From Xestospongia bergquistia (lineage: Eukaryota; Porifera; Demospongiae; Haplosclerida; Petrosiidae): DNA of 64,000 nt. The notes beneath the pieces are model-generated. The model was not told the origin of the DNA. It saw nothing but the letters and a program-made list of their open reading frames with translations, and did no database searches. How positions within the stretch are numbered: position 1 is the stretch's first letter; every line of letters starts with the position of its first letter. Where the stretch lies: the NCBI GenBank assembly GCA_963965975.1, contig OZ014423.1, forward strand, positions 5,048,301 through 5,112,300, given 5' to 3'. The position numbers were made by a program, and so were the translations under genes. Positions 1 through 64,000 of the stretch are shown one piece after another.

Positions 1-111
1 AACAAATAATCGCAGTTACGCTAATTAAACGCTTAAAGTGAAAAGAAGTAGCTCTTGACGCCTCTGTCGCCACAGATTGATAGGAAAGTTGTTTTGGGGA
101 ATTTAACAGTT

Positions 112-1881
112 ATGGATGCTCGAAAGATCATCAGTCCTTCTCACAGGCATCTTGCAAAGGAGACAATAATGCGAATTGAAGTTTCTTTGAGTAGCAGAAG
201 AAGTTCTGTAGTTGTATTCAACACAACAGCTAGATTAGTAGCGTTGGGTCGTGGAGAATGGTCTTCAATAGCTTATGGTGCACCATGTATTTTACTAATC
301 CGAGAAACAACGGCGACAGATTCTCCTTTCCAAGTTCGTTTCGTCATTGCCGAACTAGAATCTGGTATTGCGATATGGGAAGAGGAATTGAGTCCTGCAA
401 TCGATTATACGGAATTGCAACCAGGATTTCATTCCTTCACTTTAGATGGACAGACTTTGGCTGTACAATTTGCTGACCCTAGTGAATCAGCTTCCTTTTA
501 CGACTCTCTAAAAATGTATTTAGCTCAAAAACAAAACACAGACCAGCTTTTGGAAGAGAGGAAGAAAAAATCTGAAAGTAAATCATCAAAGAAGTCTAAA
601 AAGCAACAAAAATCTGATAAGAGATTATCCAAACTGGATATCTCATTACCGTGTGAATTTCGCCACCTTTCTGGAATCACTGCAGGTCAAACAGATCGTT
701 GCCAACAAGAACTTGAAGGAAGTATTGAACGTCATCATCGCTCAGTCTCATTAGGTGCTATCTCATCACAGAATCAAATTAAACAACGAGGACGAATTCC
801 TGATGAAATGAACGATGGTACATTGTATGTCCAAAGCACAGAAGATGAAGAAGAACCAATATCTGAAAGATTTGACAAAAATGAGAGTAGAGGAAAATTT
901 AAATTCAGTTCTCTTCGCCTAACCAGAAAGAAACCATTACTTGACCTAGAGGTTAAAGAAAAGAAAGAATTATCTATAAGCAGTCCCCGACATAATCTAA
1001 CACCACAGATTATGAACACTCCAGTAATCAATCCATCACTGGAGTACCAACAAGAAATGACAAAGTTCTTGCCACAGAGAGACGGTAACAATATTGCAGT
1101 AGTAGCATCACAAGATTCCTCACGTAATGTTATGCAAGGTTGGAAAGAGGACACTACCAGCATGAGTCATTCATCTAAAAGTACACCACATCACGTGCAC
1201 AATAATACAGTTTCACCAAATCATGCTCAAGAAACACTAAAATCACTTCCATCAGTGGAAGCACGATCGTCATTGCTTTCAGAGAGTCTACTTCACTTGA
1301 CCCCTATAACCTTACCCTCTTCTCCACAACGTCTTCCATTGCAACCCATCTCCCCTCCGCCACTGGAAGCTACTACTAATATAATGGACAAGTACAAGCA
1401 TATCAAGCCCAGCTTTAGTACTTATGATACATTACTACCACTAGATCCTAAAGACAAACCTACAACTGCCCTCTCACCTCCAGGAAAAATTGCTGCTCCA
1501 AAACCTCATATTAAAAATCCAGGAATACAACATCCTGTTCCTATAGAAAATCCAAAACCAAAGCCTGCTCCAATTGAATGTCCTAAAGCAAATCTAATTC
1601 CATTTGATTATCCAAAACTAAGTCCTGTTCCATTTGAAAACCATCAACCAAGACCCTTTCTATCATTGCCAGGTGAAGGATCATTTACAACTCAATCTTC
1701 TTCAGTTCAACGATCTGTGAGTCCACCTCAAGTTAGTACTCCAAGCGATTTAGATCAACTCACAGAAGATCTTTCCAGGGTTCTGCGAGAATTTGATGAG
1801 TTGATTGCCCCACAGTCACCTTTTGAGACTGCATCGTTTTCATATCAGCAACATCGCGTCGGTAGAGAAACTATGGTTTAA
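112..1881 (+). CDS. WH1 (EVH1) domain protein with degenerate CRIB motif, no VCA tail
   Basis: About 589 residues in one exon if translation starts at the ATG at 112. The open frame continues to the left, so a first exon may lie outside the window. Residues about 15-135 look like a WASP-type WH1 domain; the end of the domain has the typical pattern GIAIWEEEL followed by HSFTLDG and LAVQFADPSE. WH1 domains bind proline-rich partners such as WIP. A lysine-rich basic stretch follows (about residues 150-185), then ISLPCEFRH, which fits the first half of a CRIB/GTPase-binding motif (ISxPxxFxH), but the usual HVG is replaced. The rest is Ser/Pro-rich and low complexity, with a repeated Pro-Ile/Val-Pro-hydrophobic-Glu pattern around residues 480-530. 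No WH2 or acidic Arp2/3-activating segment precedes the stop. The family is WASP/WAVE/Spred/Homer-like; WASP is closest because of the CRIB remnant. The function is inferred to be an actin or Rho-GTPase adaptor. Confidence 0.65.
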   Translation: MDARKIISPSHRHLAKETIMRIEVSLSSRRSSVVVFNTTARLVALGRGEWSSIAYGAPCILLIRETTATDSPFQVRFVIAELESGIAIWEEELSPAIDYTELQPGFHSFTLDGQTLAVQFADPSESASFYDSLKMYLAQKQNTDQLLEERKKKSESKSSKKSKKQQKSDKRLSKLDISLPCEFRHLSGITAGQTDRCQQELEGSIERHHRSVSLGAISSQNQIKQRGRIPDEMNDGTLYVQSTEDEEEPISERFDKNESRGKFKFSSLRLTRKKPLLDLEVKEKKELSISSPRHNLTPQIMNTPVINPSLEYQQEMTKFLPQRDGNNIAVVASQDSSRNVMQGWKEDTTSMSHSSKSTPHHVHNNTVSPNHAQETLKSLPSVEARSSLLSESLLHLTPITLPSSPQRLPLQPISPPPLEATTNIMDKYKHIKPSFSTYDTLLPLDPKDKPTTALSPPGKIAAPKPHIKNPGIQHPVPIENPKPKPAPIECPKANLIPFDYPKLSPVPFENHQPRPFLSLPGEGSFTTQSSSVQRSVSPPQVSTPSDLDQLTEDLSRVLREFDELIAPQSPFETASFSYQQHRVGRETMV

Positions 1882-2324
1882 AACTGATTACATGATAAAT
1901 AGTGAACAATAGTTGCACCAATTAAATCCTATAATTATTCTTTAATCCTGTAAGTGTATTAATATAATTATACAATAACAAGTCTTCCATATGATGTTGC
2001 ATGCACAAATAATGTGTAATTTTTCCTTTCCTAACAACCAATATGTTTACATACAATGGTTTGTTGATGATTGTCAAATGACTTGTTTTTCAAAGAAAAT
2101 TTTATTTCTATATTATGATATAATTTTATGTTGATTGTTTGAAACTATAAACACTGCACTCCACTCCCAGAGGAGTGCAAAATATGCGATAACACTCTCA
2201 CTAGTTATGACGAAGTCGTATAAGTTATAATTAGTAGTTTTGACTACGAGTTATGTACGTTTAAAATAGGAACCAGACTGACATTGCCACGCCTATTTTT
2301 ATACCACGTGGTTGGATTTCAGTC
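1882..2324. other. Intergenic, WH1 gene to GRWD1
   Basis: AT-rich spacer holding the 3' end of the upstream gene and the promoter of GRWD1. A 7-bp inverted repeat (GCACTCC..GGAGTGC) lies near 2156-2178. No coding signal was seen. Confidence 0.5.
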
Positions 2325-4627
2325 ATGGATGAAGAAAGAGAACTGAGTAAGTTGTCTTCGGTTAATTGTGACCTTTTATACTGTATGTTAATAATTCCAG
2401 GTGAAGAGGAGTGTGAGGATGTGATAGAGATGGAAGATGAAGGGGAAGATCAGAAGCCATCTAAGGTACTATAACCCTATCAGTTGAGATATTATAAAAA
2501 ACATTACTTAGTGGACTCTATAACATTATCCCTCGTCTGTGTAACCTTCAGTAGTGATGTAATTATGATGTCACATACTATATCTGTCAGTTGTCCAGTC
2601 GTGATGTCATTATGATGTGACATGATATTTCTATGTACATAACCTTATTGCGGGTTCAAGGGTTATTGTTCCATTGTTATCTTAGTAGACAATAACACCT
2701 TACGTTATCTTATTTGGGAAAATATCTTATTTAATAATTATTTCATGTGTCCTTACCACTTCCATATTTTCTCTTAGGTATTTCTTCCTGGACAGGCCAC
2801 AGAGGAAGATCAAGAACTTGTTCACGACAAGTCAGCATATCATATGTATCATAATGTGAGTTAATTTATAGAAATTAATTGTCAGAGAATAGGATAACGA
2901 TAAAAATGTGTTTTTTATAGGCTCAGACTGGTGCTCCTTGTTTGAGTTTTGACATTATGCGAGACTCTTTAGGAGAGAAACGAGAGGAGTATCCTATGAC
3001 TTCATACCTTGTGGCTGGTACACAGGCTGGAAAAGGAAGGCAAAACTTTGTCATTTTAATGAAAATGTTTCAACTTCATTCTACCTTTAAAGAGAATGAC
3101 AATGGTAATAGATGGACAGGAATGAATGGAAGGTCAAGTGGGTCAATGAGGTCATGTACTCTCCTTGTTCAATTCAGATGATGATGATGAAGAAGATGAA
3201 GAATTAGATGATGATGACCCTCAATTAGATACTATAATGATACAACATCCAGCTGCTATCAACAGAATAAGAGTAAGTTATTTATTACGGTAGTCTTCCA
3301 TAAAGTACCGGCTGCTTTACTTGTTTATTTTCATAGATGGCTCCTATATCAACTCGCTCTATTGTTGCCACATGGTCTGAGGCAGGCAAGGTTCATCTAT
3401 GGGATATCACTAAGCATTCCCTTCTTCTTGATAGTCCCAGTGTGGGTGGAGCTTCAGCAACAGCCATCAAAGGTCACAAGGAGGCACCATTATTTAGTTT
3501 TGTAGGACATCAAGTAAGTTATATTATACCTATAGCCATATCTCAAAATGTCCTTACAAATAAATGACATTTTCTCATCTAACCATTTTAGGCTGAAGGT
3601 TTTGCTTTAGACTGGAGTTCTACAGTTATTGGACGTCTTGCAACTGGAGATACTCAAGGCAGGATCCATTTATGGAATACCCATGAAGGAGGCTCATGGG
3701 TTGTCGATCAACGTCCTTACTTAGCTCACTTAAAATCAGTGGAAGATATACAATGGAGTCCTAATGAAGACACTGTGTGTTTGTGTCTCTCTCTTTATCC
3801 TGTTATATTTGTTACTAGGTATTTGCTAGTTGTTCTGTTGATGGTACCATTCGGATTTGGGACTGCCGAGCCACACCCAGCAAAGCCTGCATGATTACAA
3901 CTCACGCACACAATAGTGATGTTAATGTAATTCATTGGAACTCAATGGAACCTTTTATAGTATCTGGAGGAGATGATGGTATCATAAAGATCTGGGACCT
4001 ACGTCAAATACAGAGGTATTGTGATAAATAGAACTGAGTAATAAGCAGAAATAAAATGCGATGTGTCTCAGGTGGTAATTGAACCTACAACCATTAGCAA
4101 ACCAAGCGACATTGCTTTTCCAACAGCACCACCATATTAGAACATAGTTTTGTAGTATATACTATACAATGCAAATCATGTTGTTCATTTGTACAATTAG
4201 TGGCAAGGAAGCTGCTGTTTTTAAACATCACTCTGGTCCAATAACATCAGTTGAATGGCATCCACTAGACTCAACTGTATTTGCATCAGCAGGTGCTGAT
4301 GACCAAGTAAATCTGTTTCATAACATGCTACCATCTTGTGTCATATTGTTTCAGATTGTTCAGTGGGATTTAGCTGTTGAGAAAGATGAAGACGAGCCTG
4401 ACCAATCAGTTCAACCTACTTTACAAGACATCCCACCTCAACTACTATTCATACATCAAGTCAGTACATGATATTCACATGATATTCACATGATCATATG
4501 ATTTATTTCAATATCTCTATAGGGTCAAAAAGAAATCAAGGAGCTTCATTGGCATCCTCAGTTGCCGGGTGTCATTATAAGTACTGCTCATTCTGGATTC
4601 AATATTTTTAAAACTATCAGTGTATAA
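2325..4627 (+). CDS. GRWD1: Glutamate-rich WD repeat-containing protein 1
   Basis: Eleven exons splice into a 438-residue protein, close to the 446 of human GRWD1: 2325-2346, 2401-2465, 2778-2855, 2921-3104, 3178-3272, 3337-3513, 3592-3774, 3819-4015, 4201-4306, 4355-4459 and 4523-4627. All introns are GT..AG and all junctions keep frame. The N-terminus is acidic, then comes the family hallmark [12 protein letters not shown] second Asp/Glu run begins at 3178. WD repeats follow, with [31 protein letters not shown] and a C-terminal ELHWHPQ..GF.IF.TISV that matches the human end. In animals GRWD1 is a nucleolar histone-binding factor and ribosome-assembly protein (yeast Rrb1, an Rpl3 chaperone). 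The stop is 154 bp from the stop of TNPO3 on the opposite strand. Confidence 0.95.
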
Positions 4628-4780
4628 TTGTATAAAATCTGTATAATAAATAATTATTTTATTAATGTTAAGACAATACCATTGCAAAGTTAAACAAAAT
4701 GTTGAAAAAGATAAATTTTAAAATAGAATATGGTAGAACTTTAAAGAGAAGTAGACATGTCTTTTAAAAGAGGAAATAGA

Positions 4781-7700
4781 CTATCTGAAAAGTCTGGCTA
4801 ACTCACGAGCAACATCTTCTAAAGCATCAGATGATCTGATCCTAGAAAATTGTCACAATGCCATCATTTCCATGATAATACCATGACAAACGTTGCCATG
4901 GCAACCCTCATAAGCACACAATAATATACTCAAAGGAATAGTTATCTAGTATACTTACTGCTGCATTGAGTGTAAGATGGTAATTTTCTGTGTATCAGTC
5001 ATTTTGTTTGTTCTTTCTTGTTGCAGTTGAGTCAGAGCTGTCTCCAGCCACCTTAGTGTAGGCTGTGTTAATATAAAGTAATAATAATTTATACTATGTA
5101 GTCAATGAAATAGATAACAAGTCAATGAAATGGTGCATAGCAAAACCACACCCACCTCTGTATAGTTACTAAGTAATTCCCAGAGAACTGCTGTTGATTC
5201 TGCTAACATGTAAGTTTGTAATGTAACAAATCCCAGAACAAGGTCTAACAATGAAGATAGGACATAGAAGACAATTAAACTGTCTCACTAGAAACTAATG
5301 TTTGACCATTCTCTGAAAGAACATGATTTACAGCTACACTAATACTGTCATGACCTGCACCAAACTAAAAAGTCATGAGACACTCATATGATGATATTTG
5401 ATAACCTGTTCACTTACAAAGGCCTCGTCAAAAGGACAATGAATTAAATCTCGGAAAAACTTCATGACTGAACTAAAGGCCTCACGATGCATGTGTAAAG
5501 AAGCTGCTTTAGCACATTCCAGAGCTGTACTAGCAACAGGACTGGCTAAGAATGATAAAGGACATCGCTGCACCATTCTGAAAGCAAGCAAACAGAGATG
5601 TTTAAATTATTCTCTGTTTGTACTCTAATATCTAAAGCAATCTGATTCTTACCTTGCACACAGTCGAAACATATCATCAACAGTATCTGGATATTGAACA
5701 AGACCGGATGGACCACTTAACAGTGGAAATGTGACCTCTGAAAACGCCTCTATCATAGACATTAGTCCTTGTTGACAGTTGGGATCAGAACCAAACTCAT
5801 CAGCTATGATTGAGCCAAGATAGAGGAAACAACTGTGCTTGTGCTCTCGATAAACTGAAATAGACTATAATAAGGTACGTCCCTTAAATTTAATGGATTA
5901 ATTAAATTAATTATACCATTGTAACTAGTGACGTTAACAAGTGAACAGCGTGAGATTTTAGACAGCGAAGAATGAAACGTATACATCGACAACTTCTCTC
6001 TACAATTCTCTGATCTGCTTTGTGTTTCTCAATTGTTGTACACAAAAGAGGCCAAAGCTAAAGAGACCATTACAAAAATTAAAAGTATTACTGACAAATA
6101 TCTTCACTTCTTTAGCTGTATGAAATCCTGGGTGGGTCTCTCCATCTTTAACGTTATATTCACAGGCTCTAAATACAGCGGCTAGTCTGTCCATCCAGAG
6201 GGCGGGGTCAGTCAGAGTATGAGGTAGGACGGGGACATCATTTTGTAATAGCTATGAGGAGAAAGCGATACTAATGTTCATACTTAATCTTCAATTTATC
6301 TACCTCATTTAATTTTTGTGCACTCATTAAACAAAGATTGTGCATACCAGAAGTTATCTTGTCACCTGGAAGACCTTCAAGAACTTCTACTGAGCCTATG
6401 GCAAAAAATTGAATACATATATATTGACTAGACGTGGATTCTACCTGTCATGAGTCCAATGACTGCATTATTAGTCATTCCTAGACTCTCAGCAGATTGT
6501 ACTATACCCACAAGACCATCAAATAAGTGGGCTACTTGTCCTTTACATTTATGACATATATTTTGTACAGCATTAGCAGCAAAACTAGCTAAACATGGTA
6601 TACTGAATCCATCTTGAATGAACCTCAATACATCATCTAACAAAAAGAAAAAGATTAGCTATTAAATTTATATCTTTTTCTCCAATTTTGTGTCCATCCA
6701 TTCATCCAAATGTATGTACATATGTTCATTCATCTTCTTACTTAATGTATCTGGATGTTGTCCTATCCAATGTGCTAGTTCACGTATCAATTTCAATGTA
6801 GTACAACGTATTACATAATATGCATCTCGAGGGATTGATAATAGAACGGGCACAGCGATTGGTAACACATGAGATTCATTCCTGATTAATAATAACCATG
6901 ACAACAATAAAACTAATTCCTTAATGGAAAATTTTATGATAAAAAAATTGCATGTAAATCTAATGACTGTTGCCATGGTAACCATCCATTCGCTCTTACT
7001 TGTCAATGGAGGGTGCTACAGCATGCATTAGAAATATGGAGGCTTCATTCACAACCCATAGATGACCAGGGGTACATAGAGTGGCATATAACTATATGGA
7101 GAGAATATTCTGACTAGTTCCTTGTTACTGACCACACTCACACTTTGAAAGCATTCTACTGATCCAACTATAAAGACAACATCTCGTACAACCTCTACAA
7201 CATGACACCTAAAATCAGAAAATTCATCTTTGTCATCCGGTAGCTCATCCTGAGAGAGAGAGAGAGAGAGGATAATATTCTATTACTCATCATCTCACAT
7301 ACCCGTCCTAAGTCATCATTTAGTTGACAATGTTTAACTAATGATGTAATAAATTGAACAACATAAGGTCTAAATCTTTGTTCTGTTTGTAGATCATTGA
7401 TTTTTGTCAACATCTCAGACAGTCTATACCAAACATTGAATGTCATCTCTGCAATCTATAACAGACAAGATAAGACTTATAGCAACACCAGTCCTTCGTG
7501 TAGGGGGACATACCTCGTAGTCATAGTGTTGAACACAGTGTATTAGAAGATCAAACGTGTTAATATTACCATAAGGTGTGTCTGGATAATGAACTATGTG
7601 AAAAATGAAACTCTCAGCCATTTCTGTAAAAATACGTGCAAGGGCATTTGCTCTAAAGAAAAAAATTTAATGTGATAAACTGTGAAAAGAATAAATTGTA

Positions 7701-8085
7701 TGTATACAATATACACACGGTACATGAAACCTTCAATAAAGTAATATGGCAATGCCAACCCTTTGCATAAGGCTGGCTTGCCAGATGCCCATAAAGGATA
7801 TTAGTGAAAATCACTTGTGGAGTTTACTAATAAAGTACAAGGTCTTTAATAAACAATAGTATCCCGAGATCTATTGTATTTGTAATTCAATCAATCAATC
7901 TAACCTGTCTGTGTCTTCTGTTTCTATTGATGCTATATAAATTGGTACTAATTGATGGACATGATGTTGAAGAGTAGTGGCCAAGGGACCAAATTTGGTA
8001 AGATCTTCACAAATATAGAGTGCAGAACAAACACAGTCAGCTGCTGCTTCATATAACTTTTCTGAAACTTTGACAGGATGCTTGT

Positions 8086-8136
<51 letters not shown>

Positions 8137-9249
8137 TGTACACTAGAAGTTAGTATATATCTTCAGTCCTTACCAGAGCTTGAAAAGGTGCTACTATTAA
8201 TGGACTAGCAGCAACTTCTTCTACAGGAAATGTACCAAGACAAATCCAAGATCCAAGACAACTGAAGACCTAGAATAAAGTATCAACAGAAACTCAAAAC
8301 AGTGAAATTACTTACTCTTGTTTTTATCTCTTCATCATTGGGCCAATAGCCCAAACAAGAAGATAACAATTGTAACACACCGCTACATTGGCCACCAAAT
8401 ACTTGCTTCCATTTTTGTCGATGGTTAGCCCCAAGACGTAACGCTCTGTTCCCTATCTCCTCTGGTAAGACCATGAGTATATCCAGCAATATAGGTATAG
8501 TTGATACATTATTACCAAACCTAGTTAGATAATGAATATGGGTGAGGTTAATGGGTGGGGTTACTTGGTGATACAATCTTCGACGATTGTTTCCCATCCT
8601 GTCATTTGGAGTGCTAAATCACATAATGCTAATGATAACTATAATACAAGAATAACAGGTATTTGAAACTTGTTCAACAAGTTTGTGTATACCTGTTTAG
8701 TGATAGGTGAGACTATGTTAGAATGATTTGATAAGTGAGTAAGTATGGAGTCTCTAATAGGCTAATAAAAGAGTCATCAAGTAGAGTTTTACAACATTTA
8801 ATTCTTACTATGTGCATCTCAGCTGGTAGTTCATCAAAGAAGTAGCGTACCTATGTAAAGAAGTCTCATGTCAAAGCTAGCATCACATGATGCCTAACTC
8901 TTCAATTATTTGTTAAATAAATAATAGAACTATTAATGGAATAACTACTCCACCTGTCACTAACACTAAAATTTCTTTGTATGATAATTCTAACCTTAGT
9001 CTGCATTGTTTGTGCAGCAAAATAGTGATATTTCATATCTGTATTAAGGGAGAGTAATTGATGTGCTATGTCCCAGGCATACACCTAAAGTGAGATTGAG
9101 GTTACTTTTAACAGTGTTCTTAAACTAACTGAGGACTGAAATTCAGTCAGCCATTTTGAAGCTGCATTTTGACGGAGGGGATCGTCGGGGACATCTTTAT
9201 AGAGTATAGATAGAGTCTGCAGTACTGTATCCAGCTCAGGTTTCTCCAT
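4781..9249 (-). CDS. TNPO3: Transportin-3 (SR-protein nuclear import receptor)
   Basis: A many-exon gene of the importin-beta family. The start at 9249 gives MEKPELDTVLQTLSILYKD, which aligns with the start of human TNPO3, including PLRQNAASKWLTEFQ. Landmarks along the gene are a YFAAQTM segment, LPEEIGNRALRLGANHRQ, EAAADCVCSALY, FNVWYRLSEML, LVKHCQL, MDRLAAVFRA, RIVERSCRCIRF, HSCFLYLGSI, the acidic/Tyr segment PDTVDDMFRL, and RDLIH. The last exon ends in ELARLFR before the stop at 4781-4783, like the human C-terminus. HEAT repeats run throughout. TNPO3 carries phosphorylated SR splicing factors into the nucleus in a Ran-dependent way. Two introns contain (CT)n tracts next to the acceptor (plus-strand GA at 7254-7271 and 8103-8136). 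The gene is divergent from SNRPE with 172 bp between starts. Exon ends were not all fixed. Confidence 0.93.
7254..7271. repeat. (GA)n microsatellite
   Basis: On the TNPO3 sense strand this is a (CT)n run directly before a splice acceptor (CTCTCAG then GATGAG), so it serves as the polypyrimidine tract. Confidence 0.85.
8085..8136. repeat. (GT)n(GA)n compound microsatellite
   Basis: A GT run followed by an interrupted GA run inside a TNPO3 intron. On the sense strand it is (CT)n(CA)n just before the acceptor of the exon that encodes HPVKVSEKLYEA. Confidence 0.9.
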
Positions 9250-9421
9250 AATTGTGACTAAACACCCTAACACCCTTCTTCAAACTGCCATGTGGCTAAA
9301 CCACACCTACTATATATATCTATATCACACCTACCCACTAAGACCACGCCCATATTGTGACGGTGTACCCACGTTGTTTCTACAGTGTCTTCTCTTCACC
9401 TCTTTGATCACCACCACCGCC
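9250..9421. promoter_or_regulatory. Bidirectional promoter region, TNPO3/SNRPE
   Basis: Only 172 bp separate the two divergent start codons, so both core promoters must lie here or in the 5' leaders. It contains CCACACCTACTATATATA and similar short CCACACCTA/CCACGCCCA elements. No core element was proven. Pairing an SR-protein importer with an snRNP core protein suggests shared expression (inference). Confidence 0.5.
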
Positions 9422-10434
9422 ATGGCTTACCGTGCTCAGAAAGTTCAGAAAGTGATGGTGCAGCCAATTGTATCCTTCCATTCTAGTTATGATCAATATA
9501 TACTATAATTAATGAATTAATTAATAGACTAGTGTTGTGCTATGGTGTTAGTACTGATGTTAGAGCCAGGTTACTATTAGAGACTGATGCACTTATTTTG
9601 AGCATTATTGAGCTTGCAGTATAGAAAGTGTCCTTATGCTTAGCCTTATAGTTCTTGATAAATTGTATGTCCTGTTACAGTAACAATGTGCAAATAGTAA
9701 AAAAAGACTTTTTCCTTAAAAGTTAACTTCAGAATCTAATATTTCGTTATCTACAAAATGTAAGTATAACATTAACTGATATATATACCATACTTCTATT
9801 GTCATTAGTCAGTCCCTTATTAGGGGATACAATATTATAGATTGATTTATTTTCGTTTGTAAAAATTATCATGTTTAAATTTGCGGTGGCATTGAGTCCA
9901 CTATGTTAATAATGTGCATATTGTTGTTAGTGCACATTAATTTTTACAAATTTCAAGCTTTTTGGAAATTAAACAACAGCAATATTAACCTGGATTACAA
10001 TACATGATTATATTATGTAATATGGTCAATTTATTTTTGTTTTGATAGAAAAATCGGGTACAAGTCTGGTTATATGGTCGCTCTAATATGAGAATTGAAG
10101 GGATCATTATAGTAAGTACACCAACAAAAGTAGCCTATTTTTAGTATGGTTTAGTATGGTATATTTAACCCTTTATCTCAAGGCAATAATGCTGTCTAAA
10201 GTGTCATAGTTTTAATTTTATTATTATTAGGGATTTGATGAGTTTATGAATCTTGTTATGAATGAGACAGAAGAGGTCTATTTAAAGACTGATACTCGCA
10301 AAAAAGTTGGTAAGGGCATAATGACAAATGTATTTTGTATTTTAATAACATTCATCTTGCTATATATATTAGGTCGTATATTGCTTAGAGGAGATAATGT
10401 GACCTTGATAATGTTAGCAGAGAGACAGAATTAA
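9422..10434 (+). CDS. SNRPE: Small nuclear ribonucleoprotein E (SmE)
   Basis: Five exons: 9422-9469, 9733-9759 (27 nt, encoding NLIFRYLQN), 10049-10111, 10231-10309 and 10373-10434. The product starts [16 protein letters not shown] and continues [27 protein letters not shown] and [13 protein letters not shown]. This is a full Sm fold with Sm1 and Sm2 motifs and about the human length (92 residues). SmE is part of the heptameric Sm ring on U1, U2, U4 and U5 snRNAs. All junctions keep frame. The 27-nt second exon is easy to miss, because its first codon follows a weak pyrimidine tract ending CTTCAG. It is divergent from TNPO3. Confidence 0.96.
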
Positions 10435-10678
10435 CTTTTGATCCATACAATGTGTACTTCAGTGTATTATTGTTATTCTCCTATTTCTGATAATACCTTT
10501 TTGATGAGAGTTGAATTGTCTGAATTTTAACCCTCAATGAAACCCAATATTAATTCTTTATAATACAAAATTATTAATCACAATTGATGTTGGGATTCTT
10601 ATTAAAATTATATTACTGTTATTAATGTTAAGAAGTTAAAAATAACAAGTATCAACCACGCCTTTCTGTACCTACAAA

Positions 10679-13600
10679 ATGGTAATTGTTTTTTGATATC
10701 ACAATCATTTCTATATCTCATAATATCTGCCTTTAGGAAGGAGATACTCCATATAACAGAGAAGAACAATGGGTCTCCTTGCTCAGTTCTTTGAAAGATG
10801 ATTTAGCATTACAACTTTTTAAAGGCTACTTAAAGAAAATTGCTGCAGTCATTATATCATTAAAAGATGTTGGATTTTCACTAGAGAAGGAGACGGATGA
10901 CTTCTTGAGCCTACAATTAAAACTGCTTAAGGCATCCCAACTGCTATCTACTTTATACTATGATGAAGAGAGGAAGTCTCGTAAAGAACAACTGTTGGAA
11001 ATGATCAGCCGAAATCTGGCATTTATCGTCACAGTTGTCAACATGAATTGTTCATATATGGAAGTTAATGGTAAGTATGTCACTTCATTTTTAGGATGAG
11101 ATTATTGCCTTAGAGCTTCTTTCAAAGGTGCCTTATCTTATTTCAATTTTTCTACTCAACAAATATGACAAATAATTTAGAAATCTAAAGACTTTGCCAT
11201 TTTTGTTGAGTTAAATAAATCTCTGGAATTCACTTAAATTATCAAACAGGATCTTCGGCAGGTATGTACTTACAACAACCTGCTATATGCTTGATGAAGA
11301 TGGTTGAGGAATCATTAACAAAAGCTGTTGAGTTGAGGAAAATGCTTGTACAAAGACATCACTTTGAAGACATTATTAATCGCCTTAATTTTTTGTCAGT
11401 TGATCTCCTATCAGAGGTATGATTTCAAAAATGCTATATATATTTTTATAATACAGATATGTCTTATCCAGGAGAACGTTTTCACTCAAGCTATTTGGAT
11501 TAATTTCTTATTACTTTACAAATGTGTAGGAGAGGTATCAATCGGTATTTTACAAGAACCAGACCAATGTCTTAAAGCTATCTGTCCTTATACTCATGCT
11601 CCAGATATAGAGCTAAGAATAATTGCAAAAGCCTTGTTGATAGCACTTGCTGGGAGAATTCATAATCTGAGCTATTCAGATAGTTGTTCACTCAATGGAG
11701 ATGAAGCAAAGTATATAGCTACAATCCTTAATACTGATTTGCCTGTGCCTAATTCATTTCATGGTCTGACTTATCAAGATCTCTTCTCTGTGATTAAGGA
11801 TTTGATTGAATGCTCTGAGTCTATGAGTGAACTTTTAAAACAAGATTTACCCTCTGTCTTAGCTACGCAAATAGATATTTTACCAGAAAAAGAACAAAGT
11901 ATTGCTGCTGAGCTATTGTGTCTCCTGATGGATAACAGTAACAGACTGGACAAAAAATTTGATGATACAGGTAAATAGCTCTTGTTTGTTCCTTTGTCAT
12001 TAATTTGCGTTTATTATTATGATAGAATTAAAATGCCATGATGGTATGTCACCAAAAGAATATGTCATTGTGTTACCTCAAGAAAGTGATATAATCTTTG
12101 AATTATGTGACCTCCTTCTACAATACATTGTACGCACTGTTCTCCCATTGGATGGTCTTCCATATAAAGAAATTGGGGAGAAAGTAGATTCATGGCACAC
12201 AATAGCTGCTGCCATTTCTCTAATAGCAACACTCTATTCAGAATCAGATGATAGACTTCACAAAGAATTGATAAGGAACGTGGACATGACTGAAGGCTCT
12301 TGTGAGGCATTATACTTAGCTTTTTACACATCCTTTCTTTGCAATGGTAAGAAATTACCAAGTTTTATGTTCATCTTCTGTTGTTATTATCATATAGAGA
12401 ACAGTAGATCACTCATGGAATCAAAATTTCGTGATTTGTTACTGATTCTCATGATATGGACTGATGGCAGTCCTCTTCTAGCCTACAAAGTGGCCAAGTC
12501 AGGCCTACTTTTTTTCCCCACAACAGCCATTCATGTTGGACGTGTAATATATACATGGCAGAAGGTACAATTGCTAATTTTAAAATATTTAAATTCCATG
12601 ATTTTTATTTTTTTTCTTCATAGTCAACGGACAGACCTATTAAAATGGCTCTCAACACTTTGTTTAATTGTGCTCTCAATCCTGAAAACAGTCCTGCATT
12701 TCGTTATTGTGACATTATTCCTGAGTTGTTGCTATACACAAAATCGACCATCTTAGATTATGCTATTACTTCAAAATTTATTCTTTATTGTTTAACTCCG
12801 CAGTTGGACTACAATCATGTTTTAGCTTTAAAATTAGAAGAAAGAGAAGCAAAATATTGTATAACAACCTTATCAGAAGCAATGCAACCACCACAATTTT
12901 CAGCAGAAGGATTTTCTCTCTGTGAAATACTAGAGATCCTCAACAAACTGACCCATCCTACATTGACATATGAGAAACTTCAATCTGATGCTGCTAACAT
13001 ACAACAACGAAAACATCAAATATTAAGCGAATTTGAGCAGAAGATGAACAAAGCAAGAAATGAATTAAACGCTAACTTCAGTCTCTTGACTAATTTCAAA
13101 CTATTGAATCTTATTGAAAGTCTGTTGTTAATTTCTGACAATCGTGTACAGGAATTAAGTGTTGTTCTTCTGTGGAATGTTTTACACATAGAGACTGTTA
13201 AAGATGAAGTGCTGACACAGTTTCCTGGTATAATTGAAAATGTTTTGAAATTTTGTGATGGTTCTATGAGTCACACTGAACAAGTTGCTGATTGTGTCCT
13301 TTTACTTCTAGACCCTGAGGATTGTCAAGGTACATAGTTATGTGGTGCTGCCCAATGGTCCCCGTAATGTTAGTAGTATCTGTGGTGCCCAATCGGACAA
13401 CATGGGCACCATTAAGCACCATAGAAATAGTTCTATGGTGCCTATAGTGCTGACAGTATCTGTGGTGCCCAATAAGACGTTGTGGACACCATTAGGCACC
13501 ATAGAAATAGTTCTATGGTGCCCACAGTGCTGATAGTATCTGTGGTGTCCAATAAGACATTATGGACACCACAGATTCTCTGAATAGTAATTCCAGACAT

Positions 13601-16155
13601 TTTGTACAAAAAAATTTAACTATTTGTAACCTATCTTCTGTATCAAACATTTTTTCATATTTTGTGTAGATCATGTCAGACAATTAAAATATGCTCAGAT
13701 GTGTTACCACTACAGAAATTTTCAAGAAGCCACTTCTGTTTGTTCTAATATTATCAAAAGAATTAACAGTGAATCTGACCTCTATAGTCAATGTATTCTA
13801 TTACAAGGAAAGGCTACATTTTATGGATACCAGAGAAAAGTTCTCTATATGACAAAGAAAAGGCAATCTTTGGAAAGAGTTGAACAAAAATTGTTGGATG
13901 ATGAGTGCTTTGGTGATATTAAGGAGACAATAACTTTACTTGGGTGGGCTTTAGATCATTTTTGCCTTGATGAAGAAGGATCCAAGTTGTTGGATTGGGC
14001 AATGATGGACTGCCTTCATGAGACAAATCGATTAAACATATGCAGAAGATGTTTATTGTGTCGTCAAGTTCGAGACCTACGTCGAAGTCATCTCTGGCCA
14101 GAGTTTCTTATTAGAGATGCTACTGCTGATCTGGTAGGTGAGGAAGGAAAGATGGCCCAAGTACTTGTATTTGGTTTAGACAAGTATCGTATGAAGTCAG
14201 CAGGTGAATGCTGGTTTTGGATGTTGTGTCGTAAATGTGAAGAATCATTATCACAAAATGCAGAGATGGATTTTGCTCAAAAATTTCACCAAATACATCC
14301 TAAAGATGAAGAAGGAAAGGTGGTTTATTCAACTTGGTTTTTTCACTTTTGTTGTGCAGTCATTTTTCGCACATTGCCACATGCTAAATTCCCAATGCGT
14401 TTCAATGATGACGAAGTATATGCAACATTTGTGTACTGTCGAAAGCATCTACTTAGCCTTCCTGTTAAAATGGAAAAGCGAGACGTACCATTGACAAAAC
14501 TTGAGCTTTATCAACTTCAAGAATTTATGCAAGATACTGTTTGTAACAAATTAAAGCCTTTTTTCTTCGTTACTCCGTCAAAAATGGTATTTGAAATTGG
14601 AAATAGCGGTGATTATGTCAATCTTTCTGGTCTGATTTCCATAAACTGTTTAGCTGTTTTTCGTTTGATTGATGGCTATAGAGATCCATCTGGCCATGCG
14701 CACTTTTTTTCAGCAAGTTTTAGAAATTATCATATTCTTGTTTGTTTTACACCATCTTCACATTGTTCAATTCCAGATGCTTGTCTGGTACTTCCAAGAG
14801 ATGGAGTGTACCTTATACCTCACAATGCAAAAAAGATACAGAATATACCAAAAGGTCATTGGATGGTATTTCATCGTGGGATTTTACATGCTACTGATAC
14901 CGGAAGTGAAATTTCTAAGAATCTATCATCAAAAGCTGCTAAAAAGCTACTTAAAAGAAGAGAAAAAGATGAAGATACTGCTTCTCCACATTCTCAAACA
15001 GTTTTCTGGCCTTCATCCATTGCGAAAACTATGATGGAATATTTTGGTGACAAAGAGTTATTAACTGCACCATTTATACAAACTACAACAAAACCATTGA
15101 TAAGCTTAATGCCTCCTCAATTTGATATAGCAAATTCAGATTCCACTCTCAATCAATGCATTAATTTCCCTCAAGGTCATCAAGTCCTGCTACACAAAAT
15201 ATCAGAAGGTGAAAATGGTGCCATATTAACTGCCTTCCTCCTTGTATCTATTGATGCATTAAACTCATTTCCTTCTTGGCAACCGTACATTCTCATTTCT
15301 CATTCTAACCAAAATGCAATTTATCGTGATGCTGCTTTTATTGAAAGTGTAAATGGGAGAATCCGCTTTTCCAATTTTCTCCTTGAAAATGACTACTGTT
15401 CATCAGTACGAACGACTTATCAATTTATCTATGAATGGGCAAATGATCTGATTCAGTTATGTATGGTAGAAAAAGGAATATATAGTATACAAATTCTCAT
15501 ACAGTGGTTGAAAGTTCATAGTTTTACCAAATTGAAAGGTGATCTTCCCCCACTGGACTCAAAATGCTCTGAAGATGGGTGTTGGTATTGTAAAGATCGT
15601 TGTCACTATTGCCTGAAAGAGGCATGTGGTTGGAGTAAGGCCAAAACCAAGTTTACAGATGTTCCCTATAAATTTTGTAGTACAATGTGTTTAGGAATGT
15701 TTTGTTTGGCACCTAGTGCTCTGGAAAAGACCATATTTGTCACAGATCATAGAGAAGATGTGAAGCGTTCAAGTCCTTCTATTCTTGATATTTTACGTAT
15801 CAATCGGAATGATGGCGATAGTTACAACACTGTTGATTGTTTTAATTTATGTTTAGCTGATGGTTCTGAGGCTGATCTTTCCCCTGGACAGCTGTATGTT
15901 TTGTGGGTGTCACATCACGTCCATTCTAAACATTTCAAGTTCTTTGCAGTTCTAGTTACAGAAAAAGCTGAGATTTTGGGGTGTCTAACAACTGATTTGA
16001 TTAATATATCTAGTATGGCCACTGAAGAAATTATGATGAGTTATTTTCAACTTCAACCTGTCTTAGATAACATATTTAGTTTGGTGATGAAAGCATTGGG
16101 TTGTAAAGATCTTCCTGAATATATTGAGGCAGTACAATGCAAGGAAAGTAACTGA
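10679..16155 (+). CDS. Large helical-repeat protein with HNH-like SH..P / CxxC zinc module (unrecognised gene)
   Basis: My model has eight exons and about 1,560 residues: 10679-10681 (ATG only), 10737-11070, 11250-11416, 11472-11970, 12026-12346, 12398-12564, 12624-13329 and 13670-16155. All junctions keep frame. The first half (to about residue 750) is alpha-helical and armadillo/HEAT-like, with a coiled-coil stretch near 13000-13080. A TPR-like segment (YRNFQEATSVCSNII) opens the last, 2,486-nt exon. Next comes CRRCLLCRQVRDLRRSHLWP and, some 60 residues on, LCRKCEESLSQ, then YSTWFFHFCCAVIFRTL. This arrangement (CxxC, SHxxPxF, a later CxxCEE, then a Tyr-Trp-Phe helix) resembles bacterial HNH-type zinc proteins. 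A second Cys/His cluster lies at about 15575-15710 (GCWYCKDRCHYCLKEACGW and FCSTMC). I do not know the gene. The function is unknown; nucleic-acid binding or cleavage is a guess. It lies 197 bp before the SAMHD1-like fusion, on the same strand. Confidence 0.6.
13370..13580. repeat. 80-bp palindromic tandem repeat (about 2.5 copies)
   Basis: TGTGGTGCCC recurs at 13381 and 13461 and as TGTGGTGTCC at 13541, so the period is exactly 80 bp. Each full unit holds a perfect hairpin (GCACCATAGAA, loop ATAG, TTCTATGGTGC) near 13416-13441 and 13496-13521, nested in further GGTGCCC/GGGCACC inversions. It lies in the intron before the large last exon of the HNH-like gene. Confidence 0.9.
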
Positions 16156-16352
16156 ATAGTTTCTTTAACACTCTTTCAAAATGTTAATATTTTTTATTAG
16201 AATAATATTATTATAGGGTAGTTTTTGCAATAAAGTTTCTATAGGAACAACAAATACATGATTATTTCAACTTTCTAATGAATTTTTTTTTAAAGAATTA
16301 ATTTTATTAGCTGACAAAGCAAAGCACACCCACCAAGACAAATTAAACTGTC

Positions 16353-19300
16353 ATGGCCGTTGGTGAGTTATGATTTAATTGTTGTTCAACATCACTTCTC
16401 ATATAATTTTACAGATCATGATTATAGGAGTGGAAAGGTAATATATAATTTTCTTAGTTGATCTATTTATTTCCACAGACATTTGACGATTCTGTTCATG
16501 GACCTATAACATTTGCTGGAACATGTTGTCAATACACCTCATATTCAGAGACAGAGAAATATTAAACAATTAGGTGAAATAAAATATAGAATACAATTAT
16601 TTAGTTGAAACAATCAATGTTTTATGCACAGGAGGCCTCTATTGCGACTACATTGGAGCAGAAAGAAGTCGGTTTCAGCACAGCATTGGGTACATTAATT
16701 AATTGAACAAAATATGATTGCATTAGACCATACTTAGTAATATACATTAGTTTGATAACTGTAATATTAGGGATACATGCCATTAGAGGATGTCGATGCA
16801 CTTTAAGACTTGAATTTTTTGTAAGTACTATCTACTACATAGTGTGTGTCTATATAGATAGGTTAGATAATTGGTTGGAGTTTCTATAGGCCTCAATGTC
16901 CAAGTACTCTAATCATGAGTGCTATATATTGTGTAGCAGGAGTGCATGAGCGTGGCACTCATGTGCTCTTGCATGTGGAAGCCTCCAATGCATTGTCTAA
17001 ACAATTTTAGCCACAAGGCTAACCCAAGTTAGTCCAGTCATACCACAAGTCCAACCCAAATGATGACTTGCAGAATTCTGAAAACACAAGGAGTCTATTA
17101 AATGCACCTGATGTTTATAAACATCTGTTCTAATACATGTTTCTTTATTAACATCAAAGGAAATTATTTATAAAATTGTTTAAAACATTACATATACCAC
17201 AAATTATAAAATGTCATGTTAGATTTTATTTCTCTTTAATAGGATGTGTCATCTTTCTGGTATCTTTCTTAAAATATTGCAAAAGAGACAACCAAATCTA
17301 ACCATTACCAAACGAGATATACTCTGTATTCAGATAGCTGCACTCTGTCGTAACTTAGGTCAGGGTCCATTCTCACGATTGTTTGACCAACTTGTACTTC
17401 CCAAGATACGAGTCAGTACAAAACCATGGAAGGTATTAATGTATATATATTGTGAATGACTTCTAAGAAAAAACTCTAACCAGTTTCCAGATAGCAGTAT
17501 AACTATGTTTCGTCATTTACTACAAACTACAGATTTGAAAGCTAAATTTGAAGACTATGGTTTGATTTTAGATGAAGACATCCCATTTATTGAAGAGTTG
17601 ATCACAGGAAATCCAAACAAGGCAAGTTAAGTATAAATTCATGTCTTTACTTTTATAACAGGAAAGACCTGCAAACAAACAATTTCTTTATGAGGTGACA
17701 TAGTAGTACTATTCTCACTAATAATTTATTGCACTCAAATAGATTGTAACTAACACACAGTATGGTATCGATGTCAACAGGATGGATTATATTGCTAGAG
17801 ATTCTCAAGAACTACGCTACTTTCATAATTTTGATTGGAGGTCTAAATTAAAAGACAATTATGATCATTTTATAATTACCTCACCAGGCAATACATGAAT
17901 TCAGCTCGTGTTATTACTGCAGATGATGGATTTTCACACATATGTTGCAGAGAAGATGTGAGACAGATTTGCTCTAAATATATGAAGAGATTTATACTTT
18001 ATTTATTCAGGAAATCCATCTAGTTCATGAGTTTTATCGTGTCAGACACCACATGTTTTATAATTACTATCATCAGTGGAACTCAAGAGCTAATGAGAAT
18101 ATGTAATGTTGGCAAAAATTGAAATTTAATTTTTTTTTTTTCAGGATTGCTGAAGCACTTGTTAAGGCAAATGAGTATATAACTATACCAGGAGAACATG
18201 GGTTAGTTTAAAGTTACTGTTTAAGTGTTAGGCGTTAGATGTGGATCATACCAGATTACCAAGGAAACTATCAGAAGTTGTAGATGACATGTATGCCTTT
18301 ACAAAACTAACTGATAGTGTCATTGAGTTGATAAGAATGGATCCAAGGGAAGTAGAATTGAAAGAGGTATTATAAACAATATAATTATAGTTAATTACTT
18401 GTGTACATAGTCTAAGGAATTGTTAAATGCTATCGAAAAGAATTGGATTCATCAGTACATTGGATGTATAAAGAATCTTCCAGTACATATTGGCGCAACT
18501 CTAGCTGTAAGTTCAACAAAAATCAAAATGAATGGTGTTCTTGTGCGAATGTAGGAGAGTATATCTCAAAGACTTGTTGACATTTATGACAATATTGAAA
18601 CAGAAAGTGATGTTATTCTACAAGCCAACTTTATAGTGGTTGATGTGAGTTAAAGTTTGCTATTTTATTGACCAGTCACTAAAGAGACTGCTTTTCTAAT
18701 TATAGAAGATTCACTTTGATGTTGGTATTGAAGAACATGACCCAATGATAAAAATATGGGTCTATAGTACTGATAATTTGGATGTAGCCAAGCAACCAAA
18801 AAAAGTTGAGAAAATACTTATAAGTGTACTTATCAAGTTGTTTTATTTTGTAGGGATTGCCTACTCTTGAATATGCTGTGCCAAATATGTATCATTGGGT
18901 AGAGATAAGAATTTATAGTAGATGGGACAATACGTCAGAAGTTACTGAAGCAATCAAAAGGTTACTTGAAAGACTAAAACTGTTTAAAATCATATCAATT
19001 TTTTATATAGAGGATTTGAGCAATTTTTAAAAGTAGAGAACTATGATGTAAATGGTTCAATTCATGACACATTTGATTTTTTATTTTAAGCAGGGTTCTG
19101 TACATGATGTCACTTCCAAAAAAGGTAGTAATTTTTTCTTGATTTGCTAGCTAGTTAATGTTTGGTTTTTGTTTATACATCCTTTGTAGATATCACAAAA
19201 CCTACTGCTGCAGTTGGAAAGCAAGACAGAGGAGATGGTTTGTCATACCAACCTACAGCTATTAAATTAATGTTGGATAGAAAAAATTGTGAAATTGAGA

Positions 19301-21160
19301 GACTACACACTGTTGAAGAAGAACTAAAAACACAAGTTTTGGATTTGAAAGTAAAACTCCATAGTAAGGACAATGAAAGTGAAGAAGAAAAACGAAAAAG
19401 GAATACTGACATTGAGTCTCTAAAGAAAATATCCAAAGGAAAAGATGTAGAGATTGAGCACATAAAAAGAGACTTGGAAGAAAAGAAACAAGCAGTAATG
19501 AAATTACAAAAACAATTGAAAGTGCGATCTGCTGAAGAAACTTCACCTGCAAAATCTCTGAATACAGAGACACAGCAAAAATCTTCTAAGCAATCTTTGG
19601 AGTTGAATCTGTTTAATATCCTTTCTACTTTATTATTTATAGTGCTTATTTGCTGTTCACACATAAGCCTGGATAAATTTCCATGTAAGTTACACGAGAG
19701 TGATTTTAGTCATACTCATTTTTGCAGCTTTGTTACAAGGAGTTAGCGTTATAGCTTCAACTCAGTTAACAGTTCTAGGTGGTCAAGCTAATCAACTACA
19801 TTGGGAGGATTACGGCCTGATTATAAATATACCATCAAACGCACTTCCTAAAGGTTTTCTAGCCAAACTTGTAGTTAGAGTTAGTGTGTCTGGTCCATTC
19901 TCATATTCACATTCAAGTTCCTGGAAGCCTTCTAGTGCCATTTACTGGATATCCAGTTCCAGAGATTTTGAAGAGCCAGTGTTGATAAGTATGTGGCATA
20001 CAGTCAGAAACTTCCATAACAACTCACAGCTTCGTTTTGTATCATCCCAAAATGACCCAGTTAATGGAAAGTACTTACTTCACATTTTAGACGGAGGGTC
20101 ATTTGATAACACATATGGACATATTGCTGTGACTCACTTTTGTTCATTTCAAATTCAGTCTGGAAACCAGACAGAAGAAAGATATAAAGGATGTTTGTTT
20201 TATCGAATTCTAAGACATTCTTTAAAGTCACACCAACGGGACTACAGCTTTTTAATTTATAATGATGTGGTTTACTGGAGATAGTGAGAAACACATTAAG
20301 TTTGCAGCTGTTAACAAGTTAATGATTACTCTTTCTTTAGGTATTAGCTGAATATACTGGCTGGCATAAAGGACTTCAAGTTACTGTGGAATTTGACAAA
20401 GATTACATATCATTGGAGTTGAACGGAACTGTGAACATAAATGGTTGGTCTGTAAAATTAAAATATGACCCAGCAAAGGTAAAATAGTTTTGGATACAAC
20501 ATTTGTGTCATTGTCCTTGTCCACTGCAGTACAAGAAGAATGACTTATGTAGTTATTTTGCAAGCATTGTAAGCAACATGCAGTTTACAGTAAAACGAAC
20601 ACGTGAAGATGCTCCTAGTTATTTTAATACAATTCTTGCACTTAATGGATCAGAACGACCTAAAACAATTGATATTGAAATTGACGTTGGTAGGTAGTGT
20701 CACTGAAAATCATGTTTTTTTATAAAAATTATATATACATATAGACAATGAAGAAGCAACATTTAATCCAGGTGATTTATAGAAGATTTTATTACTTATC
20801 TTATTATATTATCTAATTTTTTCAGGAGCACTTGCTATTATTAATTCAATAAATGATTTACAACCTTGGTTGGAATACATAACAAGTTCACTAACTTATA
20901 GTATATGTTTAAATATGGGCAAGATTGAATCTGACATAGCTGAAAAAGAACAGAGCTTTGTCAAAGATAGAATTTACCAAATCACTGATGTTTGGCTAAA
21001 TAAGGACAACTCATGCACATGGAAATCCTTTGCTAAAGTATTTGTGTGTATGGGTAAATGCAAGGTTGCTAAGGAAATTAGCAAGGAGAAATTTATATAT
21101 TTTTTAAAACATGAAGACTCTGATGTGTTAAAAAAATGTCCAGACTTACCAACTGATTGA
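16353..21160 (+). CDS. SAMHD1-like HD pseudoenzyme fused to coiled coil, membrane segment, ZU5-like and Death-like domains
   Basis: Exons: 16353-16362, 16415-16437, 16479-16573, 16632-16689, 17243-17432, 17484-17621, 17662-17694, 17743-17840, 17888-17957, 18011-18102, 18145-18201, 18255-18366, 18411-18506, 18555-18644, 18706-18825 (end uncertain), 18854-18960, 19011-19047, 19094-19124, 19190-19684, 19728-20269, 20341-20478, 20530-20689, 20745-20771 and 20826-21160. The total is about 1,030 residues. Exons 3-17 follow human SAMHD1: IQRQRNIKQLG, RFQHSIG, KRDILCIQIAALC, GIDVNRMDYIARD, YAFTKLTD. The HD site CHDLGHGPFSH reads CRNLGQGPFSR, so the dNTPase should be dead. Exon 19 adds a charged coiled coil (about 100 residues) and a hydrophobic span (LSTLLFIVLICC). 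Exon 20 has a ZU5-like pattern (HWEDYGLIINIPSNALPKG, AIYWISSS). The last exon resembles a Death fold (YQITDVWLNK, CTWKSFAKVF). Exon 3 is frameshifted after HGPI; using the acceptor at 16547-16548 instead restores the frame. Intron 6 is GC-AG. A signalling or innate-immune adaptor is inferred. Confidence 0.72.
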
Positions 21161-21833
21161 AATGAATATTGTATGTATAATTAGTATATGTGTTGTTATG
21201 TTCTAAATTATGACTTTTTAATGAACATTGTATTTTTCTGCTGTGTTAATTATTTTGAAATTATATTATAATAATTAATTATAATATATTTAGTGTGTCA
21301 CACTATGTACAATTAGAAATTTTGTAGCCATCCGGTTTTGGTATTTCCAGCATTTCTATTGCTGCCTCTGAAAATTTGTGAGTTCCTATAAACCTTAATT
21401 GTAATTGGTCAAAATATAAGTGTTTTGAAATTGATCATCACTAGCTTTATTCATTACCATAATGAGTGATAGGATTTTTTTACAATACTAAATTTGATAT
21501 TCAGTCACTGGACCATTAAATTGAGCACATATTGGGGAAAAGAAAAATTGAAATTAGTGCAAGTGAGAAAATAATAAAAAATACAGAAAAGTCCATAAGA
21601 AAAAAAGTGTATAGTGTAATTTAAATGGAAACAAAGTTTGCTACCACATTATAACTAGTATATTAGAGTTGATAAATAAAATAAGAAGTTTTAATAGATG
21701 TCTGATAATAGTAAACTATTGTGGGTATATCATGAAATTAGTGGATGGGTAAAAGAGCAATATGAGGTGCTCCCCTGATAATGTAAAGTTAAATATTAAT
21801 TTTATTAAAAAAATGATCATCTTTCCTCCATCT
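21161..21833. other. Intergenic, convergent 3' ends
   Basis: Very AT-rich, with an AT palindrome near 21260-21292. It holds the 3' UTRs of the fusion gene and of TEAD. No coding signal was seen. Confidence 0.5.
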
Positions 21834-24800
21834 TTAACTGTCTTTAACCAATCTGTATGCTCGATGTTTAGGACCATCATCACTTGTGCAAATTTCAAAG
21901 ACATAAGCTAAACAGAGAAGTGTTTCCAAAGTTTCTCTATTAGTGACCACCTAATCAAATAGAAGACTGTATAAGCAACCAGAAAATTAAAACAACGAAA
22001 ACTTTCAGTTCCTTATATATCTGTGCTTGTTTGACTACAGTTTAGTTTCAATTTCAAAATCTTGGGTAACTAATCTAATCACATACATAACATTTCTCTA
22101 CCTGCAAAACAGTGAAGTTCTCCAACACACTATTCATCATGTATTTCTCTGGAAGATGCTTCAATCGATGGATAAAAGAGACCATGTAGTCACACATAGG
22201 TGACCGATTAATCCGATACACAAATCGGCCATTATCAAATCTTGGATATTCAGTCTATAGTAAAAAAGTGGTACTGAATTAGAAGAGCATAGGTTTAGTA
22301 TATCCTCATGTCTATTCTCACATAGTATTGGCATGAGACTAATCAAAAGTGATAACTCACCTCTACTTTTTCCACTACTTGTTTCCCAAAAGAACATACT
22401 TTGGTAGAACAAGAAATTGTCATATTTTCTTGAGATTCGTACCTGTAAAGAAATATCAAATACTCACATGTGTAGTCACCTAACACAAGTGTACATTCCA
22501 ATAGCTATATAGCAACTTACTGGCTAGTAACTCCATAAAAAGCATTATTATCATCTAATAGTGGTGTGTTGATGTCTGCCCAAAATTTGACCAAGAAAAA
22601 ACGCTCTTGTGGACCTTTTTCAAAGAGCTCCTTAAGTCCACCATTTTTCTCAGGAAATTTGTCAGCTATATGCCTAATATCTACTGCCTAATAGGAAGAA
22701 CAAAGAGAGAAACTAAATTATCTGTTAGTGATGTGTAAATACCTCCATTGAAGGGTCGGTAAAATTTGTGGAGGGCTCAATATTAACAAACATATGTTTT
22801 TTACTCTGAAAGAGAACACAAGCAGACATGATACAGCCATACATTAATAAATAGAACTCACTGAGTCTGATTCTGTCTTGGATTGATCAACAAATGCATA
22901 AAATTCCACCATTCTCAATGGCTAGTGACACAGATAGTAATGATAGACAAAAATATGGTAAAGTCATACCAGATTGAGGGCTGGTACACTAGGTGGTTGA
23001 GTCTCAGAGGGTGTGGGATTAGCTATGACAAAAGGCAGTCCAATACGCTATGACAATGATATAAAATAAAAGAGAAGATCACTAACAATACATACTGGAG
23101 ATGTCGTGTTAAAATTAGGAGACATTGTTGGATTGCCAGTGGCTGCTGGAGAACTCACTGTAATAAAGGGACCAGCTGCTCCAGCTACTTGTAGCTAGAG
23201 GAAAATATGAACAGATACTGTAGAGACTATGAAAGACTTACCAGTCCAGCAGCAGCAGGATTAGTTACTATCTTCTGTTCCAACACAACAGGATTACTAC
23301 CTAGTCCACCTGTACAACATATAGATAATAAAATCAATACTCTATTCATTCAGCTTACCTGGTGATGCTAACATTGTATGCATGGGGACTGCATTGCCAG
23401 CTATACCGGGTGTACCAAACATGTTACCTCTGTTATGAATCGTTGAAGCAGAGACAATCTGAGCAGAGGACATACTCGAGATACCAGCCATGACTTTGTC
23501 TTTAGCAGCCTGGTCCTGAAATGGAAAAGACTATAAACAAGTTAGTTTGATGACGAAAGAAGTTTTCATTATAGTAATAAATTAAATACTCTACATTCAT
23601 TATTATGCAATTAAATCTCTATTCTATGTTGTAAGCACTAGAGTGTAGAATATCTCTGTACCTATTGTAACTTTTAGTGGGAGGATTACCAGTAAAGATA
23701 CCACAGTAGAGGTATTACTCATGTAGAAAACTTACAAGTAAACATATCTTTAATTGTTTAATGCAACTACTACTGTCAGTTACAATATCTAATTACAATT
23801 TGAACTAATAGGATGGAGTAAGTCACACATTCTTGGTATTCATAGTCACAGGTATGTACATCAGATTAATTCTTAATAAAAAAAGAATGCAATTGATTTA
23901 ATCAAAGTTAATTGTATATGGTCAATGTGTTGTGAACAACTAAATATAGTATGTTTTCAATACAGTATTCACCATTTTTGGCTATGTTTATTAGTTGTGG
24001 TATATGTATATCTTATTACCATACTTTTGTTATAGTCTGGGTATTCATTATCAAAATGCTTATTGTAGTTAGCTATGTCTGCAATGTGTCTGTGTGCTAT
24101 GGTTACTGTTTTGTTGCTGTTCAACAATGTGCAGTATGAGAATCTAATAGAAATTGGGTCAGTTTGTAAACTAAAGAATAGTCTACAGTAACTACAGTAG
24201 ATATATATTAACTTATTAATATCAGTGACCTAGAAATAACTAAACCTTGCACATCAGTACTAGCATTAAACTAGTACTTACTACATTGACCTAGGATAGT
24301 TACCATTAGTAAGCTCTAGATATCTGTACTTCCATAGCAACCTAGGATAGCTACCATTAGTAAGTTCTAGACTAGTGAATATTGGTACTTACCACAGTAA
24401 CCTAGGATAGCTACCATTAGCAAGAGTACTTACTTACCACAGTAACCTAAGATAGCTACCATTAGTAAGCTCTAAAAGCATTAGTACTTACCAACAGTGA
24501 AATAGGATAGTTACCATTAATTATTTTTAATGAGAATAGCTACAACAACATTAGTACATACCACAATGACCCAACTAAGCTTTACTAACTAGAACATACA
24601 CATAATCACATGTCATATTACACTCAAAGAAGTTTGTATCTACTGATTATGTGGTTGCTAGGAGAAATCATGACCTCTACCATGTCATGACAACTATGTA
24701 GTAAAGATGGTTTGGCTAGGAATTCCCATGAGTGGGTAGTACTACTCTGTACTACACAGTCGCTGCACTACTATGATAGTAAGGCTTCTGGGCCAGATGT

Positions 24801-27800
24801 TATGCCAGCTAGCTAATGATGGACTATTAGGAATCTGTAATGTTGTTTTTCCCAGTGGAATGTCAAGAATGAATTTGATACTACTCCATAGTGAATAACA
24901 CATAATATGCATGCCCTTTAATTATAAGGAGAAGGTTCACTGTTATAGCCAATAAAATAACATTGCCTACTGATAAAGTTAACTGTAAATTTGTAATTAC
25001 AAAAGCAACAAGATGGGTGTCCAAAAGATATTGTGGAAAAATAACCTAAATCTCAAAGCTTTGGTTTGAGGATATAATATATTTGACTTATTATTTATTA
25101 GTTAATTTGTTACTAAACACACTAAGTGTTCCCTTTTGTACATTAGAGCGTGCTAATACATTTCTTAGGAATGTACTTTGTGTATACAACTAGAATGATG
25201 AGGTATTGCAAGGGTGGTCTCTAGAACCACAAAAGGGAGAATCTAACTATGTCAAGAATGTGTTCATTGTCTCTAAGAAATTCTTTGCATTTCCCAAAAA
25301 TGAATTTTATGAATGTGATACAGCTATTAAGTTGGCACTTGATACCTTTTATGAATTAAATAAGAAAGCAAATGTTGACATAGCAACTGTAATCTACCCA
25401 CACAATACACTACATATTATAATATTATATTATAGATTAGCTAAATAAAATAATAAGATAATTAATTACTTTTATTTTTCCTTGTATTTCTCTGGCCTTT
25501 TTTCTTGCTAAAACTTGTATATGACTAGAAACCTAAGAAAACAAAGACAATGTGCATGTAATCAAATTACCAAAGAATCCTATATGAATACATTCCAATA
25601 TCCCAAACATAATGACATCATTATGACATCACAAAGTGTAAGACATATTGAAAATTCATATTTTGTTGTCGGACCACACTGTCATGTATATGTCAACATT
25701 AACTGATTGTTATAAGTTGTGCTAGTGCAACACAATAACTTTAGAAATAGCAAAGGAAATTATAAGAGGGCTATGTTGGTCAACTAGTAAGAAATATGAG
25801 AAACAGATAAGTTGCTATCTGTCAATAGGTACAGGATAATGTTAGTATTGTATATATGAACCCTGATACAACTCATATTTCTTCAAACATTATAAGACAG
25901 AGATGTGGCATGAACAACAGTGGATGACTATTTAGATAAAAGTATCCTAGCATCAAGAATCAGTAAACATTAGCATTTACTACAGTGACTTAGAAATAGC
26001 TAGCCACCATTAGTAAGCTACCATTAACATAGTTAGCATAGATTAGTAAGCAACAAGATCAGCATTTATAACAGTAAATAGATTATTAAGCTAATCAAAA
26101 AATAACATATTAAGGGGATACATATTACTAACCAGCGATATTTAAAAAAGCCAGGTGTCCCAATACATATGCCGTAGTGGTTTTAACAAGATACATGTAT
26201 CAACATTGTATGTTAACAGAAGTTGGAATAACCATTCATATGACGTGGCAAGCATAATATTATATTGACAATGAAATGTGTATAATGTTATTGTGGGAAT
26301 TTGTAATATATAAGGCCACAATTACATGACAATAATAGCTAGAGTACCATACTATACAATAGACATTCCTACACAAACTACTCACGGGCCTAAGGCTATG
26401 AATATTATTAAAATATTGGAAGTTAAAGTATATATATTTAATATTAGTATCTAATTATTGTTCATACTTGTTTCCTTGTTCTGAGCTTGCCAGTTCTCAA
26501 TTTAATATATCTGGCTATCAGTTCATTACGACCTAAAAGAAAGACAATAACTCATATAACCAGTAAGTACATGTACATAACTACATGTACATCAACTAAT
26601 GATAAGGAGTCTGACAATCATTTCTACATGTACATCAACTAATGATAAGGAGTCTGACAATCACTTAAACTAATTATGACAAACCAGTTTATCATTTTAA
26701 CAATTCATTATGTGATAATGTGTGACTGTGTCAACTTTCTTCTGATGAGCTATGAGTAAGAATCCATACAGAAAGTTTATCATTCCAAGTGGAATCTAAA
26801 TTCTTTCATACTTCAAATAGCAAAGAGACTATAAATGCACTATGAGCTGACACATAATTAAATCAATATGTAAAGTAGTACTTATTATAATAGAATGTGT
26901 GTTCAAAAATAGAGAATCCACTGCCTCAATATTACCATCTATTTACATGATTGAAGTGGGATGATTTAGAGTTTAACAGATGTTTTTCAATAAGGTGTAT
27001 GTTTAGGAGCCTGAGTGAGCAGGAAATAACCAGCTAGTATAAACCAGGAACCTATCTACTATGCATACATACTCATATAACTAGTACCTGTAGTAGAGGA
27101 TCAATTTGGAGTGGTACACATAAATACCTAACAGTTAATTATGCAGTAACAACTAATTACTCTACTGATGAGGCAGTAAAGATAAACTGCTGATAACTGG
27201 AGGAATTCCTTTTTAACTTTGTCATCGATTGAATTGTCTTACTCTTCAATATGTAACTTCCTGTGAGAAGCACAAGAGCCTAGATCTGCAAATATTGAGA
27301 ATTTGAAACTCTCAATAACTCATCTGTGTATTCTTCCATCTAGGGCTATTACTGTTACAGTATATCAGTAACAATGGTATTGTCACATTGACATTATCTT
27401 AAAAACATTATTCAATATTTTCTCTGAGGAAATATAATGCAATATAACAAGTCTAACATCAGAAGCCAATTAAATACCAAATTAGATCTAACAATAAATC
27501 ATAATGAAGCAATAAAAAATTGAAAATTTAGCATTAATACAACACGAACTATCTTTATAATACTAACTGCTAGCACAGACAAACTGTAGCAGCATTCCTT
27601 TCATAGTATAGTATCACAATTGCCTTAGAAATGAGGTATTGTGATGCTTCAAACAAGGAAGTGAAATCATATTATCAGCTTCAAATATTGAGCAACATTA
27701 CAAAAGTTCAAAGCTTAAGAAAAAGAGAAAATTGTTACAGTAAGCAAGAAAGTTGACATTGTAAGCACTTCCTGGTGTCTATGTATAATGTTACACATAG

Positions 27801-29603
27801 CTACAATTACTGGCATCATTCCAATCAACAGAATACCAATGAATTGTATGACATAAATTAACCATCTACATTCTAACTAACTTGATTATTTTATGGTCTA
27901 TAAATTCTCTCAATGACCAACCATCTGTCAGCTTGTGCGTTGCAGAGATTTTATTATCACAGACTCTCACAGTTTGAAAAGAATTTGACCTTAAAATTTT
28001 TAATGGACATGTAAGTCTTCAGGAATGAACTTTTCCGAAATAAGGCAATATTTTATTTAATTAATATCTATGCACCAATATAGCAGACATGACAACTACT
28101 AATCCCCTACTTGTTTTGATTAATGTGTCGACAACATTCTTAACTTAACCCTTCAATCGATCACACCCCATAGAATATCAGATCAAAAGAAACCAGAACA
28201 ATTTTAAAAATTCTCAGACAAAAAAATAACAAGAATACTTGGTACACTTCCCTCTAAAATGACCACTTCAAAACCTCTGAATTAGGCTTTAACGAACCAT
28301 AGATGGATTAAACTATTAAACACTAAACACAGCGACTCCCACCTGTATTCAGAATGAATTGACAAAAATATAAGATAGTTTTTGTCTCATTTAATCTTAA
28401 TCTGTTCCCTTAATAAGTCTCATGTAGCAAAGCAAACATATTAAATCAACAAGAGAGTGTATTTAAAGCACAAAAAAGAGCTTAAGAATAAACTCATTGT
28501 AAATACCAGAGATAGTCTGATCTGAGAGAATAAGCAATTTGTGTTGACATGATAACTCTGAAACAACTTTGTTGTCGTTTTAGATACAATATCTATGACT
28601 GGTTTGTAACAACACAACTTAATATATGTGTATAATGCAGTATAACTCAACATACTAAACATTGGAAATAGCACAATTACACATAATTACAGGGACTGCC
28701 TCAACCAGAATAAGACAACAACTACAATAATAAATTATGTAAATTAGGTCTTCCTTCAGGCCAGTATAGTGAACCTTCAACTGAGTAACTTACCATACAT
28801 TTTGCCTTCATCTGACAAAATAATCTTTCTTCTACCACAAGGTGGATATATTGCTAATGCTTCTTGAAAGGCTTGTTCAATATCTGGAGACCATACACCT
28901 AGTCAAAGAAAAAGGTCAAAGGGTATAACTAATAAATGCAACTTATAGAAACAAATAAGTCAGAGTGATGATACTATAGGATGTTCCAATGAGGATAACA
29001 TACCAAAATGAGTTATGAATTGTTCTTTCTTACCTTCGGCATCATTGTTGATATCGGAAGAGTTAGCTTCTCCTCCGTCACTTGAAGTAGAACCACCATT
29101 AGTTGTAGCAGATGCGGGAACTGGTTGAGTTCCTGGAGATGTACTGGGAGTCAATGCTAGCAGAAACACATTCTAACATTCTATAGATATTCTAATACAC
29201 ACGTATTAAGTATTGTACATATCAATAAAAGCCCCAGATTTCCACACGAGTTATCACTAGTCCCATATAGTAGTATAGTAATTGAATGTGAGAAATTATG
29301 TTGATATTTCAGCACTTACAATGAACAATTTTACACTATACTAAGTCTCTATTGATTACAACATGTACATGTACTGGAACATACACAAACAAAGATTCTT
29401 TATCATGAAAATAATCATTTACAAATTTCAATAACAAAACCAAACACCTAAAGAAGCTAATATAATTTTAATTCATAAGGTCAATAAGTACTATGAAGTA
29501 TGCTAACACAAATAAAGTAGTGCACATCTTAAATTACACAGTAATGTCTACCTGTTGCTTGAGGTATGCCAGCCAACTGCTGTGGAGAGTCCATACTAGA
29601 CAT
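21834..29603 (-). CDS. TEAD: TEAD/Scalloped transcription factor (TEA domain)
   Basis: The TEA DNA-binding domain is built from exons 28794-28898 ([20 protein letters not shown] onward, ending MYG), 26468-26532 ([19 protein letters not shown]) and 25470-25532 ([19 protein letters not shown]). It is almost identical to animal TEADs. The linker exon near 23360-23515 encodes [20 protein letters not shown]. The YAP/Yorkie-binding domain follows in exons 22862-22921, 22743-22805, 22521-22687 ([27 protein letters not shown]), 22361-22442, 22102-22254 ([20 protein letters not shown]) and 21834-21950, ending AYRLVKDS. The N-terminal exons are 29034-29156 (Ser/Thr/Pro-rich) and 29552-29626. I chose the ATG at 29603, but coding could begin in an exon further upstream. 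TEADs are the DNA-binding output of Hippo signalling. Introns inside the TEA domain are far longer (2.2 kb and 0.9 kb) than usual here and carry repeats. Confidence 0.95.
24235..24585. repeat. Degenerate minisatellite, roughly 60-65 bp unit
   Basis: About five imperfect units in a TEAD intron, each with a core like CCTAGGATAGCTACCATTAG followed by TAAGCTCTA and a spacer with TACTTACCACAGTAA. Core copies occur near 24291, 24342, 24402, 24447 and 24500. Unit length varies. Confidence 0.8.
25968..26075. repeat. Outlying copies of the TEAD-intron minisatellite
   Basis: The same vocabulary recurs here (CAGTGACTTAGAAATAGCTA, CACCATTAGTAAGCTACC), about 1.4 kb from the main block, in the next intron. 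Confidence 0.55.
26533..28793. other. Long TEAD intron (about 2.26 kb)
   Basis: The intron splits the TEA domain after MYG. Apart from the 43-bp duplication it is AT-rich with scattered short motifs and no coding signal on either strand. Its size is unusual for this compact region, so it may hold regulatory sequence (inference). Confidence 0.5.
26581..26663. repeat. 43-bp direct tandem duplication
   Basis: Two identical 40-bp cores starting CTACATGTACATCAACTAAT at 26581 and 26624, in the long intron of TEAD. Confidence 0.9.
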
Positions 29604-30769
29604 ATCAGAGTGATATGTGCTAGAATCTGTAAAACAATAATGAATTAGATTGTAACAGTTAAGAGTGTTATTTGACTACAAAATATTCACTGTCTATGTT
29701 ATTGATATTGTACTGTTTTGATTAATTTAGTGAGCTATTATACCAAATAATACATTCTGTATTAATATAACAATTGGTCTTTAATAAAGCAATTTGTTTG
29801 GTGATATAGTACATTTTGACATTGAGGATATGTCAGTCAGAAATGTTTTATTGACGTAACTAATCCAATTGCTTCTAATAATTTAATTTGAAGAAGTCAA
29901 AGTGATTTTTAATTTATCGAGTTGTGTCCTACAAGTTGTGACTAATGCAAGCAAAATATTAAGTGGTAAGTTTGTTTGAAAAATAAAATTCTATTTCTAA
30001 AGTCAATGTCTACGTGGAAGCTTATTGACAATTGTGCACATAAGCAAATTTTGAAATAGCATATGTTTCTATTGAACTAACCTGCAAATTTTTATGATGG
30101 TAGACTTGCTTAAAATTTGAGGCAAACTTTGACAATTTACCAGGGTTTAGCAAAACTGCATTAACAGAACTCGATAGGCGCCTTTTGTACAATCTTACTA
30201 ACTTGTTAACTTTCCTGTAGGGGGAGGAGAGATAAACAACAGCTACACATTTCAAATGAAGATTAGCAGTCGAAATAGCAAGATTGCTATTCCTAACGGG
30301 CGGTTGCTAACAACGTGTCAATACCTTTCGTGTTCTTTGGTTTAAAGCGAGATGGACATAATCCAAATACCAGCCGCTTGTTTCCCTTGATGGATGCTTG
30401 GCAATCCACAGCTGACGGAACCAATGCAATAAATTTCGTTCTAGGGAGAGGCGAGAGAAGAAAGAATGCTGTCTATCTCAGCCGACAATCTTGAGAATGG
30501 CAATCCTGTGGCCCTTGGCAGTCACAGAGGAATGACAAACACGCAGTGCGATACTATGACAACAACTTAAATATGCGACCGTGACGTAATAAGGAATGTA
30601 AAGCGCATAGTTCTCATTGGTCAGATTCAAAGGATGTGGTTTCGCAACCAAACGTAATTCCCAATTATTCGATATGGCAGCGAAATTATAATAAAATTGC
30701 AATATTCATAATTAATTTATTATCTGTAAACATGTTGATGATTCGGTTATAGATTAGACTACTTTCATA
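29604..30769. promoter_or_regulatory. Divergent TEAD/kappaB-Ras 5' region
   Basis: About 1.2 kb between the two start codons. A possible TEAD 5' exon boundary (minus-strand donor CAG/GTTAGT near 30081) and a GC-richer stretch at 30290-30660, with several CGs, point to the promoters. The start of the kappaB-Ras leader lies close to 30700. No strong ORF was seen. Confidence 0.4.
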
Positions 30770-31188
30770 ATGCCTCTAAATAAAATCCATCGTCTTGTTT
30801 TGTTAGGAACCACTGGTGTCGGAAAAACGGCTCTTACAGAACATCTGATATTCGGTAATCACATTGTAGGGCTGGTAAGTGATATTGTTGGTAATAACAA
30901 CTATTACTTTCTATTTTTAGGGTGGTCCAAAGACTTTGGGAGATATATATGAAGCCATTATAGAAACAGAACCATCAAATGAAGAATCAGTACAAATATA
31001 TGATACACCTGGAAGTGTATGTTTATATTAGTAGTGTAAATTCTTCCGACAGTCACAGTTGGCGCAAAATATGAATTATAATTGTATTTTGATTATTTTT
31101 GTTCCGTCTTTAACAGTTTAGTTGAAATGGTGAAAGTAAAAATGACAGATATGATTTGATCACTGATGACCTTTCATTTTAATGAAAA

Positions 31189-31228
<40 letters not shown>

Positions 31229-32650
31229 CCTCTCTCTCTCTCTCTCCTCTCTCTCTCTCATTCACTCACACTCAATGTGTGTAGCTTTTCTCATTGGACT
31301 CACTAAGAGAAGGACTAACATATGAACAAGAACATTATATATCAATTGGTGATGTAAGTTAATTATGCTTACTAATTAATTAATTAATAACATATTTTAG
31401 GGATTTATGTTAATATATGACATATCAAATAGAAGTTCTTTTGATCTTGTAAGAATCCTTCGACACAAGATTGCATTAAGACATAAAGAAGTAATCATAA
31501 CAAGAATATTATAATATCACATTATTGTATTTTCCATTTTGTATAGAGTCCTGTGGTTGTTATTGGCAACAAATATGACTTAGATGGCATAAGAGATGTT
31601 TCTTTTACAAATGCATTGGACTGGGCCAAAACTGATGGAGGTACAAAGAAATATAAGTCATATTATTTTTTAAAATTATTTCTTGTGACAGCTCACTTGT
31701 ATGAGACATCTGTCTTGGATCGAGATAGTTTACGTGAACCTTTCACTTTCATTACATGGTGCATGGCCAATCCAGGTATTATTATACTAACAATACTAAT
31801 GTATTCAACTGAAAAAGTGAACTAAACATTATCTTTTCAGTCAAAAACATCACATCAAATGCAAAAGCCATGATACAATAGATTAGTCATTAGTTTTCCT
31901 TGTCTCTCTCTGTAGACAAGACCAAAGGTCACCACATGAAGCCTTCAAGAAAACCACTGCATCAAGAAAGCACTTTAGTATAGCTTGCTAAAACTAGACC
32001 TTGCTAACACTTAATTTGAAAATGTTTCACTCTCCTCAGTTGAATACTGAACTGTGTATTGATATACATAAATATATTACTTCCTGTATGATAGATAGAC
32101 CTTTTTTATTTTGATTTTTAACTATTTATTCAGTATTTATCAAAATCATTGACTTGAAGTTTTGCAGATTTACACTACTTTTTCTCTTTTTGAAATTCGA
32201 CTATAGAGAATAGTGAAGTTATTTTCTTTTCTTCTATCCAGGTCGTCCTTTACCAGCTCAATTCCAAACGTCATTCAGTCACACTCCCACCCGAAAATCA
32301 TTCACAATCCCTCAAACTCGAAGACATCATCACCGTAATCATCACATCTTACAGGAAGAACCTCTTGTCACACCAGCTTCAGTTATTAAAGATGACACAC
32401 CCCCTCCTCCTAGGACTTCCACAGAAACTAGTAATTCTTCTCCAAGTAGTCATAGCACACAAGAAAATCATGTTGATACTCATAGTCCTCAGTTAACAAT
32501 AAGATCTGTGTCATCTGCAATTAGCGAGTACTCTGTTGATAGTCGGATAAGTTCCCATATTTATCCAGATGATGCTCATTACCCTCGTGGTGGACTACTA
32601 GGTTTGGCTGATTGCATGAGTAACCGCTCAAAAGAAAGAAAATTGAAGTG
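30770..32650 (+). CDS. NKIRAS: kappaB-Ras-like small GTPase (NKIRAS) with long C-terminal tail
   Basis: The first exon (30770-30874) gives MPLNKIHRLVLLGTTGVGKT, a P-loop. Later exons give LGDIYEAIIET, IYDTPGS (switch II), HYISIGD, GFMLIYDISN, IGNKYDL (G4) and LYETSVLDRDSLREPFTF, which follows the end of human NKIRAS1/2. As in kappaB-Ras, the residues matching Ras G12 and Q61 are changed (Thr and Ser), so intrinsic GTP hydrolysis is probably weak. In mammals these proteins bind IkappaB-beta and Ral-GAP complexes and restrain NF-kappaB and Ral. The last exon, from about 32242, adds about 135 residues rich in His, Ser, Thr and Pro (LPAQFQTSFSHTPTRKSF onward), absent from the roughly 190-residue vertebrate proteins. 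There is no CAAX box. One intron carries the (CT)n run at 31191-31259. Confidence 0.82.
31191..31259. repeat. (CT)n microsatellite
   Basis: An interrupted CT run in a kappaB-Ras intron, about 25 nt before the acceptor ending TGTGTAG. Confidence 0.95.
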
Positions 32651-32817
32651 ATATATTTGCTGTTCCCAATTTTGTTTATTAATTAATGTAATTTTTCATC
32701 AGTTTCAATCTATGGACATTACACCACATCAGCATAATTATTGATATTATTTCTCATTCCTCAATCTTTTTTAATTACCAAGAATAATTAATTTAGTCCA
32801 CTGTCAAAAAAATTAAA

Positions 32818-33381
32818 ATGGCCTCTGCTTCACAATATGACCTCTCCCCTCCTAGCAATCGCATCAAAAGAGAGACAGCTGATAGACTTTATACTGTCTT
32901 TTCTGATGGCCCTCCACTACCCCACATGTTGGGGGAGTGGTCATCATGGGTACATATCCTTTCTCAAAGAGAACATGAAGGTTTCAAATCACATAATCAA
33001 ACTGGATACTGTCGCTGTGACTGGAAGAATGTGTCCAATGAAGACAAGGACAAGTTCCAATATTGTGGTGTGTATGAGCTAATGATAAAGAAACCTCACT
33101 CACTAAATAAAGTCGTATACGTTGGTTGTATTACAACACAATATAAAGGCAGATCTCCATTGAAGTTTATTGAAGAGTTTTTGATGTCAGAAGTTCATAC
33201 TATATTGAACTCAGTAGTAGCAGAGGGATATGATGTGTATGTTCGTGTAGAACCTACTGGTACAGATATTGATGACACTGACAAGATTGTGAGCCATGAA
33301 AGAGCACAGAATAGAAGGGATCAACTTTTGAATGTGTATGACTATGCTTGGAATGAGAGCAAAAGACGACCATTAGATTAA
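32818..33381 (+). CDS. Small intronless GIY-YIG-like protein
   Basis: 187 residues in a single exon starting at the ATG at 32818, 167 bp after the kappaB-Ras stop. Residues about 82-105 read GVYELMIKKPHSLNKVVYVG, which fits GVY..YVG, the two beta strands of the GIY-YIG nuclease fold. An Arg follows nine residues later (GRSPL), then EPTG near residue 140 and a C-terminal RRDQLLNVYDYAWNE helix with Asn. A short Cys cluster (YCRCDW) lies upstream. A catalytic Arg and a Glu are plausible, but I cannot assign them. Animals have few GIY-YIG genes (SLX1, ANKLE1), and this is neither. No signal peptide or membrane span is seen. The function is unknown; endonuclease activity or a structural relic are both possible. 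Confidence 0.55.
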   Translation: MASASQYDLSPPSNRIKRETADRLYTVFSDGPPLPHMLGEWSSWVHILSQREHEGFKSHNQTGYCRCDWKNVSNEDKDKFQYCGVYELMIKKPHSLNKVVYVGCITTQYKGRSPLKFIEEFLMSEVHTILNSVVAEGYDVYVRVEPTGTDIDDTDKIVSHERAQNRRDQLLNVYDYAWNESKRRPLD

Positions 33382-33590
33382 AGCAAAGTCATAGTAGATT
33401 TGAATTTTTTTTTATGACCCAGTTCATTCAATGTAGTAATAATTGTTATACTAACACACTGTTCATTTTGTGATAGTTTTCCTTTTGAACTTTGCTGACT
33501 ATTGAATAGGCTAAAATATCACTGAATAATGAAAGTTACCCAAATGAACCCTTGACCAAATATGGTCAAGGCTTATAGTAGTAGTTGTAG

Positions 33591-33969
33591 CATAGGGGTA
33601 GGAACCAGGGGGGCTAGGGGGCTTTAGCCCCCCTAATGTTGATTAAAGGGGGGCTTAGCCCCCCTAATAAAGTAAAGTTACTCTATTTTAAAAAAATTAA
33701 TCATTAATTTATTAAGTATCACAAAGGATTTTGTAACCAGCAACGAGAGACGTGCAAACTATTTTGGACATTATTAACATATTTTATTAGGTCATGTGTA
33801 TATATGTCATTTCTTTAATTCAGTCATAATCATCTGTTATCATTTAACATAATTTTACAAGGTTTTCAAACTAAAAACTTCTGGGAATGCAATCCCCTGC
33901 TCATGGAACAGTTATTACTACTGATAATATTTTAGCCCCCCTAATCCCTACTATCTTCCTACCCCTATG
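33591..33969. mobile_element. hAT-type MITE (non-autonomous DNA transposon)
   Basis: 379 bp starting CATAGGGGTAGGAA and ending with the exact reverse complement TTCCTACCCCTATG. The target duplication AGTTGTAG is perfect on both sides (33583-33590 and 33970-33977). An 8-bp duplication and termini starting CA with G-rich ends are typical of the hAT superfamily. Subterminal G/C blocks (AGCCCCCCTAAT) repeat inside both ends. No transposase is encoded. The perfect duplication suggests a fairly recent insertion. Confidence 0.93.
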
Positions 33970-34032
33970 AGTTGTAGTATGTTACTGTAATACCAAGCAA
34001 AAGAAAACAATTATCAGTTAGACTAAAGCAAA

Positions 34033-35717
34033 ATGGCAGACTGTTATAGAAGACTATGGTTAGTACATTCCCAAGGAGCGCTCATAGTTCTGTTGTGGAC
34101 CATTCTAGTGCACCAATTAACCATATACAGCTCTGGCTACTTATTTCTGTACCAAATTGAGCAGAATGGGGGCAACATATTCCTGTTTGGTATTGCACTC
34201 AATATTGTACAAGCTTTTGGATTTCTTCTTTACCCTATCACTGGACTATTAGCTGATATATACTGGACACGCTTTAAGACTATGTACATTGGTTTGTGGC
34301 TCCAATTATGTGGAGTATTAATGGTTACAATTGTCTCCTTTGTATCAAAGTTTCATCCTCAATACCTTCTACAATGGTCTGTATGGTTACTATTGCTTCT
34401 GCCTTTAGGAGTTGTTCAGTTTGGTGTTGGTCTATTTACATCTAATGCAGTTCAATTTGCTACTGATCAAATGCCAACAGCATCATCCACTGAAATGAGT
34501 GCATTTGTTTATTGGTACTTTTGGGCTATATTCATTGGGCATGGTGAAAACAGCATGTTATTGCTTGTACTGACATTATTTACATCATTTGATTGTGCCC
34601 TTGAAATAACGCTACTTTGTGTATGCTTGCTACAATGTGTGTGTCTGTGTTTAGGAATTGTGGTCATCTGGTTTCTACGAGAGAGACTCATCAATGAGCC
34701 TGCTGGAAGAAATCCTCTCAAAATATTAGTCGGTGTTTTGAAGTATGCCTGGAAGCACAAGATACCTCAATTTCGTAGTGCATTTACATATGGAGCTGAA
34801 AATCCCAGCAGATTAGATTTTGCCAAGAACAGATTTGGAGGCCCCTTTACAACTGAGGAAGTTGAAGATGTCAAGACTGTTTTCAGAATCGTATTTGTTA
34901 TGTTAGGTACTTGGTTTCTGGTTTACTGATGAAACAGTATCAACAAGTATGCATTTACAAAAGTTTGCAAATGCTCTCAACATCACTTTAGATAAACCAT
35001 TTCAGTTCATTACAACAACAACATTTGGAGGAAGTACATTTGTCATTTTGACCTTTATCCCTTTGTATCAATTTTTTCTTAGAAGTTATTTTCATCGTTA
35101 CCTCCCTACAATGCTTAAACGAATGTTTTATGGTTTACTATGTTCTCTACTTGCACTTCTAGTCTTACAAATCATGGACATAGTTCTCTCTCATAGAATT
35201 GCATGTAATCAATGTACTGTATTAATTACTGACACATGTGTGCAAAACCAGTCAGACATGTTTCAAAACCAGTCCAACAGCTCTCTACCAATACCCTATC
35301 AGTTAATTCTTCTGCCTCAAATTTTCAATGGTATTAGTTTTCTCTTTGTCTCTGACAGCCATTGAGTTCATATTGGCTCAAGCACCTCGCCTTATGCAGG
35401 GTTGTCTTATTGGTATCTGGTATTCAATGCAGAGTATCAAGCTGTTAACAGGTATAATAGAAACTATTCCTATAGTAGATTGCCAAGTCTATCTCACTGG
35501 TATCAAAGCTGTTATTATAGTAGTACTCCTACCTACATTCATAACCATAGCAATTAAGTACAAGAGACGTAAAAGAGAAGAACACGCAAATGTTAATACT
35601 CAAAATGTTATTGAAGAAAATTATCTTAGAAGATTGCAAAGAGAGGAGCTAGATAATTGTGTGATTGAGAATATTTCAGTGCACATCAAAGACAAATATG
35701 GGACAGTAACATTATAA
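34033..35717 (+). pseudogene. POT/PTR (SLC15-like) transporter, two frameshifts
   Basis: Three overlapping open segments in three successive frames (34033-34929, about 34907-35365 and about 35328-35717) together cover one multi-pass membrane protein of about 560 residues. The first holds membrane spans, a POT-like FATDQMPTASSTEMSAFVYW motif and a central cytosolic loop (PAGRNPLKILVGVLKYAWKH, FGGPFTTEEVEDVKTVFRI). The second continues FTDETVSTSMHLQKFANALN. The third has LTAIEFILAQAPRLMQG, then two spans and a basic tail. Each change is equivalent to one extra base (34907-34929 and 35335-35360), and no intron fits either place. The gene lacks introns, unlike most neighbours, and follows the MITE by 64 bp. 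It could be a recent pseudogene, a retrocopy, or carry sequence errors. Functional relatives carry peptides or histidine with protons. Confidence 0.7.
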
Positions 35718-36003
35718 CTTGTATAACTTCAGTTTTGAAAAAGTTCCTTAAAGTCTTCAAATAATATTATTAATAGTTGATAAATATAATTATAACATTG
35801 ATGTGAACTGTAGAGTATATGTAACAAGTCATCATTCTTTGTAAAATAGTAATAAATATTACTTATACTTTAATTAAATAATTTCAGTGCACATCCATGT
35901 GGGGTTACTGCTAAATTTAAGCTTCCAATAGACATTTTTAGGAATCATTATAAAACTAACAGACTAAATAGTGGAAGATATTAGTAAAGGATAACTTATT
36001 TAT

Positions 36004-39000
36004 TTATAGACAGGACTGCAGGCTATCTGCTCGTTTGAGAGTTATATCAAACAGCTTGATCATATCATGAAGACTATCAGCAATGGCTTTAGCAAATCGC
36101 CTTGAATCCTAAAAAGTAAAAACCAAATATACACCTTTTTATAACACAGTGGACTTGAGCTTATAGTTTTAGTATATGCATAAAATAAATGATCTCACTG
36201 TGTATGGAGAACTTTTGAAACTTGAGACATGGAAATAAAAGACATAATCTCCAGGAATTATGTATGAAACACCATAGCCATCCTTAGTCACCTAGACAAG
36301 AAGTAATAAATCATGCAACCACATTGACATCATACAGATCTCTTACTGGTCCAAATCCTCCTCCAGGAGAAATCCTATAAGGGTAATTGTTAAAATCAAT
36401 ACGACCAGTTTGTTGAGTTGGCGTCTAAAGATAAATATAACAATACACATACAAGTTACACACAGTCTACCTGGCTAGTAGAGAGTTTCCAAGGCTCGTG
36501 TATTACACTTTCCAAGAAAGGTGAGGGGATTTCCTTTCCTCGTGAGACTACATATAAACAAAAGAGATGGCGATCAATACCATGACCAATCATAGCATTC
36601 TTATAAGCCAAAACATGTGCATCTGTAGCTACTTTCAGTAATCTCTTGCATTCCTCTTTCTATAAAATGAAATGATAAAGTTATGCAAAGACTGAATGAC
36701 AAACTTACAGTAGATTCAGGATCACACATTGCACGGACAAAAGCGGAAGATTCCACAGAGATTGGCCGAACAGTCTCTGTCCTTCCCTCTCTATACAACC
36801 GAGTCATGGAAGCTTCATAAGTGAGACAAAACTTGCCAGCTTCCTGTAATAAGTCAAATCGCAAAACAATAAAGATCATGTGGGTACTGGGAATTCTATT
36901 CTCACTCTGTAGTAGGCAAGTTGAAGAGCCATTTGAATAAAGGCATCAGGACTAAAACCACATTTCTTAATGACACCTTTGCCAAATGCATCATGCTGAT
37001 TAACATAGAGATCGATATCATCTATAGCCACTCTAGCATTAGTTAGTGCTTCCATAATCTTCTCTTGACACTACAGGAGGAGACAGTTAAGACAAAGTAG
37101 CCTATATTTTATTCTTACAGGTTCTGAAATCTCCCATTTCATCCTCTGAGGTAGAACATTTGCAGTAGCTTCACCACTGCAATGTCCATTTTCATCGTAG
37201 GAATCCAAAGTGTACTCTAAATTAGAACAATATTCTAACATATGGCCAATAATAGGAGCATCACCCCTAGAGAAATGTATAATGAGTTTATTAAGATATG
37301 TATGAATGATACATGTCATAACAGAAGATATGTTGAACCACACACAAGAAAAAGTGAACTTACCACGAATGTTCTGCATTAATGCCAATCTAAAAATAAA
37401 ATAGTAATTCTATATATAGTCTAGCATGAAAAATACTTACACGGCCATCTGTATATGTGATACAGGTAAATGTTTTATCAAACCAAAACTTGTAACCCTG
37501 TCCATGAATAAGTTCTACACAGTAATTTATCAGCCTTTCCTTCCTGTCCTCCCCATCCTATAAAATACATAGAATATTCAGTGAGCCCCATCTATTATAC
37601 TCTAGGCTATATTACATTCACAATACAGAGAGAGCATCATAACAATAATAGTGTATTACCATTGATATTTGGGACTCCTTATCATCAAGAACTATAACAC
37701 ATGCTGCTTTCTCAATAGTATCCATATATTGTTTGTTAACACCAGTAGAAAAATACTTTTCTCGTACTTCAGCCCAGAATGGTCTAAAATTATACAATAA
37801 TATATTATAATATTGTCTTTCTGCTACCGTTCAGCTGATGTCAAAGCTGCTAAGTATCTCTCTCCATCTGAAACCGTTTCAAGATCATCGTCACAGATCT
37901 TTTGTAGTTGCCTAAGAACAACCAGAAACAACTGTAACATATATACTTCAGACTAGTATATATACTAATGTGATCAAAAAATAATGGCCAAGTTGAAAAG
38001 TCTACATATAACATTATAATCTGGTTATTATAGTTTAGAGATTACTAGTATAGCCTGCTAACAACATATAGATATTGTATTTAAATAGCACTCACCATTC
38101 TATGTCCACAGGTTTCAGTAATTTTTTCCGATAATACAGAGGAATTTTATACCATCGACCTAGCCTGTAACAAACAATATGTTTGCTCTCTGCAGGACTA
38201 GCACACAGTAGCTTGTCTAGGCAAAAAATAAAGGTCTATATCAATGCATTCTATATATCTAACCTTCTGATTGTCCAGGTATTCTGCATGTAGCAAATAG
38301 TCGTTTGTACTGGAATGAACACAGTGGGATTAGATCCATAATAATAAGCTACAAGATAGACACTCATGTATACATTCCCATACTAGCCACTAACTGGTTT
38401 CAGAGTTTCGTTCTCAATCTCTTTCTTCATTAACATAGCAGCATAGATATAAAAAGCAGTACGAGATAGTTGTTTATTGGTCAACACTTTACCAATTTGA
38501 TCCTAAGATCCAACATCATCCTTATCGTATACATCATTATATGATGACTTACGCAAGCATAATAGTTAGAATTGATCATTATCGATCCTCTCCAGCCATG
38601 ATAAACATACTTCTCCCACCAATCAGTCACCTATTGACAAGAGTGATCACATGACTAGTCACATGACTAACTCACATAATTAGTACTCATCCAGGACTTC
38701 AAAATGAGAAACATTTGCAATTTATTACCAGGACCTTTCTATAGTAATACAGGACATATTAACAGGATCTAAGCAATATTATTACCTTAAATTCTTCTAC
38801 TAATCTTTTCTTTTCTTCATATTCTTCATCTGAATACAAAGCACGAACTGATTTTAAATACTACAAGGAGAGAACATTGAGTACAAAGTAGAAGGTTGCT
38901 ACATGCTGTCTATAATAAATTAAGTGCATGGTAGTTCCACTATATAATCTATATTGTGTCTACAAAGTGAGATGCGATGACTAACGCGATTACAAGTATC

Positions 39001-39868
39001 ATTAAGACTTGGTAATGGTAAATGTGGTATTGAATGTTGGTAACTTCCAAGGAGAGGGTTAGCAGTACCAGCAACAAGTTTGACTAAAATCTATAACAAA
39101 AAAAGTATATATTATTATTGACCAATGTTTATCTATATCCATATCTGTCCATCCATAAATTCATCAATTACATACACCAAATGCCTTTGTCTTCCAAGAT
39201 CGTTTCCTAGGCAATGAGGACATATAACTAAAACAGTATTATATTAACATACCCTCTTTCATCAAACATCCATCCTTTGTACATAAGAAGAGCTTTAAGA
39301 GCATATCTCTGTAAATAACACAGTAGAGTCCATAGCAGACAGGACTCAACAAATACAAGACCCAAATTCCATAAAGTGACAGATATACCAAGAGACCTAA
39401 AGATCAAAGGTTACATGTAATTTAATGTAAACCACATTAATTGGAATTCCTCTTTGTAATGTAAGTGTTAACCATTAGGTAACATCCCTAGATTGATAAT
39501 GATAAACAAAAACAGGATTAACTGTCTAGTTATATAACCTGCTATTACTACTGGTTTAATGCTGACTCTAGTGATATTAAATAATCATAGTACCTTGGAA
39601 CACGAGAGAGGATATTAAACAGACCAAATGAAGGGTCAAACCCAGCAGCATAGAGGGCAAAGAAAATGCCAGTCACGATAACCAATGAAATGGGTGTGGC
39701 AGGAAAGATACCCTTGAGGAAACTTGTTCGGATCTTGTAAAATCGGCGTAGGAGAATCCTCAAAAGGACTTCCAACGTAACCTTTATTGCAGTCCTGTCA
39801 ATATGAAATAAAACACCTTCGTCTGTAACTGCGAATTGAAAGGCCACAGCTGAATGGGCTTCTGCCAT
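36004..39868 (-). CDS. CPT1: Carnitine O-palmitoyltransferase 1
   Basis: The start [15 protein letters not shown] at 39868 matches animal CPT1. Two membrane segments follow in the N-terminal part, as expected for the outer mitochondrial membrane enzyme. The catalytic histidine lies in NAEHSWGDAP, split by an intron near 37265-37370. Further on come [44 protein letters not shown] and a C-terminal [17 protein letters not shown] before the stop at 36004-36006. CPT1 moves long-chain acyl groups from CoA to carnitine, the committed step for mitochondrial beta-oxidation, and is inhibited by malonyl-CoA through its N-terminal region. There are many short introns. The gene is divergent from Rabin8, with about 1.5 kb between start codons. 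Confidence 0.96.
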
Positions 39869-41345
39869 TATGACGGATACAGAAAGAGAACTCTGACTGC
39901 AGCACCAAAAACACTTATTCACTTCCTACCAACAAGATTTACAATGACTTACAACAACACTAATTTAATCTAAACAAACTAGTGTAATAAAAAGTAGATT
40001 GATACCTTATCTCACTGCTTGAATATCTGCAGCTGCTTACCAACAGAGAAAGGGACGGCTGGGACGCACATTCGCACAACCGCTAGTAGGCGTGAAAAAA
40101 AAGGGGTGTAACCACTTGTGTGGTAGCCACACCCACCGGGTTAGCAGCGGACGTAAGTTAATTCATATTAGAAATCACCAGACTCAAATCTTTTGGTGGA
40201 TCTGGTCCTTCTATTGCTAGTCTACTACCATCGCTACAACAGACGACGAGTTTAATAGACAAGATAGACCTGGTTAGCCCTATAAACTGATAAATCAAGG
40301 TGAGATAGTTTATTTGCACTCTTTATTAATCTGTAACATCAAGTTGGTATGATATTGTTCTATATAATACATAATGCTGAAACTATAAACTAATATGCAG
40401 CATTAATGCTTGCTTTCTAAATCTCTCTACTTTCAACTCTTGTTTATTAAAGATATTGTAGTAAGTAATTATATACTAAAATGTAAACTTATGTTCATGA
40501 GAAATGACAACAATGGTCACTGACTAAATATTTAAGATTCTCACTGTTTACTCTCAGTATTCTGTTTGACAATAACAACATTATTGCCAGGTAGACAGAA
40601 GTTATTGTTTTCTTGTCACGATATCCTGTACCATAACATGTTTCTGTATCTTTCTTTACCTTTCAATTTGATAACTGTATTCTTTCCTATTATATGTTAG
40701 TAATAGCTCACAATACTCCTTTTTAATAACTAATACTAAATCATAAAATAATACTATAATCACTACTGACTAATTGTTTCTTATAATGTGTTTTCTTATT
40801 TTTTAAGTTCTTTATCCACTGACAGTTATTTTTTCTAGCTTTCTTACCACACATACCTACAGTAAGATAGTAGACTTTCTCATGCTAGCTATGCTAGTGT
40901 AGTTGGTTCAAAGTGCTATATATTGACTTATAAGGATGTACATGTACATGTATGTGCGTGCAAGCATTTGTGTGTTTAACTAATGTACTGTTGTTGTTAA
41001 TAGCGTCTTGGGAAAACAACACTTAAGCATTACCTAAGTTATTATCATGAGTATAGTTGTTAAGAACAAACTAATTTATTTTGGTAAATATAAAGTTTGG
41101 CAACGTAACTTTTATGGTACACTTCATCAATAAACTATAAATTAGTAAATTGTTAGTATACTTCTGTAAATTCATTGATATAATGACTTATTAATATGCT
41201 AGTTTCAGCAAATTAATTGATGCTTTCTGAGAATCAAATGACATTATTATGATGAGTGTTGCTCAACTAGCCTTTGAAAGAAGCCTCATTAGTGTAATTC
41301 ATACTCTTGAAAACTGATACTGACATTATCTTATTTCCATGTAGA
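39869..41345. promoter_or_regulatory. Divergent CPT1/Rabin8 5' region
   Basis: Holds the CPT1 leader (probably with an intron, 39920-40030), a short hairpin GTGTGG-TAG-CCACAC near 40119, and a likely non-coding Rabin8 first exon ending at 40299 (AAG/GTGAGA). This would splice to the acceptor ATGTAG at 41344. The rest is a roughly 1-kb AT-rich intron with no coding signal. Confidence 0.45.
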
Positions 41346-43508
41346 ATGTCAATGTCCACAATTGAAACCACACCTGCAGACACACCCCACAAGGTTGTCA
41401 TGGGCAATGGGGATGCAGTGATTTCAAAGGAATCAGACAATCATGAGCAGACTAATGGATCAATTCTTCATTTTGAGGAGAATAAAACTAAGGAAAGAGG
41501 ATCAGTACCAATGGAATCCACTCCAGACTTAACTCGTAAATCAAGTCCACCTCTTGTGTTAGTTGAGAATGAAGAGGGAGTGAAAGATGGAGATGGAGAT
41601 GGAGAGGAAGAGAGAGAGGAAGAGGTGAAAATAAAATCATCAAAAGGTCACACTCGTGGTAGTTCTGTGTCCTCTGGTGTAGGGAGCCATGGCCAGGTCA
41701 GTTAGTAGCTAGTACAAGTATTGGTTTGTTAAATAATCTGTGAAATAAGTATTAACACTTAACACAAATATTTTATGGCATTATATCTGTATAGTAATAC
41801 CGGAAATGTATGCTGTTTATTAGAGTAACTGTGTAAGCAATTTTTGCTATTTTGTCATTTATACTGTTGTAATATCTCTTTAATAAGCACTCACAACTTG
41901 CCTTAGTAATATAGAATACTACATCTTTACAACTAAACCATAGTCACTCCCATCGAACACAGTGACACTATCTTTGTAAGAATGAACAGTGTTTGTAGCA
42001 ATTATCTACTCTTATTGCATGTACCTGTGTCTGTATTTGGTAAATTAATATTTTATAATAATATTATTTTTTAATTAGTTCCTTAGATACACTATAGTAC
42101 TATAAAGTAAATATGCATGTTTATTCTTTTATGGTGTACAATCAGTAAACTAGAGACTATTAGACTACAATTACTTCACACTGTAATACTATATAAAATA
42201 TTATGATTTGTTATGAGTTGTTAAGTTAGTCTGTCATGTTTACTTTCAAAATATCAATTGTATATCAGTTGCTATTTAGAACACATTTGTAACACCTACT
42301 ACTAATTGATACTATAATTCCTAGTAACTATACTTTGATATTAAGATAACAATGTCAGTTACTCTATATAGTTTTTATTGCATGTTATTTTATCCCAGTG
42401 TGAGACAGCCACTACAACTACTAATTCATCAACTTCATCTCTATCTGCTTCCTTTTATTCTAATGATTGCCAACTAGGGGAGACAACATCATTACCAAAC
42501 ACACAGCTGCTTAGAGTAAGCTCAATAAATAAGGATGTGGTCATATGATTAGGAGCATGATCATAGTTACACCTCTTCTACTATAGACAGATGCAGTTCG
42601 TACTGGTTCTGATTCAATGTTGGCTGCTTTGAAGTCAGCTGGAGATTTAACTGAAGAAGAGAAAAAGGAAACGATATCGCGTCTTTTGGAGGAGATTGTG
42701 GCACTAAAAATGGTAGGCATGCTTTTCTTTGAGTATGTGAAATAACTTCTTATATTAGGATATATTGAAATTAAAGGAAGAGAATTCAAAGTTAAAGAAA
42801 GTCAGAACAGAAATGGATGATGAATTGCATACTTTAACAGAAAACCTGTTTGAAGTAAGTTTTGCCACATACAAATTCACTATTAAAACACGCAATGTAT
42901 TATAGGAAGCATACAAGATGGTGGATGAAGCTAAGGGAGAGAAATTCCATGTTGAAAAACGTCTTGCTGATGCCACAGGACAAGTAAATCACCACGGCTA
43001 CTTAAAAGAATAATTTTAACTTTTATTTCAGATTGAAGCTATGGAAACACAAGTCTCAACATTACATCAACTTCTCAAGAGTACACCTAAATCATCGCCA
43101 TCTTTGCATAAACACAAAAGACCTTCTGTTAAAAAGTTTGTGAAGAAGATTTCTCGTCGTGGACACTCTAGTAAGCACAAAGGTGCTACCCCATTATTGG
43201 AACATAAAGTTGATGTAAAAGGAAGTATATTAAAAGAAGGAGAGGTAACTGAACATACACTATGCTATGAGTGTCATTCAATTGTTCATTCATCTATCAT
43301 CCATCTTTTCTTCTTTCCATCTATCCTTTTTTCCTTTAGTTATCAACTGATGAGTTTAGTGTCTTTGATGAATGGTTGAAACAAGGACTACCCACTACTC
43401 CTGGTTGTCATCCTTTCTTTGATTTAATCCACTCATTGCAAATTTTACCATGTCTAGACTTCAAGAACAAAGAGGTATTTGTCATAGTAACTATGTCTCA
43501 TTATATAT

Positions 43509-43569
<61 letters not shown>

Positions 43570-44110
43570 TTGGCAAGGAGAGTACAAAGAGCTATAGAGA
43601 ATAACACATTGATTATAGAACCATTAAATCACACTTCTTTAGATGAAGTAGTAATGAAAAAGTGAGTTATAAATTAATGACTGGAGTTGATTGTTTATCC
43701 TTTCCTGCTGTAGACCTTGTGCACTTTCAGAAGAGACAAGTTTTCCGTGTTCATATCTGATGAAATTAGAAGATGATACAAAATGTCATTATATTTCCTC
43801 AAATTGTAGAGATAGGGTAAGTCACATGACTATAATTTGAACTACCAGCCATTATAATTATAATAAAATTTTGATGTGATGATTTCAAATTTTGTAGGTT
43901 GTTAGTGTATGTGACTTTTATACATTTGTTGGTTACATTCAAAAGGGAATTATTAGAAAAGAAGGTGAGATTATGTATATGATAAGCTCTTGTACTCTCC
44001 TTATCTCTCTCTCTCTCTCTCTATCAGCTACTGAAGTCTACTGGCAAATAGCAAGATGTCGTGCTGTTATGAATCTTGCTTGTCTCTGTCTTTCTCTACC
44101 TGATTCTTAA
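41346..44110 (+). CDS. RAB3IP: Rabin8/RAB3IP-like Rab guanine-nucleotide exchange factor (Sec2 domain)
   Basis: The ATG at 41346 opens MSMSTIETTPADTPHKVV, right after an acceptor (ATGTAG). An acidic and Ser-rich N-terminus follows. A Sec2-type parallel coiled coil then runs over several short exons (EEKKETISRLLEEIVALK, DELHTLTENLFEEAYKMV, EKFHVEKRLADATGQI), matching the Rab8-binding LTASLFEEAHKMV core of human Rabin8. A basic linker (KKFVKKISRRGHSSKHKG) leads to the C-terminal domain: FDEWLKQGLPTTPGCHPFFD, ENNTLIIEPL, SVCDFYTFVGYIQKG. The product activates Rab8-type GTPases on vesicles for ciliogenesis and exocytosis. A (CT)n run forms the polypyrimidine tract of one intron, and a shorter one does so in the last intron. 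It ends 185 bp before parvin, on the same strand. Confidence 0.9.
43513..43566. repeat. (CT)n microsatellite
   Basis: A pure CT run of about 50 bp ending at the acceptor CTATAG of a Rabin8 intron. It is the polypyrimidine tract itself. Confidence 0.95.
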
Positions 44111-44295
44111 AACTTCTTAACTGTGTCTTAGCTACAGTTCAAAGTTATTTATGATAACAAAATGTTTATGAAATAAAATTAATGCTTAGCTGTTATACTT
44201 TTCAACCGTATATCAAATATTTGCTCTAATTATTCACATTGTTTGTAATAAACAGAATTTTTAGAATTTTAATTGTCAAAATCCATTGTTTCAAT

Positions 44296-45073
44296 ATGGC
44301 AACTCTTTTTAGACGTAATGAAGAAGGTAAGTAAATACTGATATTTCCACGACAATCTTAGTTCTATTTGAACTCTATTAGTTCAAGAGTTAGAGAGAGA
44401 AGGAGCTAAAGCTCTTGAAGTAGGAGCATTAACACCACATGGCCCTATTGAACTCCAGGAAGAAGAGAACTATGTTATGTGTGAGAAAATATACACTCTG
44501 TTAATGTAGTATTGTCTATCAATATTTGTTGATGTTGTGTTCTATTCTTTAGTGGTTGGTGAAGAACGTATTCGTCTACAACCTCATGCTTTGGAAGATC
44601 CACAAGTACAGCACCTCATTAAAGTCAGTAGTAATTGTTATATCACATATATACTATATTGTTTAAGATACTAGCATAGTATTGGTGTTTGGTCATAGAT
44701 GTATTATTTTGTAGATGACGTGTACAGTGAATACATGAAGATACATGTAATTATTTTTATCTATTTTTAGACTATTATTAAGTGGGTCAATGAGGTACTT
44801 GAAGAAAGAAGGATCATTATTCGAGATATAGCAGAAGATTTTTATGATGGTCAAGTTCTCTCTGAACTCATTGGTAATTACACTTAAACACTTTATTCTG
44901 TTATAATGATGTTTATTTTTTAGAGGAACTGACTAGTCAGAAGTTTTTGACTGCAGGAGTGACATCTAGTATTGTTCTTCAGAAGGCAAAGTTGAAAACA
45001 GTACTGGACAAGATTGATAAACTCTTACATATTCCATCTGATGAGCCAGATCGAAAATGGACTTTGGAATGTA

Positions 45074-45148
<75 letters not shown>

Positions 45149-46343
45149 AACAAAAGGGAGGGGACATTAACACATTCAATTACTTACATAATGTTTACGT
45201 ACACAAACATCATTCTTTACAACTTTTTTGGCTATTCTACAAGTCCAATGTGTTTATTCACTTTATATCTATAATTATAGTAATACACTCCAAAGACGTG
45301 GTAGCCATTTTACATCTTCTTGTTGCATTGGCAAGCTACTTTCGCTGTAAACACCCCATTCCTCAAAACGTTAAAATCAAGAGAATTCACCTCAAGGTAT
45401 GACATGAGACTAATGATGAGTACATATATGGTGACTGCTTTTAAATGTAGCAACTTGAAAATCGGTTAGAAACTATATTATTTGAGGAAGAAATAACAGG
45501 CCATGATTTTGGACCGAGGTAATCAAAAACAATGTTTTTAAATCTAACTGTTTTTGATTTTATTTTATTTAGGGCACCAGAACCTTCAGGTATTATTCTA
45601 AGGTACTCTCCTTTTTAACTACCTCTTCTTTTCCCTAGCTGAAAAAGATGTATTTGACAAATTATTTGAAGAAGCTCCAGAGAAACTTGATGCTGTGAAA
45701 AGAGTAAGACACTGTCATTATTATAATCTATTGTTAATAATTTTATAGTCACTGTGTCAGTTTGCTACCAAAGTTCTTTCAGAACTAGACATTATGATTG
45801 GTGATCTAAATAATCAGGTGACTAAGATACTGCAATATAAATTTATTTATAGTATTATTGGTTTCAGTTTCATAATGGCGTCAATTTCATTTTAATGATG
45901 GGATTATTAGAAGGGTATTTTGTACCACTTCATCTTTATTATATCACACCCACTACTGTGGATAATAAGGTTAGTTCATAGAAGGCTGTCCTCAAATTTA
46001 AGTTAGATATGTTAATTAAACTCTATTTTATTAGATTGACAATGTAAAACTGGCTTTCAAACTCATGGCAGCAGCTGGACTACCTCAAACTAAAATTAAC
46101 CCTCAAGGTATAATATGTCATTAGTTCATTACCTTCCTAGTAGTACCATATCCCATAGTCTTATTCAAACTTTCAACTGATTACTATCTGGCTTTTCTGG
46201 TTTATGTAGATATCGTTCAACGGGATCTCAAGAGTACCTTAAGAGTACTTTATGCTATTTTTCAACAGTATAAATCAAGAATACAACAACAATCACAACC
46301 TCCTGGTGCATCCAGACCAACATCTACCTCCTCAGTACAATAA
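44296..46343 (+). CDS. PARV: Parvin (actopaxin), two calponin-homology domains
   Basis: Starts MATLFRRNEE at 44296. Landmarks are RIRLQPHALEDPQVQHLIK, the first CH domain (IIKWVNEVLEERRI, IRDIAEDFYDGQVLSELIE, LQKAKLKTVLDKIDKLL), CH linker sequence, and the second CH domain (FHNGVNFILMMGLLEGYFVP, NVKLAFKLMAAAGLP, RDLKSTLRVLYAIFQQYK). These match animal parvins in order. The C-terminal tail is short and Ser/Gln/Pro-rich. Parvin binds ILK and PINCH at integrin adhesions and links them to actin. A (GA)n tract starts right after the donor at about 45073, inside an intron. Its stop lies 286 bp from the stop of the first lysozyme gene on the opposite strand. Confidence 0.95.
45075..45142. repeat. 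(GA)n microsatellite
   Basis: An interrupted GA run starting a few bases after a parvin splice donor (GTAAGGAGAG). Confidence 0.95.
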
Positions 46344-46628
46344 GGACCTCAACTATTGAATGGAATTCTTGTTTTAGAGTTTCTAGTGTTTAAATCAAAA
46401 TGTGTTCATAAGATTTAGTAACTCTCATCTTTTTATTTTAAACTAGATAAGTTTTAAAATGTTTCTATGTGTAGTTTATATCAAGTTGTTTCTGACTATA
46501 ACTTAAAAAGATATTTTATAAAAGATACTCTTGATATTAGTTACTTATTAAAGAAAATAATTTCAACAAAATTGACAAAGTCATAATAATATACACACAA
46601 GTTTGTTGGAAATGTTCAATTTTTCCTT

Positions 46629-47171
46629 TTACTTCATGCAGTCAACATCACGACTACAACGAATTCCGACTTGACCACACCATTGGGAATTTCTCATGCT
46701 CTCTACAGCTCCATTATAATCTGGTGGGGACTTTGTAAGACAGGCACGCAGAGTCACAAACCCATGGAGTGAACCACATCCCATATTGAAGGCCATATCA
46801 GCAACAGCAGATTGAGGGTCACTACCAAGATTTGACCAACTACTCCCCAACCAACTTGAAGCACAAGATACAGCTGACTCCATGTCTTTGTTAAAGAGCT
46901 GTTGAATCTGGCTATCATCAAGACATTGACTGCCATTAAGGACAGCATCATAGTTAGCTCCGACACTTTCAATCTCTTCTCTTGCTCCACCTTTGTTAAG
47001 GTTGAATCCCACACCAATAGTGGGAATACCAAGGGGATCCTTGTAGACACATTTGTAATATCCTTCATTGAGTTTCTCACGATCATATGAATTACAAGTA
47101 CCAGCCTCTCCAGTTTGAAGAGTTAGAAAAAAAAGGCATAGCAACAAGACTAGATTTTGTAGCAAACCCAT
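46629..47171 (-). CDS. Secreted T4-type (GH24) lysozyme, copy 1
   Basis: 180 residues, single exon. I start at 47171 (MGLLQNLVLLLCLFFL) because this gives a clean signal peptide; an in-frame ATG lies at 47213. The mature part has NEGYYKCVYKDPLGIPTIG, carrying the GH24 triad Glu, Asp and Thr with T4-lysozyme spacing (9 and 6 residues). Later SAVADMAFNMGC and GFVTLRACL match the C-terminal helices. About eight cysteines suggest disulfides, as expected for an extracellular animal enzyme. It should cut peptidoglycan between N-acetylmuramic acid and N-acetylglucosamine, acting in antibacterial defence or digestion. Phage-type lysozymes are known in bivalves and other invertebrates and are taken to be of bacterial or phage origin. 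It is paralogous to the next gene. Confidence 0.88.
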   Translation of the reverse strand: MGLLQNLVLLLCLFFLTLQTGEAGTCNSYDREKLNEGYYKCVYKDPLGIPTIGVGFNLNKGGAREEIESVGANYDAVLNGSQCLDDSQIQQLFNKDMESAVSCASSWLGSSWSNLGSDPQSAVADMAFNMGCGSLHGFVTLRACLTKSPPDYNGAVESMRNSQWCGQVGIRCSRDVDCMK

Positions 47172-47536
47172 TTTTTCTACACTCTGTCTCTTTTCTGTAA
47201 AGTCAATGATCATGTGATTGTATATATATACACTCTCCTTAAGTAAGCAGGGATGCGGAGTGTGAATGGCTGAGTCATATGTAGTAGTATTTTTGACAAA
47301 TGGCTACTGAATATTATTTAGTTTAGATAACAATGTTTTTGCAAAGTGGCTACTAAATACCTTTTAGTTTAGGTATTTAGATAACAATGTTTTGGGATAA
47401 GTTTTATAACAGTTTCAGTACAAAACATTTATCTTATTATGACACTGTCATATATTCCCATGACACCAATATAAACTATTGTTGTATTTCACTAAAATAT
47501 CAGCACATAACATATTAGCAATAAATAGTATCCATG
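47172..47536. other. Spacer between the two lysozyme genes
   Basis: Contains the promoter of copy 1 (TATATATATACA near 47220) and an imperfect direct repeat near 47300-47391 built on TGGCTACT and GATAACAATGTTTT. No gene was seen. Confidence 0.5.
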
Positions 47537-48106
47537 CTAATTATGATCTTTTACACAGTCAACGTCTTTAAGACATCGTTTACGATCATGTCCATACCAA
47601 GTTGAATTCAGCAAAATATTTGCAGCATCATCATATCTCGGAGGAACTGATGAGAGACAGGTCCGCACATTTACAAAGTCAAAAAGAGCATAACATCCCA
47701 GATGTCGATCAAAAGCCATATCAGCTAGAGCAGATTGAGTGTTTTCATTAATCAATGACCAACTTTTATCCATCCAATCAGAAGCACATTTAACTGCATC
47801 AGCCATATCTTTCTCAAAGAGAGCTTTGATCTGAGTATCATTGAGACATTGATGGCCATTAAGGACTTCAGTATAATTTGCACCTACGCTGGCCAGCTTC
47901 TCTGTAGCTTGAAAGTCATCAAAGTTGAATCCTACACCAATTGTTAAGCTACCCATAGAATCTCTGTAAACACATTTGTGATAGCCTTCATTGAGTTGTT
48001 CACGTTCATATGAATTGCAGACACCACTCAACTTGAATGATACTGGCTCTGCTATGTTGTGTAGCGCAAAGAAGAGAAATAGTCCAATCCACTTTACTCC
48101 CACCAT
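47537..48106 (-). CDS. Secreted T4-type (GH24) lysozyme, copy 2
   Basis: 189 residues, single exon. The signal peptide is MVGVKWIGLFLFFALHNIAEP. The catalytic segment NEGYHKCVYRDSMGSLTIG keeps Glu, Asp and Thr at T4 spacing. SALADMAFDRHLGC and FVNVRTCL match the later helices. The cysteine pattern equals that of copy 1, so the two arose by tandem duplication. They have diverged clearly, for example at NMGC against DRHLGC, so the duplication is not recent. The predicted role is the same: a peptidoglycan hydrolase outside the cell or in a phagosome. An A/T-rich TATATAT box lies about 60 bp upstream of the ATG. Confidence 0.88.
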   Translation of the reverse strand: MVGVKWIGLFLFFALHNIAEPVSFKLSGVCNSYEREQLNEGYHKCVYRDSMGSLTIGVGFNFDDFQATEKLASVGANYTEVLNGHQCLNDTQIKALFEKDMADAVKCASDWMDKSWSLINENTQSALADMAFDRHLGCYALFDFVNVRTCLSSVPPRYDDAANILLNSTWYGHDRKRCLKDVDCVKDHN

Positions 48107-48220
48107 GTTTGCAAGTAAGCTTTAGTTGATGCCCTTATATGGTGTGTAATGAATAACAGTAACATATATATCAGCTAATTTTGTAAAAATAAATAAGATT
48201 TTAAAAATTGAATGAACATT

Positions 48221-48895
48221 TTAATGATTACTCTTTAATTCTGTTATTATAGCTTCCATACGTGGTCTAACAAGAGATGAAATGTCATCCCATGATGATC
48301 CCTCTCCTCCTTCGTAACTTTTCCACTTTAGTATCTCCTCCTCTTGATAAACATCAGTATAGTTTCTGATAATACCATGATGACAAATCTGTAAAGCTAA
48401 TTCCATTTGTCTCAGGCAATGTCTTAGTACTTTAGAACCTCTATTGTGATCACCTTTATCAAAATGCTTTCTAGCTATGCGTAAATCTCTCTCTTGCATC
48501 TTCTCCACAGAAGTAAGCAATGACTGTTGAGTGTAGGTGAATAAAGCTCTTGGATTGCTTTCTTCCTTTAATACAAAGCATTCAGGCAACCAGACAGTAA
48601 TCAATGCTTGAACAAGATGGTCTCTAATATTAGTTGTGTGTTCCTCTATTGAGACTATCCATGCATCTAGTCTCCCTTTGTGTGCATTGACTGCTTTCAA
48701 AGGACCACTCTCAATAATAATAACCAAGTCCCAATCGCTGTGTTTGGTACATGTTCCCCAAACATGACTACCAACTATGTATGCATTTAGGATATGAGAA
48801 GTGTCTAAAGAGAAAGATCGAGTTATGAGTGATAAGTCAGGTATTTCGTGTCCTCTTGGACACGTCTTCATTGCATCTTGCTGCAGAGCTGCCAT
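48221..48895 (-). CDS. Intronless nucleotidyltransferase (Pol-beta superfamily) with HEPN-like tail
   Basis: 224 residues from the ATG at 48895 (MAALQQDAMKTCPRGHE). A longer in-frame start at 49030 would overlap the divergent TMEM9-like CDS, so I reject it. Residues about 37-62 read YIVGSHVWGTCTKHSDWDLV, the GSxxxG..SDxD signature of minimal nucleotidyltransferases, with a third acidic strand at RLDAWIVS. The second half is helical (RDLRIARKHFDKGDHNRGSK, LRHCLRQMELALQI) and resembles a HEPN domain. MNT plus HEPN is a prokaryotic pairing, usually on two genes; in animals such fusions occur in sacsin-like proteins. The gene lacks introns and is divergent from TMEM9-like, with 95 bp between starts. 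Its substrate is unknown. Confidence 0.65.
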   Translation of the reverse strand: MAALQQDAMKTCPRGHEIPDLSLITRSFSLDTSHILNAYIVGSHVWGTCTKHSDWDLVIIIESGPLKAVNAHKGRLDAWIVSIEEHTTNIRDHLVQALITVWLPECFVLKEESNPRALFTYTQQSLLTSVEKMQERDLRIARKHFDKGDHNRGSKVLRHCLRQMELALQICHHGIIRNYTDVYQEEEILKWKSYEGGEGSSWDDISSLVRPRMEAIITELKSNH

Positions 48896-48990
48896 CTTGA
48901 AAGAAAGGGTTAAATTTATGAAAAGAGGGCGTGTCACCCAAGTGGGTTTGGTTTTTAATTCTCTTGACTTTCTCACTCTAGCAAGGAACG
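48896..48990. promoter_or_regulatory. Bidirectional promoter, nucleotidyltransferase/TMEM9-like
   Basis: Only 95 bp separate the two divergent start codons. No clear TATA box was seen. Confidence 0.4.
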
Positions 48991-49990
48991 ATGGTTCGAT
49001 ATTCGAAAGAGTGTTTAGAAGAACGTTCACAGTTTGCGTGTAAAATTATATTTCTTGCGTTTGTGTTGATAGGATTACTACTTGTCATTCTATTGCACGT
49101 AAGTTTCTCTGTATATGCGTGAATGTAGGACTTATAAATTTGGTAGTTGGAAGTGTTTCCAAATGTTCAAGATTCTAGATGTAAGTGTGTCTGCCCTCAC
49201 AATTTAAATGCCACATCAAACAGAACTGTCTTTCTCGGTAACGTCAACAGTTCAAGAGAATGGTAAGTATTATATATGTACATAGTAGTTGTGTCATTTT
49301 CTTGTATGTGTATAGTGTTTGTCGTAATATGGTGCCACTATGGGATGATAAATTGTGTTTAATGTGTAACTGTAACTTTGAGACAAGAAATAAACTTCTT
49401 ATCAAGGTACTAATTTGATAATATGCTCAACATATAGACATTAGAATAAGACAGGTGTGATAAATCTCATACATGGAAGATTTTAGTACATATTACCACT
49501 TTTTAGCCTTTGTTTGCAAAGAAAAGGATCTTTGCCTAAAATTGGTAACTTAGTAGATGAACTACTAACTACTAGATGTGTACATGAAATTGTTAAACAT
49601 GTATGAAATTTGCCGTTCCTATCTTATTTATTGTCAGCCATTTATCCACTGAAGTTGTTGTCCTTTATCCCATTTATTTTACCATTCACTTAATCTGTTG
49701 ATGTATTTTCTCTAACTTTTAGGTTGTCATTGTATCAATGATGATAACAATATTCACATTAGTGATTGCTACCATTATGTCCTTTATTAAAAAGTTCGTG
49801 ATAAGTCGTCTCAAACGAGATAGAGATTACCAATTGATCGATGAGGTAAACCCTTTAAATTCATAATGTCAACAAGCACACAGATCTCTCACTTGTTTAG
49901 CCTTTAAATATTAATTCAGCTTCAACAGCACAATATCAGAAAAAATTCCATGACAGAATAGCTCGCGAAAGAAGACAAGGCTACTTATAG
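48991..49990 (+). CDS. TMEM9-like single-pass membrane protein
   Basis: Five exons: 48991-49098, 49147-49262, 49316-49406, 49723-49845 and 49901-49990. They give about 175 residues in frame. The product opens with a signal anchor (CKIIFLAFVLIGLLLVILLH), then DSRCKCVCP with N-glycosylation sites, ECVCRNMVPLW, CLMCNCNFETRN, a membrane span (VIVSMMITIFTLVIATIMSF) and a cytosolic tail ending FHDRIARERRQGYL. The Cys arrangement (RCKC.CP, C.C, C..C.C), the placement of the span and the final Phe-Asp/His-Arg block match TMEM9/TMEM9B. Those are lysosomal and endosomal glycoproteins that in mammals interact with v-ATPase and ClC transporters. It is convergent with TMTC3. Confidence 0.72.
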
Positions 49991-50173
49991 ACTTACACCA
50001 TAAAACCCTCAATATTATATATAATATATACTTTGTATCTTAAGACTACATTATCTTCATTGATACTGTTTAAATAAATAAGATTTGTATTATGTTCAAA
50101 ACATAAAATATACTTTTATATGCAAATGAACAGTACTTTGTGCAACAATTAATACAGTATTAGATACAGCATT

Positions 50174-53100
50174 TTAGGTAATTATTTTTTTATTACTTTT
50201 TTGCTTTTGTTTTTGTATCTGAGCTCCTTTGAGATGTTTTTTAGCAGCTTGATGATTTGGATCAAGTTGTAGTGTTTGAGAAAATAAATGTTCAGCTTCT
50301 TCAAAGTCTCCAAGTTCTGCCATGGCCACTCCTAGGATAGTGAAAGAGATAAATAATTGATCAGTTTGTCAATTTAACTATCCAGTCATCGATTTATCAA
50401 ACTGACCCAAATTGTGTATAGCTACTATGTAGTTTGGACTACTCTTCAAACAAAGCAAGTATGCCTCTTTAGCTTCCTCATATCTTTTGAAATGCATGTA
50501 AGTATCTCCCAGTACTTGCATTCCTTTGGCATGATCAGAATGATGTTTACGCAATTGTGTTAAGTATTTGAGAGCATTATCCCATTGGCCATCATTGTAA
50601 CTTAAGAAACCAAGATTATAGAGAGCTGAACGATATGAAGGAAGAATGTCAACAGCTTTTTTGAACCATTCTTTGGCTTTAGGTATGTCCTTTAGATCTG
50701 TGTATAACATACCCATTTGAAAGTGTGCTTTTTCATCATTGGGACTAAGTTGAGTGAGTTTATAAAACCTGTAAAGAGCAAAATAATGTCAATATTCTCA
50801 TTATTATGAATCATTTGAGCAGTGTGCATTTCTGCTGATATACAGTCTTACCATTCTCTTGCTTCAAACATACTGTTCTCATCTTTCTTCTCTGATAGTA
50901 ACATCCCCAAATTATACATTGACAATAAGTGATGTTTATCAAGAGCCAGTGCTGTACGATAACTCTTCTCTGCTAGTGCTACATCTCCCAACTTTATATA
51001 TGTAGTACCTAAATTATAGTGAGCATCAGCAAAACGTGGATTGGATGCTACAGCTTTCAAAAAAGATTCCTTTGCTTTTTGGGTTTCATTCTTTTGCAAT
51101 AACAAGTCTCCCATATTCAAATATGCTTCTAAGAAATCTGGTTTCATTGATGTGGCTTTCTTATACAAAGTATATGCCTCATCGTATCGAGTTGGGTCCT
51201 TTCTGATAAGATTTGCAAGATTGAAGTAGACATTGATATGAGCAGGTGCTACTCGTATCTTCTTTCCTTTGGGCATCATATCTATTGCAGTACGATAAGC
51301 CTAAGGAAGGAATGGTAACATAAATGATTGGATGGATAATGACAATTGTGTTCTTACTTCTTCAGCTTCTAGAAATCTCTGTTGAGCATTCAGTATTCTC
51401 CCTAAATTAATGAATGCTCCAATGTCATCAGGTTGCCTAGTGATGGCAGAGCGATACATGATTTCAGCAGCAGGATAATCTTTCATTTCTTCATATTCAT
51501 GACCCAAGTTACTATAAAGTTTGGCATTTTGTGAATTTATATGAATAGCTGAAAGAAATAATGACTTGTTTGTCAGCCAATCTCTATTCCGTTCCATTGT
51601 CTTTAATGCATGGCTCACCAATAGAAAACCCAATCCAACTTTGGTTGCAAATCGTATTAAATTTGAGTTAGCATTCATAATTTTATCAACTCCAATAGCT
51701 AGTAATATAGCAAAGCCCATACTTGGAACATAGAGAATTCGCTCAGCCACAACAAAACCAACTGGAAATAAAAGGTTAGATGCAGGAAGAAATGGAAATA
51801 TAAGCAATGAAAGTGCAAACAAGACCCCTTGTTGGTGAGTCCCAGTGTTACTAATACTGTACAGACCCAGTGTGAAAATTGAGATAAATGTTAATATTGT
51901 GAGAACATTACGAGGATCTAATATTGATTGAATTAAAGGTACTGTCCCCATAGTCCAGTCTGCACAAAGAAAGGAAGGATTGAGTAAGAGCCAGACATTT
52001 TGGAAGATGAGATAGAGCCAATGAAGTTGACGATATGGAGTGGATTCTTGTACAGCTGGATTATCATGACTAACAAGAACAAATGAGGTAGCATTAACAT
52101 ATATGTGTTGCATTGGTATATAGGCTATTGTCATGGTATAGATATTTTGATTGGTACATACCAGTGCTGGTATATACAGGTAGATTAAAAGTTAGTGTCA
52201 TAGATTAATGAAAGAATGAGTTAAACTTACATAGTGAAGACAGGTAGTTCAGCTTTCATTATCTTTACTCGGACAATCATTGTGACTACAAAAAACACTA
52301 TTAGTATGAGAAAATGAAAGACAAACGATTTAAACCATGATCGAACTTTTCCTTGAGCAAGATCACGTAAAAGAGATAACAAAGTACTACTAGTATTCTA
52401 GAACAAAAAAAGGAGCAGCAAATATCTAATTTATGTCTTAATTATACATGTTTTACTTACCATATGTACAAGAAAGAACTCGTAACACAAGCATAGTGCT
52501 AATACAGTGACACCTTGCTCTTTACTTAATACAGAACACACACATAAGAACAGAGATAGTGATAGTGTACCAACAGCAGTCAGAACTAAAAATGAAATGT
52601 TCTAGTACACAGAGTGTCAAGTTATAATGTCTCAAATAAATTGCCTGTCTCATTAGTATTGATACAACTGTATGTAGTAGATTGTTATATATTCAATGTG
52701 CATACCAGAATGGCATTTTAAGAGAGTATATTTCCTAAAAGCCATAAATGAGAGAAGAAAGAAGAGAGCAGAGAGACATTCTGCACGACCTACTAACCCA
52801 GCAACCTATCATAATTAGAGAGATAGTAAATATATGTAATTGGAATGTACGAAATGGTTGGGTAAATGTACAAATTGCCAAAAATGTCCAATAACAATGT
52901 CAATGTTGAGACAGTGACAACCAATAAGTATAAACTCCCACTTCCTTTTCTACATCACCACCTGGCACAGACAGCCACGAGAAGGATATAATTTGATGCC
53001 AAATGAAATACCAATAAAACTATTTAATATTACCGATACTTGATATTGTTATTTGTCATATTAAAAACATGTTATGAAATGTGATATAGAAATTAATCAA

Positions 53101-53677
53101 CTGTATCATTTCAAATTTTGATATGATACCAAAAAAATGAGATTTCTCTGATAAAGAACAAGAAATTCTCTAGCATCTCTACTAATAATAAATTTATTAT
53201 AATACTTACTGCTTCTGTGTGTACAGGATGAACTGCAAATGAGAGACCAGCTACAAGAAGAGGGAGGTGTGGAGATCTCCATCTCCAGAACACCACCGTT
53301 CCACACACCATCACAAACACATAGCATACTGCACCATGTAATAAAATATTGACTAAATGATAGCCCATTGGTTGCAATTCATGTAACATATAGTTCAACC
53401 TGAATGTAAATATACAAAGTGGTCGGTAAGACTTATGACTGCCTTCTTTGTTCATTGGTGTACCCCAGAAATCATTCCATATTAAATTACTCCAAGGAGC
53501 TTCAGGTCGAAGATCAAAATTTTTAGTGATAGCTGACAAATCATCAAAACAAAATCCACAGTCTAGAGTATTGAGGTAGACTGCTACACCACAGAGAGCA
53601 GATATGAGAGCAATCACATGATAAGTTAAAGGAGACAGCTTCTTCTGGTCAGCCATACCAGATGCCATGCATTTCAT
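50174..53677 (-). CDS. TMTC3: TMTC3-like O-mannosyltransferase with TPR repeats
   Basis: The N-terminus (start 53677, or Met at 53668 or 53656) has a membrane span, then CGFCFDDLSAI and NDFWGTPMNKEGSHKSYRPL, an acidic luminal loop typical of GT-C glycosyltransferases, and FAVHPVHTEAV. The middle holds WLLLNPSFLCADWTMGTVPL and FPVGFVVAERILYVPSMGF, as in human TMTC3. From about 51500 down to 50180 come eight or more TPR units (for example AKLYSNLGHEYEEMKDYPAA, ADAHYNLGTTYIKLGDVALA). The end is a Lys/Gln-rich tail before the stop at 50174-50176. TMTC1-4 add O-linked mannose to cadherins and related proteins in the endoplasmic reticulum. The gene is interrupted by many short introns, with one of about 300 nt near 52900-53200. 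Confidence 0.92.
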
Positions 53678-54232
53678 TATGTGTGGTAGTGTTAGGTTTC
53701 AGGGGCGAGGTGCAGACTTCCGCCTAAGGAGATAAACAAAAAATGATGCCTTCCAATTAGTAGAACGAATTCAGTAATAATGATCATTAAATTTAATAAT
53801 TATTAACAATTGCATATTTTGCCAAGTAAATTGTGATGTTTTTGTCCTAACTTCCTCTTTTAGAGAGTTGATAATGACATGAGTATTTTGTAATACATAC
53901 TAGTAGGAGTAGTCCAATGTTACTACATTATAAATGGAATGGAGCGGGTGATTTAAAATTAATCTATAGTTTACATAGATATATTGCACACCATCTATAT
54001 TCTGTGTTAACTATAAACACTTTACTCTAGTCTGACACAATTAAATGATTGCTAATATAAACTTATTATCATATGTAATCATATGTAAGTCTAATTTATA
54101 TCTTTCAAGATTGAGCTATAGATTGCATATCATAATCTAAATGCTACAATTAGTACTAATAATTCATTGAGTTTAGCATAAGACCCCTCCCTCCAATTAA
54201 GTAAACACGTGGTAAGTTCAGGACAGTTCAAC
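53678..54232. promoter_or_regulatory. Divergent TMTC3/GNL2 5' region
   Basis: 555 bp, AT-rich. The TMTC3 leader near 53680-53730 ends in an apparent donor. No ORF or repeat was seen. Confidence 0.4.
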
Positions 54233-57200
54233 ATGGCTAAGAATCACCCTCTAAAGAAGTCGAACAGTAGTACTAACCCAGGTATATTATAAATAATACA
54301 TTATAAAAATTCATCATAAAAATAGTACAATTCAAAATAATTCATTGAATAGATATTGTACATACTTTGATATTATTGTGTATGACATCTCTTTTCAGAC
54401 CGGGTACGTACTGGTCAACACATGAGGGACAAGTCAACAATAAAGAGACTCCAGATGTATAAGACTGGTGGTAAAATCATTAGGTATAAACTAACTAATT
54501 AACAATGTGTCAGTGTAACAGATTATTATAGAAATCGTAAGGGACGTGTAGTTAAACCAGCTCCATTTCAAACACCTGTTAAATCTGGAGAAGTTGCTCG
54601 AGTACAGCCTAATAGTAAATGGTTTGGTAAGTAACTAATATATTTGTTATATAGCATATGTTATTTTCTTGATTGTAGGTAATACTCGTGTCATTACTCA
54701 AACTGCTTTACAGAAATTTCAAGAAGAGATGGGAAAGATCATAAAAGACCCTTATAAGGTAACATGGAACTATGAGAGAATTTATTTATAGCAATAAAAA
54801 TGTACAACAATTTAATACTATAAAGACTTACCTTTTTTACATTTGTTTCTCTCTTTTTAGGTGGTAATGAGGCAAACTGGTCTGCCAATTTCTCTCTTAA
54901 ATGAGAAAAGCAAAGTATGAAGTATATACTATTTGTCTTGTCTCTATTGTGACCCTTAGAGTGCTCGAGTACATATTCTTGACACAGAAAGTTTTGAGAA
55001 TACATTTGGAGCTAAAGCTCAACGTAAGAAACCTCATTTGAAAGTTGGCGATTTACAGGTAAAATATTTTGAGATTTTGATAATGTCCTGCGTCTCATTT
55101 TTACAGGAAATGTTGGACCAAGTATATAAAAACACAGGTAATATGATATCCTAAGTAATATGAAATGAATTTATTATTACAGAGCAATATGATGAAGATC
55201 AGGACAAGGATTTAGTTACTGATGAACCAGACTACAAGTATGTCTGATAGTATAGTATATGACAATCTGATGTTCTGGCTCATTTACTATCTTTACTACA
55301 AATTATACTGTCATAACAATCTTTGAGTATATTGTGTTTACTAGACATGAAATGCGTGAGTGTATCTTTAACAAAGGACAGTCAAAGCGACTATGGAATG
55401 AACTGTACAAAGTAATTGTTGTTATACAGAGACATTAATTATATTACTACATATCATAGTAACTAATTTTCTTTATTGTTGTAATGTACCTTTATGCTAT
55501 CTCATTTCTATATGAGTTCTTCACAAGTATTTTAACTTTCCCTTTTTCTTTAGGTGGTAGACTCTTCAGATGTTGTGATACAGGTATAATATTTTGTTAA
55601 TGTCATTATTTTACTGGCATTCTCTACATGTCTATGAAGGTACTTGATGCTCGTGATCCACAAGGTACTCGGTCTAAACATATTGAGCAATATCTTTGTA
55701 AAGAAAAGCCACACAAACATCTCATCTTTCTCCTTAATAAATGTGATCTTGTCCCTCCATGGGTCACTGTAAGTTATAGCATGGATTACTCTCCTTACTT
55801 TCTTTGTCTAGACTTGTTGGGTAAGAATCCTTTCATCAGAATATCCCACACTAGCTTTCCACGCCAGTTTAACAAACTCATTTGGTAAAGGAGCTCTCAT
55901 TAATCTCCTCAGACAATTTGCTAAGGTACTGCTGGTACATATAGATAATGGTAACTATGGCAACTTTTGTCCCTTTCTTAGCTTCACAAGGACAGGAAGC
56001 AAATAAGGTAAATATTTTGTTGTTCTGATCATAGACCCAACTCAATTGATATCTCTTTTGTAGTGTTGGTTTTATTGGTTACCCTAATGTTGGTAAGAGC
56101 TCAATTATTAACACACTTCGTTCTAAGAAAGTCTGTAATGTTGCTCCCATTGCTGGAGAGACAAAGGTCAATAGAAACCACATATAATTAATGATATTAT
56201 ACTAAATATATCAGTACCAAGTCATTAAATATTGTAGTACTAAGCCTACTATTAATTGTGTCCACTAAATTTAGCAATTTTCCAAGTTATAATTGTATAA
56301 TATACTGACATATTGTCCTGACATCCAATACTACTAGTAATATAAAGTATAATAGTAATATATTACATCTAATTGTAACTAACACCATGTTTGATAATAC
56401 TGTCTTAATTAAGTCTGATATTTCTCTTGTATTGTTTAATAGGTGTGGCAGTATATTACATTAACCAAACGTATTTATCTCATTGATTGTCCTGGTGTGG
56501 TTTATCCTAGTGGTGATACAGACACTGAGATTGTTTTAAAAGGAGTGGTAAGTTTACCTCTAGTTTAAAAGTATAGCTCAGTTTTGTATCTAGGTTCGTG
56601 TAGAAAATATTAAGGAACCTTCTGAACATATTCCAGCTGTTTTAGAACGAGTTAAACTTGAGTATCTTTGTAGAACCTACCAAATACCCTCTTGGGATGA
56701 TGCTACTGACTTCTTAGAGAAAGTTGCACAAAAAAGTGGGAGGTTATTAAAGGTTTGTATTAAGCTCTGTCATAATCCATTATTAGTGATCTTTATAGGG
56801 TGGAGAGCCCGATATTAACACTGTATCCAGAATGATACTAAATGACTTCCAGAGAGGCAAAATACCTTACTTCATTAAACCTCCCATACAGGTTTGACTA
56901 ATGTCATTTATGTCATTGTAATGAACTTCATTTAGTCTAAAAAGAGTAGCAGTGAAGAAGGAAGCGATGGCCAACTATTAAATCTATCTTTTCAACCAGA
57001 TGAGAAAAATGTAGATAACATAGATGAGCAGATGGATAAGGAAGAACAAGAAGAAGCAAAAAATGATGGAGTTGATGAAGAGAGAGAGGAGCATCCAGAG
57101 GAAACCCCAGGAGAGGATGACAGAGGAAGCCTCAGCGAGGAGCCAGAGGAAATGAACATAGGAGTAACTGTTCAAGATGAAGATGGGAGAGAGAAGATAA

Positions 57201-59149
57201 ACAGAGGAAATGGCAAAGAGAAAGACAAGGAAGATGTTAGAGAGACTGACAAAGTGGGAGAGGAAGAAGTAAATATTGTTGGTGACTGTGATGAAGAGAG
57301 AAAAGAGATGGACTGGAACACTGGACATGTAGAGGGAAGTAGCGATACTAAGAAATGTTTGTCTGGAGGAGATAGTAATGTTGACAACTCTTTAGGAGCA
57401 CAGATGGATGAGAACAAGGCAACTGACCATTCATCTCAAATTCAATGTGAAGAGCAACATAGTGAGCCCTCTCAATCTCATATTGTAGAAATAGCTTCAC
57501 TTTTGTCGTTGGCCAAGAGAGCTTATCAAGGTAACAATATTACTGTTCCTAGTGGAGATGACTTTGACAATCAAAATTCTCCTCTTAAGAAAGAGTTGCT
57601 ATCAACTGATTCTCTACCAGCTGTTACCAATAATGTAACCAATGTACTAGTACAAGATGTCCCCACATTTCAATCTCTGTATCCTCCAAATATTATTGAA
57701 CAAACTTCCAATAATAACACTGATGTAAATCCTAATGCAAATCCAGCATCTGAAGTTCACTCTGCTAAATATGGAATTAAATCATTTCTTGAATCAATGA
57801 CAGAGCCAACTACTAACAATCAGAAAGTGTCACAAAAGAAAAAGGTAGCTGAGGAAGAGCCCCCAATAACAGAAGATCGTAAACCTTCTAATGTAGATTC
57901 CAGAACTGAACCAATTATTACTAATATCTCTGTGACAACTGATACTGGTTCTACTAGCTCACCTCAACACTCTGCAGGTGTTTTAGACAAGTATGACTTG
58001 GGAGGTAGTGAGATGATGGAGTCAAGTAATGCTACTGCACCTACTTTGTTCCTTTGTGGACAATATCTTAGCTTATCAAGTGATGATAATGAAGTATCTC
58101 TACATCATTTGGGAAGGAAGAGAAAACGATATGTGGAATCTGAAGATGAAGGAGATAGGATTGTGGAAAACAAGGTAATATCAGATACTGAAAATGAAAT
58201 GGTAACAGTCACTGAAGGACAAGACACAGTCAATATAAGACAAAGTGATCAGCATTTTAAGGTCTGTCTGTTTTATAATATTGTTTGCATAGCATCTTGT
58301 TTGCATTCTCTTAGACCTTTCAAACTGCTCAGATTAAGTTTTCCAAGTCAACAAAGAAAAGAAGAGAAGATGAGATGGAGTCTCAGTGCTCTATCAAACA
58401 GTCTGATGATGTCATCATTGTTAATGTCAATGAGCCCAACAGATCTTCCCTACCAACAATGCACCCTATAACAAATAAATGTAAGAACATTGATTTATTA
58501 ACACATTTAGCACTAAGAAAACATTCTGATAAGAAGTCTGGATTGTCTCCCTATATTTTCCTTAGACTATCAAGAGGGGGTTTTGGAGAAATCAACCTTG
58601 CACCAGGAGAGTGTATCATTAAATGAAGGACATTTGTCATCATCTACTGGCAGTATTTTGTTTGCTAACAAACAATATGTTGAAGTCATAGATCTGTCTC
58701 ATCCTAAAAATTTAATTTGTTCAGATCATAATATTAATGAAATGTCCAAGGGAAAGGACAAACTTAGAGAAGCACCAGTTACAATGAAAACAGAGGAAGA
58801 ATCACAAGGAAAATCAACTAGTAAAAAATTATCCAAAACTACAAAGAAAGGTAACTTCAATATTTGTCTTAGAACATACATATATTATACATAATATGAT
58901 ATCTGTTAGCGTTAGTAGAGAAACTAAAAAAGAAGAGAAAAAGATTAGAGAGACAAGCTGATAGTGATGATGATGATGAAATGATTATTAAAGAAGTCAG
59001 TGACATTATGACTGTATTGTCTTTGTAATTACTTTCTCTCTTTCTTTTAGAAGTCTTCTATCAGGAAAGGAAAACTAAGAGAAAAAGTTGGTGTCCATTT
59101 TTATAGTCAAGTTGATGTAAAAAACAGGAGATGCAGAAAAAAGACTTAA
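54233..59149 (+). CDS. GNL2: Nucleolar GTP-binding protein 2 (Nog2/GNL2)
   Basis: Starts [16 protein letters not shown]. Landmarks are [71 protein letters not shown] and [12 protein letters not shown]. The GTPase is circularly permuted, as in the YlqF/Nog2 class: G4 NKCDLVP (about 55740) comes before G1 GYPNVGKSS (about 56085) and G3 [10 protein letters not shown] (about 56490). A KRLxx-type core continues through [16 protein letters not shown]2 acts in nuclear maturation and export control of the 60S ribosomal subunit. A large exon (56936-58262) and several small ones then encode an acidic, Ser/Asn-rich tail of about 600 residues, ending in a Lys/Arg-rich segment. This is far longer than in the 731-residue human protein. 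Confidence 0.94.
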
Positions 59150-59988
59150 CATAATCCATTGTGCTCTTTTTAAATGAACAATATGTCATATGTTCTATAA
59201 TATAGAAATATTTACATGTTTAAAATACAATTCTTGAAAAACTTTCTTTCAAGAAAACATTTCTTTAGTTAGTAATAGATTAAATCAATTTGTAGCTTGC
59301 AAGTTTGTCTTTGGAAAATGTACATTTGAGTGACCCTTTTTCTCAAGTCTGTTATTCTGGACTACCAGATAGAGTTTTGTCTATTGACTATAATTATATT
59401 AACTTATGAATATGAAGAAACTTTATGATAATACAGCTGTTACTATTGTAATAACACCACACATACTAAGAATGTAACATTGTAAAATAGCGTTCTATTC
59501 AGCAATGCCTACCATGTAAAAAGTACCTGTAAGACTGAGCAAGCATTGCAGTGAAATTGATTAATAAGCAATATGAATTGAAAACTCTAATAGTTTTTTT
59601 AAAAAAACAATAAACTATTGTAAATTCTATGTTTGTACACATGTAACAATGAAATTTTAAAGAACCATTGTAGTACATTGCTCTACAATTTTATAAACCA
59701 TTTTTTAATGATTTCAATCAATGTAATATTATAGATGTGCTAGCAAAGTATATGAAATTTATCATTTTTTTAAAAGAAACATTCACAATATTGTTTGCTC
59801 TGTAGTTTGTGACAGAGCAAATATTATTTTGTAGCTTATTATTACTCATCACACCACCACCTCCTTAAGCTAACTTAGTTAAGTTATAGAAGTCTACAAC
59901 TATATAAACACACAATGCATACCAACAATGCAATAATTAACATCCTATTCAGCAATACCTACCAGTTCTTTTTGCTTGCTGTACTGCA
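59150..59988. other. Intergenic, with 5' flank shared by the duplicated secreted genes
   Basis: From about 59615 the sequence is closely similar to 61320-61660 upstream of the second copy, so the duplicated unit includes its promoter. A TATA-like TATATAAACACAC lies near 59900. Otherwise AT-rich, with nothing coding. Confidence 0.6.
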
Positions 59989-61029
59989 ATGTATTCTCTC
60001 TGGTTATTTATCTTTCTTGTTCTCCTACTAACCTGTTCTATTGAAGGATCCTCTTATTGTATGACTGACTGTGATAGTAATGGTCAGAGACCATTTACTA
60101 AGTATGAAGAGTTGTGTTGTTCTCCCTCAAACAAAGGAGATATAATTCCTGTTACTAAAGACGATGGTCGTACTGGCTATGTTGTATGTCCAGATACTAT
60201 ACCCAAATGGTGTCATATAACTCGTAATATCAGCTCATGCTACAGTATACTACAGTCAAATCCTACTGCTTCCTCAGGTTATTATAATATAACATTATCT
60301 AATGGTCGTCAGGTTGAAGTGTACTGTGATATGGAAGGTAGTCACTGTGATGAAGAAGGAGGTTGGACAAGAGTAGCATTTGTTAACATGAGTGAACCTG
60401 GTTCATCTTGTCCACCTGGACTAGTACAACATGATAACATCACTAATACTAGCTTATGTTGGATTACTAATGAAATGTATTTCTGGGGTTGCAACTCTAC
60501 CTTCTTCTCAACTTATAATCTCGAGTATACCAAAGTGTGTGGTCAAGTGAGAGGACACCAACATGGATATCCTGGTGCTTTTTATTGTTACTTTTATAAT
60601 GATAGCCGATGTATTCTTGAAATAAAGACATTTGGAGTTACTCTTACCTACAGTAATAATCCTCGTAAACATATTTGGACATATGCTGGAGGATGGCATG
60701 AACAAGGAACAGGCACAGTTGATTGTCCCTGTAATAATGGCAGTCTATACATGAACTATACTATACCATTTGTTGGTAATGATTACTACTGTGAATCAGG
60801 ACTTAGTGATTATAATTATGTCTCATATCTCAATGATTCCCCCTGGGATGGTAAGGACTGTCCTGGACGTGAGGCTACCTGTTGTACTTCTCCTAAGATG
60901 CCATGGTTTATAAAGACACTAAATGAGACAGTTAGTGACGATATAGAGTTAAGTGTATGTGGTTACACTTATGACCAGTACTATTTTCATGGGACTAGTC
61001 TTGACCTTGTTGAACTGTACATCAAATAA
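59989..61029 (+). CDS. Secreted fibrinogen-like (FReD-type) protein, copy 1
   Basis: 346 residues in a single exon. The signal peptide is MYSLWLFIFLVLLLTCSIEG. Residues about 80-125 read SCYSILQ, SSGYYNITL, VEVYCDM and GGWTRVAF, the N-terminal half of a fibrinogen-related/intelectin-like fold. The usual C-terminal half is not recognisable and is replaced by a Cys-, Tyr- and Asn-rich region with many N-glycosylation sites (NISS, NITL, NMSE, NTSL, NSTF, NGSL, NYTI, NETV). About 20 cysteines imply disulfides. Such proteins are abundant in sponges and cnidarians and may bind glycans or microbes (inference). It is a near twin of the gene at 61668. Confidence 0.8.
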   Translation: MYSLWLFIFLVLLLTCSIEGSSYCMTDCDSNGQRPFTKYEELCCSPSNKGDIIPVTKDDGRTGYVVCPDTIPKWCHITRNISSCYSILQSNPTASSGYYNITLSNGRQVEVYCDMEGSHCDEEGGWTRVAFVNMSEPGSSCPPGLVQHDNITNTSLCWITNEMYFWGCNSTFFSTYNLEYTKVCGQVRGHQHGYPGAFYCYFYNDSRCILEIKTFGVTLTYSNNPRKHIWTYAGGWHEQGTGTVDCPCNNGSLYMNYTIPFVGNDYYCESGLSDYNYVSYLNDSPWDGKDCPGREATCCTSPKMPWFIKTLNETVSDDIELSVCGYTYDQYYFHGTSLDLVELYIK

Positions 61030-61667
61030 TGGAAGGTCATGCAATTTATCATAACTATATTTTTTGTACTACCTTTTGCTTTGTTGCTTTATTAATCTAA
61101 TTAGATTAATCATTATATTTCAAATAAAATCATACTACTTCAAACACTCAGCTTAGATTTAAACATAAAGTGATTATAGGAATTTAATATATTTATGTAT
61201 TGTCATATTATTATCATAGTGCATGTTCCATTTTCAAATATTCTGTGGTTATTCTACTGGTAATGTATTTTATTTAAAATTAATACTATACTCCAGATCC
61301 TAATCATGGAATATAACTATATTAACTATTGTAAATTCTATATCTATACACATGAACAATAAGATTTTAAAGAACCATTGTATTTACATTGCTCTACAAT
61401 TTCATAAACCACTTTTTAATGATTTCAATCAATGTAATATTATAGATGTGCTAACAAAGTATATAAAATTTAACATTTTTTTTAAGAAACATTCACAATA
61501 TTGTTGCTTTGTAGTTAGTGACAGAGCATATATTAATTTGTTACTTATTATTATTTATCACACCACCACCTCCACAAACTAACTCAGTTAAGTTACATAT
61601 CAAGAATGCAATAAAATAACAATCCTATCAGCAATACCTACCAGTTCTTTTTACTTGCTGTATTGCA
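61030..61667. other. Spacer between duplicated secreted genes
   Basis: 3' flank of copy 1 (its 61210-61316 part is repeated at about 63517-63620) followed by the duplicated promoter of copy 2 (61325-61660, similar to 59615-59980). No separate gene. Confidence 0.7.
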
Positions 61668-62726
61668 ATGTATTCTCTCTGGTTATTTATCTTTCTTGTT
61701 CTCCTACTAACCTGTTCTGTTGAAGGATCCTCTTATTGTGTGGCTGACTGTGATAGTAATGGTCAGAGACTGTTTACTAAGTATGAAGAGTTGTGTTGTT
61801 CTCCCTCAAACAAAGGAGAGATAGTTCCTGTTACTAAAGATGATGGTCGTACTGGCTATGTTGTATGTCCAGATACTATACCCAAATGGTGTCATATAAC
61901 TCGTAATATCAGCTCATGCTACAATATACTACAGTCAAATCCTACTGCTTCCTCAGGTTATTACAATATAACATTATCTAATGGTAATCAGGTTGAAGTG
62001 TACTGTGATATGAAAGGTAGTCACTGTGATGAAGAAGGAGGTTGGACAAGAGTAGCATTTGTTAACATGAGTGAACCTGGTTCATCTTGTCCACCTGGAC
62101 TAGTACAATATGATAACATCAATAATACCAGTTTATGTTGGATCGTTAATGAAACAGATTTCTGGGGTTGCAACTCTACCTTCTTCTTTACTTATAATCT
62201 CAACTATACTAAGGTGTGTGGTCAAGTGAGAGGACACCAATATGGATATGCTGCTGCTTTTTATTGTTACTTTTATAATGATAGCCGATGTGATCCTGAA
62301 ATAAAGACATTTGGAGTAACTCTTAGCTACAGTAACAATCCTCGTAAACATATTTGGACATATGCTGGAGGATGGCATGAACAAGGAACAGACATACTTG
62401 ATTGTCCCTGTAATAATGGCAGTCTATACATGAACTATACTATACCACTTGTTGGTAATGATTACTACTGTGAATCAGGAACTTCTGGTTATGATTATTA
62501 TTATTATTATAGTAATATCTTATATCTCAGTGATCCCCTCTGGGATGGTGAGGACTGTCTTGGACGTGAGGCCACCTGTTGTACTTCTCCTAAGATGCCA
62601 TGGTTTATCAAAACACTAAACGAGACAGTTAATGATGATATTGAATTGAGCGTGTGTGGTGTTTTTTTCAACCAGTATTTCTTGCATGGGACTAGTCTTG
62701 ACCTTATTGAACTGTACATTAAATAA
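61668..62726 (+). CDS. Secreted fibrinogen-like (FReD-type) protein, copy 2
   Basis: 352 residues, single exon, nearly identical in its first 130 residues to copy 1, including the signal peptide MYSLWLFIFLVLLLTCSVEG and the VYCDM..GGWTRVAF core. The start lies 1,679 bp after that of copy 1. Differences cluster in the second half. After YYCESG, copy 1 has LSDYNYVSYLNDSPW while copy 2 has a longer Tyr-rich loop (six residues more). Near the end, GYTYDQYYFHG is replaced by GVFFNQYFLHG. Cysteines are kept. Tandem duplication with a variable loop suggests a diversifying recognition or structural protein; the ligand is unknown. Confidence 0.8.
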   Translation: MYSLWLFIFLVLLLTCSVEGSSYCVADCDSNGQRLFTKYEELCCSPSNKGEIVPVTKDDGRTGYVVCPDTIPKWCHITRNISSCYNILQSNPTASSGYYNITLSNGNQVEVYCDMKGSHCDEEGGWTRVAFVNMSEPGSSCPPGLVQYDNINNTSLCWIVNETDFWGCNSTFFFTYNLNYTKVCGQVRGHQYGYAAAFYCYFYNDSRCDPEIKTFGVTLSYSNNPRKHIWTYAGGWHEQGTDILDCPCNNGSLYMNYTIPLVGNDYYCESGTSGYDYYYYYSNILYLSDPLWDGEDCLGREATCCTSPKMPWFIKTLNETVNDDIELSVCGVFFNQYFLHGTSLDLIELYIK

Positions 62727-63208
62727 CGGAAGGTCATGGAATTTGTACTTTTATATTACCTTTTGCTTTGTTACTTTACTCTAATATAATAATTAACACA
62801 ATATTTTAATATAAAACATACTACTACTTTAGACATCAATTTAGATATAAGCACATGTTATTGTGATACTAAAAAAATAGTTTACATTTATGTATTGTTA
62901 TAACTTCTGATAGTCCAAAAAATTATTTTTTTGTTTTACTTTCTAGCAATAGAAATGGCAACTACATGTACTCGTGGTAAAACTTTGTATAGTAGTTATG
63001 GTCAATGAGTCATGTGGTAGCAAGTTATGATATCACTTCATTCATTCTCTATGGGTATAATAATATTTGTGATTGGTTACTGTAAGTCATACATTATTTA
63101 CTACTAAATACCACTGGTATTGTAATATAATAACAAATTGTTATATCACAATAGTTTTAAAAAGTTTATGAAGGAACAAACTATTACCTTGAGTGCAATT
63201 CTGCTTTA
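62727..63208. other. Spacer after copy 2
   Basis: AT-rich. It lacks a recognisable first part of a third gene, so the 5' two-thirds of copy 3 are deleted. Nothing coding was seen. Confidence 0.5.
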
Positions 63209-63490
63209 ATACATGAACTATACTATACCATTTGTTGGTAATGATTACTATTGTGAATCAGGGTTTAGTGATTATGATTATGTCTTATATTTCAATGATC
63301 CCCTCTGTGATGATAAGAACTGTCCTGGACATGAGGCTACCTGTTGTACTTCTATTAGGTACTCCATGGTTTATCAAAATACTAAATGAGATAGTTAATT
63401 ATGATATGAACTAAGTAATGTGGTTACAGTAATGATCAGCTTGATATTTACAGTACTGCTAATGACCTTGCTGAACTTTATATCGAGTAA
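63209..63490 (+). pseudogene. Truncated third copy of the secreted fibrinogen-like gene
   Basis: Begins abruptly at the place matching MNYTIPFVGNDYYCESG of the intact genes and runs to the matching stop at 63488-63490. An extra base after the TTGTACTTCT segment (about 63350) shifts the frame, and a small deletion leaves an early TAA (about 63413). There is no start region or signal peptide. The 3' flank is like that of copy 1. Confidence 0.85.
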
Positions 63491-63781
63491 CAAAATGCAG
63501 GCACTAATATATATTTTCTCATAGTACATGTTCCATTTTCAGAATATTCTGTGACTATTCTACTGGAAATGTATTTAATTTAAAATTAATACTGTACTCC
63601 AGATCCTAAGCTTGGAATCTAACTACATTAATTTCCATTCAAGTATGGCATTTGTGACATAATATTAATAATAATATGCTTTGTCATTGATGACGTTTCC
63701 AGGATGCAATTTATTTAACCCTTCAGTGACTCCGACCTCCTTGGAAACAACACAAGTAGTGGGTGTCGATCTATATTGGTC

Positions 63782-63967
63782 ATGTCTAGAGTAGGATGGG
63801 AAAGACTAGTGACTATTTCTGATGCTGAATTACGAGGTTCTAGTGAAGATACAGTCGATGAATTATATGCTTTTCTCCTGACTAACAAACTCCAGCCCAC
63901 TTCAGAACTGGTCCAACAATCTGGACACCTTATCAAATTGATATCAACTATACAGACTGTTTTGAGG
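63782..63967 (+). CDS. First exon of a gene running off the window, possibly CEP290
   Basis: ATG at 63782 opens MSRVGWERLVTISDAEL and 62 codons end at a good donor (AGG/GTAGGT). The pattern of W-E/K-x-hydrophobic, acidic-Leu, then two amphipathic helices (VDELYAFLLTNKL, GHLIKLISTIQTVLR) resembles the start of CEP290, a centrosomal and ciliary coiled-coil protein. The match is short and read by eye. Only the first exon is present. Confidence 0.4.
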
Positions 63968-64000
63968 GTAGGTTTGATCAATTTATCAAGTTTACACAGT

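Follow-up and report, generated by a model that had tools for sequence, protein, structure and literature searches.

SAMHD1 is known as an enzyme, and UNC5 proteins carry, in order, a membrane span, a ZU5 domain, a further region and a Death domain. As described in PMC3210808, PIDD cuts at HF/S and CARD8 and NLRP1 cut at SF/S, whereas UNC5b has Leu at the Phe position of the cleavage motif. In sponges, Kaur et al. 2021 list HD among the C-terminal partners of Amphimedon Death/TRADD-N proteins (PMC8195603). The original prediction for the locus described here, a SAMHD1-like HD domain joined to a coil, a membrane segment, ZU5 and Death, stated that no such architecture was known; those HD-bearing Amphimedon proteins make that statement too strong, and the present gene is therefore a variant on a known theme. 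For HD placed ahead of a coil-span-ZU5-Death chassis, no report was found in the open literature searched.

Results

The gene lies in a 64,000-nucleotide stretch of Xestospongia bergquistia DNA (the window), where it occupies positions 16353..21160 of the + strand, as do all features below. Our splice model, supported by a paralog, has 24 exons encoding HD, linker, coil, hydrophobic span, ZU5, middle region and Death. Introns are GT/GC...AG, and exon 4 (16632) to 21160 forms a single open frame coding for 1000 residues and a stop, running through exon 17 (19011-19047), exon 18 (19094-19124) and exon 19 (19190-19684). The prediction of one frame throughout thus holds from exon 4 to the stop and fails inside exon 3. 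The genome also contains an intact paralog (G000:C1:8.232-8.237 Mb); its parts stand in identical order, which with the open frame bears out the claim that all five elements belong to one gene. Exon length is identical in 17 of the 24 exons, including the two short ones at the junction, exon 17 of 37 nt and exon 18 of 31 nt (together 19011..19124), whose phases are identical as well. Between window gene and paralog, dN/dS was 0.17 for HD, 0.31 for the coil, 0.50 for the span, 0.25 for ZU5, 0.14 for the middle region and 0.25 for Death, with 0.41 at the junction and 0.22 overall at a dS of 0.91, values showing that the intact second gene is maintained under selection.

Sibling genes carry the ZU5-Death chassis without HD, as would be expected if the model had misjoined a SAMHD1-like gene to a neighbouring coil-span-ZU5-Death gene. 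Such a misjoin is nevertheless highly improbable: at dS 0.91 the paralog still shares the order of parts and the lengths and phases of the junction exons, and the junction itself is under constraint. On this DNA evidence the architecture is real, and neither a pair of genes nor a chance join is likely. Of 7997 scored candidates in the protein database, none matched the full-length protein at E<=1e-3, so the exact gene is simply absent from those candidates.

Exon 3 (16479..16573) contains a frame break. Its length is 95 nt, whereas the intact paralog has 103 nt here, and its halves on either side of the break are both SAMHD1-like, in different frames. Because of this break the window allele may be impaired; its HD may be weakened, and the intact paralog would be the better candidate for a working gene. 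The window gene could even be decaying toward a pseudogene, the architecture being real, this locus not working and any function residing in the paralog. A third copy (C1:8.263 Mb) is already broken, in keeping with decay, but the window gene runs for 1000 residues without a further stop or frame break, splicing of exon 1 to exon 4 would preserve the frame, and the break could be an assembly error. The overall dN/dS also speaks against decay, although a recent break would leave no trace there. We consider decay possible but unlikely.

The SAMHD1-like HD comprises exons 1-17 (16353..19047), with 426 residues from exon 4. Its top matches among solved structures were SAMHD1 chains (E 1e-72 for the window gene, 4.6e-101 for the paralog), with homology spanning 367-438 query residues; Pfam searches with the HD pieces left the HD domain unmatched. 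The proposed SAMHD1 relationship is therefore recovered from structures and not from the Pfam HD family. The best-scoring PDB chains were engineered RN mutants of SAMHD1, so the R-N match raises the HD score slightly.

Comparison with human SAMHD1 revealed replacements throughout the active site. The HD motif has Arg-Asn where human SAMHD1 has His206-Asp207 (17349..17354), Arg replaces the general acid His215 (17376..17378; Tyr in the paralog), and Asn replaces the metal ligand Asp311 (17776..17778). Of the metal ligands H167, H206, D207 and D311, H167 alone is kept in both window gene and paralog, and H210 and H233 are also replaced. By comparison, His-Asp is kept in all 10 other SAMHD1-like loci read in the same genome. 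An intact SAMHD1 of this genome lies at C1:28.06 Mb. The H206R/D207N pair has been engineered to inactivate human SAMHD1 (PMC7311409, PMC3624423), and human H215A alone has unmeasurable activity as reported in PMC7311409. A catalytically active dNTP hydrolase coupled to a death adaptor would accord with the retention of Q149, L150, R164, H167, D309, Y315, D319, R366 and Y374, but it is scarcely credible and we rejected it because the metal ligands and general acid are replaced. With both lost, the HD is almost surely enzymatically inactive, judging by its residues.

The allosteric pockets AL1 and AL2 are eroded to different degrees. Within AL1, K116, Q142 and R145 are kept and R451 and K455 replaced, with D137 kept in the paralog and N in the window gene; within AL2, R352 is kept and R333, K354 and N358 are replaced (roles of the replaced residues as given in PMC7045340). 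Because most of AL2 is gone, a canonical dNTP-gated tetramer is weakened as a candidate. As a canonical dNTP sensor, the sensing domain of the original prediction is not supported, three of its four metal ligands, its general acid and most of AL2 being lost, but the GTP pocket is partly kept and some nucleotide binding may therefore persist. An HD that no longer hydrolyses could still bind GTP or another nucleotide in the first allosteric pocket, assemble and cluster Death domains, which would preserve the originally predicted sensing while dispensing with catalysis; the retained AL1 residues and R352 are compatible with this, and human HD206RN is reported to tetramerise above wild type (PMC3624423). 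Besides the replaced residues, however, both pockets are eroded further in the related Amphimedon queenslandica protein P0057 (LOC109586329), and human D137A fails to tetramerise (PMC3624423) where the window gene has N. We regard nucleotide-driven clustering as rather improbable.

The dead HD groups with the dead HD of P0057 in our trees (100/97 and 99/99), which took in 15 of 58 database proteins at full length, the two halves of P0046 and, from P0057, the HD part, and were repeated without C14 and C1:8263. Searches of the protein database with the paralog HD gave 43 and 19 proteins, partly overlapping; one of them, P0057, is named as coming from a sponge, and many of the entries are nameless. 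The gene for P0057 itself is absent from this genome above 58% identity. Residues 1-480 of P0057, used to look for the N-terminal Death-like plus TRADD-N unit of the Amphimedon proteins, match siblings L044, L066 and L045 but are unmatched in window positions 12001-17300. The Death and TRADD-N labels on P0057 were assigned by eye and likeness, Pfam giving a weak HD only.

The ZU5 domain (19733..20155) and the Death domain were assigned through family profiles. Used alone, the window ZU5 piece reached only E 0.21 and 12.3 bits against PF00791, below the cut-off of 21, but the family as a whole matches PF00791 at E<=1 in 12 of 17 rows (best 4e-7). A profile of 11 rows from a second sponge ZU5 subfamily, one of them scoring 29.5 bits to PF00791, found the window domain at 9.6e-23. 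The ZU5 and Death sibling profiles were built without the window gene and paralog and searched against 2,002 sequences, of which 2,000 were shuffles. The 17 rows of alignment A2 comprise window gene, paralog and 15 of 22 loci, omitting the near-copies L039, L040, L043, L044, L052, L055 and L058. Against PDB, the ZU5-row profile left ZU5 chains unmatched and gave weak unrelated chains only.

The ZU5 domain ends in His-Phe-Cys (20135..20143), at the place of the PIDD-type autoproteolysis site by motif comparison; the paralog has HFS. Phe followed by Ser or Cys closes ZU5 in 24 of 24 copies read, and His precedes that Phe in 13 of 17 rows. Motifs were counted by regular expression, except that two of the 22 loci, L045 and L055, were read from ORFs (HFS and NFC). 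A self-cutting site in ZU5 is thus possible on motif grounds. Downstream, a conserved middle region occupies the place of UPA (20156..20771; sibling profile 2.8e-18) and was unmatched by UPA families and structures.

Exon 24 encodes the Death domain and stop (20826..21160). The window piece alone was unmatched by PF00531, but sibling tails match it at E<=1 in 3 of 9 rows (best 1.2e-6), and a profile of seven sibling tails found the window region at 1e-11. The HMM assignments anticipated for ZU5 and Death are therefore obtained through siblings and missed by the window sequence alone. Death alignment A1 has 9 rows, with the L040 tail omitted and row 1 short by one residue (FPG for FNPG); alignment A3 has 7 rows, omitting L039, L040 and L043.

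Between HD and ZU5, exon 19 encodes a coiled-coil stretch with approximate ends (19237..19570), whose heptad contrast was matched by 2 of 200 shuffles, compared with 117/200 for HD and 81/200 for the part after the span as controls. It is followed by a 19-residue hydrophobic span (19609..19665) with a Kyte-Doolittle mean of 2.25, compared with 1.49 for the corresponding paralog stretch, and by hydropathy the protein is probably membrane-anchored. With a single crossing, the membrane would lie between HD and Death. A sequon at ZU5 position 97, present in all 6 rows of the window gene's ZU5 subfamily and in none of the 11 rows of the second, hints at a lumenal ZU5. In a hydropathy scan, L061 of the second subfamily (L050-L064) had a strong hydrophobic stretch; as the scan does not support L050-L064 being spanless, the sequon contrast is one between two subfamilies only.

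These features raise the alternative of a type II membrane protein with its ZU5-Death end lumenal or extracellular, in which the 'Death' fold would serve in adhesion or recognition instead of cytosolic recruitment. The conserved sequon, two Cys invariant across nine Death-region tails and the lack of an obvious signal peptide by eye are in its favour. Overall sequon counts, however, are at shuffle level, and ZU5 and Death are cytosolic in known families. We think this arrangement very improbable.

Discussion

We tentatively favour, at somewhat less than an even chance, a probably membrane-anchored signalling protein with a Death domain and, as its N-terminal input, a SAMHD1 pseudoenzyme. The architecture suggests signalling in immunity or cell death, with a disarmed antiviral enzyme on the input side. 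The HD would no longer destroy dNTPs and would serve as a binding or scaffold part, while the coil would pair molecules. ZU5 would cut itself between Phe and Cys of HFC (Phe and Ser of HFS in the paralog), and the two products, one with HD, coil and span and the other with Death, would stay together non-covalently, as in PIDD, NLRP1 and CARD8. Binding of, or damage to, the HD half would free or cluster the Death domains, which would then recruit death-fold partners; the release model is drawn from PMC7794386. Because sibling genes bear other N-terminal modules on the same ZU5-Death chassis, the HD is apparently one of several interchangeable inputs.

Several points weigh against this reading. 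The putative cutting residue in the window gene is Cys, whereas it is Ser that has been shown to cut in PIDD and CARD8. The window pieces miss Pfam ZU5 and Death, UPA is unrecognised, and His before the Phe is not universal. The ZU5-row profile also leaves PDB ZU5 chains unmatched, and exon 3 of the window copy is frame-broken. The predicted span would also split HD from Death across the membrane, with the sequon hinting at a lumenal ZU5.

A more specific version, which we hold to be quite improbable, is an integrated decoy working by functional degradation: disarmed SAMHD1 would serve as bait at the N-terminus of a ZU5-Death protein that has cut itself. Any pathogen factor binding or destroying SAMHD1 would strike the bait as well, and with the N-terminal fragment lost the Death fragment would signal, by analogy with NLRP1 and CARD8, which are activated by loss of the N-terminal half. 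Membrane topology is the main weakness of this version. If it were true, the sponge dead-SAMHD1 clade in Death proteins would be a lasting trace of conflict.

Beyond these mechanisms, the laboratory dead-mutant pair H206R/D207N occurs naturally here, in a lineage that one genome has retained in two genes; a dead HD related to it lies in an A. queenslandica protein with a different domain order and an apparent link to Death. Retention of this dead lineage points to a non-catalytic role for the SAMHD1 fold in signalling or guarding. In addition, a large gene family in an early animal lineage carries a ZU5 cleavage motif of the PIDD/NLRP1 type, which makes the age of the mechanism testable.

Compared with SAMHD1, the window gene model is without a SAM domain, has lost the metal site and general acid, and is fused to coil-span-ZU5-Death. 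The Amphimedon Death/TRADD-N set and P0057 share with it the combination of sponge Death-like domains with HD, and the HD of P0057 is dead too. In the Amphimedon set, however, the Death/TRADD-N unit is N-terminal and HD comes after it, described as a potential enzymatic effector (PMC8195603), whereas the window HD is N-terminal, preceding coil, span, ZU5 and Death, and appears dead. With PIDD, NLRP1 and CARD8 the gene has in common a ZU5, a further region and a death-fold domain, and the His-Phe-Ser/Cys ending of its ZU5 resembles their cleavage motif; it differs in the Cys of the window copy, in an unrecognised UPA and in a cleavage site predicted from motif, and its front is a SAMHD1-like HD plus hydrophobic span where theirs are LRRs or disordered parts. 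Finally, the window gene repeats the UNC5 order of span, ZU5, further region and Death, but HD and coil occupy the place of an UNC5-type ectodomain.

A SAMHD1-like domain joined to a ZU5-Death protein

The genome examined comprises 146 Mb in 21 contigs (numbered C1 onwards), with the window at C13:5048301-5112300. Reading and splicing of the window gave a gene of 24 exons on the + strand (16353-21160), whose frame, starting with the final base of exon 3, stays open for 1,000 residues until the stop codon. Its product consists of a SAMHD1-like HD domain (426 residues counted from exon 4), a short linker spanning exon 18, a charged coiled coil, a hydrophobic stretch of 19 residues, a ZU5 domain, a conserved middle region whose fold was not recognised, and a C-terminal Death domain. 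Directly upstream, an 841-aa open frame on the + strand (13630-16155) returned nothing from Pfam at E ≤ 0.1. Similar peptides are repeated in overlapping open frames on both strands at ~13264-13615, which suggests a tandem DNA repeat, and exon-like open frames on the - strand (~22075-22690) resemble, by eye, the C-terminal domain of TEAD/Scalloped transcription factors.

Used as a DNA query against the genome, part of exon 16 found one further copy, which lies at C1:8234843 and is 87% identical across 97 bases. The surrounding paralog (L003, L004) is intact: it has all 24 exons and encodes 1,089 residues in one open frame. Exon lengths are identical for 17 of the 24 exons, 15 of them consecutive (exons 4-18), and the reading frame is preserved at every junction. 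Over 990 aligned codons, dS was 0.91 and dN/dS 0.22; by part, dN/dS was 0.17 in the HD domain, 0.41 around the junction exons, 0.31 in the coil, 0.50 in the hydrophobic segment, 0.25 in ZU5, 0.14 in exons 21-23 and 0.25 in Death. At this dS, the shared exon structure and the constraint on each part indicate that the HD half, the ZU5-Death half and their link have long been maintained in two genes. The original prediction of a single fused gene rather than two is thus borne out at the DNA level, and the predicted domain order is both confirmed and conserved.

Exon 3, 103 nt long in the paralog, has 95 nt in the window gene. There, two SAMHD1-like stretches, ..FDDSVHGPIT first and LEHVVNTPHIQRQRNIKQL second, lie in different frames. 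This break, which the original prediction did not mention, may reflect a private allele, an error of assembly or the onset of decay; the frame would be preserved if exon 1 were spliced directly to exon 4. A third copy, likewise SAMHD1-like (C1:8.261-8.265 Mb; L007, L024, L029), is broken and in places very close to the paralog at C1:8.233 Mb. This copy looks truncated, because the exon-16 DNA search located two places only, neither of them there, and no ZU5-Death match was found at C1:8.263 Mb among the matches listed (104 of 187 candidates scored).

The HD domain is predicted to be catalytically dead

Among solved structures the HD domain matches SAMHD1 (E = 1e-72 for the window gene, 4.6e-101 for the paralog). 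Alignment to human SAMHD1 showed H206R, D207N, D311N, H210Q and H233F in both genes; the residue at H215 differs between them, R in the window gene, Y in the paralog. Both genes retain H167, Q149, L150, R164, D309, Y315, D319, R366 and Y374. In SAMHD1, H167 and D311 are metal ligands, and H210, H233 and the remaining positions compared also have assigned roles. The GTP pocket (AL1) is half retained: K116, Q142 and R145 are present, R451 and K455 are lost, and D137 is kept in the paralog and N in the window gene. Of the dNTP pocket (AL2), R352 is retained but most of the rest has gone (R333Q, K354D, N358L, V156D); roles of these AL1 and AL2 residues are described in PMC7045340. The H206R/D207N pair has been engineered in human SAMHD1, where it disrupts metal binding and inactivates the enzyme for structural work, and H215A by itself leaves no measurable activity (PMC7311409); the double mutant is inactive, yet tetramerises more than wild type (PMC3624423). 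From these replacements we infer that the HD domain is catalytically dead. A dNTP-hydrolysing or canonical dNTP-sensing part is unsupported, since active-site residues are replaced and AL2 is mostly lost.

Across the 13 SAMHD1-like loci considered in the genome (11 others plus the window gene and paralog), His206-Asp207 is retained at 10, one of which (on C14) is poorly aligned, and Arg-Asn occurs at three: the window gene, the paralog and the broken copy. These three form one group (100/97 in a 31-row tree) with P0057, a public Amphimedon queenslandica protein (LOC109586329, 1,139 aa), and the window gene, paralog and P0057 remain grouped (99/99) when two poor rows are removed; the P0057 branch is long (1.79), and the tree program warns that its placement is unsure. 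By eye, P0057 begins with a Death-like stretch, a Death/TRADD-N-like region and a coil, and ends in a SAMHD1-like HD with F-N replacing H-D and S replacing D311. Its sole Pfam match is a weak HD (E = 0.012); the Death and TRADD-N labels are drawn from resemblance to stretches of sibling loci and from Kaur et al. The simplest reading would be a single active-site loss, with the dead domain thereafter carried in two different Death-domain arrangements. Loci resembling the Death/TRADD-N part of P0057 are abundant in the genome examined, chiefly on C3 and C4 (at least 50 matches; 41 of 872 candidates scored).

The carp-family protein P0046 has two SAMHD1-like HDs, and several of its relatives (P0044-P0051) also carry beta/gamma-crystallin domains. 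In its second HD, Tyr-Asn replaces His-Asp; this loss is separate from that in sponges, and dead SAMHD1 copies are therefore not unique to sponges.

The ZU5-Death half and its membrane topology

At least 107 matches to the last 399 residues were found in the genome, most to the ZU5 part (104 of 187 candidates scored). PF00791 was found at E ≤ 1 in 12 of 17 aligned ZU5 copies (best 4e-7), and locus L064, at 29.5 bits, passes the cut-off of 21. PF00531 was found at E ≤ 1 in three of nine aligned tails (best 1.2e-6), and two tails also matched Ku_N (best 6e-4). Against the PDB, the tail profile returned the death domains of FAS (E = 0.003), THOC1 (0.012), ankyrins (0.2 and 0.4), RIPK1 (0.3) and PIDD (1.1 and 1.3), together with three NleB-type chains (0.3-0.6). 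Profiles built without the window gene and paralog, and searched against 2,002 sequences including 2,000 shuffles, recovered the window gene at 9.6e-23 for ZU5 (11 rows of a second subfamily), 2.8e-18 for the middle region and 1e-11 for Death. The predicted ZU5 and Death domains thus hold by family profiles, although the window pieces alone fall under the Pfam cut-offs.

A single hydrophobic segment lies between the HD-coil part and the ZU5-Death part. No signal peptide was obvious by eye, and the charges flanking the segment favour neither orientation. At ZU5 position 97 (numbered on the window gene's row), an N-x-S sequon occurs in all six rows of that gene's subfamily versus none of 11 in the second, a contrast between subfamilies only, and overall sequon counts are about those of shuffles. 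The position-97 sequon is a possible sign of a lumenal ZU5. A lumenal ZU5-Death end, if true, would overturn a signalling reading, so topology is the weakest point of our interpretation.

A candidate self-cutting site and an apparently exchangeable front end

At the end of ZU5, Phe is present in 17 of 17 aligned copies, followed by Ser (nine) or Cys (eight) and preceded by His in 13. F-[S/C] was found in all 24 copies considered (22 loci, two of them by eye, plus the window gene and paralog). Such an otherwise invariant position, Ser or Cys only, is the pattern that would be expected of a nucleophile, and F-[S/C] is a likely self-cutting site. Self-cleavage takes place at HF/S in PIDD, following each of its ZU5 domains, and at SF/S in CARD8 and NLRP1; replacing the buried Phe with His badly impairs cutting (PMC3210808). 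In NLRP1 and CARD8 both fragments stay associated at first; degradation of the N-terminal fragment then releases the UPA-CARD part, which signals (PMC7794386). Searches for UPA in the window gene's family did not recognise it.

Eight sibling loci (L038-L045) have the ZU5, middle region and Death tail in common; inspection by eye and hydropathy also place a hydrophobic segment before their ZU5. Their front ends differ at the loci inspected. The front at C2:5.17 Mb combines a TRADD-N-like region with a Death-like stretch that scores 19.1 bits (E = 0.0015), short of the 22.6-bit cut-off; that at C6:6.80 Mb contains a weak Death match (E = 0.035), and that at C1:8.72 Mb several Death-like stretches seen by eye and not recognised by Pfam. 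The front end of this chassis thus appears exchangeable.

Judged from sequence, the gene product is best read as a ZU5-Death protein, quite possibly self-cutting, with a SAMHD1 pseudoenzyme as its input. We found no report of the HD-coil-span-ZU5-Death arrangement in the open literature searched, which omits most subscription journals. Kaur et al. (2021) described 357 Amphimedon TRADD-N proteins, most types having N-terminal Death-like domains and variable C-termini, among them HD, regarded as a potential enzymatic effector (PMC8195603). Compared with the proteins described there, the order in the present gene is reversed, with the HD domain in front, and its HD would be no enzyme.
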